The notes under the pieces were generated by a model. The model did not search any database. It was not told where the DNA came from and worked only from the letters and a program-made list of their open reading frames with translations. The translations under genes were made by a program, and so were the position numbers. 64,000 bases of DNA, from NCBI RefSeq assembly GCF_001570605.1, contig NZ_BBXG01000015.1, positions 1 through 64,000 on the forward strand, written 5' to 3'. This DNA is from Herbidospora cretacea. Lineage in GTDB: Bacteria > Actinomycetota > Actinomycetes > Streptosporangiales > Streptosporangiaceae. Shown piece by piece: positions 1 through 64,000 of the stretch. The stretch's first letter is position 1. Each line of letters opens with the position of its first letter.

Positions 1-24
1 GTATGAACCCGGTGCGTTGTTGAC
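1..24. repeat. left terminal inverted repeat of the IS481 element
   Basis: Bases 1-24 pair with the reverse complement of 1027-1050 at 18 of 24 positions, including the identical inner block CGTTGTTGAC and outer GTAT. The outermost T expected at position 0 is outside the window. Confidence 0.75.
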
Positions 25-954
25 GCGGCTGATCGGTGGCTGGCCTCCGAGTGCGGTGTGGCAGCGATGGTAGTTGTAGCTGTGCAGGAAGTCCTGCAGT
101 GCCGCGGCGCGTTGGGTGTTGCTGGTGTAGATCCGCTGGTAGGCCCATTCATCGAGCAGGGTGCGGTTGAAGCGCTCGACTTTCCCGTTGGTCTGCGGCC
201 GGTGGGGGCGAGTGTGCTTGGCGGCCGCGCCCAGTTCGGCCAGGGCCTGTTTCCAGGCATGGGCGCGGCGGTAGTTCAGGGCGTTGTCGGTGATGACCCG
301 GTGGATGCGGGTGATGCCGTGGGCGGCGAAGAAGGCGGCGGCCCGGCGCAGGAAGGCCGCGCAGGTGGCGGCTTTCTCGTCGGTGTGGATCTCGCTGTAG
401 GCCAGCCGGCTGTGGTCGTCGACGGCTGAGTGGACGTAGTCGAAACCGACGGCCGGGTGGTGGCGGCCGGGACGCGCTTGGCGGCCGTGGACGCGCCAGC
501 CGCCGCCGTCGGGGATGCGGCCGAGTTTCTTGACGTCGATGTGGATCAGGTCGCCGGGGCGGGGGTGCTCGTAGCGGCGGATCGGGATGCCGGTGGGGCG
601 GTCCAGCCAGGCCAGGCGGTTCAGGCCGTGGCGGGTCAGGATGCGATGGACCGTTGAGGGCGGCAGGCCCACGATCGGGCCCAGGCGGGCCGGGCCGAGT
701 TTGCGGGTGGCGCGCAGCTGGCAGACCTGGGTCTCGACCTCCGCCGGGGTGCGATGCGGTGTAGTGCGGGGGCGGCTGGAGCGGTCATGGAGACCAGAGG
801 GCCCTTCCTGCCGCCAGCGGCGCACCCATTTGTGGGCGGTGGCGCGGGAGATGCCCATCTCGGCCGCCACGTGGGCCACCGGCCGTCCGGATTGGACCCG
901 ATCGATGAGCAGTTGGCGGCCATACACGGTCAGCCGGGCGTTACGGTGGGGCAC
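1..954 (-). CDS. IS481-family transposase (3' end open at the window edge)
   Basis: DDE transposase that would catalyse cut or copy-out of the surrounding element. Reading from GTG 954, 318 codons are open to base 1. The N-terminal 75 residues form a helix-turn-helix region (VAHVAAEMGISRATAHKWVR), followed by a linker and an rve integrase core. The acidic triad is D140 (IHIDVKK), D223 (ITDNALN) and E260 (NGKVERFNR), and the usual C-terminal HTALGGQPPISRV block is present. The family normally ends within a few residues of this point, so the gene looks intact rather than broken. The GTG start is supported by GGAGG at 960-964, five bases upstream, and that site sits inside a strong hairpin. No stop codon exists inside the element; it is predicted to lie in the target duplication just outside the window. 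Confidence 0.93.
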   Translation of the reverse strand, partial: MPHRNARLTVYGRQLLIDRVQSGRPVAHVAAEMGISRATAHKWVRRWRQEGPSGLHDRSSRPRTTPHRTPAEVETQVCQLRATRKLGPARLGPIVGLPPSTVHRILTRHGLNRLAWLDRPTGIPIRRYEHPRPGDLIHIDVKKLGRIPDGGGWRVHGRQARPGRHHPAVGFDYVHSAVDDHSRLAYSEIHTDEKAATCAAFLRRAAAFFAAHGITRIHRVITDNALNYRRAHAWKQALAELGAAAKHTRPHRPQTNGKVERFNRTLLDEWAYQRIYTSNTQRAAALQDFLHSYNYHRCHTALGGQPPISRVNNAPGSY

Positions 955-1007
955 GAAGACCTCCGGTGGGCGGTTCCTAGACAGCTCCACCACACCGGAG
1001 GTCTTCG
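954..1007 (-). promoter_or_regulatory. hairpin sequestering the transposase ribosome-binding site
   Basis: A perfect 15-bp inverted repeat, CGAAGACCTCCGGTG (954-968) against its complement at 993-1007, with a 24-nt loop. In the transposase transcript the 3' arm carries the GGAGG Shine-Dalgarno and its last base is the first base of the GTG start. The structure should therefore mask initiation on read-through transcripts. An element-internal promoter starting inside the loop would give an unmasked message. IS10 and IS50 use the same logic (established); its use here is inferred. Confidence 0.75.
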
Positions 1008-1026
1008 CTATTGATCAACCCCTGCA

Positions 1027-1051
1027 GTCAACAACGTTCGTGGTCAATACA
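1027..1051. repeat. right terminal inverted repeat of the IS481 element
   Basis: This is the partner of the repeat at 1-24. Read inward from 1051 it begins TGTATTGACC and contains CGTTGTTGAC. The TGT terminus is immediately followed by the GCTAGA target. Confidence 0.78.
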
Positions 1052-1057
1052 GCTAGA
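1052..1057. other. IS481 target site (NCTAGN), right copy
   Basis: GCTAGA directly follows the element terminus. The CTAG core contains the TAG stop codon (1053-1055, minus strand) of the neighbouring DUF4245 gene. A second copy is predicted just left of the window. Confidence 0.7.
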
Positions 1058-1577
1058 CGTCCCGCTCGACCAGGCTGGCCGCGAGAGCGCCCAGCTCCGG
1101 CCAGTCGGCCGAGCCGGTGACGACGACGGTGCGGCCGTCGAGGACGCGCACGAGCGAGCGCTGGTTCTTGTCCTCCCGGAAGCGCTTCTCCCAGGTCGCC
1201 CCGTTGATCACGGCGGTGCCGGCCGGGGTCTCGGTGTTGGCCATCCGGTTGGCGAAGCCCGCCAGGGGCTGCTCGTTGCTCTGGGCCAGCATGGCGTGCA
1301 TGCGCTTGCCGGTGGCGAAGCCGAGCCGCCAGGTCACCACGCCCTTGTCGGTGGTGAGGCGGGAGCTGGTCGGCACCCAGTCGGGCTGGACCGCCTTGGG
1401 CACCTCGATGGGGAACTCGGCCGCGCGGGCGGCGTTGCCCGCGTCGACGGCGAACTCGACGCGGGGGATGTGCTCGGTGCTGCTCGGCGTCGCGACCAGC
1501 AGGAACAGCCCCACGCCGGCGAAGCAGACCAGCAGCGCGAAGACGTAGCCATAGAGACCCTGGGTGTATCGGCGCAC
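1053..1577 (-). CDS. DUF4245 membrane-anchored protein
   Basis: A 174-residue protein with a short basic N-terminus, one transmembrane helix at about residues 10-30 (YVFALLVCFAGVGLFLLVA) and an extracytoplasmic domain ending SLVERDV. The sequence matches the actinobacterial DUF4245 family, which commonly lies beside glpX, as Rv1100 does beside Rv1099c. Biochemical function is unknown. The stop codon lies within the CTAG target of the adjacent insertion sequence, yet the protein keeps its normal C-terminus. A TetR gene separates it from glpX here. No ribosome-binding site distinguishes the start; the ATG places the signal-anchor normally. Confidence 0.85.
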   Translation of the reverse strand: MRRYTQGLYGYVFALLVCFAGVGLFLLVATPSSTEHIPRVEFAVDAGNAARAAEFPIEVPKAVQPDWVPTSSRLTTDKGVVTWRLGFATGKRMHAMLAQSNEQPLAGFANRMANTETPAGTAVINGATWEKRFREDKNQRSLVRVLDGRTVVVTGSADWPELGALAASLVERDV

Positions 1578-1601
1578 GATAAACGAGCCTACCGGCTCGG
1601 G

Positions 1602-2195
1602 TCAGGGGTTCCTGATCCGGCCGATGATGGCGAGGGCCTGGTCGGCCATCAGCCGGGCCGCGTCGAGGTCGGCCGACAGGGTCAGTTCCTGGACGACCGC
1701 CGCCAGCGCCCCCGTGATCACCACCACCAGCGCGTCCTCGTGCTCGAAGAGCGAGGCGTTGCGGCGGGCCCAGGTGCGCAGCCGCTCCCGGATGACGACC
1801 TCGAACCCGGGCGGGCCGTCGCCCCGCAGGAAGAGCGCCGCCAGGTCGCGTTCCTGCACGCAGCCGTCGAGATAGGCCCGCGCCCCGGCCAGGAACAGCC
1901 CCATCGGCTCGGTCTCCCCCTGGGCGCGGACCTCCTGGACGGCGGTCTTGGTGCGCTGGGCCTGCCGGTCCTGGAACTCCTCGAACAGCGCCCGATAGAG
2001 ATCGGCCTTGCCGGAGAAGTGGTGGTAGAGACTGCCCACGCTGGCCCCGGCCCGCTGGACCACCTCGGTCACGCCCGCCTCGGCGAACCCCTGGACGATG
2101 AAGACGTCACGGGCGGCGTCGAGGAGGGCCACCCGGGTCGCCGCGCCGCGTTCCGAGGTGCCCCGGACGGTCTCCTTCGTGCTGTCGCCGCTCAT
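1602..2195 (-). CDS. TetR/AcrR-family transcriptional repressor
   Basis: A 197-residue regulator. The N-terminal helix-turn-helix (about residues 25-65) shows the TetR pattern VFIVQGFAEAGVTEVVQRAGASVGSLYHHFSGKADLY, and the remainder is a helical ligand and dimerisation domain. A GTG 45 bases further upstream would add 15 unconserved residues and crowd the divergent glpX promoter, so the ATG at 2195 is preferred. The gene is divergent from glpX across 81 bp and could regulate that gene or itself; no clear operator was found. It interrupts the usual DUF4245-glpX adjacency. Confidence 0.85.
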   Translation of the reverse strand: MSGDSTKETVRGTSERGAATRVALLDAARDVFIVQGFAEAGVTEVVQRAGASVGSLYHHFSGKADLYRALFEEFQDRQAQRTKTAVQEVRAQGETEPMGLFLAGARAYLDGCVQERDLAALFLRGDGPPGFEVVIRERLRTWARRNASLFEHEDALVVVITGALAAVVQELTLSADLDAARLMADQALAIIGRIRNP

Positions 2196-2276
2196 GCAGG
2201 CGAGATTATCGATGGAGCCGGGCGGTGTGGCACGACTCACGCAGAATCAACAGGCGATACCGGGTAGGGCAGGGTT

Positions 2277-3329
2277 ATGAACTCAGATCAGTCCGTGCCG
2301 CCGCCTCTTGCGACCGAGCACCGCGCTCCCGACCGCAACCTCGCCCTCGAACTGGTCCGGGTGACGGAGGCGGCGGCGATGGCCAGCGCCCGCTGGGTCG
2401 GCCGGGGTGACAAGAACGGCGCCGACGGGGCCGCCGTCAGCGCCATGCGCCAGTTGATCAACACGGTGTCGATGCGCGGCGTGGTGGTGATCGGCGAGGG
2501 CGAGAAGGACAAGGCCCCGATGCTGTTCAACGGCGAGGAGGTCGGCGACGGCACCGGCCCGCAGTGCGACGTGGCGGTCGACCCGATCGACGGCACCCGC
2601 CTGTGCGCCCTGGGCATGAACAACGCCATCTCGGTGATCGCGGTGAGCCCCCGGGGCTCGATGTACGACTCCAGCGCCGTCTTCTACATGGAGAAGCTCG
2701 TCACGGGCGCCGAGGCGGCCGACGTGGTCGACATCGAGGCGCCGGTGGCCCGCAACGTGGCCGCGGTGGCCAAGGCCAAGGGCGGCAAGGCGTCCGACGT
2801 GACCGTGGTGATCCTCGACCGGACCCGCCACGAGAACCTGGTGCGGGAGGTCCGGGAGACCGGCGCGCGGATCAAGTTCATCACCGACGGCGACGTCGCC
2901 GGCGCGATCATGGCGGCCCAGCCGGGCACCGGCATCGACCTGATGCTCGGCATCGGCGGCACGCCCGAGGGCACCGTCGCGGCCTGCGCGATGAAGTGCC
3001 TGGGCGGCACCATCCAGGGCAAGCTGTGGCCCCAGGACGAGGCGGAGCGCCGCAAGGCCCTGGACGCGGGCCTCGACCTCGACCGGGTGCTCACCACCGA
3101 CGACCTGGTCAGCTCCGACGACGTCTTCTTCGCCGCCACCGGCGTCACCGACGGCGAGCTGATGAACGGCGTGCGCTACCAGGGCGGCCGGCACACCCGG
3201 GGCGGCGTGGCCCGTACCCACTCACTGGTCATGCGGGGCCGGTCGGGCACGATCCGGCGGATCGAGAGCGAACACCAGCTCTGGAAGCTGGGCGCCTACA
3301 GCGCGATCAACTTCGACACCGCGCTCTGA
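2277..3329 (+). CDS. glpX: class II fructose-1,6-bisphosphatase
   Basis: Hydrolyses fructose-1,6-bisphosphate to fructose-6-phosphate, the committed gluconeogenic step in the cytoplasm. The 350 residues cover the whole GlpX fold, with [11 protein letters not shown] at 73-83 and the metal/phosphate signature DPIDGTR at 102-108 (GTR in place of the more usual GTN/GTT), then GIGGTPEG in the sugar-phosphate region. Length is normal for actinobacterial GlpX, the only FBPase class in many actinomycetes. AGGGCAGGG precedes the ATG. With pckG at 30.3 kb and two fumarases, the window carries much of the malate-to-hexose route. Confidence 0.97.
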
Positions 3330-3340
3330 GACACCGCGCT

Positions 3341-3964
3341 CTAGCGCCGCCAGCCCTTCTTCGGGGGCTTGGGCGACTTGGCGATCACTCGCCCGCCCCA
3401 GACGTATCCGGTCAGTTCGATGACCGGGCAGTCGGGGTCGGCGGGTGGCCGGGTCTGGTCCTTGAACTGGGGGACCCGGGCGCCGGGGGCGATCGTGATC
3501 CGGACGCCCTCCGGGACGGTCATGTTGACCGTGCCCGCCACCACGGCGAGCTGGACGACGATCCGGCGCGACTGGAGCAGCGCGTCGCGCAGGTCGAGGT
3601 CGACCTTGCCGCCGATCGAGCTGACCGGGACCGTCGAGGGCACGATCCAGCGCCCGCCGCGCGTCTCGTTCCGGAACACGGCCGCGACGGGCCGGTTGTG
3701 CAGGGCGATCGGCTGCTGGTCGGGCGGCAGCAGGTCGCGGGTGAGCCCGATCAGGTCGCCGAGGGTCCGGGCCTGGTAGGCGGCGTCGACCCGTTCCTCG
3801 TGTTCGAGCCGGGACAGCCGCCCGTCGGCCATGGCGTCGGTGAGCACGGAGATGACCCGCTCGCGGTCGGCGTCGGAGGCGCGCAACTCCTCGGGCCGCG
3901 GACCGGAGGAGCCCTGGTTGGGGGCGACCAGGGCGGCGATCCATTCACGGAAGTCGTTGCTCAC
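3341..3964 (-). CDS. DUF1707 domain protein with LiaF-like C-terminal domain
   Basis: 207 residues from the GTG at 3964; an upstream GTG would add 12 residues but lacks a better ribosome-binding site. The N-terminal DUF1707 block reads RASDADRERVISVLTDAM through LEHEERVDAAYQARTLGDL (about residues 28-80). It is followed by a beta-rich domain (VNMTVPEGVRITI) resembling the C-terminal region of LiaF/DUF2154 proteins, with a basic Lys/Pro tail. There is no transmembrane segment. Such proteins are linked to envelope-stress or membrane-associated regulation, but the exact role is unknown. Convergent with glpX, 11 bp between stops. Confidence 0.75.
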   Translation of the reverse strand: MSNDFREWIAALVAPNQGSSGPRPEELRASDADRERVISVLTDAMADGRLSRLEHEERVDAAYQARTLGDLIGLTRDLLPPDQQPIALHNRPVAAVFRNETRGGRWIVPSTVPVSSIGGKVDLDLRDALLQSRRIVVQLAVVAGTVNMTVPEGVRITIAPGARVPQFKDQTRPPADPDCPVIELTGYVWGGRVIAKSPKPPKKGWRR

Positions 3965-3992
3965 TCTTCGAAGATTACGGGGTGCGCGCGGA

Positions 3993-4043
3993 TTTCCCAC
4001 CCGGGAAAGGCCCGGATCCCCCCGCTCAGGGTCATCCCTGAGC
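3993..4043 (-). promoter_or_regulatory. two inverted repeats upstream of the DUF1707 gene
   Basis: TTTCCC-ACCC-GGGAAA at 3993-4008 and GCTCAGGG-TCAT-CCCTGAGC at 4024-4043 are both perfect. They lie 29-79 bases upstream of the GTG at 3964. The second has the CAGGG-N4-CCCTG symmetry expected of a dimeric regulator, perhaps a LuxR/NarL-type response regulator (inference). Neither has a U-run, so termination is unlikely. Confidence 0.45.
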
Positions 4044-4134
4044 CGCCGCCTCCGGGGAGCTCCGCCGCGGGAAGGAGCCCCGGTTCAGCTTTCCGGGCGA
4101 TCCCGGCGACCGATGCGGACGCGACGCTGAACGC

Positions 4135-4683
4135 ATGAATCCGCGCATCGCCTACCTCGGCGCGCCCCTCCTCACCTTCGCGTACGGGGTGATCCGGCTC
4201 CTGAGCGAGCACGGCCCCGGTCTGGCCTGGACCACGGGCCACCTCGCCTTCCTGGTCGCCCTCGGCCTCTACGCCGTCGTCCTGCTCGACCTCGGGCGGC
4301 ACACCCACACCGGCTTCACGGTCGTCGGCCTCCTCGGCCTGGCCGCCTTCGCCGCGCAGTTCCTCATCGACCTGGTGGTGGGCTTCCTGTCCGCCGACCG
4401 CGCGGAGATGGGCGACCTGTTCGGCCAGGTCTACGACGTGCCGGGGCTGGAGGTGGTCGTCCGGGTCGCCGGGCCGCCGCTCTTCTACGTCGCTCTGTTC
4501 GCCATGCTGACCCACCTCGCGATCCGGCGTCTGGTCCCGTTCTGGATCCCGGCGTCCGTGCTGGTGGCGAGTGTGCTGCCGGCGATCGAGCTGGACCTGC
4601 TGCCGATCTCGGCGGCGATCATCCTGGTCGCCTTCTCGATGACCGTGCGGGAGATTGTTGACCTGGAACCGGCCCGCCCCTAG
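4135..4683 (+). CDS. polytopic membrane protein, function unknown
   Basis: 182 residues, almost entirely hydrophobic, with about five or six transmembrane helices: around residues 8-22, 33-50, 60-82, 110-130, 138-152 and 158-172. No catalytic motif or known transporter signature is recognisable. The ATG has no obvious Shine-Dalgarno sequence. It lies 43 bp upstream of an MFS transporter and may be co-transcribed with it. Base composition matches the neighbours. Confidence 0.7.
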   Translation: MNPRIAYLGAPLLTFAYGVIRLLSEHGPGLAWTTGHLAFLVALGLYAVVLLDLGRHTHTGFTVVGLLGLAAFAAQFLIDLVVGFLSADRAEMGDLFGQVYDVPGLEVVVRVAGPPLFYVALFAMLTHLAIRRLVPFWIPASVLVASVLPAIELDLLPISAAIILVAFSMTVREIVDLEPARP

Positions 4684-4725
4684 CCTGAGCGAAAATCTGA
4701 ACCTCGCTCATATTCGGGGGCTCTC

Positions 4726-5913
4726 GTGCCGCGTGACCGGCAGGCCCGGATCGCCACCTTCGCCGTGTTCTTCGTGCAGGGGCTGGCCTTCTCCACACTG
4801 CTCACCCAGGTGGCGGCGCTGCAGCGCAGACACGGCCTGAGCGAGGGCGAGCTGACCCTCCTGCTGCTGGTCGTCCCGGTCATCGCCGGAGTGGGCAGCG
4901 TCGTGGCGGGCCAGGTGGCCGCCCGGTGGGGCAGCCGCTTCATGATCCTGTACGTCCAGCCGCTCGCCTGCGTCGCGGTCGCGCTCACCGGGTGGGCGGC
5001 CAACGTGCCGTTCCTGGTGGCGGCGCTGGTGCTGTTCGGGCTGGGCCTGGGCGGGGTCGACGCCGGGATGAACATGCAGGGCACCGCCGTCGAGCGGCGC
5101 TACGCCCGGCCGGTGATGACGGGCTTCCACGCGCTGTGGAGCCTGGCGGCGGTGATCGGCGCGGCCTGGGCCTCGAACGCGGCGGGCCAGGGGCTCGATC
5201 TCGGCCCGGTGTTCACGATCGCGATGGTCCCGGCCGTGATCATCTCGCTGGCCGCCAACCGGTGGCTGTGCGGCCCGGCCGAGGAGCACGTCGAGTCCGT
5301 CGCGCAGACGCCCCGGGTCAAGGTCCCGTGGGGGCCGATCCTGCCGCTCTGCCTGGCGATGGCCTTCCTCTACGTGGGCGACGCGTCGGTCTCCAACTTC
5401 GGGTCGGTCTACTTCGACCAGGCGCTCCGCGCCGAGGCGTGGCTGGCGCCGTGGGCGCTGGGGGCCTACCAGGCGGCGACCTTCGTCGTCAGGGTCGGCG
5501 GGGACGCGGCGGTCCGCCGGTTCGGGCCCGCCACGATCGTGCGGGTCGGCGGGGCGGTCGCGGCGCTCGGGTTCCTGCTGATCGTGCTGGCGCCGGGTGA
5601 GGTGACGGCCATCGCCGGGTTCGCGCTGACCGGGGTCGGGCTGTCGGTGGTCGCGCCGCAGTCGTTCTCGGCGGCCGGGCGGCTCGACCCGGCCGGGACC
5701 GGCGTGGCCATCGCGCGGGTCAACATGTTCAACTACGTCGGCTTCATCGTGGGGGCCGCGCTGGTCGGCGGCATCGGCGACGCCGCCGGGTTCCAGGCCG
5801 CGTTCGTCGCGCCGCTCATCCTGGCGGCCGGGATCGTGGTGCTGGCCAGGGGCTTCGCATCTCCCGTACGGCGGCCGCGAGCCGATGACCCGGCCATCGG
5901 GCGAACCCCATGA
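4726..5913 (+). CDS. MFS transporter
   Basis: 395 residues from GTG 4726, supported by GGGGG about 6 bases upstream. About twelve transmembrane helices are predictable, with the MFS loop between helices 2 and 3 (GQVAARWGSRF) at about residues 64-74. Substrate cannot be inferred. The last 98 bases overlap the 3' end of the convergent MocR gene. The hydrophilic tail VRRPRADDPAIGRTP is encoded in that overlap and is probably dispensable. Confidence 0.88.
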   Translation: MPRDRQARIATFAVFFVQGLAFSTLLTQVAALQRRHGLSEGELTLLLLVVPVIAGVGSVVAGQVAARWGSRFMILYVQPLACVAVALTGWAANVPFLVAALVLFGLGLGGVDAGMNMQGTAVERRYARPVMTGFHALWSLAAVIGAAWASNAAGQGLDLGPVFTIAMVPAVIISLAANRWLCGPAEEHVESVAQTPRVKVPWGPILPLCLAMAFLYVGDASVSNFGSVYFDQALRAEAWLAPWALGAYQAATFVVRVGGDAAVRRFGPATIVRVGGAVAALGFLLIVLAPGEVTAIAGFALTGVGLSVVAPQSFSAAGRLDPAGTGVAIARVNMFNYVGFIVGAALVGGIGDAAGFQAAFVAPLILAAGIVVLARGFASPVRRPRADDPAIGRTP

Positions 5914-7162
5914 CCACGGCGGGCCCGTCGACCGGTTCGGCGGCCAGCCCGGCCGCGACCGCCTGAGCGGCGAACTCGCGGGCGTCCCACTCGGGCGGCA
6001 GCTCGGCGAACAGGTGCAGCCCGGCCGAGATGCCGCAGACCTTGACCTCGGGGAACCGCTCGCCCAGCGCGCCCACCAGGGCGTCGCGGCGGGCCCGGTA
6101 TTCGCGCCGCATCCGCCGCAGGTGCCGGTCGTAGGCACCGTTGGCGATGAAGTGGGCCAGCGTGTACTGGTCGAGCACCGGTGACCCCAGGTCGAACTCG
6201 CTGCGGACCTTGCGGAGCTCGGCGGCGAGCTTGGCGGGCGCGACCAGCCAGCCCAGCCGCAGGCCCGGCGCGAGGGCCTTGCTGACGCTCCCGGCCAGCA
6301 CCACCCGGCCGGGGGCGAGCCCCTGGAGGCAGCCGACGGGTTCGCGGTCGAACCGGAACTCGGCGTCGTAGTCGTCCTCCAGGACGGTCGCCCCGGTCCT
6401 GGCCGCCCACGAGATCAGCTCGGCCCGACGGCGCGGCGACAGCACCACCCCGGTCGGATAGTGGTGCGCCGGGGTCAGCAGCACCGCCTGGGCCCCGCTG
6501 CGGGCCAGTTCGGCGACGTCGATCCCCTCGTCGTCCACCGGGATCCCGACCAGCTCGGCCCCGGCCCTGCGCAGGAGCGGCGTCTGCCGCTCGCTCGTCG
6601 GCAGCTCGGTGGCCAGCCGCAACGGCCCGAGCGCCTGGACGACCAGCGACAGCCCCTGCGCGACCCCGGTCACCACCACGACGTTCTCGGGCTCGGCCCG
6701 CGCCGCCCGGACCCGCTTCAGATAGGCGGCCAGCTCGCTCCGGAGCTCGGGCACCCCGCCGGGGTCGCCGTAGTCGAGCGCGTCGTGGGGCAGCGTGGCC
6801 AGCACGTGGCGGTAGGCCGCGCTCCACGCCTGCCGGGGGAACGCGCCGAGGTCGGGCGAGGTCGGCCGCCCGCCGAAGTCGCCGGAGGGGTCGGCCGGCG
6901 ACGCGGGCTCCTCGATGGTGACGGCCGCCACGGTCGTCCCTGCCCCGATCCGGGACTCCAGGAAGCCTTCGGCGACGAGTTGCTCGTACGCCTCCACGAC
7001 CACCCCGCGCGAGACGGCCAGATCGCGGGCGAGGTCGCGGCTGGCCGGGAGCCGGGTGCCCGCGGGCAGCCGGCCGGTGCGCACCGCCTCGCGGAGCTCA
7101 CCGGCCACCTGGCGGGCGAGACCGCCGGCCTGGCGGTCGAGGGAGAGATGCAGGTCGGCCAC
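5816..7162 (-). CDS. MocR/PdxR-type regulator (GntR HTH fused to class I aminotransferase domain)
   Basis: 448 residues. The N-terminal GntR winged helix (residues 1-75, LPASRDLARDLAVSRGVVVEAYEQL) is joined to a fold-type I aminotransferase domain. It has the PLP-lysine K295 in AGSVSKALAPGLRLGW and DDYDAEFR at 263-270. MocR proteins sense PLP or amino compounds and typically control a divergent neighbour. Here that is the EamA exporter 71 bp away. The GTG start is preceded by GAGGA. The 3' end overlaps the convergent MFS gene by 98 bp. Confidence 0.93.
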   Translation of the reverse strand: MADLHLSLDRQAGGLARQVAGELREAVRTGRLPAGTRLPASRDLARDLAVSRGVVVEAYEQLVAEGFLESRIGAGTTVAAVTIEEPASPADPSGDFGGRPTSPDLGAFPRQAWSAAYRHVLATLPHDALDYGDPGGVPELRSELAAYLKRVRAARAEPENVVVVTGVAQGLSLVVQALGPLRLATELPTSERQTPLLRRAGAELVGIPVDDEGIDVAELARSGAQAVLLTPAHHYPTGVVLSPRRRAELISWAARTGATVLEDDYDAEFRFDREPVGCLQGLAPGRVVLAGSVSKALAPGLRLGWLVAPAKLAAELRKVRSEFDLGSPVLDQYTLAHFIANGAYDRHLRRMRREYRARRDALVGALGERFPEVKVCGISAGLHLFAELPPEWDAREFAAQAVAAGLAAEPVDGPAVVMGFARWPGHRLAAAVREMRSPWPAPRSRPPG

Positions 7163-7233
7163 CGATTGGTCCTCGTTTTGGTGGAGAAATTGGACTGATT
7201 ACGTGAACCATTACATTCATAGCATCCAACGTC
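7163..7233. promoter_or_regulatory. divergent promoter with ATTGG direct repeats; leaderless -10 for the EamA gene
   Basis: Three TTGG direct-repeat boxes occur in same-strand orientation between 7164 and 7195 (ATTGGTCC, TTTTGGTG, ATTGGACT), a layout typical of MocR operators. TAGCAT at 7220-7225 ends eight bases before the ATG at 7234, the spacing of a leaderless transcript. MocR binding is inferred. Confidence 0.5.
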
Positions 7234-8214
7234 ATGAGCAGAGGCACGACGGTGGCCGCGGCGGCGGGGGCGATGTTCCTGGTGGGCACTCTCGCCGCGG
7301 TGAGTGGCCTGATCAAGGACTATCCCCTCTACGGCGGGCAGACGGTGCGCTACGCCGTCGCCGCACTGATCATGTTCGCGATCGTGAGGGCGAGGCGCGG
7401 GCCCCGGGCCCACCTCACGGTAAGGGATTACGGGCTTCTGGTCGCACTCGCGCTGACCGGCCTGGTGCTGTTCAACGTGTGCGTGATCGAGTCGACCCGG
7501 GGGGCCGGACCGGCGCTGGTGGGGACCATGCTGGCCACGGTGCCGCTGGTGATGGCGGTGCTGACCTCGCGCAGGCCCAGGCCGCGCCTGGTCGTGGCGG
7601 CCGCGGTCGTGGTGGCGGGCGCGCTGCTGGCGGTCGGGTTCGGCGGGGGCGGGGTGGGCGCGCTGCTGTGGGCGGTGGGCGCGGTCGGATGCGAGGTGTG
7701 CTTCTCGCTGCTGGCGCTGCCGCTGCTGCCCAAGCTGGGGGCGGTGGGGGTGACGGCCTGGTCGGCGGCGCTGGCCGTACCGCTGCTGCTGGTCACGGGC
7801 CTGGCGATCGACGGCGCGGACATGCTGCGCGTACCGACCCTGCCCGAGGCGCTCGGGCTCGCCTACCTGGCGTCGGTGGTGACGTGCGGGGCGTTCTTCC
7901 TCTGGTACACCGCGCTGCCCCGGCTGGGGCCCGGCCGCGCCGGGCTGTTCGCCGGCGTGATCCCGGTCGGCGCGATCACGACCGGGACCGTCGTCGGGCT
8001 GGGCCTGCCGTCGGGCGCGGAACTGGCCGGTGCCGCGATCGTGGTCTGCGGCATCGTCGCCGGGCTGCTACCCGACCGGCCAGTGCGGGTGCGGGTCGTT
8101 CAGGTCCCGGCGGACGGTCCTGATGAGCATGAAGATCAGGGCCGAGACGACGAAGAGGACGCCGATGATGCCGATCGCGATAAAGGCCATGATTCCTCCC
8201 GCATTGGTGTCTAA
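7234..8214 (+). CDS. EamA/DMT-family transporter
   Basis: 326 residues with ten predicted transmembrane helices in two EamA repeats (about 5-130 and 140-285), consistent with export of a small metabolite. It is divergent from the MocR regulator, so an amine, amino acid or vitamin-B6-related substrate is plausible but unproven. The normal family end is near GIVAGLLPDRPVR (about 8095). The following 40 residues are an Asp/Glu-rich tail lying exactly antisense to a small membrane-protein gene at 8068-8190, so the tail probably reflects overlap rather than function. Confidence 0.88.
   Translation: MSRGTTVAAAAGAMFLVGTLAAVSGLIKDYPLYGGQTVRYAVAALIMFAIVRARRGPRAHLTVRDYGLLVALALTGLVLFNVCVIESTRGAGPALVGTMLATVPLVMAVLTSRRPRPRLVVAAAVVVAGALLAVGFGGGGVGALLWAVGAVGCEVCFSLLALPLLPKLGAVGVTAWSAALAVPLLLVTGLAIDGADMLRVPTLPEALGLAYLASVVTCGAFFLWYTALPRLGPGRAGLFAGVIPVGAITTGTVVGLGLPSGAELAGAAIVVCGIVAGLLPDRPVRVRVVQVPADGPDEHEDQGRDDEEDADDADRDKGHDSSRIGV
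8068..8190 (-). CDS. 40-residue single-pass membrane protein, antisense to the EamA 3' end
   Basis: ATG at 8190 is preceded by GGGAGG with five-base spacing, among the best ribosome-binding sites in the window. The product begins MAFIAIGIIGVLFVVSALIF, a transmembrane helix at residues 2-24. It continues with a basic stretch (RTVRRD) and a short His/Pro tail (NDPHPHWPVG). Third codon positions are GC-rich. It lies entirely within the EamA reading frame on the other strand, covering the part past that protein's usual C-terminus. Function unknown. Confidence 0.65.
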   Translation of the reverse strand: MAFIAIGIIGVLFVVSALIFMLIRTVRRDLNDPHPHWPVG

Positions 8215-8316
8215 TGTCTACTTTGTCACTATCTGCTCCTTCGCGCAGGGCCCTCCGGCGGTTGCCGTAAAGTGCTGAACAGCTCACACCGGCGTGATCA
8301 ACGGAGGCTCGACCCC

Positions 8317-9960
8317 ATGCCCGAGTTCAGCTACACCGACCTCCTTCCGCTGGGGGCCGATGAGACGGAATACCGGCTGATCACCTCCGAAGGGGTCCGG
8401 GTCGTCGAGGCGGCCGGACGGCGGTTCCTGGAGGTCGAGCCCGAGGCGCTGCGGCTGCTGACCGAGACCGCGATCCACGACATCTCCCACTACCTGCGCG
8501 CCTCCCACCTGGCCCAGCTCCGGAAGATCGTCGACGACCCCGAGTCGAGCGGCAACGACCGGTTCGTGGCGCTCGACCTGCTGAAGAACGCGTCGATCTC
8601 GGCCGGCGGCGTGCTGCCGATGTGCCAGGACACCGGCACCGCGATCGTGATGGGCAAGCGCGGCCGCCACGTCCTCACCGACGGGCAGGACGCCGCGCAC
8701 ATCGCGCGGGGCGTCTACGACGCGTACACGAAACTGAACCTCCGCTACTCCCAGATGGCCCCGATCACCATGTGGGAGGAGAAGAACACCGGCTCCAACC
8801 TGCCCGCCCAGATCGAGCTCTACGCCGAGGGCGACGACGCCTACAAGCTGCTGTTCATGGCCAAGGGCGGCGGGTCGGCCAACAAGTCGTTCCTCTACCA
8901 GGAGACCAAGGCGGTCCTCAACGAGAAGCGCATGCTGGCCTTCCTGGAGGAGAAGATCCGCTCCCTCGGCACGGCCGCCTGCCCGCCCTACCACCTCGCC
9001 GTGGTCGTGGGCGGCACCTCCGCCGAGTTCGCGCTGAAGACGGCCAAGTACGCCAGCGCCCGCTACCTCGACGCGCTGCCCACCGAGGGGTCCCCCGAGG
9101 GCCACGGCTTCCGCGACCTGGAGATGGAGCAGAAGGTCTTCGAGCTCACCCAGAAGCTCGGCATCGGCGCACAGTTCGGCGGCAAGTACTTCTGCCACGA
9201 CGTCCGCGTGATCCGGCTGCCGCGCCACGGCGCGTCGTGCCCGGTCGCCATCGCCGTCTCCTGCTCGGCCGACCGCCAGGCCCTGGCGAAGATCACCACC
9301 GAGGGCGTCTTCCTGGAGCAGTTGGAGACCGACCCGGCCCGGTTCCTGCCCGACACCACCGACGAGCACCTCGGCGGCGACGTGGTCAGCGTCGACCTCA
9401 ACCGCCCGATGCCCGAGGTCCTGGCCGAGCTCGCCAAATATCCGGTGAAGACCCGCCTGTCGCTGACCGGCCCGCTCGTGGTGGCCCGCGACATCGCCCA
9501 CGCCAAGATCGGCGAGCTCCTCGACGCCGGCGGCGAGATGCCGCAGTACCTCAAGGACCACGCCGTCTACTACGCCGGACCCGCGAAGACGCCCGAAGGC
9601 TACGCGTCGGGCTCGTTCGGCCCCACGACCGCGGGCCGCATGGACTCCTACGTCGAGCGCTTCCAGGCGGCGGGCGGCTCGATGGTCATGCTGGCCAAGG
9701 GCAACCGGTCCAAGCAGGTCACCGACGCCTGCAAGACCTACGGCGGGTTCTACCTCGGCTCGATCGGCGGTCCCGCCGCACGCCTGGCGCAAGACTGCAT
9801 CAAGAAGGTCGAAGTCCTGGAATATCCGGAGCTCGGGATGGAGGCGGTCTGGAAGATCGACGTGGTCGACTTCCCGGCCTTCATCGTGGTGGACGACAAG
9901 GGCAATGACTTCTTCACCGACACAACTAGGCCGATTCTGTCCATCGGACGCCGAACCTGA
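8317..9960 (+). CDS. fumA: class I fumarate hydratase ([4Fe-4S])
   Basis: Interconverts fumarate and malate in the TCA cycle using an oxygen-sensitive iron-sulfur cluster. 547 residues from ATG 8317, chosen because GGAGG lies ten bases upstream; earlier in-frame codons add an unconserved leader. C103, C222 and C316 keep the spacings (119 and 94) of the cluster cysteines of known class I fumarases. A TAAAGT -10-like box lies at about 8268. A class II fumarase is encoded at 14.4 kb, so the cell appears to carry both types. Confidence 0.95.
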
Positions 9961-10027
9961 CGGACTTTGACAAAAGTTCTCGACAATGAATCGGCCCGGT
10001 CTCTACAGGCGACTAGGCACAAATCGG

Positions 10028-10033
10028 TAAGCT
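10028..10033 (+). promoter_or_regulatory. -10 box (TAAGCT) for the leaderless kinase gene
   Basis: The hexamer ends seven bases before the ATG at 10041, so transcription should start at the A of the start codon; no Shine-Dalgarno is present. No convincing -35 is seen. Confidence 0.5.
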
Positions 10034-10040
10034 GCCACCC

Positions 10041-11183
10041 ATGCGTGCGCCGTCCGGATACCAGTTAGCCGCGCGCTACCGGCTCGTTCAGCCGGTAGGC
10101 CGCGGCGGCATGGGCACGGTGTGGCGTGCGCGTGACGAGCTTCTCGACCGCGACGTGGCGGTAAAGGAGGTGCGGCTGCCGCTCGTCCTCGACGAGGAAC
10201 TGCGGGCCGAGCTCTGCGCCCGCACCGAGCGCGAGGGCCGCGCCACCGCGATGGTCGCCCATCCTTCGGTGATCACCGTCTACGACGTCGTCACCGAAGA
10301 CGACCGGCCGTGGATCGTCATGGAACTCCTCAAGGCCCAGTCACTTGAGGAACTGGTGAAGGCCCAGGGCCCGCAACATCCCGTGAGGGTCGCCGAGATC
10401 GGCCGCCAGGTGCTCGGCGCGCTGCGCGCCGTCCACGCGAAGGGCATCCTCCACCGCGACGTGAAGCCCAGCAACGTGCTCGTGACCGACGACCGGGCCG
10501 TGCTCACCGACTTCGGTCTGGCCGCACTCGAAGGTGACGTTTCCATTACCCAGGCCGGCATCGTGCTCGGCTCCGCCGGGTACATCGCGCCCGAGCGTGT
10601 CCTCGGCGACAAGGCCTCCCCCGCCGCCGACCTGTGGTCGCTCGGCGCGACTCTCTACACCGCCGTCGAGGGCCGGGGCCTTCACGGTCGCCGTACGGCC
10701 GCCGCCGCGCTGGCCGCCCTGACCAGCGGCGCCCCCATACCGATGGACAACGCCGGCCCGCTGGCCCCCGTGCTCCGCGGCCTGCTGCAGATCGACCCGG
10801 CGGTCCGCCTCGACGGGGTGCGGGCGGCGTTGATGCTGGCCCGCATAGCCGCCGGCGGCACCGCCGAGGAGCCGATCGCGGTCCACCGCCCGCCGGTCCG
10901 CCCTCCCGGCGCCGCGCCGCCGCCCACCCGCAAGCCCCCGCACCGCGGGCAGCACCGGGCCGAGAACCGCCCGCCCGCGCCCCAGGTCCTCCCGCACGAA
11001 CCCCACCCGACCGGCGCTTACACGGCGGTGCCCATCCCGGCCCAACGACGACGGCCGGCCGAAGGGTCACACCGGAAGCCGGCCACCTACGAAGTGCCCA
11101 TCGGACCACTGACCCGGAGCTTCTGGAACCTCGTCCGCATCGTGCTTCCACGCCGGTTCTGGCCGAGAAAATTTCGCAAGTGA
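10041..11183 (+). CDS. Ser/Thr protein kinase (Hanks type), cytoplasmic
   Basis: 380 residues. The kinase domain (about 12-275) is complete: glycine loop GRGGMG at 20-25, catalytic K42 (VAVKEV), HRD at 138-140 in ILHRDVKPSNVLV, DFG at 157-159 and GYIAPE in the activation segment. A Pro/Arg-rich linker (about 285-345) follows. The C-terminal FWNLVRIVLPRRFWPRKF is basic and aromatic and could bind membrane, but is not a clear transmembrane helix. The gene is 43 bp upstream of a second kinase and probably arose by tandem duplication. Substrates are unknown. Confidence 0.93.
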   Translation: MRAPSGYQLAARYRLVQPVGRGGMGTVWRARDELLDRDVAVKEVRLPLVLDEELRAELCARTEREGRATAMVAHPSVITVYDVVTEDDRPWIVMELLKAQSLEELVKAQGPQHPVRVAEIGRQVLGALRAVHAKGILHRDVKPSNVLVTDDRAVLTDFGLAALEGDVSITQAGIVLGSAGYIAPERVLGDKASPAADLWSLGATLYTAVEGRGLHGRRTAAAALAALTSGAPIPMDNAGPLAPVLRGLLQIDPAVRLDGVRAALMLARIAAGGTAEEPIAVHRPPVRPPGAAPPPTRKPPHRGQHRAENRPPAPQVLPHEPHPTGAYTAVPIPAQRRRPAEGSHRKPATYEVPIGPLTRSFWNLVRIVLPRRFWPRKFRK

Positions 11184-11213
11184 ACCTAAAGCGTTCCTCA
11201 AGGCCTAGGACGC

Positions 11214-11219
11214 TATCTT
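11214..11219 (+). promoter_or_regulatory. -10 box (TATCTT) for the second kinase gene
   Basis: TATCTT ends seven bases before the ATG at 11227 and no ribosome-binding site is present, indicating a leaderless message independent of the upstream kinase gene. Confidence 0.5.
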
Positions 11220-11226
11220 TCTAGTC

Positions 11227-14200
11227 ATGCAGAGCAGGCTGCTCGCGGAGCGCTACGAACTGATCTCCCCCCTCGGGCGCGGCACGATGGGCACCGTCTG
11301 GCGTGCCGTCGACCGCACGCTCGGGCGTGACGTGGCGGTCAAAGAGATCCGCCAGGACCCTGGCCTGACCCAGGATCAGCGCACCGAACTCCGCGAGCGC
11401 ATGATCCGCGAGGGCCGCGCGGCGGCCCGGGTGCACCACCCCTCCGTGGCGACGATCTTCGACGCGATCGAGGTCGGCGGCGTGCCGTGGATCATCATGG
11501 AACTCGTCGAGGGCCGCTCCCTGGAACAGGTCGTCGACGAAGACGGCCCCCTGCCGCCCCGCCTGGTCGCCGAGATCGGCGCCGACCTGCTGGGCGCCCT
11601 GCGCACCGCCCACGCCTCCGACATCCTGCACCGCGACGTGAAGCCGAGCAACGTGCTGATCACCCACTCCGGCCGGGTGGTCCTGACCGACTTCGGCATC
11701 GCCAAGTCCCGCGGCGACACCGCGCTGACCCAGACCGGCATGGTGATCGGCTCCCCCGGCTACACCGCCCCCGAACGCGCACGCGGCGACTACACGGGCC
11801 CGGAGTCCGACCTGTGGTCTCTGGGCGCGACGCTCTACTACGCGGTCGAGGCCCGCCCCGCCTACGAGCGGCGCTCGATCGCCGAGACCCTCGCGGCCCT
11901 GATGACCGAAGTATGCGACCCACCCCGCAACGCCGGGCCGCTTCGACCGGTCCTCGAGGCGATGCTGGAGAAGGACCACACGCGGCGCATCACCGCCGAG
12001 CGAGCCTCGGTCCTGCTCAGAGCGGTCGCCGACACCCCGACGATGACCCAGTTCCCGGCGTCCGGCTCCAGCGCCCCCCGCCCGCCGGGCGGAGCCTTCG
12101 CCCCCGACGCGGTGTCCCCCTACGGAGACCGAGACCACAGCGTCGACCGCCCCTTCGGCGCCCCCCGCCCGGTCCTGGACAGCACGACCAAGAACCAGGA
12201 CCCCAACCGAACCACGGCCCCAACGCGCTCCCCGGCAACAGATGCCGATATTTCGGGACGTGGCGGAGCCGGTGCCGCATCGGGCGCAGGAGCAAGCAGC
12301 GCGGGAGCAAGTGGCCCGGGAGCAGGCGGCCCGGGAGCAGGAGGCGCGAGCGCCGCAAATGCCGATATTTCCGCACGTGGCGGCGTTGGCCCGACGCCGG
12401 GAGCCCGGTCGGGCGGCTCAGATCCGGAAATTTCCGGACGTGGGGCAGGGTCCAGAGGACCGGTAGCAGGTGGAACCCCGAGCGCGGTGCCCGGTGATGT
12501 CCACCCGACGTGGGCAGATCCCGAAATTTCGGCATCTGGCTTCGTGAGCTCTCGCCCATCCGAGCCTGAGGGCTCAGCGGGCGGTCGGGATTCAGCACGG
12601 GGTCGAGGCTCAGCACAAGAACCCGGTTCGGCACAGGGGCCCGGTTCAGCTCAAGGGCCCGGCTCGGCACAAGGGCCCGGCTCGGCACATGGGCCCGGCT
12701 CGGCACAAGGGCCCAGTTCGGCACAAGGTCCCGGCTGGACGCAGAGGCCCGGTTTGGCGCAAGGGCCAGGTTCGGCGGGCGGTCCGGGTTCACCCGGTGT
12801 ACCGAGTTCGGCCGGTCCCGTTGGTGGGCCGCGTCCGGCAGGTGGGCGTTCAGAAGCAGATGCCGAAATTCCTGGACCTGGAATAGGTCCGGATTCCGCT
12901 GGCCGTGGTCTTGAAGCAGGCGCCTTCGCACCTGGCGGCGAGCCTGCACATACGGGCCACCCCTTTAGTGGCGCTCCCACTCCTGGCGCAGGCGGCCCGG
13001 GCACAGGTGCTCCCGGGGTTGGCGGTCCACGTGGTTTCGGTGAGGCCGGTCCCGGTTCGGATGGTTCTGGCGCAGGTGGTCCGGGCACACGTGCTCCTGG
13101 GGTAGGCGGTCCAGGAGCAAGTGGTTCCGGCGCGGGCGGTCCCGGCGCGGGCGGTCCCGGCGCAGGTGGTCCCGGCGCAGGTGGGCTCAGTTCGGGTTGG
13201 CCTGGCACTGATGTCCCGGGTGAGAGTGCTCACAGCGCGGGTGGTTTCGAGGATCCTGATGCCACTCGGTTCGGGCGGCCCGGTATTCCGGGGGATCAGA
13301 CCGTTGTCGTCGTGAGGCCTGAGGGCGACAACTCCGGTGTCCTCGCTGATGACGTCACCATCGTCCAAGGGCAGCTTCCCGGGAAGCGGGTCTATCCGCC
13401 CGACCCGGCCCCCCGCCGTCCCGAGATCGACTCCGATGTCACGCCGCCCTCGGCCCTACCGCTGCCGCCGCACCCCCCGCAGCAGCAGTGGGCGCCTCCG
13501 CCCGCGGGCCACGCGCCCCAGATGGGTCACCCTCACCAGCACGGCTTCCCTCCGCCCGGCTTCCCCCCGGCGCAGGGCAACCAGCCCGGTTACCCCTACG
13601 ACCAGGGCGGCGACCCCAACGTCACCCAGGCCGTCCCCCGGGGGCTGGGGACCGACATCTTCTCCATGCAGGGGGCCGCGCCCCCGCCCCCTCCCGGGAA
13701 GCCGCGGGGCAAGGGGCGGCTGGTCGTGCTGCTGGTGCTGGCGTTCGTCGCGTTCGTGGCGCTGGCCATCGTGGCCGTGTCGGCGTTCGGGGCCAACGGC
13801 GCGCCCAAGAAGCAGACGGCCGGGCGAATCATCCCCCCCAGCCCGACCTCGGCCACCTACCCGCCGGAGCCTCCGGCGCCCGCTCCGGCCAAGGGCATGA
13901 AGCGCCAGCAGGGGGACGGGTTCACCATCGACGTCCCGGCCGGTTTCGGTCGTACGGAGAAGGGAACCCAGGTCGCCTTCTCGGCCAAGGGCAAGGCCTC
14001 GGTCCGGGTGGCCAAGGTGGAGATCGAGACCGATCTGCTGAAGACGATCGAGGCCGCCGAGGCCAAGCAGCCCTACGAGGGCTACGCGCTCATCCGGATC
14101 GCGCCGCTGGAGGAGTCCCCTTACGAGGGGGCCGACACGGCCGAGTGGGAGTACGCCTACGAGGGCAGGGACGGGCTGGTCCACGTCGTCTCTCGGTGGG

Positions 14201-14325
14201 TCGACGTCCCGGACGGCGGCGGGTACGCCGTCTTCTACTCGGTCCCCGAGACCGGCTGGGCGAAGGCCAAGAAGCAGAAGGACGCCGTTTTCGCCTCGTT
14301 CCGGTTCCAGCGCCACCCCGACTGA
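11227..14325 (+). CDS. transmembrane Ser/Thr protein kinase with long repetitive linker
   Basis: 1032 residues. The kinase domain (about 9-270) has GRGTMG, K39, HRD 135-137, DFG 155-157 and GYTAPE. Residues about 275-830 form a Gly/Pro/Ala/Ser-rich linker with several repeat families. A transmembrane helix follows at about 830-855 (VVLLVLAFVAFVALAIVAV). The extracytoplasmic domain of about 160 residues contains GDGFTIDVPAGF and resembles sensor domains of other actinomycete kinases, without PASTA repeats. The linker is several times the usual length and GC-biased, except for recurrent AT-rich ATT-TC codons. Likely an envelope signal receptor; ligand unknown. Confidence 0.93.
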   Translation: MQSRLLAERYELISPLGRGTMGTVWRAVDRTLGRDVAVKEIRQDPGLTQDQRTELRERMIREGRAAARVHHPSVATIFDAIEVGGVPWIIMELVEGRSLEQVVDEDGPLPPRLVAEIGADLLGALRTAHASDILHRDVKPSNVLITHSGRVVLTDFGIAKSRGDTALTQTGMVIGSPGYTAPERARGDYTGPESDLWSLGATLYYAVEARPAYERRSIAETLAALMTEVCDPPRNAGPLRPVLEAMLEKDHTRRITAERASVLLRAVADTPTMTQFPASGSSAPRPPGGAFAPDAVSPYGDRDHSVDRPFGAPRPVLDSTTKNQDPNRTTAPTRSPATDADISGRGGAGAASGAGASSAGASGPGAGGPGAGGASAANADISARGGVGPTPGARSGGSDPEISGRGAGSRGPVAGGTPSAVPGDVHPTWADPEISASGFVSSRPSEPEGSAGGRDSARGRGSAQEPGSAQGPGSAQGPGSAQGPGSAHGPGSAQGPSSAQGPGWTQRPGLAQGPGSAGGPGSPGVPSSAGPVGGPRPAGGRSEADAEIPGPGIGPDSAGRGLEAGAFAPGGEPAHTGHPFSGAPTPGAGGPGTGAPGVGGPRGFGEAGPGSDGSGAGGPGTRAPGVGGPGASGSGAGGPGAGGPGAGGPGAGGLSSGWPGTDVPGESAHSAGGFEDPDATRFGRPGIPGDQTVVVVRPEGDNSGVLADDVTIVQGQLPGKRVYPPDPAPRRPEIDSDVTPPSALPLPPHPPQQQWAPPPAGHAPQMGHPHQHGFPPPGFPPAQGNQPGYPYDQGGDPNVTQAVPRGLGTDIFSMQGAAPPPPPGKPRGKGRLVVLLVLAFVAFVALAIVAVSAFGANGAPKKQTAGRIIPPSPTSATYPPEPPAPAPAKGMKRQQGDGFTIDVPAGFGRTEKGTQVAFSAKGKASVRVAKVEIETDLLKTIEAAEAKQPYEGYALIRIAPLEESPYEGADTAEWEYAYEGRDGLVHVVSRWVDVPDGGGYAVFYSVPETGWAKAKKQKDAVFASFRFQRHPD
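12241..12881 (+). repeat. five dispersed copies of an (Asp/Glu)-Ile-Ser/Pro-Gly motif in the kinase linker
   Basis: Copies at 12241-12266, 12358-12384, 12421-12446, 12517-12540 and 12859-12881 encode variants of DADISGRGG. Each carries an AT-rich core (GATATTTC or GAAATTTC) with the otherwise rare Ile codon ATT. Two copies contain perfect palindromes: CCGGAAATTTCCGG at 12424-12437 and CCGAAATTTCGG at 12521-12532. Nucleotide conservation exceeds what the peptide requires. Confidence 0.75.
12598..12780 (+). repeat. tandem 18-bp repeats encoding GSAQGP units
   Basis: About ten imperfect 18-bp units of the form GGCTCGGCACAAGGGCCC encode GSAQGP with variants (QEP, HGP, WTQRP, LAQGP). The array is inside the kinase linker, keeps frame and is prone to length variation by slippage. 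Confidence 0.8.
13030..13200 (+). repeat. GAGGPG-type repeats in the kinase linker
   Basis: Imperfect repeats of GGTCCCGGCGCAGGT-like units encode GAGGPGAGGPG, with larger blocks (GPGTGAPGVGGP and GPGTRAPGVGGP) repeated about 80 bp apart. They extend the flexible linker towards the transmembrane helix. Confidence 0.7.
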
Positions 14326-14358
14326 ATCATTCGCCCGTCTGGGGACAGACTGGGGGGT

Positions 14359-15783
14359 ATGACGCGCATCGAGCATGACTCCATGGGCGAGGTCGAGGTC
14401 CCCGATCTGGCGAAGTGGCGGGCGCAGACGCAGCGCGCGGTGGAGAACTTCCCGGTATCCGGCCGGGGGCTGGAGCCGGCGCACATCTCCGCGCTGGGCA
14501 CCGTCAAGGCCGCCGCCGCCGTGGTGAACGCCTCCTACGGCCTGCTGGAGGCCGACATGGCGGCGGTGATCGCCGAGGCGGCGGGTGAGGTGGCCGCCAA
14601 CCGATGGGACGAGCACTTCCCCGTGGACGTCTTCCAGACCGGTTCCGGCACGTCGTCGAACATGAACGCCAACGAGGTGATCGCGACCCTGGCGGAGGAG
14701 CGGCTGGGGCGTCCGGTGCATCCGAACGACCACGTGAACGCCGCCCAGTCGTCCAACGACGTGTTCCCCTCGTCGATCCACGTCGCCGCCGTGATCGAGA
14801 TCTCCAAGAGGCTCACCCCGGCCCTGGAGCATCTCAGCACCGCCCTGGAGACCAAGTCGACCGAGTTCGCCGAGGTCGTGAAGGCGGGCCGGACCCATCT
14901 CATGGACGCCACCCCGGTCACCCTCGGCCAGGAGTTCGGCGGCTACGCCGCGGCGGTCGAACTCGGCATCGAGCGGCTCCAGGCGGCGATCCCCCGGGTC
15001 GCCGAGCTGCCCCTCGGCGGGACGGCCGTCGGCACCGGCATCAACACCCCCGACCGCGAGTGGGCCGGCAAGGTGATCGCGGAGATCTCGCGCGCCACCG
15101 GGCTGCCGTTCACCGAGGCCAGGAACCACTTCGAGGCCCAGGGCGCGCGGGACGCCCTCGTCGAGCTGTCGGGCGTGCTGAAGACGATCGCGGTCTCGCT
15201 CAACAAGATCGCCAACGACCTGCGGTGGATGGGGTCGGGGCCGCGGACCGGGCTGGGCGAGATCAACCTGCCCGACCTCCAGCCGGGCTCCTCGATCATG
15301 CCGGGGAAGGTCAACCCGGTCGTCCCGGAGGCCGTGACGATGGTCGCCGCCCAGGTCGTCGGCAACGACGCGACGATCACGATGGCGGGGGCGTCGGGGT
15401 CGTTCGAGCTGAACGTCCAGATGCCGGTGATCGCGCGGAACCTGCTGGAGTCGATCAGCCTGCTGGGGAACGTCTCCCGGCTGCTCGCCGACCGCTGCGT
15501 CGACGGGATCACGGCCAACACCGAGAGACTCCGGGAGTACGCCGAGTCGTCGCCCTCCATCGTCACCCCTTTGAACCGGTACGTCGGCTACGAGGAGGCG
15601 GCTCGCATCGCCAAGCAGGCGCTGAAGGAGCGGAGGACCATCCGTGACGTCGCCCTGGAAAGAAGCGGTCTCAGCGAGGAGCAGCTCAACGAGCTCCTCG
15701 ACGTGCTGCCCATGACCGGACACATACCGGAAAAGCCTGCTATGTCGGAGCCCCACATGGGCGACAACGACCCCGACGCGTAG
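14359..15783 (+). CDS. fumC: class II fumarate hydratase
   Basis: Iron-independent fumarase, fumarate + water to malate. 474 residues, typical for FumC. The fumarase/aspartase signature [11 protein letters not shown] is at about 312-322 and the substrate-site block [13 protein letters not shown] at about 95-107. GGGGGG precedes the ATG. The C-terminal tail ([12 protein letters not shown]) is unremarkable. It follows the kinase gene by 33 bp. The TAG stop at 15781-15783 also forms the first half of a -10 box for the next gene. The coexisting class I enzyme at 8.3 kb suggests oxygen- or iron-dependent division of labour. Confidence 0.97.
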
Positions 15784-15786
15784 ATT
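15781..15786 (+). promoter_or_regulatory. -10 box (TAGATT) overlapping the fumC stop codon
   Basis: TAGATT begins with the fumC stop codon and ends eight bases before the ATG of the SDR gene, consistent with a leaderless transcript. No Shine-Dalgarno precedes that ATG. Confidence 0.45.
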
Positions 15787-15794
15787 CGGGCCCC

Positions 15795-16556
15795 ATGACT
15801 GAAGACCTCGCCGGGCGGACGGCTCTGGTGACGGGCGCGGGCAGCGGCATCGGCCGGGCCTGCGCGATCAGGCTGGCGGCGGCGGGGGCCCGGGTGGTCG
15901 TCGTCGACCTGCGGGACCACGAGGCGGCCGAGACCGCGGCCATGGTCGGGGGCGTCGCGGTCACGGCCGACCTGGCCGATCCCGCCGCCTTCGAGGGGCC
16001 GCTGGGCGATCATGCGGAGCACGCCGACATCATCGTGAACAACGCCGGGTTCCAGCACGTCGCGCCCATCGAGGAGTTTCCCCCGGAGGTCTTCTCCCGT
16101 CTCCTGTCGGTGCAGGTAGAGGCGCCCTTCCGGCTTATCCGCGCGGCGATGCCGTACATGAAGGGGAACAAGTTCGGCCGGGTGGTGAACATCTCCTCGG
16201 TGCACGGGCTGCGGGCCTCGCCGTTCAAGGTGGCCTACGTGACGGCCAAGCACGCCCTCGAAGGCCTGTCGAAGGTGGTCGCGCTCGAAGGCGCCCCCTA
16301 CGGGATCACCTCGACCTGTGTCTGCCCGGCCTATGTCCGCACCCCGCTCGTGGAGGACCAGATCGCCGCCCAGGCGGAGGCGCACCGGATCTCGCCCGAG
16401 GACGTCGTCGAGCGCATCATGTTGCAACCGGCCGCCATCAAGCGGCTGGTCGAACCCGAAGAGGTTGCCGAGATGGTCGCCTATCTGTGCGGCCCCGCGG
16501 GATCGTTCATCACGGGGGTGTCCATTCCACTCGACGGAGGCTGGAGCGCGCGCTGA
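15795..16556 (+). CDS. short-chain dehydrogenase, probable D-3-hydroxybutyrate dehydrogenase
   Basis: 253-residue SDR that probably oxidises D-3-hydroxybutyrate to acetoacetate with NAD+. The cofactor motif TGAGSGIG is at 13-20, NNAG at 82-85, and the catalytic residues are S135, Y148 and K152. The surroundings FQHV, ISSVHGLRASPFK and TPLVEDQI resemble 3-hydroxybutyrate dehydrogenases, so the substrate assignment rests on similarity. The TGA stop overlaps the ATG of the PucR-type regulator (ATGATG-style coupling), so the two are one operon. Its product may bear on PHB or ketone-body use. Confidence 0.85.
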   Translation: MTEDLAGRTALVTGAGSGIGRACAIRLAAAGARVVVVDLRDHEAAETAAMVGGVAVTADLADPAAFEGPLGDHAEHADIIVNNAGFQHVAPIEEFPPEVFSRLLSVQVEAPFRLIRAAMPYMKGNKFGRVVNISSVHGLRASPFKVAYVTAKHALEGLSKVVALEGAPYGITSTCVCPAYVRTPLVEDQIAAQAEAHRISPEDVVERIMLQPAAIKRLVEPEEVAEMVAYLCGPAGSFITGVSIPLDGGWSAR

Positions 16557-18415
16557 TGAACGTCTTCCTGGAACTGCTGGCCAGGGAGGCCTCGGCCGTG
16601 GAGTTCGAGGGGCCGGTGCTCCAGGCGCGGGCGGCCGGGGCCGACGCGGCCACGCTGGAGGCGCTGGAGCGCGAGAAGGTCGCCGCGCTGCGGATCAGGG
16701 CCGTGATGCGTCGCCGGGCCCGCCGCGAGGCCGAGCTGTCGGCGCTGTTCGACACCGCCAAGGACCTGGCCGGCCTGCGTGACCTCGACGCCGTGCTGGC
16801 CGCGATCGTCCACCGGGCGCGCGGGCTGCTCGGCACCGACGTGGCCTACCTGACGCTGAACGACGCCGAGCGCGGCGACACCTACATGCGGGTCACCGAC
16901 GGCGTGATCACTTCCCGTTTCCGTGCCGTACGCCTTCCTCCCGGCACCGGCCTGGGCGGCCTGGTGGCCCAGACGGGTGAGGGCTACGCGACCTCCGACT
17001 ACTTCGCCGACGAGCGGTTCCGCCGCGCGAGCGGCATCGACGACGCGGTCACCGAAGAGGGGCTGGTCGCGATACTGGGCGTGCCGCTGCGGCTGGGCAA
17101 CCAGGTCATCGGCGTGCTGTTCGCGGCCGACCGGGGGGTCAGGCCGTTCGCGCGCGAGGAGATCGCGCTGCTGTCGTCGCTGGCCGCGCACGCCTCGGTC
17201 GCCATCGACACCGCGCGGCGGCTGGAGGAGACCCGGGCCGCGCTGACCGAGCTGAGCGAGGCCAACCGGCTGATCCGCAACCACTCGACCGCGATCGAAC
17301 GGGCCGCCGACGCGCACGATCGGATGACCGGCCTGGTGCTGCGCGGCGGCGGCGTGGAGGACGTCGCGGCGGTCGTCACCGAGGTCATCGGCGGGCGGCT
17401 GACCGTGCTCGACGGCTCCGGCGAACCACTGGTGGGCGACCCGGGCGACGTCGACCCGAGCGTCCCGGATGCCGCGCGCGCCTCCCGGGCGCTCGGCCGG
17501 TCGGTGGAGCGGGGCCGGAACCTGATCGCGTCGGTCGATGTGGGCGGCTCGGAGAGCGCCCCGCTGTGCACGCTGGTGCTGCGCACGGCCGGGCCGGTGG
17601 CCGACACCGACCGGCGCATCCTGGAGCGGGCCGCGCTGGTGACCGCCCTGCTGCTGCTGTTCCGGCGCAGCGTGGCCGACGCCGAGGGGCGGGTGCGCGG
17701 GGAACTGCTCGACGACCTGATCGCCCGGCCGGACCTGGCCGGGCTGCCCGAACGGGCCCGGCGGCTGGGCCTGGACCTGGCCGAACCCCACGTGCTGGTG
17801 GCCGCCTCCCATCACGGGCAGCGGGAGCGGGCCGCGTTCTGGGCGTCGTCGGAAGCGGCGCTGGCGGGCGGCCTGGCGACCGCGCGCGGCGACGAGGTCG
17901 TGCTGCTGCTGCCGGGCGACAAGCCCGGCGTGACGGCCAAGCGGGTGGCGGCGGAGCTGTCGGCCAGTCTGGGCCGCCCGGCCACCGCCGGGGCCGCGCG
18001 GGCGGAGTCCGACGTGGCCGCCGCCTACGAGGAGGCCCGCCGGTGCGCGTCGGCGCTGCTGGCGCTCGGCCGGGCGGGCGACGGCGCGGGCGCGGCCGAA
18101 CTGGGCTTCGTCGGGCTGGTCATCGGCGAGGGGCGCGACGTGGCGGGGTTCGTCGAGGGCGTCATCGGGCCGGTGCGCGACTACGACGAGAAGAAGGGCA
18201 CCCAGCTCGTCCAGACCCTGGTCGGCTACTTCGCGTGCGGCGGGCAGCTCACCCGGACGGCCGAGGCGCTGCACATCCACGTCAACACGGTCACCCAGCG
18301 GCTCGACCGGATCGGGCGGCTGCTGGGCGACGGCTGGCAGGACCCGGAGCGGGCGCTGGAGATCCAGCTCGCGCTACGGCTCGGTAGCGCCTTCCGCCAT
18401 CCGCCGGGCCGGTGA
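16556..18415 (+). CDS. GAF and PucR-type helix-turn-helix regulator
   Basis: 619 residues from ATG 16556, which overlaps the SDR stop; a longer upstream reading is an artefact. A coiled N-terminal region precedes a GAF domain (about residues 60-225, LFDTAKDLAGLRDLDAVLAAI to HASVAIDTARRL). A CdaR/GGDEF-like middle region follows, then the PucR C-terminal helix-turn-helix (about 555-610, LVQTLVGYFACGGQLTRTAEALHIHVNTVTQRLDRIG). Such proteins regulate adjacent catabolic genes, and this pairing with a hydroxybutyrate dehydrogenase recurs in actinomycetes. The GAF ligand is unknown. Confidence 0.9.
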   Translation: MNVFLELLAREASAVEFEGPVLQARAAGADAATLEALEREKVAALRIRAVMRRRARREAELSALFDTAKDLAGLRDLDAVLAAIVHRARGLLGTDVAYLTLNDAERGDTYMRVTDGVITSRFRAVRLPPGTGLGGLVAQTGEGYATSDYFADERFRRASGIDDAVTEEGLVAILGVPLRLGNQVIGVLFAADRGVRPFAREEIALLSSLAAHASVAIDTARRLEETRAALTELSEANRLIRNHSTAIERAADAHDRMTGLVLRGGGVEDVAAVVTEVIGGRLTVLDGSGEPLVGDPGDVDPSVPDAARASRALGRSVERGRNLIASVDVGGSESAPLCTLVLRTAGPVADTDRRILERAALVTALLLLFRRSVADAEGRVRGELLDDLIARPDLAGLPERARRLGLDLAEPHVLVAASHHGQRERAAFWASSEAALAGGLATARGDEVVLLLPGDKPGVTAKRVAAELSASLGRPATAGAARAESDVAAAYEEARRCASALLALGRAGDGAGAAELGFVGLVIGEGRDVAGFVEGVIGPVRDYDEKKGTQLVQTLVGYFACGGQLTRTAEALHIHVNTVTQRLDRIGRLLGDGWQDPERALEIQLALRLGSAFRHPPGR

Positions 18416-18437
18416 TATGTGCCGTACGCCCATGGCC

Positions 18438-18461
18438 AGTGACGGGCGTCACTTCTAGGTT
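18438..18461 (+). promoter_or_regulatory. perfect inverted repeat next to a leaderless -10 box
   Basis: AGTGACG-GG-CGTCACT at 18438-18453 ends two bases before TAGGTT (18456-18461), whose position sets transcription start near the ATG at 18468. A protein bound here would cover the -35/-10 spacer, so repression of the hydrolase gene is likely. The PucR-type regulator immediately upstream is one candidate binder (inference). Confidence 0.6.
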
Positions 18462-18467
18462 GTGAGC

Positions 18468-19472
18468 ATGAACATGGAACGAATCGGCACCGCGAGGCTG
18501 ACGCAGAACGTCCGGTCGGTGCCCGGCGCCGAGGGCGAAGCGGTGCTGTTCGTGCACGGCAACGTGTCCTCCGGAGCCTTCTGGGAGGACACCCTCGAAG
18601 CCCTGGCCGACACCTGCCGCCCGCTCGCGGTGGACCTGCGCGGCTTCGGCGACACCGACCCCGAGCCGGTCGACGCCACCCGCGGGGTGCGTGACTACAG
18701 CGACGACGTGCTGGCGCTGCTCGACGCGCTGGAGATCGACCGGGTGCACCTGGTCGGCTGGAGCCTGGGCGGCGGCGTGGTCCTCCAGGCGCTCATGGAC
18801 CGCCCCTCGGTCGTCGCCAGCGTGACGCTGGTCAACCCGGTGTCCCCCTACGGCTTCGGCGGCACCCACGACGTCGCCGGCACGGTCACCCACGCCGACC
18901 ACGCGGGCAGCGGCGCGGGCGGGGCCAACCCCGACTTCGTGTCGGCCCTGGCCAACCGCGACACCGGCGACGGCCCGGTGACGCCGCTGCGGGTGTTCCG
19001 CACGACGTACGTGAAGAACCCCGTCCCCGGCGAGGAGCGCTGGGTCGCCTCGATGCTGACCACGCGCATCGGCGACGACCACTACCCCGGCGACGGGGTC
19101 CCTTCGGAGAACTGGCCCGGCGTCGCGCCCGGCACCCGGGGCGTGCTCAACACCCTGTCGCCCGCGCACTTCCGCATCGACCTGAGCGGCGTCGACCCCA
19201 AGCCGCCGATCCTGTGGATCCGGGGCTCCCACGACGTGATCGTCTCGGACGCCTCGCTGTTCGACCTGGCCCACCTCGGCGCGCTCGGCGCGATCCCCGG
19301 CTCCCCGGGCACCCCGGCGCAGCCGATGGTCGCCCAGACGCGGGCGTTCCTGGACGCGTACGGCGACTACACCGAGGTCGTCGTCGACGACACCGGCCAC
19401 AGCCCGCACATCGAGAAGCCCGAGGAGTTCCGCGCGGCCCTCCGCAAGCACCTGGCTCAGATCATCCCGTAG
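18468..19472 (+). CDS. alpha/beta hydrolase
   Basis: 334 residues. Oxyanion motif HGN at 30-32, nucleophile S99 in GWSLGG, a candidate acid in RGSHDVIVSD (about residue 250) and catalytic His in DDTGHSPHIEKPEEF near the C-terminus. The cap region is large (about 130-230). Substrate unknown; an esterase, lactonase or epoxide/haloalkane-type hydrolase is possible. The ATG at 18468 is preferred over the GTG at 18462 because the -10 box spacing fits leaderless initiation there. The last 16 bases overlap the convergent glycosyltransferase gene. Confidence 0.88.
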   Translation: MNMERIGTARLTQNVRSVPGAEGEAVLFVHGNVSSGAFWEDTLEALADTCRPLAVDLRGFGDTDPEPVDATRGVRDYSDDVLALLDALEIDRVHLVGWSLGGGVVLQALMDRPSVVASVTLVNPVSPYGFGGTHDVAGTVTHADHAGSGAGGANPDFVSALANRDTGDGPVTPLRVFRTTYVKNPVPGEERWVASMLTTRIGDDHYPGDGVPSENWPGVAPGTRGVLNTLSPAHFRIDLSGVDPKPPILWIRGSHDVIVSDASLFDLAHLGALGAIPGSPGTPAQPMVAQTRAFLDAYGDYTEVVVDDTGHSPHIEKPEEFRAALRKHLAQIIP

Positions 19473-21364
19473 CGCCGCTTCACCGAGGCGACCAGCCGCT
19501 TCCAGCGGGTGGGCGGGCGCGGGGTCTCCAGGGTCCGCACGACCGCCTTCCCGCGCTGGGTCTCGACGGCGAAGCGGAGGTCGACGAGGCTGCCGTCCAT
19601 CCGCAGCTTGGGCCGCCACAGACCGCGGGTCAGCCCGCCGCGCCCGCCGGGCAGTTTGGCGATGAGCTGCCCGGCGAACCTGCCCGGCTCGCCCGGCTCG
19701 ATCAGCGCGGGCGCGACCACGGTCCGGCCGCCGACCCGCCGCAGCACCAGCTCGGCCGCCGGCCCGCCGTTCGGCGGCACGTAGGGCACCGGCACCGACA
19801 CGAACACCGCGCCCTCGTGCGCCGACACCGTGGCCGCCTGCGAGACCAGCGCGATCGACTCGGCGAACGAGCGCGGCTCGACGCACACGCTCAGCTCGCC
19901 CTTGTCCGACCAGCACGGCACCACGAGCCGCCGGGGGTACTCGGCCATCATCCCGGCCGAGGTGACCCCGTGGTCGGGGCGGACGACGCGGGTGCGGGCC
20001 GGGTTCACCCCGCGCATCCGCACGTGCACCTCCCACACCCCCGGGTCGAGGGGCCGCCCGAAGGCGGCGGTGCCGACGTCGAAGCGGGCCTCCCCGGAGG
20101 CGCGCAGCCGCACGCCCCCCTCGACCGGCAGCCGTTCGACGTCGCCGGTGACCGGCAGGAAGTGCATCTCCCCGGTCTCGGAGTGGCGGACGTACACCTC
20201 CATCCGCACCTCGCCGGCCGCCTCGGTGACCTCGCGCAGCGCGGGGTCGAGCCGGTCGACCCGCGACGGCGGCACCCACCAGACCCGGTCGCCCTCGGCC
20301 GCGAACACCATCGGCGACCCGTCGGGGGCCAGCAGCTCGGCGGTCAGCGTGAGCGACAGCACGTGGCCCGCCCAGCGCAGGTCGCCGAGCTCGGCCCCGA
20401 GCCTGGTCCCCTGCGCCGCCCTGGCCAGGTCGGCGATCCCCTTCGCGTCCCCGGTGCGCAGCAGCGCGGCCCTGGCCCTCAGGTGGACCGGCAGATGGGT
20501 GTCGAGCGACCCGGGGAACCGGGTGGCGGTGATGGCCTTGAGGTGGCCGTACAGAAGCTCCTGACGCTCGGGCGTGAGCCCGAGGAACGGCGGGCCGAGG
20601 CGGCGCAGCGCGACGCTGCGGAAGAAGTGGGCGGCGATGCGGTCGCGCTGGACGCCCGGCTCGGTCTGCGCCTCGACGATGTCCATGATCGCGCTCAGTC
20701 CCGCGACGAGGTCCCAGTCCCCCGGCTCGGGCTCGGCGCCGGGCGCACCGTGGGCGAGGTGGCAGACCACGTGCCCGGCCGCCACCGCGATCACCTTGGC
20801 CGACAGGTAGGCCCGCAGCACGAACGCCTGCTCCGACAGCGCCCGGTCGGCGAACCGGAGCTGGTGGGTCTCGATGAACTCGCGCCGGAACAGCTTGTGC
20901 GCGGTCACGGCGGTGAGCAGCCGGTCGCGGAGCAGGTCGGCCCGGTCGCGGTCGCGGGTGAACGCGGCGGCCGGCGGCCCGTCCCCGGCCAGCCGCCCGA
21001 CCAGCACGTCGGCCTCGGTCTCCTTGGCCCGCTCGAACAGCCGCTGGAGCGAGCCCGGTTCGAGCCGGTCGTGGGCGTTCATCAGGAAGACGAACTCGCC
21101 CAGCGCCACCGACAGCGCGGCGTTGCGGCCGTGGGCCGGGTTGCCGGTCCGTTCGAGATGCAGCACCCGCACGTTGGACCGGGTCGCCGCGAGGGCGTCG
21201 AGGCGCTTGCGGGTGCCGTCGGTCGAGCCGTCGTCGGCGAAGATGACCTCGTATTCGTCCGGCGGGAGCTCCAGCAGTGAGCGCACGCACGCGTCGAACG
21301 AGTCGGTGGCGGGCCCGGCATTTCCGACAGGGACCGCGACGGAGACTTTCAGCCCTTGGCGCAT
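19457..21364 (-). CDS. family 2 glycosyltransferase with large C-terminal domain
   Basis: 635 residues. The N-terminal GT-A domain (about 1-230) shows the GT2 start KVSVAVPVGNA, FADDGSTDG with D44-D45, and GRNAALSVALGEFVFLMNAHD with a DxD-like MNAHD site. The remaining 400 residues include beta-rich segments similar in layout to the C-terminal domains of TarS/TagF-like wall polyol glycosyltransferases (weak inference). No transmembrane segment is evident. Likely involved in cell-wall glycopolymer or other envelope glycosylation. Convergent overlap with the hydrolase. Confidence 0.85.
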   Translation of the reverse strand: MRQGLKVSVAVPVGNAGPATDSFDACVRSLLELPPDEYEVIFADDGSTDGTRKRLDALAATRSNVRVLHLERTGNPAHGRNAALSVALGEFVFLMNAHDRLEPGSLQRLFERAKETEADVLVGRLAGDGPPAAAFTRDRDRADLLRDRLLTAVTAHKLFRREFIETHQLRFADRALSEQAFVLRAYLSAKVIAVAAGHVVCHLAHGAPGAEPEPGDWDLVAGLSAIMDIVEAQTEPGVQRDRIAAHFFRSVALRRLGPPFLGLTPERQELLYGHLKAITATRFPGSLDTHLPVHLRARAALLRTGDAKGIADLARAAQGTRLGAELGDLRWAGHVLSLTLTAELLAPDGSPMVFAAEGDRVWWVPPSRVDRLDPALREVTEAAGEVRMEVYVRHSETGEMHFLPVTGDVERLPVEGGVRLRASGEARFDVGTAAFGRPLDPGVWEVHVRMRGVNPARTRVVRPDHGVTSAGMMAEYPRRLVVPCWSDKGELSVCVEPRSFAESIALVSQAATVSAHEGAVFVSVPVPYVPPNGGPAAELVLRRVGGRTVVAPALIEPGEPGRFAGQLIAKLPGGRGGLTRGLWRPKLRMDGSLVDLRFAVETQRGKAVVRTLETPRPPTRWKRLVASVKRRYGMI

Positions 21365-21430
21365 CCCCTCAGCGTGCGGGGGATGCGCCCGAGCGCGGTT
21401 CAGCCTTGCCGAAGGCTGACCATTCCTTAC

Positions 21431-22204
21431 CTAGTACCAACCCACCCGCTGGCTGTGGCCCCAGGCGCCACAAGGTGAGCCGTAACGGCCCTTGATGTAG
21501 CCAAGACCCCACTTGATCTGGGTGGCCGGGTTGGTCTGCCAGTCGGAACCCGCGGAGGCCATCTTGCTGCCGGGCAGCGACTGGGGAATGCCGTAGGCGC
21601 CGGACGAGCGGTTCATGGCCCGCTCGTTCCAGTGGCTCTCCTTGTCCCAGAGCTTCTCCAGGCAGCCCCACTCGCCCTCCCAGCCCATGGCGGCGTTCAT
21701 CTGCTTGCCGAGAGCCTTGTTGGAGCCGGGGTCGGGGCTGGAGCCGGGCGGGAAGTCGGCCGGCAGGAAGCCGCCGCCGCCGGGCGCCTCCTTCGGGATC
21801 TTGACGCTGTCGTTGGGGCCGAAGGGCTCGCGGCCCTCGCGGTCGCCGGCGAGCTCGTTCTTCTGCATCGCCGCCGCGGCGTCGGCCTTCAGCGCGTCGA
21901 TCCTGGGGTCGTTGCCGATGATGTCCGGGTTGAACCCGAGCACGTCGATCGGGGTCTGCGGCCGGGCCGCGTTCTCGACGGCGGTGCGGACGAGGAAGGT
22001 GGTGAACCCGGCGACCAGCGCCACGGTGACACCGGTGATGATCAGGCGCTTGGGCGTGAACATCGGGCCCTTGGGCCGCTTGGGCGGCGGCGGTGGCTCC
22101 GACGAGCTCGGCGGGGACGACGGCGTGGGCGGGGGCGGCGACGCGGGACCGCGGGCGCGACGGGCCCCGGGGCGGCGTTCCCTGACAGGCTGACCAGAAC
22201 TCAC
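21431..22204 (-). CDS. membrane-anchored lytic-transglycosylase-like cell-wall hydrolase
   Basis: 257 residues. A Pro/Ser-rich cytoplasmic N-terminus precedes a signal-anchor helix at about 54-72 (LIITGVTVALVAGFTTFLV). A linker follows, then a C-terminal SLT-like domain with the catalytic-type Glu in LEKLWDKESHWNERAMN and AYGIPQSLPGSKMASAGSDW. The ending RYGSPCGAWGHSQRVGWY is typical of this actinobacterial family. It acts outside the membrane on peptidoglycan. It is divergent from a two-component operon across a consensus CRP-type site, matching CRP control of muralytic enzymes such as rpfA in mycobacteria and Streptomyces (established for those). Confidence 0.88.
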   Translation of the reverse strand: MSSGQPVRERRPGARRARGPASPPPPTPSSPPSSSEPPPPPKRPKGPMFTPKRLIITGVTVALVAGFTTFLVRTAVENAARPQTPIDVLGFNPDIIGNDPRIDALKADAAAAMQKNELAGDREGREPFGPNDSVKIPKEAPGGGGFLPADFPPGSSPDPGSNKALGKQMNAAMGWEGEWGCLEKLWDKESHWNERAMNRSSGAYGIPQSLPGSKMASAGSDWQTNPATQIKWGLGYIKGRYGSPCGAWGHSQRVGWY

Positions 22205-22310
22205 GACCTATGAGCTTGCCGTGTGGGGGTGGGTGGTCCGCAACCGATTCACGAAACCCGCTTGACCACTTCTTTAGACAAAGGGGGTTAACATGGACTT
22301 TCTTCACTGA

Positions 22311-22326
22311 TGTGATTTTGGTCACA
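22311..22326. promoter_or_regulatory. consensus CRP/FNR-family operator
   Basis: TGTGATTTTGGTCACA is a perfect TGTGA-N6-TCACA palindrome, the binding consensus of mycobacterial and Streptomyces Crp. It sits between the transglycosylase gene (start 22204, minus strand) and the response-regulator gene (start 22386). It is centred about 67 bases upstream of the latter's predicted leaderless start (CATAAT at 22374-22379). Confidence 0.75.
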
Positions 22327-22385
22327 CCCGATTTCGTCGCCTTATGCCAGCTTCTTCCGGTCCGGGCAGGCCGCATAATGACCGG

Positions 22386-23060
22386 ATGGCTGGCATCCTC
22401 CTCGTCGAAGACGACCCCTCGGTCCGAACGGGACTCGAGCTCGCACTCGCCCGCCAGGGTCACTCGATCACCGCTTTCGGCACCGGCGAGGAGGCCCTGG
22501 AGCACATCCGGGCGCGGCGGCCGGAGATCGTCATCCTCGATGTGATGCTGCCCGGCATCGACGGGGTCGAGGTGTGCCGGAGGATCCGCAAGCTCGACTC
22601 GCTCCCGATCATCCTGCTGACCGCCCTCGGCGACGACCTCGACGTGGTGGTCGGCCTGGAGGCCGGCGCCGACGACTACGTGATCAAGCCGGTCGAGCCC
22701 CGCGTGCTCGACGCCCGGATCAGGGCCATCCTGCGCCGCATGGAGTCGGCCTCCACCGACCGGGTCACCTTCGGCGAGCTGATGATCGACCGGGGCGCCC
22801 TGAAGGTCACGCTGGAGGGCCGCGAGGTGCACCTCACCCCCACCGAGCTGCGGCTGCTGCTGGAGCTCGTCCGCCACCCCGGCCAGGTGCTCAACCGCCG
22901 CTACCTGCTGCGCTCGGTCTGGGACCACACCCATGTGGCCGACTCGCGCCTGGTCGACGCGTGCGTGCAGCGCATCCGCGCCAAGATCGAGCCGACGCCC
23001 GGCGACCCCGTCTACATCCACACGGTGCGCGGGTTCGGTTACCGCTTCAGCGGCCCGTGA
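22386..23060 (+). CDS. OmpR-family response regulator
   Basis: 224 residues from ATG 22386; an upstream GTG-type reading adds 14 residues across the -10 box. The receiver domain (1-115) has the acidic pocket E8-D9-D10, phospho-acceptor D52 in ILDVMLPG, T79 and K101. The C-terminal winged helix (about 130-222) ends in the usual VRGFGYRF. First gene of a response regulator/histidine kinase/lipoprotein operon. The closest known style is the CseB/MtrA-type envelope-stress regulators. It starts at a predicted leaderless promoter near a CRP-type site. Confidence 0.93.
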   Translation: MAGILLVEDDPSVRTGLELALARQGHSITAFGTGEEALEHIRARRPEIVILDVMLPGIDGVEVCRRIRKLDSLPIILLTALGDDLDVVVGLEAGADDYVIKPVEPRVLDARIRAILRRMESASTDRVTFGELMIDRGALKVTLEGREVHLTPTELRLLLELVRHPGQVLNRRYLLRSVWDHTHVADSRLVDACVQRIRAKIEPTPGDPVYIHTVRGFGYRFSGP

Positions 23061-23067
23061 GTCTTCC

Positions 23068-24489
23068 GTGAGCAGCCTGCGCAAGCGGCTCGTCGTCACC
23101 TTCACGGTCGTGGCGGTGACCGCCTCGTTCATGGTCGCCGGGATCGGCTACCAGATCGTCCGGGGCGAGCTGCTGCGCCGGGCCGAGTCGAGCGCGGTGG
23201 AGGACGTCCGCGACACGATGAACCGGCTGACCCTGCCCATCGGCACCAGCGACCTGCTGTGGCCCAACGACGCCTCGGTCACCGACGACGACCTGCGCAA
23301 CCTCGTCACCAGCCTCAGCGGCCCCGACCGCCAGGTCATCGTCGAATACGGCCAGGAGCCGCCCCGGTTCTCTGAAGGCGCGCACGTCACCCTGGCCGAC
23401 ATCCCCGACGACGTCCGGGCCGCCGCCCGCACCCGGATCGCCTACCGGACGATGGAGGTCGACCAGGAGCCGACGCTCGTGGTCGGCACCGACGTCAAAC
23501 GCCAGACCGGCAGCGGCGCGGTCCGCTCCACCGGCATGACGGTCTTCGTGTTCGTCTCCATGACCGACGTCGACCGGGTGCTGGTCAACCTGCGCGCCGC
23601 GCTGCTCCAGGCGGGCTCGCTCACGCTCGTCCTCGCGCTCACGGTGGCGCTGCTGTCGGCCCGCCAGGTCCTTCTTCCGGTACGCCGCCTCGGTGAGGCC
23701 GCCCGCGCGCTGGGAGCCGGCCGGCTCGACACCCGGCTGCCGGTCCACGGCCGCGACGAACTCGCCGAGCTCACCGCCACGTTCAACGAGACGGCGCGGG
23801 CGCTGGAGCAGACCGTCCAGGAGCTGTCGTCGCTGGAGGCGATGTCGCGGCGCTTCGTCGCGGACGTCTCCCACGAGCTGCGCACCCCGCTGACCACCAT
23901 GACGGCGGTCACCGACATGCTCTCCGACGAGGCCGAACGGCTGCCGCCGGACGCCGGGCAGGCCGTCCACCTCGTGGTCGCCGAGATCGAGCGGCTGCGC
24001 TCCCTGGTCGACGACCTGATCGAGGTCAGCCGCTTCGACTCCGGCGCGGCCGTGCTCCGCCGCGAGACCGTCGACGTCGGCGACGAGCTGACCGAGTGCC
24101 TGGAGATCCGCGGCTGGACCGACCAGGTGACCCTGCGGGTCCCCGACGGCCTGACCTACCGGGTCGACCCGCGCCGCTTCGACGTCATCGTCGCCAACCT
24201 CGTCGGCAACGCCCTGAAGCACGGCGAACGCCCCGTCACCGTCACCGCCAAGGTCCTGCCCAGCGGCCTGGAGGTCCGCGTCCGCGACCACGGCCCCGGC
24301 ATCCCCCGCGAGGACCTGCCCCACGTCTTCGAGCGCTTCTTCAAGACCGGCGCCAACCGGGCCCGCTCGGGCGGCAGCGGCCTGGGCCTGTCGATCGCCA
24401 AGGCCAACGCCGAACTCCACCGCGGCACGATCACCGTCAAACTCGCCGACCCCGGAACCCAGTTCACGTTGTGGATACCGCGCCCATGA
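23068..24489 (+). CDS. sensor histidine kinase
   Basis: 473 residues from GTG 23068, seven bases after the response-regulator stop. TM1 at about 9-31, an extracytoplasmic sensor of about 145 residues, TM2 at about 178-198, HAMP (to about 250), then HisKA with H269 in VADVSHELRTPL. The ATPase has N-box NLVGNALKHG, DHGPGIP and GGSGLGLSIAKA. It probably phosphorylates the adjacent OmpR-type regulator. The stop overlaps the lipoprotein start (ATGA). Confidence 0.93.
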   Translation: MSSLRKRLVVTFTVVAVTASFMVAGIGYQIVRGELLRRAESSAVEDVRDTMNRLTLPIGTSDLLWPNDASVTDDDLRNLVTSLSGPDRQVIVEYGQEPPRFSEGAHVTLADIPDDVRAAARTRIAYRTMEVDQEPTLVVGTDVKRQTGSGAVRSTGMTVFVFVSMTDVDRVLVNLRAALLQAGSLTLVLALTVALLSARQVLLPVRRLGEAARALGAGRLDTRLPVHGRDELAELTATFNETARALEQTVQELSSLEAMSRRFVADVSHELRTPLTTMTAVTDMLSDEAERLPPDAGQAVHLVVAEIERLRSLVDDLIEVSRFDSGAAVLRRETVDVGDELTECLEIRGWTDQVTLRVPDGLTYRVDPRRFDVIVANLVGNALKHGERPVTVTAKVLPSGLEVRVRDHGPGIPREDLPHVFERFFKTGANRARSGGSGLGLSIAKANAELHRGTITVKLADPGTQFTLWIPRP

Positions 24490-25016
24490 GGAAACGGCTC
24501 AGCGTTCTGCTCCTGGCGGCCCTGACCGGCTGTGGGGTCACCTCGACCGGCGTCCAGGACGGCGGCCCGCCGCCGGTGATAAGCCCCAAGGCCGCCGTCG
24601 CGACCGTCTACCTGCTGCGCGCGGGCAAGCTGGAGCCCAGCAGCGTCGCGGTGGCCTCCCACTCGATGGACAACGTGATGGCCGCCCTCTTCGAGGCGGG
24701 CACCCGCTCGACCTCGGGCCTGACCAGCGAGCTCACCGGCCTGGTCTGGCAGACCAGCCAGCTCACCCGGTTCGGGGCGGTCCGCAACGACCCCGACAAC
24801 GCCGACGGCTTCCGGCTGTCGCTGTTCGTCAGCGGCGCACGCCCGATCACCAAAAAGGCGCAGGCCCAGATGACCTGCACCGCCATGCGGCAGCGGCAGG
24901 ACATCTGGGCCGTCACGATCACCAGGACGGACGTCACCGGCCCGGTGTCCTACGGTGAGCACACCTGCCGCGAGTTCTGGAGTCTCGCGGCGCCGGGCCG
25001 GCAACTGCCCCGTTAG
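24486..25016 (+). CDS. lipoprotein of the two-component operon
   Basis: 176 residues. A signal peptide [16 protein letters not shown] has lipobox LTGC with modified C16. The mature part has a GerMN-like feel ([34 protein letters not shown]) but is short, and two further Cys (about residues 136 and 164) could form a disulfide. The start overlaps the kinase stop by four bases, implying translational coupling. The response regulator/kinase/lipoprotein set recalls MtrAB-LpqB and CseABC, so a role in modulating the sensor is inferred. The stop overlaps the convergent phoH2 gene by four bases. Confidence 0.82.
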
Positions 25017-26347
25017 GGCGTGATGTCTTCCAGCATCTCGGTCACCAGGGCCGCGATCGGGGAGCGTTCCGAACGCGTCAGGGTGACGTGGGCGAACAGC
25101 GGGTGGCCCTTGAGCTTCTCGACCACCGCGACCACGCCGTCGTGCCGGCCGACCCGCAGGTTGTCGCGCTGGGCGACGTCGTGGGTCAGCACGACCCGCG
25201 AGTTGGCGCCGATGCGCGACAGGACCGTCAGCAGCACGCCGCGTTCCAGCGACTGCGCCTCGTCGACGATCACGAACGCGTCGTGGAGCGACCGGCCGCG
25301 GATGTGGGTCAGTGGCAGGACTTCCAGCATGCCCCGGTCGAGGACCTCCTCGATCACCTCGGGCGTCGTCACCGCGCCCAGGGTGTCGTAGACGGCCTGG
25401 GCCCACGGGCCCATCTTCTCGTTCTCGCTGCCGGGCAGGTAGCCGAGCTCCTGGCCGCCGACCGCGTAGAGCGGGCGGAACACGATGACCTTGCGGTGCT
25501 GGCGGCGTTCGAGCACGGCCTCGAGGCCCGCGCAGAGCGCCAGCGCCGACTTGCCGGTGCCGGCCCGGCCGCCCAGCGAGACGATCCCGATCTCCGGGTC
25601 CATCAGCAGGTCGAGCGCGATGCGCTGCTCGGCGCTGCGGCCGTGGAGGCCGAAGACCTCGCGGTCGCCGCGCACCAGGCGCACCGACTTGTCCGGGAGC
25701 ACCCGGCCGAGCGCGGAGCCCTTGCTGGTCAGCAGCCGCAGACCGGTGTGGGTCGGCAGGTCGCGGGCCTCTTCGAGCTCGGTGCCGCCGTGTTCGAAGA
25801 GCTCGCCGACGTCTTCCGCGGTGACCTGGAGCTCGGCCATGCCGGTCCACGTCTCGTCGGATTCGGCGACCAGCTCCGCGCGGTATTCCTCGGCGGTCAG
25901 GCCGATCGAGGCGGCCTTGATCCGCATCGGCAGGTCTTTGGAGACCAGCACGACGTCGAGGCCCTCGGAGGCCAGATTCTGCGCGACGGTCAGGATGCGC
26001 GTGTCGTTGTCGCCCAGCCTGAACCCGGCCGGCAGGCCGGATGGATCGCTGTGGTTGAGCTCGACCCTGATGGTTCCCTCGCCCATCGGGATCGGCTCGT
26101 CGAGGCGACCGTGCTGGACACGCAGATCGTCCAGGAAACGCAAGGCTTTGCGGGCGAAGTATCCCAGTTCGGGATGGTGCCGCTTACCTTCCAGCTCTGT
26201 GATCACGACAACGGGGAGCACCACTTCATGTTCGTCGAACCGGCTGAGTGCGGCCGGGTCTGCGAGCAGGACAGAGGTGTCCAGGATGTACGTGCGCCGG
26301 GAGGTGCCAGGCGTGTGACCGGACATGGACGGGTTGGACAATGCCAC
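25013..26347 (-). CDS. phoH2: PhoH2-type PIN domain / ATPase fusion
   Basis: 444 residues. The N-terminal PIN ribonuclease domain (about 15-160) has the acidic residue D23 in [12 protein letters not shown] and later ELEGKR and [10 protein letters not shown]. It is fused to a PhoH ATPase domain (about 235-444) with Walker A GRAGTGKS and Walker [11 protein letters not shown]. Mycobacterial PhoH2 (Rv1095) is a sequence-specific RNA helicase/RNase (established). The GTG at 26347 has GGGGGAG six bases upstream; the ATG seven codons later has no ribosome-binding site. It lies downstream of the cis-prenyltransferase on the same strand, 233 bp away. Confidence 0.93.
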
Positions 26348-26580
26348 GCGTTCTCCCCCGGGCGCCTGGGGTCGGCGCCCTGCCTTGACTGGTGGTGAAC
26401 GGACCGGGCCCGGACGCCTCGAAGGCGGAGCCGGGAACCGGCCCCTCCTGCGAAGTCATCAAGACGCAAGAACGGGCCCTCTCCCGAGGTGAGCGTGGAT
26501 GCTCACTCCTTACGGTACGTCCTGAATCCCCCTGCGCCAACGCTCCAATCCTTGCCGAAAGGGGGTGTTCACATGCCGTT
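26348..26580. other. 233-bp intergenic region between the cis-prenyltransferase and phoH2
   Basis: No convincing gene is present. It contains the phoH2 ribosome-binding site and a small hairpin, GTGAGC-N6-GCTCAC (26489-26506), without a U-run. A possible 15-codon GTG frame beginning in that hairpin on the minus strand has its Shine-Dalgarno touching the start and is not supported. The phoH2 promoter must be here, but no clear -10/-35 pair is visible. Confidence 0.5.
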
Positions 26581-27342
26581 TCAGAATCCGTACCGACGGT
26601 TACGCGCGGCGTAGGCGCGAAGTGCCCGCAAGAAGTCCACCCTGCGGAAATCAGGCCAGTAGGCCTCGCAGAAGTAGAACTCCGAGTGGGCGCTCTGCCA
26701 GAGCAGGAATCCGGAGAGTCGCTGCTCTCCCGAGGTCCGGATGACGAGATCCGGGTCGGGCAGGCCACGCGTGTAGAGATGCTCGGCGATGTGCTCCACA
26801 TCGAGGACCTCCACGAGGTCTTCGATGCTCGCGCCCTTGCTCGCGTGCTCCTGGAGGAGGGAGCGCACCGCATCAGCGATCTCACGTCTTCCTCCATACC
26901 CAACGGCCACGTTCACAATCAGCCCAGGTCGGTGAGATGTCGCTTCTTTGGCATTTTTCAGGACATGGGCCGTGTGATCGGGCAGCAGGTCGAGCGACCC
27001 CATCGGCTTGACGTGCCAGCCCTGGTCGACCAGGTCGGTGACCAGGTTCTCGATCACCTGGAGGAGCGGTTCGAGCTCCTTCTTGTCACGGGAGAGGTTG
27101 TCGGTGGAGAGCAGCCAGAGGGTGACGTACTCGACGCCGGCCTCCTTGCACCAGACGAGGAGCTCGGAGATCTTGTCGGCGCCCTTCTGGTGGCCGTGGC
27201 GGACGTCCTCGTGGCCGTTGGAGCGGGCCCAGCGGCGGTTGCCGTCGACGATCACACCGACGTGGCGGGGGGCCTGGATCGAGGTGAGCTTCCGTTCGAG
27301 CCTGCGTTCGTACACCTTGTAAACAAGATCGCGCAGGTCCAT
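26581..27342 (-). CDS. cis-prenyltransferase (isoprenyl diphosphate synthase, Rv1086 type)
   Basis: 253 residues. Condenses isopentenyl diphosphate with an allylic diphosphate in the cis configuration. Family signatures are VDGNRRWAR at 32-40 (catalytic D33), the LWLLSTDNLSRDKKEL block and RTSGEQRLSGFLLWQSAHSEFYF near the C-terminus. Its presence near phoH2 and the mca/greA/DUF255 genes parallels Rv1086, the short-chain Z,E-farnesyl diphosphate synthase, rather than the decaprenyl enzyme Rv2361c. Chain length cannot be read securely from sequence alone, so no symbol is given. Confidence 0.9.
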   Translation of the reverse strand: MDLRDLVYKVYERRLERKLTSIQAPRHVGVIVDGNRRWARSNGHEDVRHGHQKGADKISELLVWCKEAGVEYVTLWLLSTDNLSRDKKELEPLLQVIENLVTDLVDQGWHVKPMGSLDLLPDHTAHVLKNAKEATSHRPGLIVNVAVGYGGRREIADAVRSLLQEHASKGASIEDLVEVLDVEHIAEHLYTRGLPDPDLVIRTSGEQRLSGFLLWQSAHSEFYFCEAYWPDFRRVDFLRALRAYAARNRRYGF

Positions 27343-27397
27343 GACTCCCCCGGTGTTCGCCTGAGCCCGCTGTCACATGACAGACATGGTCAAGCAA

Positions 27398-27955
27398 TTA
27401 TCGGGGGCGCGATGAGGTCCCCGCTCCCGAAATGAGGGAGCTGTTACGTTCCATCCCATATTGGGTTCCTAGCCGGACTTCTGACTCAGTCACCAATGTG
27501 CTCAGGAATATCAGGAGTTCTCCGGAAGTGAGCGTCGCCCGCAATCCGGCCCCCGAAGCGCCCCAGGCCTCGACGTGGGCCCGCCGGGTCAGCCGCCACC
27601 GGCCGGTGACGCCCCGGCCGGGCACCCAGACCGGGATGAGCCTGAGCTGGCAGCGGAGCTCCCCGCCGCCCACGACGTCGGTGCGGCTGCGGTAGCGGAA
27701 CCCGAACAGTTCCTCCTCGTCGTCGCCGGGGAACCGGTCGTCGGGGTCGTCCCAGGCCCCCTGGGAATCGCGCGCCTCGGCGACCGACCGGGCCAGCCGG
27801 GCCAGATACCAGCCGCACCGCTCCCCGACCGAGCCGTAGGGCACGCCGTCGCGGAACAGCTCCAACGTGACCTCGTAGGGCACCCCGGCGCTGTCGCGGC
27901 ATGCCACGGGATCAACCGTCAGGTACGAACCGTCAACGCACCGTAGTCCACCCAC
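27398..27955 (-). CDS. unknown soluble protein at the end of the MNIO operon
   Basis: About 185 residues from the GTG at 27955; the start is uncertain because no Shine-Dalgarno is clear and upstream codons look non-coding. No domain was recognised. Visible features are several Cys in the first third (GLRC, VACRD, GERCGWYLARLARSV), an acidic central stretch (DDPDDRFPGDDEEELFGFRYRSR), then beta-rich sequence with RLIPVWVPG and TGRWRLTRRAHVEAWG. Third-position GC is high through most of the frame, supporting coding. The gene follows the small MNIO-partner gene by 40 bp on the same strand and is probably co-transcribed. Confidence 0.6.
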   Translation of the reverse strand: MGGLRCVDGSYLTVDPVACRDSAGVPYEVTLELFRDGVPYGSVGERCGWYLARLARSVAEARDSQGAWDDPDDRFPGDDEEELFGFRYRSRTDVVGGGELRCQLRLIPVWVPGRGVTGRWRLTRRAHVEAWGASGAGLRATLTSGELLIFLSTLVTESEVRLGTQYGMERNSSLISGAGTSSRPR

Positions 27956-27995
27956 GCCACAGAGGGTATCCCGGGCACACCCCGGCAAACCGGCC

Positions 27996-28367
27996 CTACC
28001 GGTATTGATCCTTCTTTGGGGTAATTCGCCACCAGTGCCGCTTTTGTTGGCGCTCCGGCTCGGCGGCGGCCAGCAGCCCCCGCTCCCCCAGCCACTCGGC
28101 GAACGCCGCCGCGTCGGCCCGCGATCCGCCCTGGGGTTTCGGACGGCCGGAAGCATAAGCGTGGAACTCCCGCCCGAACGCCTGCCCGAGCGCCCGGACG
28201 ACGTCGGGCCGAAGGGCTGCGACCAGCCCCCGCCTCTTGGCGATCAGACTGCTCGCCTGGATCCGCAGCCGCTCCGCGTCGAACCCGTGAGGCGGCGCGG
28301 CCCCCGCCACCAGAGCCGCGAGCAGCGCCCGCTGCTGATCGGCCAGCTGAGCCCGAGGGTCAGCCAC
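27996..28367 (-). CDS. small helical partner protein of the MNIO enzyme
   Basis: 123 residues, predominantly helical (DQQRALLAALVAG, RIQASSLIAKRRGLVAAL, VVRALGQAFGREFHAYA), then a GG-containing turn and a short domain AAFAEWLGERGLL. The C-terminus is basic (WWRITPKKDQYR). GTG 28367 overlaps the MNIO stop by eight bases, indicating coupling. The layout faintly resembles the N-terminal part of DUF2063/BufC-type proteins that accompany MNIOs, suggesting substrate presentation (inference). Otherwise it is an unknown protein. Confidence 0.75.
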   Translation of the reverse strand: MADPRAQLADQQRALLAALVAGAAPPHGFDAERLRIQASSLIAKRRGLVAALRPDVVRALGQAFGREFHAYASGRPKPQGGSRADAAAFAEWLGERGLLAAAEPERQQKRHWWRITPKKDQYR

Positions 28368-29169
28368 GGTTCAGGGCCGCTCTGATCCGGTCGAGTTCCT
28401 CGGAGAGGACCGCGTCGCTGGGGTAGTCGGCGTCCCACTCCAGGAGCGCGCCCGGGGGCCGGTGGCGGGCGGAGAGTTCGGCCAGGAGGTCGAGGACCTC
28501 CTGCGGCGGCGAGGCCGTGTGGGTGTCGTGCCACACGTCGCCGTGACCGTGGCCTCCCGCGACGTGGACGTAGGCGACGTGTTCCAGGGGCAGCGCGTCG
28601 AGGGCCTTGACCGCGTCGAGGCCCAGGTTGACCTGGTTGGTGTAGAGGTTGGCCACGTCGATCAGGAGCTTCACCCCGGTCCGTTCGACCAGTTCGCCGA
28701 GGAACTGCGCCTCGGTGAGCTCGTCGCCGGGCCAGCCGAACAGGGCCGCGACGTTCTCCAGGGCCAGCGGCACCGGCAGGCAGTCGAGGGCGATGCGGAC
28801 GTTCTCCACGATCACGCTCAGCGCGTCGCGGGTGCGCGGCACCGGCAGCAGGTGCCCGGCTTCGAGGTCTCCCGACCGAACGTACGCGAGATGTTCGCTC
28901 ACCAGCGGAGACCCGAGGGCCTGGGCGACGGCGGCCAGGTGGTCGAGCCGGGCCTGGTCGGGCCGTTCGGCGCCGCCGATGCCGAGCGCGACGCCGTGGG
29001 GGATCACCGGGATCCCCCGCCCGCGCATCAGCCGCAGCGACTCGGGCACCCGCGCCGGGACGATCGTCTCGGCGATGACCTCGGTGAACTCGACCCCGGG
29101 CAGGTGCTCGACGGTCAGGTCGATCTCCGACCGCCAGCCGATCCCCACGCCCAGCCGGTCAGCTGCCAC
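28360..29169 (-). CDS. DUF692 family multinuclear non-heme iron oxidase (MNIO)
   Basis: 269 residues from GTG 29169, which overlaps the stop of the upstream membrane-protein gene by 11 bases; longer readings only translate the Gly/Cys tail DNA in another frame. The TIM-barrel metal ligands are all in place: E34 (EVIAE), H58 (PHGVAL), H93 (SEHLAY), E138-N139 (ALENVA), D171 (LLIDVANLY), H202 (YVHVAGGHGHGD), D211, H214 and H217 (DVWHDTH), and E244 (LLEWDADYP). Characterised MNIOs modify Cys or Asp residues of ribosomal peptides (methanobactin, bufferins, TglH). The only Cys-rich product nearby is the tail of the preceding gene. Confidence 0.9.
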   Translation of the reverse strand: MAADRLGVGIGWRSEIDLTVEHLPGVEFTEVIAETIVPARVPESLRLMRGRGIPVIPHGVALGIGGAERPDQARLDHLAAVAQALGSPLVSEHLAYVRSGDLEAGHLLPVPRTRDALSVIVENVRIALDCLPVPLALENVAALFGWPGDELTEAQFLGELVERTGVKLLIDVANLYTNQVNLGLDAVKALDALPLEHVAYVHVAGGHGHGDVWHDTHTASPPQEVLDLLAELSARHRPPGALLEWDADYPSDAVLSEELDRIRAALNRG

Positions 29170-30124
29170 CGCAGCCACCACCGCACCCTCCGCCGCAGCT
29201 CGACCCGCCGCCGGAGTCGCCGCCGCCGCCCGAGTCGCTCCCGCCGCCGCCGAAGTCGCCGCCGCCGAAGTCGGAACCGGAGCCCCACCCGGAGTCGGCG
29301 CCCACCGCGCCGCCGCAGGCGCCGGCGCCGCAGCCGCCACCGCCGTGCTGGATCTCGGCGTGGCCGGGGCCGGTGTAGATGGCCAGGCCGTAGAGGGCGA
29401 TCGTGCTGTCGTTGCCGCTGTTGTGGGCGTAGGCGAGCTCGCGGGTGCGCGGGTAGCGCGCCTTGGCCGCCCGCAGCGCGGCGTGCCCGGCCGGGGTCAG
29501 CACGCTGAGGTTCTCCTTGGCGTTCCCGGACGCCACCGCCATCCCGATGATCCAGGTGAGCACCGAGACGATCAGCGTGAGCACGCTCCAGAGCACCGAC
29601 TCGAACCAGCCGAACGCCAGCGACACGATGCTGACCGGCACGAACAGCCCCGCGAGCCCGCACAGCCAGCGCAGCTTGGTGTTGGCCCGCCGGGCCGAGG
29701 TGAGCGCCGAGTCGGCCACCACGAGCCCGTGGCCCCGCAGCCCGTAGTCGATGCCGGTGACGGCCGGGCCCACGCAGACGGTCCGCCGGATGTCGGCCAG
29801 CGGCCGGCCGTTGACCCCGGTCGCGAGGTCGAGCACCTCCTGCTCGACCCGCTCGGCGGGGGCCCCGGCGATGCCGCGGACGGCCGTCACCGAGCCGTCG
29901 CGGGAGATCCGCACGCGGCCCTGGGAGACGAGCACGGCGACCGCGGTGTTGACCACCCGCCGGGGGCCGCCCGCGAGGAAGGCCAGCGAGTAGGGATCGA
30001 GGCCGGGCGGAGCGTAGCCGCCGCCGGACTTCACCCGGCGCTGCTCCTGCTTGACCCGGCGAGCCTGACGGAAGACCAGCACCACGGCGACGATCGCCGG
30101 GATGAACAGGACGAGGGAGTCCAT
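29159..30124 (-). CDS. TIGR04222-like membrane protein with Gly/Cys-rich C-terminal tail
   Basis: 321 residues with GGAGG six bases before the ATG. TM1 is at about 2-18 (SLVLFIPAIVAVVLVF). A conserved region follows (GLDPYSLAFLAGGPRRVVNTAVAVLVSQGRV), then two more transmembrane helices at about 150-195. A short soluble part leads to a 60-residue tail of Gly, Ser and Asp with five Cys at 265, 270, 310, 314 and 318, the last three as C-GGG-C-GGG-C. The tail is low-complexity and looks like a modification substrate rather than a fold. It is the first gene of the operon with the MNIO enzyme, so the tail is proposed as the MNIO substrate (inference). Confidence 0.85.
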   Translation of the reverse strand: MDSLVLFIPAIVAVVLVFRQARRVKQEQRRVKSGGGYAPPGLDPYSLAFLAGGPRRVVNTAVAVLVSQGRVRISRDGSVTAVRGIAGAPAERVEQEVLDLATGVNGRPLADIRRTVCVGPAVTGIDYGLRGHGLVVADSALTSARRANTKLRWLCGLAGLFVPVSIVSLAFGWFESVLWSVLTLIVSVLTWIIGMAVASGNAKENLSVLTPAGHAALRAAKARYPRTRELAYAHNSGNDSTIALYGLAIYTGPGHAEIQHGGGGCGAGACGGAVGADSGWGSGSDFGGGDFGGGGSDSGGGGDSGGGSSCGGGCGGGCGGS

Positions 30125-30195
30125 GCCGCCTCCATGACCCCAGGGGAGAGTTACGACTGATTAGACGATCCCATGGGGCGCCGGGTTCGCGCATC

Positions 30196-30211
30196 GGCCG
30201 TAATAACGGCC
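30196..30211. promoter_or_regulatory. palindrome GGCCGT-AATA-ACGGCC
   Basis: A perfect 6-bp inverted repeat with a 4-nt centre, between the pckG terminator and the MNIO operon start (30124, minus strand). No U-run on either strand makes a terminator unlikely; an operator about 75 bases upstream of the operon is plausible. Confidence 0.35.
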
Positions 30212-30248
30212 ATTTCCTCCGTCTTCAGCAGGAGACCACAAAAACGAC

Positions 30249-30296
30249 GAGACGGCTCGCGCCGTGGATCCGGCTGGACCCGGCGCGAGCCGTCTC
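30249..30296 (-). terminator. intrinsic terminator of pckG
   Basis: A perfect 16-bp stem (30249-30264 with 30281-30296) with a 16-nt loop, followed on the minus-strand transcript by GTCGTTTTTG. It lies 46 bases past the pckG stop and separates pckG from the MNIO operon. Confidence 0.88.
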
Positions 30297-30342
30297 GGGT
30301 GGGGGAATCCCGACGCCGTCGGCGGGACTCCTGCTGGTGGGG

Positions 30343-32136
<1,794 letters not shown>

Positions 32137-32201
32137 GAGGGCGGCTCCTTAATGTACGTCAGGGCCAATTCATCATCCGCGACGATTACCCGGTAAATCC
32201 A

Positions 32202-32389
32202 ATTGGTGTGGACCACCGGATATTCGCCGCCATAACCGCAGGTCAGCGAAGTAGATGATGGATGGAGCGTACCCCTGACGGATGATTTCCAATTGTGCTG
32301 ACCACCCCTTACCAGTTGTTCTACGACTAAACATTGGTATAGGCCATTGCGAATGGTCCAGACCATTCGGGGAATTGGTTCAGTCCACT
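32202..32389 (-). promoter_or_regulatory. array of DasR-like (GntR/HutC) operator sequences upstream of pckG
   Basis: The best site is AATGGTCCAGACCATT at 32352-32367, matching the Streptomyces DasR consensus (A-N-TGGTCTAGACCA-N-T) with one core mismatch; its flanks extend to a perfect 9-bp inverted repeat with a 2-base centre. Weaker relatives are ATTGGTATAGGCCATT (32333-32348), ATTGGTTCAGTCCACT (32374-32389) and ATTGGTGTGGACCACC (32202-32217). Centre spacings for the upstream trio are 19 and 22 bp, about two helical turns. Binding by a DasR homologue is inferred. Confidence 0.6.
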
Positions 32390-32889
32390 CCGCCGGGGCC
32401 CGCGGCGCGCACGCGGTCGACGGCCTGGAGGGCATCGCGCAGGTCAGCGAGCCAGGTGTCGGTGTGGCGGCCGACCAGCCGGACGCACCAGGCGAGGGCG
32501 TCGGAGCGGCTGCGCGCGACCCCCGCGGCGACGAGCGTGTCGAGCACCTGGCGCTCACCCTGCCGGAGCCGGGTCATGACGGGGACGGAAAGTGTGGTGA
32601 ACATCACGGTCTGCTCACCGATCTTCACGCCCCAGGCGACCTTGCGCCGAAACCTGTGCTCCGCCTGGCGGGCGATCTCGATGCGGCGCTCGCGGGTCTC
32701 CTCACGGAACCGCTCGACGTAGCCCTCTTCGGCGGCGGCCCGCTCGGCGTCGGGCAGGCCCTCGGTGACGGTCAGCGGGGGAAGCGCGCCGACGACGGTG
32801 ATCTCCTCGCGGTCGACGACGACCTCGGGGCGCTCGGTGAACCAGTTCTCGGGGAGACGGTGGGCGAACCACTCAGATTCTGCACTCAT
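32380..32889 (-). CDS. conserved protein with C-terminal ribbon-helix-helix-like segment
   Basis: 169 residues. The acidic N-terminal half (residues 1-75) has no recognised domain. The C-terminal part TTLSVPVMTRLRQGERQVLDTLVAAGVARSRSDALAWCVRLV follows a strand-helix-GxxxSRSDAL-helix pattern like CopG/RHH DNA-binding folds. The start ATG at 32889 lies inside a perfect palindrome, ATGTAAT-CAAC-ATTACAT, so autoregulation is an attractive inference. It is divergent from the DHA2 transporter and has no further recognised function. Confidence 0.7.
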   Translation of the reverse strand: MSAESEWFAHRLPENWFTERPEVVVDREEITVVGALPPLTVTEGLPDAERAAAEEGYVERFREETRERRIEIARQAEHRFRRKVAWGVKIGEQTVMFTTLSVPVMTRLRQGERQVLDTLVAAGVARSRSDALAWCVRLVGRHTDTWLADLRDALQAVDRVRAAGPGGVD

Positions 32890-32905
32890 GTAATCAACAT
32901 TACAT
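32888..32905. promoter_or_regulatory. perfect palindrome over the start codon of the RHH-like gene
   Basis: ATGTAAT-CAAC-ATTACAT, 7-bp arms with a 4-nt centre. The left arm overlaps the minus-strand ATG at 32889, so a bound protein would block initiation or early elongation. ATGT-N10-ACAT symmetry also suits PadR-type repressors. Confidence 0.55.
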
Positions 32906-32933
32906 CGTTGCCAGAGAATCGGGCGGAGATATT

Positions 32934-32964
32934 TTGACAGTAACTACTTTTTGAGAGTTACTAT
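32934..32964 (+). promoter_or_regulatory. promoter and operator of the DHA2 transporter gene
   Basis: TTGACA at 32934-32939 and TACTAT at 32959-32964 (19-bp spacer; TTACTA gives 18) place transcription start at the ATG 32971. An inverted repeat, AGTAACT (32939-32945) and AGTTACT (32956-32962), spans the spacer and overlaps both boxes. It is the likely target of the TetR repressor encoded downstream. Confidence 0.7.
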
Positions 32965-32970
32965 CAATTC

Positions 32971-34446
32971 ATGGCAACTTCCAGATGGTGGGCTTTGTCA
33001 GCCCTGGTCCTCTCCGTCCTCGTGATCGGGCTCGACGCGACCGTGCTCAACGTCGCGCTGCCCACCCTCGCCGTCGATCTCGGCGCCACCACCGGTGAGC
33101 TCCAGTGGATCGTCGACGCCTATCTCGTCGTGTTCGCCGCCCTGCTGCTGCCCGCCGGGGTCTTCGGCGACCGCTTCGGGCGCAAGAGGCTCCTGATCGC
33201 GGGCCTGGTGGCGTTCGGCGTCGCCTCGCTGATCGCGATGCTGGCCGGCTCGACCAGCTGGCTGATCGCCGGGCGGGCGCTCATGGGCGCCGGGGCGGCG
33301 CTGATCATGCCGCTGTCCACGTCGATCCTGCCGACGATCTTCCCGCCCGCCGAGCGGGCCAGGGCCATCGCCGTCTGGACCGGCGGCATGGCCGTGGGCC
33401 TGCCGCTCGGCCCGATCGTCGGCGGCTACCTGCTCGACCACTTCTGGTGGGGCTCGATCTTCCTGATCAACCTGCCCGCCGTGGCGGTCGCGCTGGTCGC
33501 GGTGGCCTTCCTGGTGCCGGAGTCCCGCGCCGCCGAGAAGCGCGGCACCGACGTGCCCGGCACGCTCCTGTCGGTCGCCGGGCTCGCCGCACTCGTCTTC
33601 GGCGTCATCGAGGCCCCGGTGCGGGGCTGGGGCTCGGCCCTGGTGCTCGGCTCGATCGCCGCCGGGCTCGTGCTGCTCTTCCTGTTCGTACGGGTGGAGG
33701 CCCGCTCCGCCGCCCCGATGATGGACCTGGGGCTGTTCCGCGACCGCACCTTCGTGTGGGGCGCTCTCGGCGCGACCGTGGTCTCGCTCGGCATGATGGG
33801 CGTCCTGTTCGTCGCGCCGCTCTATCTCCAGGCGGTGCAGGGCTTCGACGCCATGGCCACCGGCCTGCGCATCGTGCCCATGATCGGCGGGCTCATGGCA
33901 GGCGGTCTCGTCGGCGAACGCCTGATCAAGCGCCTCAGCCTGCGGGTCATCATGGGTGCCGGGCTGGTCGTGCTGGCCGCCGGGCTGATGGCGGGGGCGG
34001 TGCTGCCGGGCGACTACACGTACACGGCGATCTGGCTCACCGTCACCGGCGCGGGCGTGGGCCTGACGATGGTCCCGGCCATGGACGGCCTGCTCGCCCT
34101 CCTCCCGCCGGAGCGCACCGGCATGGGCAGCGGCGTCCTGCAGGCCCTGCGCCAGACCGGCGGCGCGTTCGGCGTGGCCGGGCTCGGCAGCCTTCTCTCC
34201 TCCGTGTACGCCCACGCGCTCCCCGCCGGCGCCCCCGCCCCGGTGCGCGACTCGGTGGCGGCGGCGGTCCGGGTCCCCGGATGGGCGCAGGCCGGGCGGG
34301 CGGCCTTCGGCGACGCGATGGACGCCGTGCTGTGGACCTGCGGCGGCCTGATGGCCCTCGCCGCGCTGCTGATCGTCGCCTTCATGCGTTCCGCCGCGCC
34401 GGAACCGGCGGGAGAATCGAACCATGAACTCGCCGGGACTCCGTGA
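32971..34446 (+). CDS. DHA2-family (EmrB/QacA) multidrug MFS exporter
   Basis: 491 residues with fourteen predicted helices. Family motifs are LDATVLNVALPTLAVDLGA in TM1 (motif D1), GDRFGRKR in the 2-3 loop and the motif C region GPIVGGYLLDHFWWGSIFLINLPA. It probably exports toxic organic compounds with proton antiport. The 3' end overlaps the TetR gene by 23 bp, forming a pump-regulator operon. Initiation appears leaderless behind a strong operator-covered promoter. Confidence 0.93.
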   Translation: MATSRWWALSALVLSVLVIGLDATVLNVALPTLAVDLGATTGELQWIVDAYLVVFAALLLPAGVFGDRFGRKRLLIAGLVAFGVASLIAMLAGSTSWLIAGRALMGAGAALIMPLSTSILPTIFPPAERARAIAVWTGGMAVGLPLGPIVGGYLLDHFWWGSIFLINLPAVAVALVAVAFLVPESRAAEKRGTDVPGTLLSVAGLAALVFGVIEAPVRGWGSALVLGSIAAGLVLLFLFVRVEARSAAPMMDLGLFRDRTFVWGALGATVVSLGMMGVLFVAPLYLQAVQGFDAMATGLRIVPMIGGLMAGGLVGERLIKRLSLRVIMGAGLVVLAAGLMAGAVLPGDYTYTAIWLTVTGAGVGLTMVPAMDGLLALLPPERTGMGSGVLQALRQTGGAFGVAGLGSLLSSVYAHALPAGAPAPVRDSVAAAVRVPGWAQAGRAAFGDAMDAVLWTCGGLMALAALLIVAFMRSAAPEPAGESNHELAGTP

Positions 34447-35035
34447 GCGCAAGAAGCAGAAGACCCGGCGGACGATCCAGGAGCAGGCCCTGCGGTTGTT
34501 CGCCGAGCAGGGCTACGACGCCACCACGATCGAGCAGATCGCCGAGGCCGCCGAGGTGTCCCCGAGCACGCTGTTCCGCTACTTCCCCACCAAGGAAGAC
34601 ATCGTCGTCCAGGACGACTACGACCCGATGATCCTGGAGCGGCTGACCGCCCAGCCGGCCGGCCTGCCGCCGCTCAGGGCGCTGCGCAACGCCTTCGGCG
34701 AGGCCATGCGGGCCATCCCCGACCAGGAGATCCGCGACATCCGGGCCCGCTCCCAGCTCCAGCTCGGCATTCCGGCCATCCGCACCCGCGTGCTCCAGAA
34801 CATCTTCGACACGATGGACGTGCTCGCCGAGGGCATCGGCCGGCGCGCCGGCGTCGACCCGGACTCGTTCCAGGTCCGGGTCCTCATCGGCGCGGTGATG
34901 GGCACGATCATCCCGGTGCTGCAGACCTGGGCGACCGCCGACGACGACGTCGACTTCGCCGGGATGATCGACGACGCCTTCGCCCTCCTCGAAGCCGGGC
35001 TGCCTATCGAACCCGCGCCGCGACCTGAGGGCTGA
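34424..35035 (+). CDS. TetR-family repressor of the efflux operon
   Basis: 203 residues. The helix-turn-helix at about 15-60 reads ALRLFAEQGYDATTIEQIAEAAEVSPSTLFRYFPTKEDIV, with a C-terminal TetR ligand domain (QIRDIRARSQLQ-like helices). It overlaps the exporter gene and probably represses it through AGTAACT-N10-AGTTACT upstream of that operon, inducible by a pump substrate. The last 32 bases overlap the convergent NlpC/P60 gene. Confidence 0.9.
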   Translation: MNSPGLRERKKQKTRRTIQEQALRLFAEQGYDATTIEQIAEAAEVSPSTLFRYFPTKEDIVVQDDYDPMILERLTAQPAGLPPLRALRNAFGEAMRAIPDQEIRDIRARSQLQLGIPAIRTRVLQNIFDTMDVLAEGIGRRAGVDPDSFQVRVLIGAVMGTIIPVLQTWATADDDVDFAGMIDDAFALLEAGLPIEPAPRPEG

Positions 35036-36251
35036 CCCTCACCACCCCGGCGAGGTTGCGGGTGTTGACGGGCACGATCTTCACGACGTCGCCGGTGCGC
35101 GGCGAGTGGAGCATCTGCCCGTTGCCCCAGTAGATGGCCACGTGGGAGATGTAGCCCGGGTTGGTCGGGTCGTTGCGCCAGAAGAGCAGGTCGCCCGGCT
35201 GGGCCTGGGAGAGCGGCACCTGCGGCCCGGTCGCCCACTGCTGGTTGGTCACCCGGGGCATCTTGATGCCCGCCTGGCCGTAGGCCCACTGCACCAGGCC
35301 GGAGCAGTCGAAGGTGTCGGGGCCTTCGGCCCCCCACACGTAGGGACTGCCGAGCTTCGAGGAGGCCGCCCTGAGCGCGGTCTCGATCTGCGGGTTGGAC
35401 ATCAGCGCCGTGGCCGGCCACTGCACGACCTGGCGCGGCTGGGCGATGCGCTGGCGCGGCGGCGCGATCACGACCGGGTTGATCGTGGCGATCTGGCTGC
35501 CCGGCAGCACCTTCAGCAGCGCCTTGCGCAGCTTGGCCGAGTCGACGCTGGGCGCGCTGACCACCATGGCGTTGCCGTGGGGCAGCCCGAGCCGGGTCGC
35601 GGTCTCGCGGGAGACCACCGCGTGGATCGACCCCAGCCCGACCGTCGCGTAGGCGCCCACCCGCAGCTCGGCCCCGGGGCTGCGGACGTCGTCGCCCAGC
35701 TTGAGCCCGCCCTCCTTGCCGAGTTCGTAGGAGACCACGACGTCACCGGCGGCGACGTTGGTCCACAGCTCGTCGGAGGCGGCGGTCTTCTTCGGGGTGA
35801 ACTTGCGGAACGTCGAGGGGTCGACGCCCATCGTCGGCACCCGCCAGCCGCCCAGGTTCACGTCGGCGGCGTCGGCGACCTCGACCGTCTTCACGCCCTT
35901 CTGGCCGCGGACGCTGTCGACCTGCTCGGGCGTGAGCGCCTCGCGGGCGACGACGAAGAGATGGGGGCGGGAGAGCCGGCCCAGGGGGGCGACGGCGTTG
36001 GTGGGGAGCTGGCCGCTGGCCGCGACGTAGTCACCGGCGGCGACCGGGGGGCGGCGCACGTCGAGGGCGTCGCGTTCGCGCACCTCGTCGAGCCCGGCGA
36101 GCACGAGTAAGTCGGTGATCAGCACCACCGCGAGCGCGACCCCGATGACCGGGACCGCCCTCCTGGCGAGCTGGGGGCGGCGGAAGCGGGGCCGGAAGGC
36201 GAGATCCTGGCGGGCCTCCCTGAGGAGGTCTCCGATCCGCGGACCGGGCAC
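35004..36251 (-). CDS. membrane-anchored NlpC/P60 (C40) cell-wall peptidase
   Basis: 415 residues from GTG 36251, supported by GGAGGGAG; a TTG 75 bases upstream lacks one. A signal anchor at about 32-55 (AVPVIGVALAVVLITDLLVLAGL) precedes a 220-residue middle domain. The C-terminal NlpC/P60 domain has the catalytic Cys in DTFDCSGLVQWAYG, His in YISHVAIYWG and a polar third residue in MLHSPRTGD. It cleaves peptide stems of peptidoglycan outside the membrane. The middle domain may be an inhibitory or substrate-binding region. Convergent overlap with TetR; downstream of the greA terminator. Confidence 0.9.
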   Translation of the reverse strand: MPGPRIGDLLREARQDLAFRPRFRRPQLARRAVPVIGVALAVVLITDLLVLAGLDEVRERDALDVRRPPVAAGDYVAASGQLPTNAVAPLGRLSRPHLFVVAREALTPEQVDSVRGQKGVKTVEVADAADVNLGGWRVPTMGVDPSTFRKFTPKKTAASDELWTNVAAGDVVVSYELGKEGGLKLGDDVRSPGAELRVGAYATVGLGSIHAVVSRETATRLGLPHGNAMVVSAPSVDSAKLRKALLKVLPGSQIATINPVVIAPPRQRIAQPRQVVQWPATALMSNPQIETALRAASSKLGSPYVWGAEGPDTFDCSGLVQWAYGQAGIKMPRVTNQQWATGPQVPLSQAQPGDLLFWRNDPTNPGYISHVAIYWGNGQMLHSPRTGDVVKIVPVNTRNLAGVVRVSPQVAARVR

Positions 36252-36326
36252 GCCACCACTCCCTCCGAATGATCTCAGCGGGCTGTCCCGTTCCACGAGA
36301 GTGCCCAATGAGGTCCGAGAAGTCAA

Positions 36327-36357
36327 AATCCGCCGGAGCGCGGTGCTCCGGCGGATT
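36327..36357 (-). terminator. intrinsic terminator of greA
   Basis: A 13-bp perfect stem (36327-36339 with 36345-36357) and 5-nt loop, with a TTTT run at its 3' end on the minus strand, 20 bases after the greA stop. Confidence 0.85.
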
Positions 36358-36376
36358 CGAATGTCCTCAGGACGAC

Positions 36377-36877
36377 CTAGCTGCCGATGTAGGGAACGGC
36401 CTCCAGCACCTCGACGGTGATCGAGCGGCCGTTGGGCATCGAGTAGCTGGCCTTCTCACCGATCTTCTTGCCGTTGATCGCAGCCCCCAGCGGCGACTTC
36501 GGCGAGTAGACGTCGATCGGCGAACCACTTTCCTCACGGGAGGCGAGCAGGAAGGTGACCTCTTCGTCGTCACCCTCGAACCGGATCGTCACGGTCATAC
36601 CGGGACCGACCACGCCTTCGGTACGCGGCGCCTCACCCACCCTCGCGGTGTCGAGGATCTGCCGGAGGTGGAAGATCCGGGCCTCCATCTTGCCCTGTTC
36701 GTCCTTGGCGGCGTGGTAGCCGCCGTTCTCCTTAAGATCGCCCTCCTCGCGGGCGGCCTCGATCTTCTTGGCGATCTCGATCCGACCCGGACCAGAAAGG
36801 CGGTCGTGCTCCTCTTTGAGGCGGTCGTACGCCTCCTGCGTCAGCCAGGTGACGTTCTCGTTCTGGGAGACGGCCAC
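36377..36877 (-). CDS. greA: transcription elongation factor GreA
   Basis: 166 residues. It rescues backtracked RNA polymerase by stimulating transcript cleavage. The N-terminal coiled coil (about 10-85, LTQEAYDRLKEEHDRLSG) has the acidic tip REEGDLKENGGYHAAKDEQG, followed by the FKBP-like domain ending SYSMPNGRSITVEVLEAVPY. GTG 36877 has AAGGAGA eight bases upstream. Adjacent to DUF4307 and mca, as in Rv1080c-Rv1082. Confidence 0.96.
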   Translation of the reverse strand: MAVSQNENVTWLTQEAYDRLKEEHDRLSGPGRIEIAKKIEAAREEGDLKENGGYHAAKDEQGKMEARIFHLRQILDTARVGEAPRTEGVVGPGMTVTIRFEGDDEEVTFLLASREESGSPIDVYSPKSPLGAAINGKKIGEKASYSMPNGRSITVEVLEAVPYIGS

Positions 36878-36956
36878 GCGGGTTCTCCTTGCTTCCCTAG
36901 GTGAGTCGAAGGGCTAACAAGTTAACGCCTTCGAACGCTTCCCCAAAGATTCCAGT

Positions 36957-37370
36957 CTATACGAGTGAGCAGCCCTGTACGTCTACGCTTGTGGCTTGCG
37001 CGCTGATCCTCACCTGTTCGGTGAGGGTGACGTCACCATCACCCGGCGGGATGGTGATCTCCCGGGTCCCGACCTCGACGTGGTGGACGTCGACGGCCCG
37101 GAGACGGCACGTCGCCGCGCGATCGTCGGGCTTGTGGACCATGAAGGTGATCTCGGCGGTGCCGGGGCGGCTGGTGTCGAAGGTTACGACGTCGGCCCGG
37201 ACCTCCGGGTTACCCCGCGCCGACAGGATCACGTAACCCCAGCCGCCGGCCACGACCGCGACGACGAGCGCCATGACCACGTACACGACGAACCGGCCGC
37301 GCCCCATGGGGGGTCTGGGCGGGAACTCGTCGGGGGTGCCCAGGATGGGGCGCGGAGCTGGTGCCGACAT
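36957..37370 (-). CDS. DUF4307 membrane protein
   Basis: 137 residues from ATG 37370 (GGAGA upstream), in preference to a start 42 bases earlier. A Pro-rich N-terminus precedes one transmembrane helix at about 28-50 (VVYVVMALVVAVVAGGWGYVIL). An extracytoplasmic beta-rich domain follows (VVTFDTSRPGTAEITFMVHKP) with two Cys (TCRLRAV and VQGCSLV) that could pair. It matches the actinobacterial DUF4307 family (Rv1081c-like), invariably next to mca. Function unknown. Confidence 0.88.
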   Translation of the reverse strand: MSAPAPRPILGTPDEFPPRPPMGRGRFVVYVVMALVVAVVAGGWGYVILSARGNPEVRADVVTFDTSRPGTAEITFMVHKPDDRAATCRLRAVDVHHVEVGTREITIPPGDGDVTLTEQVRISAQATSVDVQGCSLV

Positions 37371-37490
37371 GAAAGGAATCTCCTCGCGAGGTCCCGGCGT
37401 TGTCCGAGACAATTCTCGTCAACGCTATTGGATGCAACCCGCGGGTCGGCCGTGGCCCACACCGGGAATCCGCCCCAACTAAGGAGAACC

Positions 37491-38381
37491 GTGACGAACG
37501 CGCTGAGGCTGATGGCCGTGCACGCGCACCCTGACGACGAGTCGAGCAAGGGTGCCGCGACGATGGCCCGCTACGCCGCCGAGGGCGTCGAGGTCCTCGT
37601 CGTGACCTGCACGGGCGGCGAACGCGGTTCGATCCTGAACCCCAAGATGGACCGCCCCGACATCCTCGAGAACATGGGCGAGGTCCGCCGCCTGGAGATG
37701 GAGCGCGCGAGGGAGATCCTCGGCGTCGACCAGCGGTTCCTCGGTTTCGTCGACTCCGGCCTGCCGGAGGACGAGAACGAGCCCCTCCCCGAGGGCTGCT
37801 TCGCCCTGCAGCCCCTGGAGGTCGCCTCGGCCCCCCTGGTGGCGGCCGTGCGCGAGTTCCGTCCCCACGTGATCCTCACCTACGACGACGACGGCGGCTA
37901 CCCGCACCCCGACCACATCAAGACCAACCGGGTGTCGGTGGAGGCCTTCGAGGCGGCCGGCGACCCCGACCGCTACCCGGGCACCGGCGAGCCCTGGCAG
38001 CCGCTCAAGATGTACTTCCACGGCGGCTTCACCAAGGCGCGCTTCGAGGCGCTCCACGAGGCGATGAACAGCCGCGGCCTGGGCTCCCCCTACGCCGACT
38101 GGATCGCCCGCTGGGAGGACCGCCCGCAGAAGTGGGAGACCACCACCCGGATCCCCTGCGGCGACTGGTTCGAGACCCGCGACCGCGCCCTGATGGCCCA
38201 CGCCACCCAGGTCGACCCCGACGGTTTCTGGTTCGCCTGCCCGCGCGAGATCCAGCAGGAGATCTGGCCGACCGAGGACTACCACCTGGCCCGTTCACTG
38301 GTCGACGTGACCCTGCCGGAGGACGACCTGTTCGCCGGCATCCAGGTCCCCGCCGGGACCGGCGCCACCCCCTGCTCGTAG
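37491..38381 (+). CDS. mca: mycothiol S-conjugate amidase
   Basis: 296 residues from GTG 37491 with AAGGAGA eight bases upstream. Cleaves mycothiol S-conjugates, releasing a mercapturic acid for export, and so detoxifies electrophiles. The zinc site is HAHPDDE (H13, D16) plus GYPHPDH near 138-141. The length and C-terminus (FWFACPREIQQEIWPTEDYHLARS) distinguish it from the MshB deacetylase. Its presence implies a mycothiol-producing actinomycete. The TAG stop begins the -10 box TAGACT used by the next gene. Confidence 0.95.
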   Translation: MTNALRLMAVHAHPDDESSKGAATMARYAAEGVEVLVVTCTGGERGSILNPKMDRPDILENMGEVRRLEMERAREILGVDQRFLGFVDSGLPEDENEPLPEGCFALQPLEVASAPLVAAVREFRPHVILTYDDDGGYPHPDHIKTNRVSVEAFEAAGDPDRYPGTGEPWQPLKMYFHGGFTKARFEALHEAMNSRGLGSPYADWIARWEDRPQKWETTTRIPCGDWFETRDRALMAHATQVDPDGFWFACPREIQQEIWPTEDYHLARSLVDVTLPEDDLFAGIQVPAGTGATPCS

Positions 38382-38384
38382 ACT
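38379..38384 (+). promoter_or_regulatory. -10 box (TAGACT) overlapping the mca stop codon
   Basis: The hexamer starts with the mca TAG and ends seven bases before GTG 38392, which would make the small downstream message leaderless. Confidence 0.45.
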
Positions 38385-38391
38385 GCATACC

Positions 38392-38559
38392 GTGATGTCG
38401 ATCGCCACTCCCGCCACCGACCCGACGGCCATCGGGCCCGGCCTGCTGGGCTTCCTCGTCGTCGCCGCCATCGGTGTGGCCCTGTTCTTCCTGATCAAGT
38501 CGATGAACCGGCAGATCGCGAAGATCGAGGTGCCCCACGAGGGGTCCAAAAGTGACTGA
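38392..38559 (+). CDS. 54-55-residue single-pass membrane protein downstream of mca
   Basis: GTG 38392 (leaderless position) or ATG 38395 gives a product starting MSIATPATDPTAIGPG. One transmembrane helix (LLGFLVVAAIGVALFFLI) at about 17-34 is followed by a basic and charged tail (KSMNRQIAKIEVPHEGSKSD). The position between mca and the DUF255 region corresponds to Rv1083. It overlaps the GNAT gene by eight bases. Function unknown; it may tether or assist the neighbours. Confidence 0.8.
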   Translation: MMSIATPATDPTAIGPGLLGFLVVAAIGVALFFLIKSMNRQIAKIEVPHEGSKSD

Positions 38560-38830
38560 CGTCGCCGACAACGCCGAGGCCGAGCGCTTCGAGATCAGCG
38601 TCGACGGCGCCGTCGCGGGCTTCGTCAAATACCGGCTGCCGCGGCCCGGCCGGATCGTGTTCGTGCACACCGAGATCGATCCGGCCCACGAGGGCAAGGG
38701 CCTCGGCTCCAAGCTCGCCCGCGCGGTGCTCGACTCGGCCCGCGAGCGGGGCCTTGAGGTGGTGCCGATGTGCCCGTTCATCAAGGGCTACATCGACCGC
38801 CACCCCGAATATGCCGACCTAGTCGCCTGA
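38552..38830 (+). CDS. small GNAT-family N-acetyltransferase
   Basis: 92 residues from GTG 38552. A minimal YidJ-like acetyltransferase: RIVFVHTEIDPAHEGKGLGSKLARAVLDSARERG carries the acetyl-CoA loop (EGKGLG), and VPMCPFIKGYIDRHPEYADL is the family's C-terminal signature. Substrate unknown. It overlaps the small membrane-protein gene and, by 12 bases, the convergent gene on the other strand. Confidence 0.9.
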   Translation: MTDVADNAEAERFEISVDGAVAGFVKYRLPRPGRIVFVHTEIDPAHEGKGLGSKLARAVLDSARERGLEVVPMCPFIKGYIDRHPEYADLVA

Positions 38831-39967
38831 CCAGGCTCGTTCCAGCGCCTTGGGCAGCCCCCACCAGCCGAGCGGGGTGAGCACCTCGGCCTTGTCGACG
38901 ATCCCGAGATGGGCCCACAGCGGGGTGACCGAGGTGAACAGCATCTCGGTCGCCTCCAGCTCCTCGGGGTCGTCGGGCTCGCTCACCAGGTCTTCCGAGT
39001 CGGCGATGAACCGGGCGATCCGCTCGGGCGAGGCCAGCACCCCGGGGCCGTAGCGGGTCAGCGCGACGATCGCGGCCAGCCAGTCGGCGTGGTGGATCGC
39101 GCACAGCGACGCCAGCACCGAGTCCTCGTGGCTGAGCTCGCCGTCGAGGTCGAAGAACCGGGCGGCGTCCTCCTCGTCGGGCAGGTCGGAGATGGGCGCG
39201 GCGATGCCCGCCGCCACCTGGAGCCAGAGGTCCTCGTCGGTGTCGGGCAGCAGGTGCTCGTCGAGGCCGGCGCAGGCCCGCAGCACGTTGCCGGGGAATC
39301 CGGGCGCCACCAGGGAGCGCCGCAGCCGTTCGGCCGCCGCCTTGAGGTCGGCCGCCGGGAAGGGCGGCTCGGGCAGGTCGTCGAGGGCCCTTCTGAGCTC
39401 CTGGAGGGCGTAGGCCTCCTCCTCGTCCCAGGCGGCGTAGAGCTCGGCGTCCTGCTCCTCGCTCACCGAGACGCCCGGCACCCGCCCGTCGGGCAGTCCC
39501 GCGGTCAGCCAGCGCTCCTGCAGTTCCTCGTACGCCTGCCGCGAGGTCACGTCTCCCTGGGCGAGCGCGTCGGGATCGATCACACCCGCCGCGACGAGGT
39601 CTTCGAGGTGGGCCACGAGGCGGCCGTACATCTCGGTGGCCACCGGGCCGCGCTCGCTCTCGTCGGGCCAGACGAAGTAGCTGCGGGTCAGCAGGATCGG
39701 CTCGGTGCCGGTCGACTCCAGCCAGCGCTGCACGTCGCCGACCGTGGCCACCCCCGACTCGATGCGGGTCAGGGTCGACTTGGCCGACTCCCAGAACACC
39801 GGCGTCAGCGGGTTGCCGGCCGCCATCAGTTCACGTTTGAGGTCGGGCAGCGACACCAGCGCCTGCCCCGACTGGACGGCCAGCAGCGCTCGGGCGACGT
39901 CGCGCCGGGTCAGCTCACGGGCGGCCCGGCCCGCGTGGCGAGCCGCGAAGTCCAGATCGACGCTCAC
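38819..39967 (-). CDS. conserved actinomycete protein, function unknown
   Basis: 382 residues, largely helical and acidic, with no signal peptide, membrane segment or recognised domain. The N-terminal RHAGRAARELTRRDVARALLAVQSGQ and a central Glu/Asp-rich EEQDAELYAAWDEEEAYALQEL stand out, with many short helices suggesting a repeat-like scaffold. GTG/ATG alternatives near 39967 do not change this. Codon bias is typical. Convergent with the GNAT gene. Confidence 0.7.
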   Translation of the reverse strand: MSVDLDFAARHAGRAARELTRRDVARALLAVQSGQALVSLPDLKRELMAAGNPLTPVFWESAKSTLTRIESGVATVGDVQRWLESTGTEPILLTRSYFVWPDESERGPVATEMYGRLVAHLEDLVAAGVIDPDALAQGDVTSRQAYEELQERWLTAGLPDGRVPGVSVSEEQDAELYAAWDEEEAYALQELRRALDDLPEPPFPAADLKAAAERLRRSLVAPGFPGNVLRACAGLDEHLLPDTDEDLWLQVAAGIAAPISDLPDEEDAARFFDLDGELSHEDSVLASLCAIHHADWLAAIVALTRYGPGVLASPERIARFIADSEDLVSEPDDPEELEATEMLFTSVTPLWAHLGIVDKAEVLTPLGWWGLPKALERAWSGD

Positions 39968-40020
39968 GCGGTCTCCTCCGTCGGCAGGTGCTTCCGACTT
40001 CTGTGCCTGACGGCTCGCTC

Positions 40021-40037
40021 GCTCACGTGTCGTGAGC
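40021..40037. promoter_or_regulatory. inverted repeat GCTCACG-TGT-CGTGAGC
   Basis: Perfect 7-bp arms around a 3-nt centre, 54 bases upstream of the gene starting at 39967 and downstream of the RsbW-like gene. No U-run. It is either an operator for the former or a bare hairpin ending the latter transcript. Confidence 0.35.
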
Positions 40038-40060
40038 CTACGCCCGCCGGTGTGACGCGG

Positions 40061-40459
40061 CTAGCGGGGTGCTTGGGCAAGGACCATTCGCAATCGGATG
40101 CGGGACCTGCCCACCATCTGGGAGATGCTGAACTCGTCGCAGAGCTGGCCCATCAGCCACAGGCCGAAGCCCCGCGGCGTGCTCGACGAAGGGCGGCTGC
40201 GGTGGATGTCCTGCGGCTGGAGGGTGCCCGCCGAGTCGGTGACCTCGACGGTCACGCCCTCATGGTCGTACCAGATCTCCACGACGCCCTCACCTCCACC
40301 GTGTTCGAGCACGTTGATCACGGCTTCGTTGACCGCCGTGACCAGGTCGCCCCGGCGGTGGCCGCGCAGGCCCGCCTCGGTCGCCAGCGCGGTCACCCGG
40401 CCGCGCAGGCTCACCAGGTCGGTGGTGATCGCCCACCGGAGATGCTGGTCGGTGTTCAC
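40061..40459 (-). CDS. anti-sigma regulatory factor (RsbW/SpoIIAB-type Ser kinase)
   Basis: 132 residues, a stand-alone HATPase_c_2 domain. N-box NEAVINVLEHG at 44-54, G1 box TDSAG and G2 box GFGLWLMGQLCDE. Such proteins bind a sigma factor and phosphorylate the STAS antagonist at Ser. It is divergent from the SpoIIE-type phosphatase, B12 protein and STAS genes, which together supply the other partners of the switch. The cognate sigma factor is not in the window. Confidence 0.9.
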   Translation of the reverse strand: MNTDQHLRWAITTDLVSLRGRVTALATEAGLRGHRRGDLVTAVNEAVINVLEHGGGEGVVEIWYDHEGVTVEVTDSAGTLQPQDIHRSRPSSSTPRGFGLWLMGQLCDEFSISQMVGRSRIRLRMVLAQAPR

Positions 40460-40618
40460 TCCGTCCCCCTGTACTAGCTCGTCGCACGCTAACTACCCGC
40501 CACCCGCGGGTCAATTCGCAACCCGCATGATTGCCATCATTCCGGGCAATGTGACTTCACGCGTCGAGGCTGACCCGGCCCGGTAAAGTTGGCTGATCCT
40601 CGCGTGAAAGGGCCGGTG
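40460..40618. promoter_or_regulatory. divergent control region of the partner-switching module
   Basis: TAAAGT at 40584-40589 is a good -10 candidate for the phosphatase operon. Overlapping symmetry elements ATGAT-TGCC-ATCAT (40527-40540) and ATTGCC-N9-GGCAAT (40530-40550) lie between the two genes and could bind a regulator common to both. No -35 is obvious. Confidence 0.4.
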
Positions 40619-42154
40619 ATGGAGTCGGTAACGCATGCGCCCTCGACAGAGGTGCTGCGGGCGATCGTGGAAGCGGCCGCCGACGGAGTCGTGCTGTGCG
40701 ACGCCGACGGCGCGGTCGTGCTGGTCAACCATGCCGCCACGGAGATGGTTCCGGGCGACGTGACCGCCGTCCTCGATCGGAGCCGCGAACCCGGGGAGAC
40801 CTATCAGACGGCGGTCGGCGACCGTCTGCTGCGGGTCCGCCGGGAGATCTTCGGCATCGTCCACCAGGCCTGGTACCTGCGTGACGTCACGGCCGAGGCG
40901 GCCCGCGCCGACGCGCTGCGGGCCGAGCGTGAGCGCACCCAGTTCCTCGTCGAGGCGGGGCGGCGGCTGTCGGCCTCGCTCAACACCCGCCGGTGCGCCC
41001 GCGCCACCGCCGAGCTTGCGGCCGGTCTGCTGGCCGACGTGGCGATGGTCGTGCTGCCGCCGGGAGGCATGCGCCGCACCTCCTGGCTCCGGTCCTCCGA
41101 GGCCGGGCTGGAGGAGGGCGAGATCCCGGTCGCCTCCGCCGACCAGGTGCCCGGTCTGGCCGAGGCGCTGGCCGGCTTCCCGCCGGTGCCCAGCCGCTGG
41201 CTGGACCCGTCGCAGGCGCCCGACTGGCTGCTGCCCGACGGCTTCGGCCCGGTCGGCCACCTGCTGGTGACCCCGCTGCCGGGCAACGGCGTGCCCGCAG
41301 GTGCGCTCGTGCTGGCCCGCCGCGAGGGCGGCAAGGGCTACGACGACGAGACCGAGACGCTGGTCCGGGTGTTCGCCGCCCGTGCGGGCGCCGCCATCTC
41401 GGCCGCGGTGCTCTACCAGCAGCAGAGCACGACCAATGCGATCCTCGCGGGCGACCTGCTGCCGCCGCCGCTGCCCGTCGTCGACGGGCTGGAGCTGGCC
41501 GGCTCGCTGCGGGCCGCCCAGCAGACCGCCCTGATCGGCGGCGACTTCTACGACGTGCTGCCCACCTCCGAGGGCCCCCTGGTGACCCTCGGCGACGTGT
41601 GCGGCAAGGGCCCGCGCGCGGCCGTGCTGGCCGGTCAGGTGCGCCACAGCCTGCGCGCCCTGCTGCTGCTCGAACGCGACCCCGAGAAGCTCATGCGCCT
41701 GATCAACCGGGCGCTGCTGGGCTCACCGACGCCCAGTTCCCACGTGACGCTGGTGCTGGCGGCGATCCGGCCCGCCGACGGCGTGATCGACCTCGCCGTC
41801 GCCGGCCACCCGGCCCCGCTGCTGCTGCGGGCCGACGGCACGGTGGAGGAGGTCGACGCGCGCGGCTCCCTGCTCGGCGCGATCAAGTCGGGCATGATCG
41901 TGCTGCGTACCGCCACGATCGAGCTCGCCCCCGGCGACCTGCTGCTCCTCTACAGCGACGGCATCACCGAGGCCTTCGGCGGCACCACCGGCCGCGAGAT
42001 GTACGGCGCGAGCCGGCTCAAGACCGCCCTCGCCACCTGCGCCGGCCTGCCCGCCGGCGCGGTGGTCGAGCGCCTGGAGCAGCTCAACAGCGACTGGCTG
42101 GCGGGAGGGGTCTTCGACGACCGCGCCCTGCTGGCGATCCGGCGGTCACGATGA
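40619..42154 (+). CDS. PAS/GAF-containing SpoIIE-type PP2C phosphatase
   Basis: 511 residues from ATG 40619 (AAAGGG upstream). N-terminal PAS (about 10-95, ILRAIVEAAADGVVLCDADG-like), then a GAF-like region (about 110-280), then the PP2C/SpoIIE domain (about 300-508). The metal motifs are IGGDFYDVL, GDVCGKGPRAA and a closing VFDDRALLAI. It should dephosphorylate the STAS protein encoded two genes downstream. The stop overlaps the B12-protein start (ATGA). Confidence 0.92.
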   Translation: MESVTHAPSTEVLRAIVEAAADGVVLCDADGAVVLVNHAATEMVPGDVTAVLDRSREPGETYQTAVGDRLLRVRREIFGIVHQAWYLRDVTAEAARADALRAERERTQFLVEAGRRLSASLNTRRCARATAELAAGLLADVAMVVLPPGGMRRTSWLRSSEAGLEEGEIPVASADQVPGLAEALAGFPPVPSRWLDPSQAPDWLLPDGFGPVGHLLVTPLPGNGVPAGALVLARREGGKGYDDETETLVRVFAARAGAAISAAVLYQQQSTTNAILAGDLLPPPLPVVDGLELAGSLRAAQQTALIGGDFYDVLPTSEGPLVTLGDVCGKGPRAAVLAGQVRHSLRALLLLERDPEKLMRLINRALLGSPTPSSHVTLVLAAIRPADGVIDLAVAGHPAPLLLRADGTVEEVDARGSLLGAIKSGMIVLRTATIELAPGDLLLLYSDGITEAFGGTTGREMYGASRLKTALATCAGLPAGAVVERLEQLNSDWLAGGVFDDRALLAIRRSR

Positions 42155-43185
42155 GCGTGACGAGCCCGGTGAAGGTGGCCGGCGCGGTCGACGACTACCT
42201 GGAGAGGGTCGGCGCGGCCGACGAGTTCGGCGCCATCGACCTGGTCCTGGGCCTGCTCGGCGACGGGGTGCCGCCCGAGTCCCTGCTCCTCGACGTGATC
42301 GCCCCGGCCCAGCGCCGGGTCGGTGAGCTGTGGGCGGCCGGCGACTGGTCGGTCGCCCGCGAACACGGCGCCACCGCGATCAGCGAGCGCGCCGTGGCCG
42401 CCATCACCACCAGCGTCCGCCCCCGCCCGACCAAGAGCCGTATCACCGTGGCCTGCGCCGACGGGGAATACCACGCGCTGCCGACCCGCCTGCTGGCCGA
42501 GGTCCTGCGGCTGCGCGGCTGGCAGGTCGACTTCCTCGGCGCGAACGTGCCCGGCCCTCACCTCATCACCCATCTCCACCAGACCGGCCCCGACGCGGTC
42601 GCGATCGGCTGCGCGCTGGCCACCCGCCTGCCGCGCGCCCACGCGACCCTGACGGCCTGCCAGGCCGTCGGCATCCCGGTCCTGGCGGGCGGCGCGGGCT
42701 TCGGCGCCGACGGCCGCTTCGCCGTCAAGCTCGGCGCCGACGGCTGGGCCCCCACGGCCGACGCCGCCGCCGACCTGCTCGAGGAAGGCCGGCTCCCCTC
42801 GTTCCCCACCCCCGGCGAGACCCTGGCCCACCTGGCCGACGAGGAGTACACCCTGTTCGTCAAGCGCCGGGGCGAGATCCTGGCCCGGGTGATGACCGAG
42901 CTCCCCCGGCGCTACCCCCGGATGCTCGACTACACGCAGGCCCAGGTCGACCACACCGCCGACGACCTCGGCCACATCGCCGACTTCCTGGCCGCCGCCC
43001 TCTACATCGACGACACGAGACTCTTCACCGACTTCGTCCAGTGGACCTGCGACCTCCTGCGCGCCCGCGGCGTGCCCGCGAGGTCGGTGGCGCTGGCCCT
43101 GCGCCTCCTCCACGACGAACTGCACGATTTCCCGCGCGCCCGCCACTTGCTGGCGGAGGGCACGCTCGCCGCAGATGGAGCCTGA
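42151..43185 (+). CDS. B12-binding sensory protein with CarH-type photoreceptor residues
   Basis: 344 residues. A helical cap domain (about 10-88) contains W61-x9-E71-H72, and the Rossmann-like B12 domain (about 96-215) has E106-Y-H108 at the lower-ligand position. This is the W-x9-EH and E-x-H combination of light-sensing CarH/LitR, except that the usual Gly three residues after H108 is Pro. The MerR helix-turn-helix of CarH is absent. Instead a 120-residue helical C-terminal domain follows (YPRMLDYTQAQVDHTADDLG onward). It sits between the phosphatase and STAS genes with one- to four-base overlaps. Probably adenosylcobalamin-dependent light or redox input to the switch (inference). Confidence 0.85.
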   Translation: MSVTSPVKVAGAVDDYLERVGAADEFGAIDLVLGLLGDGVPPESLLLDVIAPAQRRVGELWAAGDWSVAREHGATAISERAVAAITTSVRPRPTKSRITVACADGEYHALPTRLLAEVLRLRGWQVDFLGANVPGPHLITHLHQTGPDAVAIGCALATRLPRAHATLTACQAVGIPVLAGGAGFGADGRFAVKLGADGWAPTADAAADLLEEGRLPSFPTPGETLAHLADEEYTLFVKRRGEILARVMTELPRRYPRMLDYTQAQVDHTADDLGHIADFLAAALYIDDTRLFTDFVQWTCDLLRARGVPARSVALALRLLHDELHDFPRARHLLAEGTLAADGA

Positions 43186-43517
43186 TGGACACCGCGCCTT
43201 TTCTGATCGAGCTCGAGAGCCCGGACCCAGGGGTCACCCGGCTGACCCTCTCCGGCGACTTCGACTACACGACGTCGGGTGACCTGGCGGCCCTGACGCC
43301 CACATTCATGAACAGCGGCCTGCGGGTCCTGGAGATCGACCTGTCGGGGGTCACCTTCATCGACTCGTCCGGCCTGGCGACCTTGATCCACCTCTATCAC
43401 GCGGCCGAGGAACACCCCGCCGAGATGCGATTCGTGGGGATGACTCCCTATATCGCCCATCTCTTCGAGGTAACCGCTCTCGACCTGGTCTTCAATCTGC
43501 CGACATCGGCTACGTAG
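43185..43517 (+). CDS. STAS-domain anti-sigma-factor antagonist
   Basis: 110 residues, SpoIIAA/RsbV type. The phosphorylation loop is TFIDSSGLA with candidate acceptor S62. Unphosphorylated it should sequester the RsbW-like kinase and free the sigma factor. The start overlaps the B12-gene stop by one base. The TAG stop is the first half of a TAGCAT box preceding the next gene. Confidence 0.92.
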   Translation: MDTAPFLIELESPDPGVTRLTLSGDFDYTTSGDLAALTPTFMNSGLRVLEIDLSGVTFIDSSGLATLIHLYHAAEEHPAEMRFVGMTPYIAHLFEVTALDLVFNLPTSAT

Positions 43518-43520
43518 CAT
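43515..43520 (+). promoter_or_regulatory. -10 box (TAGCAT) overlapping the STAS stop codon
   Basis: TAGCAT starts with the STAS stop codon and ends six bases before the ATG at 43527; no Shine-Dalgarno is present, suggesting a separate leaderless transcript for the GNAT gene. Confidence 0.45.
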
Positions 43521-43526
43521 CGCTGG

Positions 43527-44051
43527 ATGGATCTGGAAATACGGCCGGCGGGGCTGACCATGGCGGCCGACCTGGCCGCCGTCTACCAGGAGAACCGCGA
43601 CTTCCTGCGGCCCTACGAACCGGTCCGCACCGACGACTTCTTCACCGTCGGCGGCCAGCGCGACAACATCCGCATGATGGTGACGGCCATGCGCGCCGGC
43701 GACCGCTGGCCCGCCCTGATCTACCTGGGCGACCGCCCGTGCGGCTTCATCACGCTCAACACCATCCTCCGAGGCGCCCTCCAGTCGGCCCGGGTCGGTT
43801 ACTGGGTGGCGGAGAAGGAGGGCGGGCGCGGGGTCGCGACGGCGGCGCTGGGGGTCGTCCTGGACATCGCGTTCTGCGAGCTGGAGTTACACCGGGTCGA
43901 GGCGTCGGTGCGGGTCGACAATCCCCGGTCGAAACGGGTCCTGGAGAAGAACGGCTTCACCACGATCGGCGTCGCCCGCCGGCACGTCTTCCTCGACGGG
44001 GCCTGGCGGGACGAATATCTGATGGAGCGCCACGCGCCCCCCATGAGGTGA
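43527..44051 (+). CDS. RimJ/RimL-type GNAT acetyltransferase
   Basis: 174 residues. Acetyl-CoA loop [12 protein letters not shown] at about 100-112 and the [15 protein letters not shown] block typical of ribosomal-protein-alanine acetyltransferases, ending [18 protein letters not shown]. It acetylates an N-terminus or small amine; substrate unknown. It follows the partner-switch operon but has its own probable promoter. Confidence 0.9.
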
Positions 44052-44090
44052 CCGCCCCGCGGCCGATCTTCCCCAGTCGGACGGCTCACC

Positions 44091-44096
44091 TAGGCT
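44091..44096 (+). promoter_or_regulatory. -10 box (TAGGCT) for the leaderless DUF255 gene
   Basis: TAGGCT ends seven bases before the ATG at 44104, with no ribosome-binding site between. Confidence 0.5.
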
Positions 44097-44103
44097 GGGC
44101 CGT

Positions 44104-46056
44104 ATGAACCGGCTGGCCGGGGCCACGAGTCCCTACCTGTTGCAGCACGCCGACAATCCCGTCGACTGGTTCGAGTGGGGTGAGGAGGCCTTCGCCGAGG
44201 CGCGGCGGCGGGACGTGCCCCTGCTGATCTCCGTCGGCTACTCCGCCTGCCACTGGTGTCACGTCATGGCCCACGAGTCCTTCGAGGACAAGGGCACCGC
44301 CGCGATCATGAACGCCCGTTTCGTCAACATCAAGGTCGACCGCGAGGAGCGGCCCGACGTCGACGCCGTCTACATGGGCGCCACGCAGGCCATGACCGGG
44401 CAGGGCGGGTGGCCGATGACCGTCTTCGCCACGCCCGACGGCCATCCCTTCTACGCCGGCACCTACTTCCCCCGCCAGAACTTCCAGCGGCTGCTGATGG
44501 GCGTCCACGAGGCGTGGACCAACGACCGTGACGCCGTGCTCGACCAGGGCGGCAAGGTCGTGGAGGCCCTCAACGAGCGGGCCGCGCTGCCGTCGGGGCC
44601 GCTGCCGACCCGGGAGACCCTGGAGGCGGCGGTCAACAGCCTTCAGGAGACCTTCGACGAGGGGCGGGGCGGGTTCGGCGGCGCGCCGAAGTTCCCGCCG
44701 TCGATGGTGCTGGAGTTCCTGCTGCGCGTACGCACCCCGCAGGCCCTCACCATGGCCGACCGGACCCTGGAGGCGATGGCCAGGGGCGGCCTCTACGACC
44801 AGCTGGCCGGCGGGTTCGCCCGCTACAGCGTCGACGACGCCTGGATCGTGCCCCACTTCGAGAAGATGCTCTACGACAACGCCCTGCTGCTGCGCGTCTA
44901 CGCCCACTGGTGGCGCGACACCGGCTCGCCGCTGGCCAGGCGCGTGGCTCTGGAGACGGCCGGGTGGATGATCGCCGAGCTCCGCACGCCCGAGGGCGGC
45001 TTCGCCTCGGCGCTCGACGCCGACAGCGAGGGCGAGGAGGGCCGCTTCTACGTCTGGACGCCCGACCAGCTCCAGGAGGTCCTCGGCCAGGCCGACGCCG
45101 CGTGGGCGGCGGAGCTGTTCGAGGTCACCGGCACGTTCGAACACGGCACCTCGGTGCTGCAGCTCCTCGACGACCCCGACGACCAGGAGCGCCACGCCTC
45201 GGTCCGGGCCCGCCTGCGGACCGCGCGGGAGCTGCGGGTCAGGCCCGGCCGCGACGACAAGGTGGTCGCGGCGTGGAACGGGCTGGCGATCGCCGCCCTG
45301 GCCGAGACGGGCGCGCTGCTCGACCGGCCGGAGCTGGTCGAGGCGGCGACGAAGGCCGCGGAGCTCCTCGACGCCGTCCACATCAGGGACGGACGCCTCC
45401 TGCGCACCTCCCGCGACGGCCGCGCGGGGGCCAACGCCGGGGTGCTCGAAGACTACGCCGACGTCGCCGAGGGGTTCCTGACCCTCTACGGCATCACCGG
45501 CGACCAGCGCTGGTACGACCGGGCGGGAGCCCTCCTCGACACCCTGCTCGACCGGTTCCCCGACGGCGAGGGCGGCTTCTTCGACACCGCCGACGACGGC
45601 GAACGCCTCTTCCAGCGCCCGCAGGACCCGACCGACAACGCAACCCCGTCAGGCCAGTTCGCGGCGGCCGGGGCCCTGCTGTCCTACGCCGCCCTCTCGG
45701 GCTCGGCGAGACACCGCGAGGCGGCCGAAGGGGCGCTGGGGCCGGTCTCCACGCTGGCCGACCGCTACGCCCGCTTCGCCGGCTGGGGGCTGGCCGTCGC
45801 CACGGCGGCTCTCGCGGGACCCGTCGAGGTCGCCATCACGGGCGCGCCCTCCGACGACCGGACCAGGGCGCTCCACCGCGCCGCCCTGCTGTCGGGCGCG
45901 CCGGGCATGGTCATCGCGCTGGGCGAGGGGGACGTCCCGCTCATGACGGGCCGCACGCTCGTCGACGGCGAACCGGCGGCGTACGTCTGCCGTGGCTTCG
46001 CCTGCCGGCTGCCGGTCACCACCCCGGCCGACCTGCGGGCCCAGCTGGCCGGTTAG
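44104..46056 (+). CDS. DUF255 thioredoxin-fold / (alpha/alpha)6-barrel protein (YyaL family)
   Basis: 650 residues. The N-terminal thioredoxin-like DUF255 domain (1-165) has the CxxC-type motif ACHWCH (C49, C52) and [26 protein letters not shown] six-hairpin glycosidase-like toroid follows (about 180-600), related to N-acylglucosamine epimerases. The C-terminal part contains [14 protein letters not shown]. The family is widespread and of unclear function, possibly a redox or sugar enzyme; the mycobacterial equivalent is Rv1084. The stop overlaps the convergent PBP gene by four bases. Confidence 0.93.
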
Positions 46057-48203
46057 CGCGTGCCGACCGGCACGTCGGGCGGGCCGCCGTCGGTCGGCAG
46101 GTCGGGCGGCTGCTGGTCGGGCTGGTCGTCGCCCGGCGGCTCGTCGCCGGGGCCGCCGCCCTCGGACGGCGGCGGGGTCGCCTCAGGACCGCCGCCGCCG
46201 TCGTCGCTGGGCGGCGGCGAGTTCCCGTCGTCGCCCGGCGAGGTCGGGCTCGGGTCGGGGCTGGGGTCGCCGGACTCGTAGGAGCGCTCGTCGTCGTCGG
46301 TCGGGCGGTAGTAGTCGTTGTCCCAGCGGTAGTAGGTCACCGGGTCGGGGAACTCCTTGACCGGCTTGCCCTCCATGGCGGCCGTCATGAACGCCTTCCA
46401 GATCTGCGCCGGGAGGGTTCCGCCGTAGAGCTCGCCGTAGCCGGGGATCGTCACCGGCAGGTTGTCGTCGCGGAACATGTCGACCGCGACCGAGAGCTGC
46501 GGCACGTAGCCGTTGAACCAGACGGCGGCCGAGGCGTCGGTCGTGCCGGTCTTGCCGGCGACCGGGCGGTCGTAGAGGCGGGCGCCGGTGCCGGTGCCGG
46601 CGGTGACGACCTGCTCCATGGCGAAGGTGGCGTCGGCGGCGGTGTCCTCGGTGAACACGCGGCGGCCGGTGGTGTCGGTCTTGCGGGTCTTGCCGGACGC
46701 GTCGGTGACCGACCTGATCACGTGGGGGTCGTGGTGGACGCCACCGGACGCGAACGTGGCGTAGGCCCCGGCCTGCTGGACGGCGCTCACCGACGCCACC
46801 CCCAGCGGGAAGGTGGCCGCCTTGCGGTGCTGGGCGAGCTGGGCGGCGGGGATCCCGGCGGCTTCGGCGGCGGCGGCGATCTTGTCGAGGCCGATCTGCT
46901 GGCCGAGGTCGACGAAGGCGGTGTTGACCGAATATTGGGTGGCCTGCACCAGGTTGACCGACCCGTAGGAGGAACCGCCGGAGTTGGGGATGCTGGCCCC
47001 GTTCACGTACATCGGCGAGTTGCCGTAGTAGCGGTCGGTCAGCGGTTTGCCGTCCTGGAGCGCGGCGGCCAGGGCGTAGGCCTTGAACGTCGACCCGGCC
47101 TGGACCTTGGCGTCGAAGGCGCTGTTCCACTCGCTCTGGGCGTAGTCGCGGCCGCCGTAGAAGGCGACCACCTCGCCGTTGTCGGGGTCGACGGCGGCCA
47201 GGCCGGCGCGGACCTTCTTCGGCGTGCCCTCGGGCAGCACGTCGGAGACGGCGGCCGAGGCGGCGGCCATCAGCTTCTTGTCGAAGGTCGTGGTGACCTT
47301 GAGGCCGTCTTGGAAGATGTTCTCGTCGGTATAGCCCATGCGGTTGAGCTCGTTGACCACCTGGGCGAGCATGTAGCCGTTCTGGCCCGACAGCGACAGC
47401 GGCTTCTTCTGCTTCTTCAGCTCGGGGAAGGTCATCTGGGCGGCCTCCCCGGCGGTGACCGCGTCGATCTTGACCATGCCGTCGACGACCGACTTCCAGC
47501 GGGCCTGGGCGGCGGTCAGCATCGCGCCGGTCGGGTTGGCGAAGTTGGACGGCTGCTGGATCACCGCCGCCAGGTAGGCGCCCTGGGCGGGGGTCAGCTT
47601 GCCGACGTCCACCCGGAAATAGGCCTGGGCGGCGGCCTGGATGCCGTGGGCGCCCCGGCCGAAGTAGATGGTGTTCAGGTACTGCTCGAGGACCCAGTCC
47701 TTGGACTTGGAGCGATCCACCTTCAGGGAGATCATGATCTCCTTGAGCTTGCGGCCGATGGACCGTTCCTGGCTCAGGCCGCTGTAGTAGTTGCGGACGA
47801 GCTGCTGGGTGATCGTCGAGCCGCCCTGGATCTGGTTGCCCGTGAGGGTCGACCACATGGCCCTGGCCGTGCCGGACAGAGAGACGCCCTGGTCCTGGTA
47901 GAAGGTGCGGTTCTCGGCGGCGATGACGGCCTCTCTGACCGCCTTCGGCACCTCCGAGAGCGGGACGGCCTTGCGGTCGACGCCCCGGTTGGCCAGGACG
48001 GTCTTGCCGTCGCGGTAGTAGATCACCGAACCCTGCGCGGTGGCCGACTCCTGGGTCGTGTCGGGGATGGGGGTCAGCACCCAGATCACCGCGAATCCAC
48101 CGATCACGGCCATGGCGGCGACGCCGACGCCGATGAGGGCGATGCGCAGGAACCTCCGTCGCGGCCACAAACCCGCGAACTTCCTGCCGATCCCCACGCG
48201 CAC
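46053..48203 (-). CDS. bifunctional penicillin-binding protein (class A PBP)
   Basis: 716 residues. Cytoplasmic basic N-terminus, TM at about 20-44. The GT51 transglycosylase domain (about 75-240) has [24 protein letters not shown] and an RSIGRKLKE loop. The transpeptidase domain (about 330-620) has SxxK in [13 protein letters not shown] in QYSVNTAF and KTGTT. A Pro/Gly/Asp-rich tail of about 80 residues is presumably outside the membrane. It polymerises and cross-links peptidoglycan. Confidence 0.95.
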
Positions 48204-48259
48204 CCCCCGGCCGACGATGAACCATCACCGTAAACGATACGTCGCGATGCTCCGCACAC

Positions 48260-48727
48260 TTAGCGTTGTGCCGCCCTGACCAGCGGAAGTGTGCGGTAAG
48301 GGACAGGTGTGTCCAGAGCGATCACCGATTCGGTGCGCATGACCCCGTGGAGATCGACGATCAGGTCGATGACCCGCTGGAGGTCGGCGTTGCTCCGGGC
48401 GACGATACGGCACAGCATGTCGCCGCTGCCGGTGATCGTGTGGACTTCCAGCACCTCGGGGATGCGGCCGAGCCGGTCGGCGAGCGGTTCGTGGCCGGAC
48501 ATCTGGCGGATCTGGAGGGTCACGAAGGCGGTGACGTCGTAGCCGAGGGCGGCCGGGTCGATCTCGGGGCCGAAGCCGATGATCACACCCCGCGCGACCA
48601 GCCGGTCGAGCCGCGCCTGGACGGTGCCCCGGGCGACGTTGAGCCGGCGGCTGCACTCGAGCACCCCGATTCTGGGCTCCTCGTTCAGCAGTGCCACAAG
48701 CCTGATGTCAAGCTGGTCAACGCTCAC
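48260..48727 (-). CDS. Lrp/AsnC-family regulator, probably of hpd
   Basis: 155 residues from GTG 48727 with GGAAGAG nearby. The N-terminal helix-turn-helix (about 5-60, DIRLVALLNEEPRIGVLECSRRLNVARGTVQARLDRLVARGVI) is followed by a RAM ligand domain (VLEVHTITGSGDMLCRIVARSNADLQRVIDLI). It is divergent from hpd, 96 bp away, the common arrangement in actinomycetes for tyrosine-catabolism control by an amino-acid-sensing Lrp protein. Longer readings into the hpd region are antisense artefacts. Confidence 0.92.
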   Translation of the reverse strand: MSVDQLDIRLVALLNEEPRIGVLECSRRLNVARGTVQARLDRLVARGVIIGFGPEIDPAALGYDVTAFVTLQIRQMSGHEPLADRLGRIPEVLEVHTITGSGDMLCRIVARSNADLQRVIDLIVDLHGVMRTESVIALDTPVPYRTLPLVRAAQR

Positions 48728-48758
48728 AACTTTTCTCTTCCCGGCCTGCCATCCGGTA

Positions 48759-48803
48759 GACACATTGTCCACTGTTTTCGGACACAGTTGCACAGGTTGG
48801 ACA
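48759..48803. promoter_or_regulatory. cluster of GACA/TGTC half-sites between the Lrp gene and hpd
   Basis: GACA (48759-48762), TGTCC (48766-48770), GGACA (48780-48784) and GGACA (48799-48803). TGTCC-N9-GGACA forms an inverted pair and GACA-N3-TGTC another. Multiple phased half-sites are what an octameric Lrp protein would use (inference). Confidence 0.5.
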
Positions 48804-48808
48804 CTTAA

Positions 48809-49918
<1,110 letters not shown>

Positions 49919-49971
49919 ATCTTTACTACGCGGCGGATTTGTCCTGGTCCGCAGCGGGTGATCACCCTGGC

Positions 49972-50529
49972 ATGGCTTCTCCGACACCGCCGCCGGGCGA
50001 TCTCCCGGGCCAGGACCCGTCCCAGCCCTGGACACCGCCGCCCGCGCCGGGCGGGCGTCCCCCGTACGGGACGCCCGGTCCCGGCGCCCCGCCACCGGTC
50101 GGCCAACCCCTCGCCGGCCGGTGGCGCCGTCTTCTCGCCGGCATCGTGGACGCCGTCGTCGTCGCCATCCTCTCCACGCCGTTCACGTACGACACCTGGG
50201 CGGAGGTGTACGACGAGCGCACCGGCGTGTGGCACACCGAGCAGGTCACCCACTGGTTCTGGGGCTTCCTGATCGGGTTCCTGTACTACTGGCTCTTCCA
50301 CGCCTACTGGAACGGCCAGACGCCCGGCAAGAAGATCCTCCACATGCGCGTGACCCGGGAGGACGGCACGCGCATCGGCACCGGCCAGGCGGCGGTCCGT
50401 TCGATCGTGTACGTCGTCCTCACGGCCACCTGCTGCCTGGGCTTCCTGGACCTCGTCTGGATTTTGTTCGACCGAAGAAAGCAGGCACTGCACGACAAAG
50501 CGGCATCAACCCTGGTCGTCGATGCCTGA
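49972..50529 (+). CDS. RDD-family membrane protein
   Basis: 185 residues from ATG 49972. A Pro/Gly-rich cytoplasmic N-terminus (1-47) precedes an RDD domain: LAGRWRRLLAGIVDAVVVAIL gives the first helix with the Arg-Asp pattern, then a second helix (GFLIGFLYYWLFHAYW), the family motif GQTPGKKILHMRV and a third helix ending DLVWILFDRRKQALHDKAAST. Transport or lipid-related function is unknown. No clear operon partner. Confidence 0.9.
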   Translation: MASPTPPPGDLPGQDPSQPWTPPPAPGGRPPYGTPGPGAPPPVGQPLAGRWRRLLAGIVDAVVVAILSTPFTYDTWAEVYDERTGVWHTEQVTHWFWGFLIGFLYYWLFHAYWNGQTPGKKILHMRVTREDGTRIGTGQAAVRSIVYVVLTATCCLGFLDLVWILFDRRKQALHDKAASTLVVDA

Positions 50530-50585
50530 GGGTGTCCGCAGCCTCGCATAAAGTGTCCCGGCAGGTCGTTCGGGGAGGGGCACCC

Positions 50586-51992
50586 ATGCTGCAGGGCCGG
50601 TTCACCAGCGCGCTATCGGGCGCGCTCATCGTCGTCACACTCACGAGTTGCTCACCGTCGGGGGCGTCCGACCGGGGTCCGGCGCGCTCCGGGACGGCCG
50701 GGGCGAGCGGGATCGGCGACGCCGACTTCCCCACCGACGGCAACGGCGGCTACGACGTCGGCCACTACACCCTGGCCCTCGGTTACGACCCCGCGTCGCG
50801 GCGGCTGGCCGGCACGACCACGATCGACGCCACCGCGACCGAGAACCTGTCGAGCTTCAACCTCGACCTCCGCGGCTTCACCGTCGACGCGGTGACGGTC
50901 GGCGGCCGGTCGGCGCCGTTCTCCCGGTCGGGCGACGAGATGACCGTCACCGCCGACCTGCGCAAGGGCGTCCCGTTCCAGGCCGTGGTGACCTACCAGG
51001 GCGAGCCCCAGCCGGTGCGCGACTCCTCCAACCTGGGCAGCTACGGCTTCATCCCGACCAAGGACGGGTCGTTCGTGACGGCGGAGCCCAACGGGGCCAA
51101 GACCTGGTTCCCGTCCAACGACCACCCGGCCGACAAGGCCACCTACGACTTCCGGCTGACCGTCCCCGACGGCGTGACCGCCATCGCCAACGGCGAACTG
51201 CAGGGCCGGCCGGCGTCGTCGGGCGGCAAGACCACCTTCGTGTGGCGCGAGACCCACCCCATGGCCAGCTACCTGGCCACCATGACCACCGGGAACTTCC
51301 TGGTGAAGACCGGCACCTCCGAGGCCGGCACGCCCGTCTACGCCGCCGTCGACCCCCGCTACCAGGGTCAGCTCACCCGGCTCTACGAGCTCTCCGGCCG
51401 GATCACCGACTACTGGTCGACGATCTTCGGGCCCTACCCCTTCAAGTCGACCGGCGGCGTCATCGACGACTACGCGTCGGGCTACGCGCTGGAGAACCAG
51501 ACCAAGCCGATCTACGGCGGCTTCGAGCCCGACGAGGGGATCATCTCCCACGAGCTGGCCCACCAGTGGTTCGGCGACAGCGTGAGCATCTCCCGCTGGA
51601 AGGACCTGTGGCTCAACGAGGGCTTCGCGACCTACGCCGAGTGGCTGTGGAGCGAACACCAGGGCCAGGGCACCGTCCAGCAGATCTTCGACCGCCACTA
51701 CCGCAACGCCGAAGACCCGATCTGGAACTACCCGCCGGGCGTCGCGCAGAAGAACGACCTGTTCAACAACTCGGTCTACACGCGGGGCGCGATGGCCCTC
51801 CACGCCCTGCGCACCCAGGTGGGCGACCAGACGTTCTTCACGATCATCCGCCGGTGGGCCGCCGACCACCAATACGGCAACGCCACCACCGAGCAGTTCA
51901 CCGCCCTGGCCGAGCAGCTCTCGGGGCAGAAGCTCGGCGAACTCTTCGGCCAGTGGCTGTTCGACAAGGGCCGCCCGACGACCCTCGGCTGA
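50586..51992 (+). CDS. secreted M1-family zinc aminopeptidase lipoprotein
   Basis: 468 residues from ATG 50586 with GGGGAGGGG upstream. Signal peptide with lipobox VTLTSC, so the product is likely anchored outside the membrane. M1 fold with zinc site H322-E323-L-A-H326 and E345 (HExxH-18-E) and an exopeptidase-like YALENQ in place of GAMEN. The protein is short, lacking the C-terminal helical domain of PepN. Peptide scavenging is inferred. TAAAGT at about 50550 may be its -10. Confidence 0.92.
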   Translation: MLQGRFTSALSGALIVVTLTSCSPSGASDRGPARSGTAGASGIGDADFPTDGNGGYDVGHYTLALGYDPASRRLAGTTTIDATATENLSSFNLDLRGFTVDAVTVGGRSAPFSRSGDEMTVTADLRKGVPFQAVVTYQGEPQPVRDSSNLGSYGFIPTKDGSFVTAEPNGAKTWFPSNDHPADKATYDFRLTVPDGVTAIANGELQGRPASSGGKTTFVWRETHPMASYLATMTTGNFLVKTGTSEAGTPVYAAVDPRYQGQLTRLYELSGRITDYWSTIFGPYPFKSTGGVIDDYASGYALENQTKPIYGGFEPDEGIISHELAHQWFGDSVSISRWKDLWLNEGFATYAEWLWSEHQGQGTVQQIFDRHYRNAEDPIWNYPPGVAQKNDLFNNSVYTRGAMALHALRTQVGDQTFFTIIRRWAADHQYGNATTEQFTALAEQLSGQKLGELFGQWLFDKGRPTTLG

Positions 51993-51999
51993 GGGGCGG

Positions 52000-53223
52000 T
52001 CAGGAGAAGATCAGCTTGTAGCCGTCCCGCCTGAGGGCGGCGAGCAGGTCGTGGCAGTGGTCGGGGCCGCGCGTCTCCAGCTGGAGCAGGACCTCGGCCT
52101 CGTCGAGGTGGAGGCGGGCGCCGACGCGTTCGTGGACGACGTCGAGGATGTTGGCCTTGAGCTCGGCCAGCCGCTGGAGCAGCGCCGCCAGGGCCCCCGG
52201 GCGGTCGGGCAGCCGGATGCGGAAGGCCAGGTAGCGGCCCGCGGCGGCCAGGCCGTGGCGGAGCACGCGGGCCAGCAGCAGCGGGTCGATGTTGCCGCCC
52301 GACAGGACCGCCACGACTGGGGGCTCGAAGGCGTGCGGCTTGTCGAGCAGGGCCGCCACCCCGGCGACGCCCGCCGGTTCGACGACCATCTTGCCGCGTT
52401 CGAGGCAGAGCAGCAGGGCCCGCGACAGCGACTCCTCCGAGACGGTCACCACCTGGTCGACCAGGTAGTGGATCATCTCGAACGGCAGGTCGCCGGGCCG
52501 GCCGACGGCGATCCCGTCGGCCATCGTGAACTGGGGCTCGACCATCACCGGGTGGCCCGCCGCGAGCGACTCGGGATAGGCGGCGGCGCGTTCGGCCTGG
52601 ACGCCGACCACACGTACACCCGGACGGAGGTGTTTGGCCGCCAGGGCCACCCCGGCGGCCAGGCCCCCGCCGCCGATGGCGAGCACGATGGTCCCCGTCT
52701 CGGGGAGCTGTTCGATGATCTCCAGCCCGATGGTGGCCTGACCGGCGATGACGTCGGGGTGGTCGAAGGGGTGGATGAAGACCGCGCCGGTCTCGTCGGC
52801 GTGCTGCCTGGCGGCGTGGAGGGCGTGGTCGACGGTGTGACCGGCGAAGATGACCTCGGCGCCGTAGCCCCGGGTGGCCTCGACCTTGGGCAGCGGCGCG
52901 CCCTCGGGCATGTAGACGGTCGACTTGGCGCCCAGCAGGCCCGAGCCGAAGGCGACGCCCTGGGCGTGGTTGCCCGCGCTGGCCGCGACGACGCCCCTGG
53001 CCCGCTCCTCCTCCGACAGCCGGGCGATGCGCACGTAGGCTCCGCGCACCTTGAACGACCCGGCCCGCTGGAGGTTCTCGGCCTTCAGGTAGACGGGCCC
53101 GCCGATCGTCTCGGACAGCACCCGCGAGTGGACCATCGGGGTGTGGGCGATCACACCTTTGAGGAGTTCGCGGGCGGCGAGCACGTCGTCGTACGTCACC
53201 ATCGGTGCAGCCATGCGCGCCAT
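52000..53223 (-). CDS. ilvA: threonine ammonia-lyase (biosynthetic/ACT-containing)
   Basis: Deaminates threonine to 2-oxobutanoate for isoleucine synthesis. 407 residues: PLP K58 in AGSFKVRGA, phosphate loop AIGGGGLAAG, and a C-terminal ACT-like regulatory domain (about 325-400, RLPDRPGALAALLQRLAELKANILDVVHER). The single ACT domain gives the medium-length form common in actinomycetes. Three in-frame ATGs cluster at the start; the first follows GGCAGG. Downstream of the LysE gene by seven bases on the same strand, so co-transcribed. Confidence 0.94.
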   Translation of the reverse strand: MARMAAPMVTYDDVLAARELLKGVIAHTPMVHSRVLSETIGGPVYLKAENLQRAGSFKVRGAYVRIARLSEEERARGVVAASAGNHAQGVAFGSGLLGAKSTVYMPEGAPLPKVEATRGYGAEVIFAGHTVDHALHAARQHADETGAVFIHPFDHPDVIAGQATIGLEIIEQLPETGTIVLAIGGGGLAAGVALAAKHLRPGVRVVGVQAERAAAYPESLAAGHPVMVEPQFTMADGIAVGRPGDLPFEMIHYLVDQVVTVSEESLSRALLLCLERGKMVVEPAGVAGVAALLDKPHAFEPPVVAVLSGGNIDPLLLARVLRHGLAAAGRYLAFRIRLPDRPGALAALLQRLAELKANILDVVHERVGARLHLDEAEVLLQLETRGPDHCHDLLAALRRDGYKLIFS

Positions 53224-53230
53224 CCTGCCA

Positions 53231-53878
53231 CTACGGCGTCGCGAGAACGGCTTCGGACCGGTCGGCGGCCAGACGCACCGCGAACGCCCCCAGCACGCTC
53301 CCGGTCACGTAGCGCTGGATCCGCACGGCGGTGGGCCGGGTCGAGAGGTAGGCGGCCAGTCCGCCCGCACCCAGGACGATCATGGCGTTGACGAGGATGC
53401 TGATGCTGATCTGCACGCTGCCCAGCATGAAGCTCTGCAGGATCACATGGCCGTGGGCGGGCTCGATGAACTGCGGAAGCAGCGACATGTAGAGGATCGC
53501 GACCTTCGGGTTGAGCAGGTTCGTGACCAGCCCCATGGAGAAGAGGCGGCCGTTGGAGTCCCTCGGCAGTTCCTTGGGCGAGAAGACGGCCTGGCCGCCG
53601 GGCTTGAGGGTCTTCCAGGCGAGCCAGAGCAGGTAGGCGGCCCCGGCGAGCTTGATCGCCGTGTACGCGGCCGGCACCAGCGCGAAGATCGCGGTCAGGC
53701 CCAGGCAGGTGGCGGTCAGATAGACGACGAACCCGACGAAGGTGCCCGTCAGCGAGACCAGCCCGGCCCTGCGGCCCTGCGAGATGGCCCGCGAGGCGAG
53801 ATAGATCATGTTCGGCCCGGGGGTCAGCACCATCCCGAGCGACAGCACCGCGATCCCGACCAGCGCACCCCACTCCAT
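53231..53878 (-). CDS. LysE/RhtB-family amino-acid exporter
   Basis: 215 residues from ATG 53878; an upstream in-frame start would add 20 residues over a palindrome. Six predicted helices, with the family signature GMVLTPGPNMIYLASRAISQGRRAG at about 15-40 and TNLLNPKVAILYMSLLPQF. The neighbouring threonine deaminase suggests threonine, homoserine or another amino acid as substrate (inference). Confidence 0.9.
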   Translation of the reverse strand: MEWGALVGIAVLSLGMVLTPGPNMIYLASRAISQGRRAGLVSLTGTFVGFVVYLTATCLGLTAIFALVPAAYTAIKLAGAAYLLWLAWKTLKPGGQAVFSPKELPRDSNGRLFSMGLVTNLLNPKVAILYMSLLPQFIEPAHGHVILQSFMLGSVQISISILVNAMIVLGAGGLAAYLSTRPTAVRIQRYVTGSVLGAFAVRLAADRSEAVLATP

Positions 53879-53901
53879 GACCCAGTCCAGCCTTCCGGTG
53901 C

Positions 53902-53917
53902 CCGGGAATATTTCCGG
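53902..53917. promoter_or_regulatory. near-perfect palindrome CCGGGAATATTTCCGG upstream of the LysE gene
   Basis: A 16-bp palindrome with one mismatched pair, 24 bases before the LysE ATG (minus strand). It shares ATTTCCGGAC(A/G)TGG with the repeat inside the kinase linker at 12430-12443. It may be an operator or a dispersed repeat. Confidence 0.45.
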
Positions 53918-53960
53918 ACATGGTGTGTGAAAAGCCACAGGTACACAGGTCAGGCCGAGC

Positions 53961-54953
53961 TCAGGGAGACCAGTAGCGGTCTCCGCCCAGGATCAGGGCC
54001 GCCGCGCCGATCAGGCCCGCCTCCTGGCCCAGAGCCGCGGGCACGACCCTCACCCGCGACGCGAAGCCCATCCGCGCGTGCGTCCGCAGGCTCTCCTCCA
54101 GCGGCTCGAAGAGCAGCGGGCCCGCCTGGGACAGGCCGCCGCCGATGGTCACCAGGTCCACGTCGCACAGGTGGGTGGCCGAGGCGATGGCCAGGCCCAG
54201 GGCCCAGCCCGCGCGGGTCAGCGCGGCGACCGCGATCTGGTCGCCCGCCGCCGCGTCCTGGGCCAGCTGGCGGCCGGTGGCCTGGGCGTTCTCGCGGTAG
54301 AGGGCCGCGGCCTCCCTCTCGGACAGTTCCGGGTCCAGCGGCCCGGCGGCGGGGGCGCCGGGGACCCAGCCCTGGTCCACCGCCCAGGCCGCGAGCGCGG
54401 GGCCCCTGGCGATGGCCTCCAGGCATCCGTTCCCGCCGCAGCCGCAGGGCGGCCCGGCCGGGTCGACGACGATGTGGCCGATGTGGCCGGCGTTGCCGGT
54501 GCCGCCGTTGATCAGGCGGCCGTTCAGGATCAGGCCGCCGCCGACGCCGGTCGACACGACCATGCCGATCATGTCGTCGACGCCCTGCCCGGCGCCCTTC
54601 CAGTGTTCGGCTGCGGCCAGGGCGATGGCGTCGTTGTGGATGCGTACCGGAACGCCGGGGAACCTCTCCCGGAGCCTGGCCACCACCGGGAAGCCGCCGC
54701 GCCAGCCCGGCATGTTGAGGGGCGCGACCACACCCTCGGGCCAGGCCATCGGGCCGCCGCAGCCCACCCCCACGCCCTCGACCGGCTGGTCGCCGACCGT
54801 CGTCTCGATCAGGGACAGCAGCGCGAGCCAGAGGGTCTCGGCGTCCCCGTCAGGCGGGGTGGGCGCCACTTCCGAGGTCAGGATGTCTCCGGACGCGCCG
54901 GTCAGGGCGACCGCGCACTTCGTGCCGCCGATGTCGATCGCCAGAACCGCCAC
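53961..54953 (-). CDS. ROK-family sugar kinase
   Basis: 330 residues. N-terminal ATP loop AIDIGGTKCAVAL, sugar-binding HNDAIALAAAEHW, and the ROK zinc motif GHIGHIVVDPAGPPCGCGGNGCLEAIA (His plus three Cys). It phosphorylates glucose, GlcNAc or another hexose; the substrate cannot be fixed from sequence, so no symbol is given. No N-terminal helix-turn-helix, so it is an enzyme and not a NagC-type repressor. Followed 12 bp upstream by the FIST gene on the same strand. Confidence 0.92.
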   Translation of the reverse strand: MAVLAIDIGGTKCAVALTGASGDILTSEVAPTPPDGDAETLWLALLSLIETTVGDQPVEGVGVGCGGPMAWPEGVVAPLNMPGWRGGFPVVARLRERFPGVPVRIHNDAIALAAAEHWKGAGQGVDDMIGMVVSTGVGGGLILNGRLINGGTGNAGHIGHIVVDPAGPPCGCGGNGCLEAIARGPALAAWAVDQGWVPGAPAAGPLDPELSEREAAALYRENAQATGRQLAQDAAAGDQIAVAALTRAGWALGLAIASATHLCDVDLVTIGGGLSQAGPLLFEPLEESLRTHARMGFASRVRVVPAALGQEAGLIGAAALILGGDRYWSP

Positions 54954-54965
54954 GGCGCGACCTTC

Positions 54966-56141
54966 TCACGACATGGACGAGAAGACCAGGACAGAAGCCG
55001 TGAATCCGTGCACGTGATTGACCCCGCCCACCGGCCCCACCTCGCCGGCCGCGAAGAACCCCGCGATCCCGATCGGGCCGAGCGTGTCGCGCAGCGCGAG
55101 GGCGTCGTGGTCGGGGGTGCCGAACATCGCCGAGCCCCGGCCGTTGCAGGAGAACAGCAGCGCGCCGTCGACCCGGCCGCCCCCCTCGACGTGGGCGTCG
55201 AGCAGTTCGTAAAGGTCCTCGTCGGCGGTCTCGGCGTCGCGGACCTGAAAGCGGACCGTGCGGCCGACCTCCACGACGTCCCCGATGGCCACCGCCTCCC
55301 GCTCGGGGTCGATGCCCAGGACGCCCCGGATGAGGAAGTCGCCGCGTTCGTGGCGCTCGGCGTACTCGTCCATGGCCACGCCGATCTGGAGGCCGCTGGC
55401 CACCAGTTCGCGGTCGTCCTCGTCGAGGGAGCTCACGATGTCCTCAAGGCGGGCCAGGGCGGGCTGACCGGCCAACTCCAGGAGCAGGTTGTCCTCGGCC
55501 GCTGTCACGATCATGGTCGGGCCGATGGGGCGGCACCCCTGGCTGACCACCGTGCTGATCTGGATCGGGCCGCTCAGCAGGACGCCGATCGCGCCCTCGT
55601 CGTAGACCTCGCCGTCGGCGAACAGCCGGACCGAGCCCCGCCCGCGCAGCCCGTTGGCCAGGCCGCCGATGATCGGCAGCGCGCCCAGGACCTCGCCGGA
55701 GTGCTCGATGAAGGCGTCGGTCGGGAAGGTGTAGGGATCGGCCAGCATGATCGCCACCCGGTCGTCCGGGTCGCGTTCCGGCAGGCCTATCACCACGAAC
55801 CGGTCTTCGGCCCGCAGGGACTCGAGCGCGAACGTCGTCACCCGCGCCTCGCCCAGGCTGGCCGCCCACGCCGACACCGCCGGGGACAGCTCCACCCCCT
55901 GGGCGTCGCCGATCACCCCGGTCGCGCTGCAGCCGATCACGGCCGCCTCGGGCACGAGCTGCATGGCCCGCTGCCCCGCCCGTGCGACGTCGTCGGGATC
56001 TTCCCCGCAGATGAAGAAACAGACCAGGTCGGCGGGCCCGGAGAGGCCTTCCACGGCCTGCCGGATGGCCGATTCCGCACTCTCCACGAGATTGGGCCCG
56101 ACGGCGAGACCGTCGGCGAACCGGCTCGTGATTACCGCCAT
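54966..56141 (-). CDS. FIST-domain sensory protein
   Basis: 391 residues from ATG 56141, with GAGGGGG upstream; the 117-base longer reading is unsupported. FIST_N (about 25-200, VIGCSATGVIGDAQG) and FIST_C (about 210-370, ALLFSCNGRGSAMFGTPDHDALALRDTLG and FFAAGEVGPVGGVNHVHGFTASVLVF). FIST domains bind small ligands, perhaps amino acids, in signal transduction. There is no output domain here, so it must act through a partner. Divergent from the MoxR gene across 190 bp. Confidence 0.92.
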   Translation of the reverse strand: MAVITSRFADGLAVGPNLVESAESAIRQAVEGLSGPADLVCFFICGEDPDDVARAGQRAMQLVPEAAVIGCSATGVIGDAQGVELSPAVSAWAASLGEARVTTFALESLRAEDRFVVIGLPERDPDDRVAIMLADPYTFPTDAFIEHSGEVLGALPIIGGLANGLRGRGSVRLFADGEVYDEGAIGVLLSGPIQISTVVSQGCRPIGPTMIVTAAEDNLLLELAGQPALARLEDIVSSLDEDDRELVASGLQIGVAMDEYAERHERGDFLIRGVLGIDPEREAVAIGDVVEVGRTVRFQVRDAETADEDLYELLDAHVEGGGRVDGALLFSCNGRGSAMFGTPDHDALALRDTLGPIGIAGFFAAGEVGPVGGVNHVHGFTASVLVFSSMS

Positions 56142-56318
56142 CGTCTCGCCCCCTCTTTTACGGACAAGTCGCGCTATCTCAGGTAGACGTCTTGCATAGG
56201 CTTCATGCCCCGTTTCTCCCCAGACCCACGTAGCCGACGCGCACGGATCGTCACGCAATGGTCAAGATCCCAATCCGCTTCTCCGGGGCAATCGCGTGCC
56301 GGAACTCCAATCGCGACG

Positions 56319-56324
56319 TAGTCT
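56319..56324 (+). promoter_or_regulatory. -10 box (TAGTCT) for the leaderless MoxR gene
   Basis: TAGTCT ends seven bases before GTG 56332 and no Shine-Dalgarno lies between them. Confidence 0.5.
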
Positions 56325-56331
56325 CGATCCC

Positions 56332-57735
56332 GTGCACAAATCGCCAGCACCTGCTCCGACATTGAGCACTCTGCGCGAACTGCGCGAGAGTGGACATGTC
56401 CACCGGTCAGTCAAAGCCGAGATCCGAGAGAACCTGCTGGCCAGGCTGCGTGCCGGTGAGCCGAGATTCCCGGGCATCGTCGGCTTCGACGACTCCGTGC
56501 TGCCCTATCTCGAACGCGCGCTGATCGCCGGACACGACATCGTCCTCCTCGGTGAACGCGGCCAGGGCAAGACCCGCCTGATCCGCACCGTCGTCGGCCT
56601 GCTCGACGAATGGACGCCGGTCATCGCGGGCTGCGAGATCAACGACCACCCCTACGAGCCCGTCTGCGGACGCTGCCGCGCGCTCGCCGACGACGAGATC
56701 GTCGTCGCCTGGAAGCACCGCGGCGATCGCTACGGCGAGAAGCTCGCCACCCCCGACACCTCGGTCGGCGACCTGATCGGCGACGTCGACCCGATCAAGA
56801 TCGCCGAGGGCCGTACCCTCGGCGACCCGGAGACCGTCCACTACGGCCTGGTGCCCCGCACCAACCGGGGCGTCTTCTCCGTCAACGAGCTCCCCGACCT
56901 GGCCGAGCGCATCCAGGTCGCCCTGCTCAACGTGCTGGAGGAACGCGACATCCAGGTCCGGGGCTACAACCTCAGGCTTCCGCTGGACGTCCTGCTGATC
57001 GCCTCCGCCAACCCCGAGGACTACACCAACCGGGGCCGCATCATCACGCCCCTGAAGGACCGCTTCGGGGCGGAGGTGCGCACCCACTACCCGAGGTCGA
57101 TCGACGACGAGCTCGTGCTGATCCGCCAGGAGGCCGTGGCCGACATCGGCGCCGACGTGCCCGACCACCTGATCGAGATCATCGCCAGGTTCACCCGGCT
57201 GGTCCGCGAGTCCTCCGCCGTCGACACGCGCTCGGGGGTGTCGGCCCGGTTCTCCATCGCCGCCGCCGAGACCGCCGCCGCCTCCGCCGTGCGCCGGGCC
57301 GCGCTGACCGGCGAGGACCTGCCGGTCGCCCGGGTCTGCGACCTGCCCGGCATCGTCCACACGCTGCGCGGCAAGGTGGAGTTCGAGGTCAGCGAGGAGG
57401 GCCGGGAGATCGAGGTGCTCTCCCACCTGCTCCGGCGGGCCACCGCCGAGACCTTCCGCGGCACCCTGGGCGGCGCCGACCTGGCCCCGCTGCTCGACAA
57501 GTTCGCCGAGGGCGCCCAGATCGAGTCGGGCGAGATGGTCGGCGCGACCGAGCTGCTGCGCCGCATCGGCCGGGTCGAGGGCCTCGCCAAGATCATGTCC
57601 CGCATCGGCATGGGCGAGGGCGACGAGTCCCCCGGCCACGCCGCCGCCGCGCTGGAGTTCGCCCTGGAAGGCCTCTACCTGATGCGCCGCCTGTCGAAGG
57701 ACGACATCGCGGGCGCCGCGGTCTACCGCACGTGA
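56332..57735 (+). CDS. MoxR-type AAA+ ATPase
   Basis: 467 residues from GTG 56332, chosen because of the leaderless promoter. Walker A GERGQGKTR with K80, a Cys-containing insertion (AGCEINDHPYEPVCGRC, C-x11-C-x2-C) that could bind metal, NELPDLAERIQVALLNVLEE as Walker B region, and ASANPEDYTNRGRIITPLKDRFGAEVRTHYP as sensor 1/arginine finger. Related to magnesium-chelatase-like and RavA ATPases. It overlaps the VWA gene by four bases (GTGA), so the two act together, probably in assembling or remodelling metalloenzymes or membrane complexes (inference). Confidence 0.92.
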   Translation: MHKSPAPAPTLSTLRELRESGHVHRSVKAEIRENLLARLRAGEPRFPGIVGFDDSVLPYLERALIAGHDIVLLGERGQGKTRLIRTVVGLLDEWTPVIAGCEINDHPYEPVCGRCRALADDEIVVAWKHRGDRYGEKLATPDTSVGDLIGDVDPIKIAEGRTLGDPETVHYGLVPRTNRGVFSVNELPDLAERIQVALLNVLEERDIQVRGYNLRLPLDVLLIASANPEDYTNRGRIITPLKDRFGAEVRTHYPRSIDDELVLIRQEAVADIGADVPDHLIEIIARFTRLVRESSAVDTRSGVSARFSIAAAETAAASAVRRAALTGEDLPVARVCDLPGIVHTLRGKVEFEVSEEGREIEVLSHLLRRATAETFRGTLGGADLAPLLDKFAEGAQIESGEMVGATELLRRIGRVEGLAKIMSRIGMGEGDESPGHAAAALEFALEGLYLMRRLSKDDIAGAAVYRT

Positions 57736-59678
57736 CCTCCTACCGGTACGGCGAATACCAGGACGGCCCCGACCCCCTGGCCCCGCCCTATGACGTCAGG
57801 GGCGCGCTCGACGAGATGGGCGACGCCATCCTGTCGGGCTCCACGCCCCTCGACGCCCTGCGCGACCTGCTGAAACGCGGTCTGCCGAACGCCCCGGGGC
57901 GCAAGGGCCTGGAGGAGCTGCTCCGCCAGGTCCGCAAGCGCAGGCGGGACCTGCGGCAGAACACCCGGCTCGACGGGATCCTGGAGCAGGCCCGCGAGCT
58001 GCTCGACCGGGCCGTCGAGCAGGAGCGCACCGCCCTGTTCCCCGACCCGGCCGACGACGCCCGCTTCCGTGAGGCCCAGCTCGACAACCTGCCGGGGGAC
58101 ACCGCGAGGGCCGTACAGGAACTCTCGGAGTATGACTGGCGGTCGCCGCAGGCGCGCCAGACCTTCGAGGAGCTGCGCGACCTGCTGCGGCGCGAAGTGC
58201 TCGACAGCCAGTTCAAGGGCATGAAGGAGGCCCTGGCCAACCCCGACCCGGCCGCGATGGAGCGGGTCAGGCAGATGATGGCCGGGCTGAACGAGATGCT
58301 CGACCGCGACGCGCGCGGCGAGCACACCCAGCAGGACTTCGACGACTTCATGCGCGAATACGGGGACATGTTCCCCGAGAACCCGCGCAACCTCGACGAG
58401 CTCGTCGACCAGCTCGCCCGGAGGGCCGCCGCCGCGCAGCGGATGCTGGCCTCGCTGACCCCGCAGCAGCGCGAGGAGCTGGCCGGGCTGATGGAGCAGA
58501 CCCTCCAGCAGAGCGGTCTGGCCGACCAGATGCGCCGCCTCGGCGACTCCCTCTACGCCCGCCGCCCCGACCTGGCCTGGAACTCCGCCGAGCGGGTCAG
58601 CGGCGAGTCGCCGACGGGCATGAGCGACTCGGTCAGCGCCCTCCAGGAGCTCGCCGACCTCAACGACCTGGAGTCGTCGCTGCGTCAGGACTATCCGGGC
58701 GCGCGCCTGTCCGACGTCGACGAGGAGGCGATCCGCCGCGCCCTCGGCCGCTCGGCCGTCGACGACATCCAGTCGCTCAAGCAGATCGAGCGAGAGCTGG
58801 AGCAGCAGGGCTACCTGCGCCGCAACCGGGGCAAGCTGGAGCTCACCCCGAAGGCGGTCCGCCGCCTGGGCGAGACCGCGCTGCGGCGGGTCTTCAACTC
58901 GCTGGAGAGCACCCGCCGGGGCGACCACGACCAGCACGACGCCGGGGCCGCCGGCGAGCTGACCGGCTCGACCCGGCCGTGGCGGTTCGGCGACGAGCAG
59001 CCGATCGACGTCGTCCGCACGGTGATCAACGGCGTGCGCCGGGGCGGCGGCGCGCCGGTGCGGCTGAGCGTGGACGATTTCGAGGTGGCCGAAACCGAAA
59101 GGCGCTCGGCCGCGGCGGTCTGCCTGCTGGTCGACCTGTCCTACTCGATGGCCCTGCGCGGCACCTGGGCGGCGGCGAAACAGACCGCGCTGGCCCTCCA
59201 GGCGCTGGTGGCCTCGAAGTTCCCCCAGGACTCGGTGCAGATCATCGGCTTCTCCAACTACGCCCGGGTGCTGCAGCCCGACGAACTGGCCGGCCTCGAA
59301 TGGGACATGGTCCAGGGCACCAACCTGCACCACGCGCTGCTGATCGCGGGCCGCCACCTCGACCGCCACCCCGACTTCGAGCCGGTCGTCCTGGTCGTGA
59401 CCGACGGCGAGCCGACCGCCCACCTGACGCGCGACGGCACCCCGAGGTTCGAGTGGCCCCCCTCGAAGGAGACCCTCGAACTGACGCTGGCCGAGGTCGA
59501 CAAGATGACCCGCCGCCGGGCGACCCTGAACGTCTTCATGCTGGCCGCCGACGAACGCCTGAGGGCCTTCATCGACGAGGTCGCACGGCGCAACGGCGGG
59601 CGCGTGTTCGCCCCCAACGTCGACAAGCTGGGCGAGTACGTCGTCAGCGACTTCCTGAGGGCACGCCGGAGGTCGTAG
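57732..59678 (+). CDS. VWA-domain partner of the MoxR ATPase
   Basis: 648 residues from GTG 57732. A long helical, charged N-terminal region (about 1-420) contains predicted coiled coils (RKRRRDLRQNTRLDGILEQARELL). The C-terminal von Willebrand A domain (about 460-640) has the MIDAS motif DLSYS near residue 470, T in the GTNLHHAL loop and VVTDGEPT. The MoxR-VWA couple matches the RavA-ViaA arrangement. Cytoplasmic, no signal peptide. The target of the complex is unknown. Confidence 0.92.
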   Translation: MTSYRYGEYQDGPDPLAPPYDVRGALDEMGDAILSGSTPLDALRDLLKRGLPNAPGRKGLEELLRQVRKRRRDLRQNTRLDGILEQARELLDRAVEQERTALFPDPADDARFREAQLDNLPGDTARAVQELSEYDWRSPQARQTFEELRDLLRREVLDSQFKGMKEALANPDPAAMERVRQMMAGLNEMLDRDARGEHTQQDFDDFMREYGDMFPENPRNLDELVDQLARRAAAAQRMLASLTPQQREELAGLMEQTLQQSGLADQMRRLGDSLYARRPDLAWNSAERVSGESPTGMSDSVSALQELADLNDLESSLRQDYPGARLSDVDEEAIRRALGRSAVDDIQSLKQIERELEQQGYLRRNRGKLELTPKAVRRLGETALRRVFNSLESTRRGDHDQHDAGAAGELTGSTRPWRFGDEQPIDVVRTVINGVRRGGGAPVRLSVDDFEVAETERRSAAAVCLLVDLSYSMALRGTWAAAKQTALALQALVASKFPQDSVQIIGFSNYARVLQPDELAGLEWDMVQGTNLHHALLIAGRHLDRHPDFEPVVLVVTDGEPTAHLTRDGTPRFEWPPSKETLELTLAEVDKMTRRRATLNVFMLAADERLRAFIDEVARRNGGRVFAPNVDKLGEYVVSDFLRARRRS

Positions 59679-59704
59679 GCCCAACCTCGACAAAGGGTGA
59701 TTTC

Positions 59705-59725
59705 GGTCTTACCGCCGGTAAGACC
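59705..59725. terminator. 21-base perfect inverted repeat downstream of the VWA gene (terminator or operator)
   Basis: GGTCTTACCG and CGGTAAGACC flank a single C, giving a very stable stem immediately after the VWA gene. Only a weak pyrimidine tract (CCCTCTCTT) follows, so termination is plausible but not certain. The exact symmetry would also suit an operator 80 bases upstream of the next gene. Confidence 0.5.
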
Positions 59726-59805
59726 ACCCTCTCTTGCACCTCACAGCTGACCATGGTGAGCGGCTCATAGTGTGCGATGCACCGCACGCGATTGGAGTCG
59801 CGCAC

Positions 59806-60054
59806 ATGTTGTCCAGCCTCATCCTCGTCGTCTCTCTCGTGCTCGCCTTCGGCGCCATGGCGAGCTTCGCCCTCCTGGTTTTCAGCATCAAGCGGGAGGA
59901 CCGCCGGCGCAGCCTCACCATGAGCCCCCAGAGCGCGATGTCGTCGCTGTCGCGGCGCATGCTCGGACTGAATGTGGATCACACGGCGTGTGCGATCCAC
60001 CCCGAGCAGGCCTGCCGGACATGCGCGAAGGTCGACGCCACTCTCACCGTCTGA
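59806..60054 (+). CDS. 82-residue membrane protein with C-terminal Cys motif
   Basis: ATG 59806 is preceded by TTGGAGTC. One transmembrane helix at about 4-28 (LILVVSLVLAFGAMASFALLVF), a basic segment (KREDRRRS), then a tail with HTACAIHPEQACRTC, three Cys and two His that could bind a metal or form a disulfide. No family recognised. Followed by another small membrane protein after 26 bp. Confidence 0.65.
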   Translation: MLSSLILVVSLVLAFGAMASFALLVFSIKREDRRRSLTMSPQSAMSSLSRRMLGLNVDHTACAIHPEQACRTCAKVDATLTV

Positions 60055-60067
60055 CGCGTGATCGCGA

Positions 60068-60073
60068 TAGCCT
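60068..60073 (+). promoter_or_regulatory. -10 box (TAGCCT) for the leaderless gene at 60081
   Basis: TAGCCT ends seven bases before ATG 60081 and there is no ribosome-binding site, pointing to a separate leaderless transcript. Confidence 0.45.
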
Positions 60074-60080
60074 TCGGCGC

Positions 60081-60512
60081 ATGTCGTTCCTCGACAAGCT
60101 GCTCCTCTGGCTTCACATCGCCTTCGCCATCTTCACGATCGGCCCGCTGACCGTGGTCACGAGCTCGATCCCGCGCTACATCCGCAAGAAGGACCTGAGC
60201 GTCCTGCGCTACCTGAAGCGGATGGGCCGGGTGTTCGGCCTGCTGACCCTGGGGGTCTTCCTCTTCGGGGTGCTGCTCGGCCGCAGTGGCCTGGGAGCGG
60301 TCTACCTGACCGTGTCCATGACGCTGTTCATAGTCGCGGCCGTGATGCTCGTCATCATCGACCGCGACGCGAAGAACGCGATCATCGCCCTGGAGAACGA
60401 CGACCCGTCGGACGACGGGAAGGTCCAGACCGCCAGGGTCGCCGCGCTGGGCGGCATCGTCGCCCTGATCTGGCTGGTGATCCTCGTTCTGATGGTCTTC
60501 TTCAACCCCTGA
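60081..60512 (+). CDS. four-helix membrane protein (DUF2269-like)
   Basis: 143 residues with predicted helices at about 5-27, 50-68, 72-92 and 120-142. The start MSFLDKLLLWLHIAFAIFTIGP and the N-terminal His/Gly pattern recall DUF2269 integral membrane proteins; this is a weak match. Function unknown. Convergent with metB, three bases between stops. Confidence 0.75.
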   Translation: MSFLDKLLLWLHIAFAIFTIGPLTVVTSSIPRYIRKKDLSVLRYLKRMGRVFGLLTLGVFLFGVLLGRSGLGAVYLTVSMTLFIVAAVMLVIIDRDAKNAIIALENDDPSDDGKVQTARVAALGGIVALIWLVILVLMVFFNP

Positions 60513-60515
60513 CGG

Positions 60516-61655
60516 CTAGCCGAGCGCCTGCGAGAGGTCGTCGAGGAGGTCCCCGACGGTCTCGATGCCGACCGACAGCCTCACCAGGTCGGCCGGGACC
60601 TCGAGCGGCGAGCCCGCCGCGCTCGCGTGGGTCATCCGGCCGGGGTGCTCGATCAGCGACTCGACGCCGCCGAGCGACTCGCCGAGGGTGAACAGGCGGG
60701 CCCGGTCGCACACGTCGACGGCCGCCTGCTCGCCGCCCGCGACCCGGAACGACACCATGCCGCCGAACCGCTTCATCTGCTTGGCGGCGATCTCGTGGCC
60801 GGGGTGGCGCTCGATCCCGGGGTAGAACACCTCGACCACCTTCGGGTGGGAGAGCAGCAGGTCGACGACGCGCTCGGCGTTGTCGCAGTGGCGGTCCATG
60901 CGGACGCCCAGGGTCTTCACGCCGCGCAGCGTCAGCCACGCGTCGAACGGCCCGGCCACCGCGCCCATGGCGTTCTGGTGGTAGGTGAGCTCCTCGCCCA
61001 GCGTGGTGTCGCGGGCGATCAGCGCGCCGCCGATGACGTCGGAGTGGCCGCCGACGTACTTGGTCGTCGAGTGGACGACCACGTCGGCGCCGAGCGCGAG
61101 GGGCTGCTGGAGGTAGGGCGAGGCGAAGGTGTTGTCGACCACGAGCAGCGCGTCGCCGTCGTGGGCGATCGAGGCCAGCTTCTCGATGTCGGCGATGCCG
61201 AGCAGCGGGTTGGTCGGCGTCTCGACCCAGATGACCTTGGTCTCGGGGCGCATCGCGGCGCGCACCGCCTCGGCGTTGCCCAGCGGGACCGGGTCGTAGG
61301 CCAGGCCCCAGCGCTCCAGCACCTTGGCGAACAGCCGGTAGGTGCCGCCGTAGGCGTCGTCGGGGATGATCACGTGGTCGCCGGGGCGGCAGACCGTGCG
61401 GAGCAGGGTGTCCTCGGCGGCCAGGCCGGAGGCGAACGCGAGCCCGCGCACCCCGCCTTCGAGGGCGGCCAGGCACGACTCGAGCGCGGTCCGGGTCGGA
61501 TTCGCCGACCTGCTGTATTCGTAGCCGCCCCGCAGGCCGCCCACACCGTCTTGCTTGTACGTCGAGACGGCGTAGATGGGCGGGACCACGGCACCGGTCA
61601 GCGAGTCGGGCTCCTGGCCGGCGTGGATGGCCAGGGTTTCGAATCCTTCAGTCAT
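60516..61655 (-). CDS. metB: cystathionine gamma-synthase / lyase family
   Basis: 379 residues from ATG 61655. PLP-dependent Cys/Met metabolism enzyme with K199 in HSTTKYVGGHSDV and the Y/R phosphate residues in GYEYSRSANPTR. The sequence SLGGVESLIEHPGRMTHAS is typical. Its occurrence with cbs nearby, as Rv1079 with Rv1077, suggests methionine-cysteine interconversion; gamma-synthase versus gamma-lyase activity cannot be decided by sequence. The start overlaps the stop of a small membrane-protein gene, implying coupling. Confidence 0.92.
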   Translation of the reverse strand: MTEGFETLAIHAGQEPDSLTGAVVPPIYAVSTYKQDGVGGLRGGYEYSRSANPTRTALESCLAALEGGVRGLAFASGLAAEDTLLRTVCRPGDHVIIPDDAYGGTYRLFAKVLERWGLAYDPVPLGNAEAVRAAMRPETKVIWVETPTNPLLGIADIEKLASIAHDGDALLVVDNTFASPYLQQPLALGADVVVHSTTKYVGGHSDVIGGALIARDTTLGEELTYHQNAMGAVAGPFDAWLTLRGVKTLGVRMDRHCDNAERVVDLLLSHPKVVEVFYPGIERHPGHEIAAKQMKRFGGMVSFRVAGGEQAAVDVCDRARLFTLGESLGGVESLIEHPGRMTHASAAGSPLEVPADLVRLSVGIETVGDLLDDLSQALG

Positions 61656-61834
61656 GCAGTCGAGCGTATCGGCTGGGCCGCCCTCTGCTTTTCCTTCGCC
61701 CTGAACTCGGGCAACTCCACGACCTCGGCCTTCTTCTCCCGCTCGAACCACGAGAGCAGCACCGGGTCGGCGAACGCCAGCGCGCCGACGAGAACCATTC
61801 CTAACGCCACCAGGGCGATCGCGACGACGGTCAC
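61652..61834 (-). CDS. 60-residue membrane protein translationally coupled to metB
   Basis: GTG 61834 has GGAGG nine bases upstream, and the TGA overlaps the metB ATG. One transmembrane helix at about 3-22 (VAIALVALGMVLVGALAF), then ADPVLLSWFEREKKAEVVELPEF and a basic tail. No family recognised. The four-base overlap suggests that ribosomes deliver metB translation after this peptide. Confidence 0.75.
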   Translation of the reverse strand: MTVVAIALVALGMVLVGALAFADPVLLSWFEREKKAEVVELPEFRAKEKQRAAQPIRSTA

Positions 61835-61967
61835 GAGAACCACCTCCACTCTCCATGGAACAAGAAGGGCCCTCGTCTTCATCTCGCCCATGGGAACGGT
61901 TCGCGCCGAACGGGTCGGCCGATCGGCCGATGTCCGATGTACCCCTTTCGTCGTAGCCTCGGCGATC

Positions 61968-63122
61968 GTGTGGGAACGACTGAGCACCTGGACCCAGCGG
62001 GTGGGCGAGATCGCCCTGCTCGGCATCCTCGGGCTGACTTTCGTGTTCGACGCCCTCATCTCGGCCGGCCCGCGGGACGGCGCCGGCGCGGCGGTCGCCC
62101 TGACCGGCGCGGGCCTCGGGATCGTGGCGGTGTTCCTGCGCAGGCGCCGGACCGGGCTGGTGGCCGTCGCGCTGATCGCGGCGTCGCTGATGCTGTCGCT
62201 GTCGTTGATCGCGACGCCGGTCACCAACGCGGTCGGCTTCACCGAGGCGGGCGCGTTCATGGTGCTGACCATCACCGTGCTCCGCCGGGTCGAGCCGGTG
62301 AGGAACGCGGTGGTCATCGTCATCGGGATCCTGGTGGTGCTCGTCTCGCTCCCCGGGTTCCGGCTGAAGATGAGCGACTACTACTCCGAGTTCCCGACCG
62401 CGGCCGCCTTCCTGTTCGTGATCGGCTGGAGCGTGGGGGCGGGGATCGGCGGTTATCTCCGCGTCCAGCAGGAGCGCCGCAAGATCGGCGAGGAGCGGGT
62501 CAGGCGGGGCGAGCGCCTCGACCTGGCCAGGGAGCTCCACGACCTGGTCGCCCACCACATCACCGGCATCGTCGTGCAGGCCCAGGCGGCCCGGACGGTG
62601 GCCGAGACCCAGCCCGAGGCGGTGGTCCCGGCCCTGGACGCCATCGCCGGGGCCGGGAGCGAGGCGCTGACCTCGATGCGCCGCCTCGTCGGCGTGCTCC
62701 GGGCCGACGACCACGCCACCCGCCACGTCGGCGTCACCCTCGACGACCTGCGGAAGATGGTCGACCAGTTCTCCCCCGCCGCCACCTTCGACCTCGGGCC
62801 CGGCGTCACGTCGCTGACCCTGGCCCCGGAGGTGCTGACCACGCTGCACCGGGTGCTGACCGAGTCGCTCACCAACGTGCGCCGCCACGCGCCGCACGCC
62901 CCCTGGGTCGAGGTGCGGCTGACCACCTTCGACAGCGCGGTGCGCCTGCGCGTCGCCAACCCGCTGTCGGCCGCCGACCCCCGGCTGTCGCGGCTCGGCG
63001 GCGGGTTCGGCCTGGTGGGCATGGCCGAACGCGTCGAGACCATGGGCGGCCACCTCGTCGCCGGCCCGGTGGCCGGGCACCTGTGGGAGGTGGCCGCGGT
63101 GGTGCCGCTACCGGCCCGCTAG
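61968..63122 (+). CDS. NarL-type sensor histidine kinase, no adjacent response regulator
   Basis: 384 residues from GTG 61968, eight bases after TAGCCT (leaderless). Four or five N-terminal helices (about 13-165), then HisKA_3 with H191 in LARELHDLVAHHITG, and a HATPase with LTESLTNVRRHAPHA and GGGFGLVGMAERV. These kinases normally pair with a LuxR-type regulator immediately downstream. Here the next gene is convergent cbs, so the partner is elsewhere. Overlaps cbs by 15 bp. Confidence 0.9.
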   Translation: MWERLSTWTQRVGEIALLGILGLTFVFDALISAGPRDGAGAAVALTGAGLGIVAVFLRRRRTGLVAVALIAASLMLSLSLIATPVTNAVGFTEAGAFMVLTITVLRRVEPVRNAVVIVIGILVVLVSLPGFRLKMSDYYSEFPTAAAFLFVIGWSVGAGIGGYLRVQQERRKIGEERVRRGERLDLARELHDLVAHHITGIVVQAQAARTVAETQPEAVVPALDAIAGAGSEALTSMRRLVGVLRADDHATRHVGVTLDDLRKMVDQFSPAATFDLGPGVTSLTLAPEVLTTLHRVLTESLTNVRRHAPHAPWVEVRLTTFDSAVRLRVANPLSAADPRLSRLGGGFGLVGMAERVETMGGHLVAGPVAGHLWEVAAVVPLPAR

Positions 63123-64000
63123 GAACGCGAGCAGGTCCTGCCTGGTCACGAGGCCGGCGGGCTTGCCGTCGTCGAGGACGACCGCCGCGTCGGCCTTCTC
63201 CAGCGCCTCTATCGCGCGGGCCACCGCCTCGCCGGAGCCGATCATCGGCAGCGGCGCGGACATGTGGTCGCCCAGCGGGTCTTCGGCGTGGACCTTGCCC
63301 CGGTAGAGCCCGTCGAGCAGGTCGCGCTCGACGATCGAGCCGACCACCTCGGCCGCCATGACCGGAGGCTCCTCCTTCATGACCGGGAGCTGCGAGACGC
63401 CGTATTCGCGCATGATCGCGATCGCCGTGGACACGGTCTCGTGAGGGTGCACGTGGACGAACTGGGGCAGCACCCCGCCCTTGCGGACGAGCACCTCACC
63501 GACGGCGTGTTCGTCGGCCGCCGTGGACAGGAAGCCGTAGTCGGCCATCCACTCGTCGTTGAAGATCTTCGACAGGTAGCCGCGCCCGCTGTCGGGCAGC
63601 AGCACGACCACGACGTCGTCGGGGCCGGCGTTGCGGGCCACCCGGATCGCCGCCACCGCGGCCATCCCGCACGAGCCGCCCACCAGCAGCGCCTCCTCGC
63701 GGGCCAGCCGCCGGGTCATGCCGAACGAGTCACGGTCGGAGACGGCGATGATCTCGTCGCAGATCCCGGTGTCGTAGGTGGCCGGCCAGATGTCCTCGCC
63801 AACGCCCTCGACCAGGTAGGGACGGCCGGTGCCGCCCGAGTAGACCGAGCCTTCAGGGTCGGCGCCGATGATCTTCACCCGGCCGCCGGAGACCTCTTTC
63901 AGGTAGCGGCCGGTGCCGCTGATCGTGCCGCCGGTGCCGACGCCCGCCACGAAGTGGGTGATCCGCCCCTCGGTCTGCTCCCAGATCTCCGGGCCGGTCG
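63108..64000 (-). CDS. cbs: cystathionine beta-synthase, 5' end beyond the window
   Basis: Condenses serine and homocysteine to cystathionine. 297 codons of the C-terminal two thirds are present; the frame is open across 64000, so the visible ATG-like codon is internal. The PLP phosphate-binding loop GVGTGGTISGTGRYLKE is near the start of the visible part. It is followed by the catalytic domain end (GSCGMAAVAAIRVA) and two CBS domains (about 180-297 of the visible part) that usually bind an adenosyl ligand. The active-site Lys lies in the missing part. Confidence 0.92.
   Translation of the reverse strand, partial: TGPEIWEQTEGRITHFVAGVGTGGTISGTGRYLKEVSGGRVKIIGADPEGSVYSGGTGRPYLVEGVGEDIWPATYDTGICDEIIAVSDRDSFGMTRRLAREEALLVGGSCGMAAVAAIRVARNAGPDDVVVVLLPDSGRGYLSKIFNDEWMADYGFLSTAADEHAVGEVLVRKGGVLPQFVHVHPHETVSTAIAIMREYGVSQLPVMKEEPPVMAAEVVGSIVERDLLDGLYRGKVHAEDPLGDHMSAPLPMIGSGEAVARAIEALEKADAAVVLDDGKPAGLVTRQDLLAFLAGR

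Follow-up and report, generated by a model that had tools for sequence, protein, structure and literature searches.

A candidate MNIO modification system for the cysteine tail of a TIGR04222 membrane protein in Herbidospora cretacea

Described MNIO systems and the locus in Herbidospora

The described loci closest to the one analysed here are those of Antoine et al. 2025 (PMC12452194), an in silico study whose TIGR04222 passages already proposed the Cys tails of TIGR04222 proteins as MNIO substrates; the statement of the initial annotation that no characterised pathway of such a form was known therefore has to give way to this earlier prediction of the pairing. The same passages predict PME-type 2 partners in at least 10% of TIGR04222-MNIO loci, with many loci appearing partner-less, and, on the basis of predicted topology and the parallel to bufferins, put the tail in the periplasm. 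In those loci as in ours, a Ser/Gly-rich C-terminal Cys segment is carried by an integral membrane protein encoded beside an MNIO, whereas in our case a partner gene is nearly universal in the taxonomic order of the DNA studied, other actinobacteria often carry it as a fusion with the MNIO, and a cytosolic tail is predicted.

The captophorins or EGKCG peptides (fontiphorin, oxazolin; PMC13097082) share with our locus an MNIO with a partner, there of DUF2063 type, and Cys-Gly sites. Their EGKCG repeats are described there as receiving 5-thiooxazoles, for which an absorbance near 305 nm is given, and as binding copper. Those substrates are peptides with Lys before Cys, served by a DUF2063 (PME1) partner, whereas in the present locus Cys is preceded by Gly or Ser, a membrane protein is the putative substrate, and the enzyme has a single short DUF2063-like domain as its partner. 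The MbnABC system likewise combines an MNIO with a helical partner, and its product methanobactin is a short peptide. Compared with RiPP systems that have a short precursor and a cleaved leader, the candidate substrate here is a membrane protein of 321 aa.

The locus occupies positions 27398..30124 of the window, which is the whole stretch analysed (positions 1-64,000 of contig NZ_BBXG01000015.1 in assembly GCF_001570605.1 of the soil actinobacterium Herbidospora cretacea), and all its genes lie on the minus strand. The TIGR04222 protein, the putative substrate, is encoded at 29159..30124, the MNIO (DUF692) enzyme at 28360..29169, and the 123-aa helical, DUF2063-like partner, a candidate for PME-type 2, at 27996..28367. 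As originally noted, the MNIO start, GTG 29169, falls inside the tail codons of the TIGR04222 gene with an overlap of 11 bases; a second candidate, the in-frame GTG 29178 with GGAGGG ahead of it, would give an overlap of 20 bases. The partner gene in turn overlaps the MNIO gene by 8 bases (28367/28360), while the frame of the neighbour gene (27398..27955) most likely starts at GTG 27955, about 40 bases past the third gene, so that the proposed four-gene operon with overlapping starts stands for three genes and not for the fourth. A promoter scan of the locus found none, and one terminator-like site was found, which is about the chance expectation.

The neighbour gene had also been regarded as an unknown member of the pathway, and this was rejected, since its distribution does not follow the MNIO: relatives occur in 106 of 249 genomes, 32 of which are without this MNIO, and the gene is absent from 31 of the 105 genomes counted as MNIO-bearing. 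The 105 include G234, which showed an MNIO with neither partner nor TIGR04222 and may belong elsewhere. The gene is thus probably not part of the system. The three remaining genes are quite likely to constitute a three-part modification system.

The MNIO enzyme and its constant partner

The MNIO matches Pfam PF05114 with an E value of 3.4e-77 and 259.7 bits against a cut-off of 25. The residues H54, H89, E134, D167, N170, H198, D211, H213 and E240, which we take to be the metal ligands, are invariant in 57 aligned MNIOs and align with those of 3BWW, TglH and MbnB wherever the alignments reach, bearing out the view that the enzyme retains all expected ligands. Its top NCBIfam match is BufB (NF050167), the maturase of the bufferins (Buf1/Buf2), but the 179.6 bits stay below the equivalog cut-off of 310, the partner is without the Pfam DUF2063 signature, and no bufferin precursor is found in the three genes. 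MbnB is no more than a remote match of the MNIO profile (best E 2.8e-10).

The AlphaFold2 model of the partner has four helices with a mean pLDDT of 89.9, in agreement with the small helical protein first described. In the window's order, counting one locus per genome, 103 of 108 loci with the MNIO also have a homologue of the partner (78/81 and a further 25/27), which makes it a near-constant companion of the MNIO there. Four of the five misses are also without TIGR04222 in their stretch, while the fifth (L339) stops 131 bases past the MNIO. The order MNIO then partner, the placement expected of PME-type 2, is kept in 78 of 81 loci, and 76 of the 78 partner-bearing loci have TIGR04222 in the stretch; the exceptions are L056, whose genome holds Cys-tailed TIGR04222 copies elsewhere, and L069, which stops at a contig edge. 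Moreover, a scan of named genomes gave 554 candidates, and 37 of the 80 best show MNIO and partner as one fused protein. The fusion was also seen in 5 of 22 loci picked from other families, while it is rare in the window's order (1/81 loci). Presumably SCO6045 is also a fused MNIO. The gene SCO6045 is listed in one published expression table.

The partner may be related to DUF2063; for PME-type 2, a structural relation to DUF2063 (3DEE) without the Pfam signature would be expected. The window partner gave no Pfam DUF2063 match at E values up to 10 and so falls outside PME-type 1, which is defined by this signature at full length together with an RRE domain; its 123 aa compare with 250-260 for that type, and a weak match was obtained for 6 of 57 aligned members (best E 0.0027). 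Aligned with 10 DUF2063 rows from 9 loci by hhalign, the partner profile matched over 90 columns with P 2.4e-4 and a probability of only 43.6, and the score of 28.9 compares with at most 18.2 in 40 column shuffles. A fold search returned nine matches, none significant and 3DEE and TglI not among them, of which the first was MbnC (7dz9_C; E 2.7, probability 0.35), and the profile gave one match among solved structures (E 0.21).

Cysteine tails and their distribution across genomes

The Gly/Ser tail, the putative modified stretch, covers residues 263-321 (29162..29338, minus strand; pLDDT below 50 in the model) and carries five Cys at 265, 270, 310, 314 and 318, the last three forming C-GGG-C-GGG-C, in line with the low-complexity ending initially reported. 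Across 131 Cys tails, Gly is the next residue after 84.5% of 645 Cys; for Ser the share is 27.7% (of 1459) and for Gly itself 57.4% (of 3458). Cys makes up 8.2% of the last 60 residues but 0.28% of the 230 residues ahead of the tail zone (0.65% there in MNIO-free genomes). The tail is probably the substrate of the MNIO.

Of 102 genomes carrying this MNIO, 101 have a Cys tail, the lone miss (G155) having a four-Cys tail below the composition threshold; of 67 genomes without this MNIO, one has a Cys tail. The initial annotation had considered that TIGR04222 loci lacking DUF692 as a rule would speak against a modification pathway; such cases exist, as an MNIO is missing from 68 of the 179 TIGR04222-matching genomes of the order, yet the Cys tail is absent in 67 of the 68 TIGR04222 proteins examined from MNIO-free genomes. 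In those genomes, 37 tails are rich in Gly/Ser but fall short of the Cys rule, their last 60 residues containing 0 to 3 Cys. The counts exclude duplicate tails, frames truncated at the end of a stretch, and own-profile matches failing E 1e-3. The MNIO-side loci were picked by MNIO or by MNIO-TIGR04222 neighbourhood, so the adjacency counts do not represent randomly sampled TIGR04222 genes, and the MNIO-centred set leaves aside any second MNIO in a genome as well as the MNIO loci of eight genomes whose MNIOs are of other types.

This match could be accidental, a matter of TIGR04222 history in which a single subfamily happens to have both features. In the TIGR04222 tree (205 of 217 cores placed), proteins from genomes without this MNIO fall into only four groups, of 57, 7, 1 and 1, with 4 changes of the MNIO label and 10 of the Cys label, and a smaller tree (148/159 cores) has MNIO-free groups of 34, 7 and 1. 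The match is therefore worth only about four label changes, and a Fisher co-variation value was set aside because the trees show few changes. The two single-case groups point in opposite directions: G238 kept a five-Cys tail with no MNIO found, against the rule, while G190, a close relative from a genus in which the MNIO is usual, has neither. In addition, tandem and distant TIGR04222 copies included, Cys tails are kept in 131 of 141 TIGR04222 proteins of MNIO genomes, and Cys is rare outside the tail, both of which argue against an accident; we consider this explanation quite improbable.

Alternatively, the tail Cys might bind metal unmodified, the MNIO acting on another target, for instance a peptide that is not annotated or a different residue in the TIGR04222 protein. 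Tails without Cys beside intact MNIOs, which had been named in advance as contrary evidence, were found in part: among the best 80 of 554 candidates, 17 loci, all from Streptomyces, pair an MNIO-partner fusion with a neighbouring TIGR04222 that has no tail. Twenty Streptomyces genomes (16 of these 17 and four without TIGR04222 in the stretch) were searched whole; two have the MNIO without any TIGR04222, and of the 37 TIGR04222 places, 30 were fetched, with no more than two (L202, L213) satisfying the Cys-tail rule. The Cys tail of G238 exists with no MNIO found. Against the tail as substrate also stand 4 of the 22 other-family loci, in which no Cys tail was seen. On the other hand, a search of 11 loci without the usual Cys-tailed TIGR04222 gave as Cys-rich Gly/Ser ends only L143's own TIGR04222 tail and an opposite-strand frame in L153, and the Cys-Gly bias, the Cys-poor Gly/Ser tails of genomes without this MNIO and the constant three-gene order also speak against another target, which we hold to be distinctly unlikely. 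The Streptomyces gene between the fusion and the tail-less TIGR04222 was considered as a substrate and dropped, as it encodes a DUF4142 protein with 0 to 2 Cys in four examples.

Topology of the TIGR04222 protein and the proposed modification

The membrane protein matches NCBIfam TIGR04222 with E 5e-33 and 114.7 bits (domain cut-off 43), confirming the family first assigned to it, and its AlphaFold2 model has a mean pLDDT of 81. A TIGR04222 protein is also named in a putative bacteriocin cluster of Pseudonocardia (PMC5183585). On the minus strand, hydropathy, charge and the model place a first transmembrane segment at residues 3-22 (30059..30118; model helix 3-33), with the N-terminus predicted outside, a second at residues 150-170 (29615..29677) and a third at residues 179-199 (29528..29590). 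Between the first two, residues 40-137 (29714..30007) form a soluble domain that we read from the model as two winged-helix-like units (H44-52 H54-67 E71-73 E78-81; H92-101 H109-117 H120-131). The domain is predicted to be cytosolic and, across 63 aligned members, gave weak Pfam matches to DUF2207_C (13 members) and HTH_Crp_2 (8 members). A fold search with the model gave no significant match, the best being Vps74 (E 0.37), and a relation to GOLPH3 was dropped with GPP34 matched in 1 of 63 members; the profile matched solved structures mostly through low-complexity hits to the tail.

Which side of the membrane the tail faces separates our preferred reading from the published one (Antoine et al. 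2025, PMC12452194), in whose TIGR04222 passages predicted topology and the bufferin comparison put it outside. The tail would then be modified by an enzyme acting before or during export and would serve as an extracytoplasmic metal buffer like bufferins. By Kyte-Doolittle hydropathy, 68 of 108 TIGR04222 proteins have three hydrophobic segments, 23 four, 16 two and one a single segment, and the extra segment of the 23, mostly just ahead of the tail, would place the tail outside if it spans the membrane. However, this fourth stretch is far less hydrophobic, with a median of 7.6 against 0.1 to 1.0, and on the stricter scale only 5 of 117 proteins have it above threshold, compared with 70/104, 82/117 and 92/117 for segments 1 to 3; in the AlphaFold2 model it is an 11-residue helix. 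Lys plus Arg per residue amounts to 0.20 in the inside flanks and 0.036 in the outside loop, and the positive-inside rule agrees with a tail inside in 113 of 117 proteins (64/68 in a first test). The domain between the first two segments appears winged-helix-like, a fold usually cytosolic, as far as we can infer. We therefore favour a cytosolic tail, which charge pattern and predicted fold make probable, while an exported modified tail seems unlikely.

In the favoured arrangement, the N-terminus would lie outside, and the cytosol would contain both the winged-helix-like domain and the Gly/Ser/Cys tail; there, MNIO and DUF2063-like partner would oxidise tail Cys at [Gly/Ser]-Cys-Gly sites. That the tail Cys are modified in place is fairly likely from the comparisons above, with chemistry, metal and function as predictions. 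Of the conceivable products, 5-thiooxazoles would be the most likely by analogy with EGKCG peptides, although such a conversion is proposed tentatively here, and metal binding by the tail is a comparably cautious prediction. The tail would remain attached as a membrane-tethered, cytosol-facing ligand, probably for copper. The MNIO pathway on a membrane-anchored Cys tail, as initially suggested, thus gains from the gene order, constant partner, Cys-Gly bias and tail-MNIO match and loses its fourth gene. In its fullest form, which we regard as somewhat unlikely, RiPP-type chemistry would convert the cytosolic tail of an integral membrane protein into a series of thiooxazole metal ligands that undergoes neither cleavage nor export. 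The winged-helix-like domain would replace a leader peptide, a single enzyme would act on up to several TIGR04222 proteins, and the product might be a membrane-bound copper buffer or sensor.

Beyond the TIGR04222 passages of PMC12452194, the partner constancy and fusions, the Cys-Gly bias, the genome-level match of tail and MNIO, the prediction of a cytosolic tail and the untying of the fourth gene are what the present analysis adds. With its three-gene unit, the fusions and the natural Cys-free variants, the system lends itself to clean experiments. Whether the product would be a metal buffer outside the cell membrane or a metal ligand or sensor inside it depends on which side the tail occupies. 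If the proposal is true, MNIO chemistry would act on resident membrane proteins as well as on peptides, across a large actinobacterial group.

Organization of the conserved gene unit

On the minus strand of the window, a TIGR04222 membrane protein (29159-30124) and an MNIO (28360 to 29169 or 29178), with clear matches to TIGR04222 and PF05114, respectively, are encoded together with a 123-residue partner (27996-28367), and the region is presumably flanked by phosphoenolpyruvate carboxykinase-like and isoprenyl transferase-like genes. The initial annotation had described an overlapping operon of four genes; the first three do overlap, while the fourth frame (27398-27955, minus strand) starts about 40 bases past the third gene. 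Neither the third nor the fourth protein matched a Pfam or NCBIfam family in a profile search. The genome (8.28 Mb, 36 contigs) holds a single MNIO match by profile search, as well as one TIGR04222 match above the cut-off and one under it. Among the matches listed, Herbidospora galbida and H. solisilvae are the closest named species by MNIO sequence (94%).

The three-gene unit is real, conserved, and of a kind proposed earlier in print. According to the available portions of Antoine et al. 2025 (PMC12452194), TIGR04222 proteins make up 40% of more than 1,000 signal-peptide-free Cys-containing proteins encoded before MNIO genes, their C-termini are Ser/Gly-rich with Cys, and subsets of them are proposed as MNIO substrates. 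The TIGR04222-MNIO pairing is, therefore, already known in silico; no experiments on the pairing were found in the accessible parts of the literature searched.

The fourth-gene family is conserved as well, with the motif GGLRCVDGSYLTV, and occurs in 106 of 249 Streptosporangiales genomes, 32 of which are without this MNIO. At loci L215 (genome G238) and L362 (genome G190), the TIGR04222 gene adjoins the fourth gene, and no MNIO was found between them. G238 retains a five-Cys tail and G190 has none, a pattern as if the pair had been lost at different times.

The Cys-containing tail as a putative substrate

The TIGR04222 tail is likely the MNIO substrate. A Cys tail was defined by two thresholds: three or more Cys among the final 80 residues, and Gly, Ser or Cys at half or more of the final 40 positions. 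Such tails were present in 131 of the 141 TIGR04222 proteins encoded by genomes carrying this MNIO, vs. 1 of 76 where the genome lacks it (68 proteins from MNIO-free genomes and 8 from genomes with other MNIO types), or, per genome, in 101/102 vs. 1/67. Of these 76 proteins, 37 end in a Gly/Ser-rich tail that falls short of the Cys rule; their last 60 residues contain 0 to 3 Cys. In a tree of 205 cores, proteins without this MNIO fall into groups of 57, 7, 1 and 1, and the match between Cys tail and MNIO is therefore worth about four events. Of the two singletons, G190 is missing this MNIO as well as the tail, as a substrate role predicts, while G238 has kept its Cys, contrary to it.

Moreover, the residue directly after a tail Cys is Gly in 84.5% of 645 cases, vs. 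27.7% after Ser and 57.4% after Gly within these tails; elsewhere in the protein, Cys is rare. This Cys-Gly step is shared with the EGKCG repeats of fontiphorin and oxazolin, into which MNIOs put copper-binding 5-thiooxazoles, as described in the available part of PMC13097082. The modification chemistry, metal and function of the TIGR04222 tail are predictions. Two to four Cys-tailed TIGR04222 proteins occur in 26 of the 101 Cys-tailed genomes, and since G050 and G093 among them have one MNIO match each, one enzyme may serve several substrates. At L033, L048 and L057, a second TIGR04222 protein without tail Cys is encoded downstream of the MNIO, and the upstream one has five Cys.

The initial annotation had regarded Cys-less tails beside intact MNIOs as evidence against a substrate role. 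That arrangement is matched in part in 17 of the best 80 of at least 554 candidate loci from a named-genome scan, all in Streptomyces, where an MNIO-partner fusion adjoins a tail-less TIGR04222. Seven further fusions among these 80 lack a TIGR04222 gene within their stretch, and some of them are close to contig ends. When 20 Streptomyces genomes (16 of the 17 and 4 of the 7) were searched whole, TIGR04222 was above the cut-off in 18 and absent from 2, and only 2 of 30 fetched TIGR04222 places (37 matched) had a Cys tail by the rule. The MNIO-partner pair, therefore, needs no adjoining Cys tail. In 22 of the 80 loci, a DUF4142 gene is found near that of the MNIO, and in several Streptomyces loci (L145 to L183) it lies between the fusion and the tail-less TIGR04222.

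Membrane topology

The AlphaFold2 model of the TIGR04222 protein (63 sequences, mean pLDDT 81, tail below 50) has three long helices, with short helices preceding a disordered tail. From this model, we read the domain between the first two helices as two winged-helix-like units, with which weak Pfam matches of members to DUF2207_C (13/63) and winged-helix families agree; a fold search with the model gave nothing significant. Positively charged residues (Lys and Arg) cluster on the flanks that would be cytosolic with the tail inside, and few occur in the helix 2-3 loop, which argues for a cytosolic tail, reachable by a cytosolic enzyme. The tail is termed periplasmic in the available text of PMC12452194, against which the charge pattern favours the cytosolic placement in 113 of 117 proteins (64/68 in a first test of proteins with exactly three predicted segments). 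Some doubt is left by the four segments that one scale predicts in 23 of 108 proteins.

Occurrence and class of the partner

As reported in the available text of PMC12452194, the partner gene is apparently absent from many TIGR04222-MNIO loci, and PME-type 2 proteins are encoded in at least 10% of them. The impression of a frequently missing partner does not hold in Streptosporangiales. Among the 249 genomes, profile search found TIGR04222 in 179 and PF05114 in 116; taking one MNIO locus per genome in 108 of these 116 (81, being 80 fetched and the window, plus 27), a partner homologue is present in 103 (78/81 and 25/27). TIGR04222 is likewise absent from the stretch at partner-less L023, L040, L070 and L365, and that of L339 stops 131 bases past the MNIO. 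In the best 80 of at least 554 named-genome loci, the partner occurs in 76, three of the four others stopping 131, 191 and 476 bases past the MNIO, and MNIO and partner form one fused frame in 37. In addition, 22 loci picked from other families include the partner in 20 (fused in 5) and a Cys-rich Gly/Ser tail adjoining the MNIO in 18, five of these tails being on proteins unrecognised by our own TIGR04222 profile.

The partner is modelled as a four-helix protein, and MbnC, a methanobactin system partner, came first of nine PDB fold matches, all non-significant. DUF2063 was the Pfam family matched by most members (6/57), and the partner profile aligned with it over 90 columns (P 2.4e-4), though the probability was just 43.6; the protein is probably a PME-type 2 partner. 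DUF2063 proteins also occur in 8 of 18 genomes checked (L274 to L282), where a different, bufferin-like MNIO is close by. What is new here is added support for the partner, the putative modification sites and the topology of a unit already proposed in print.
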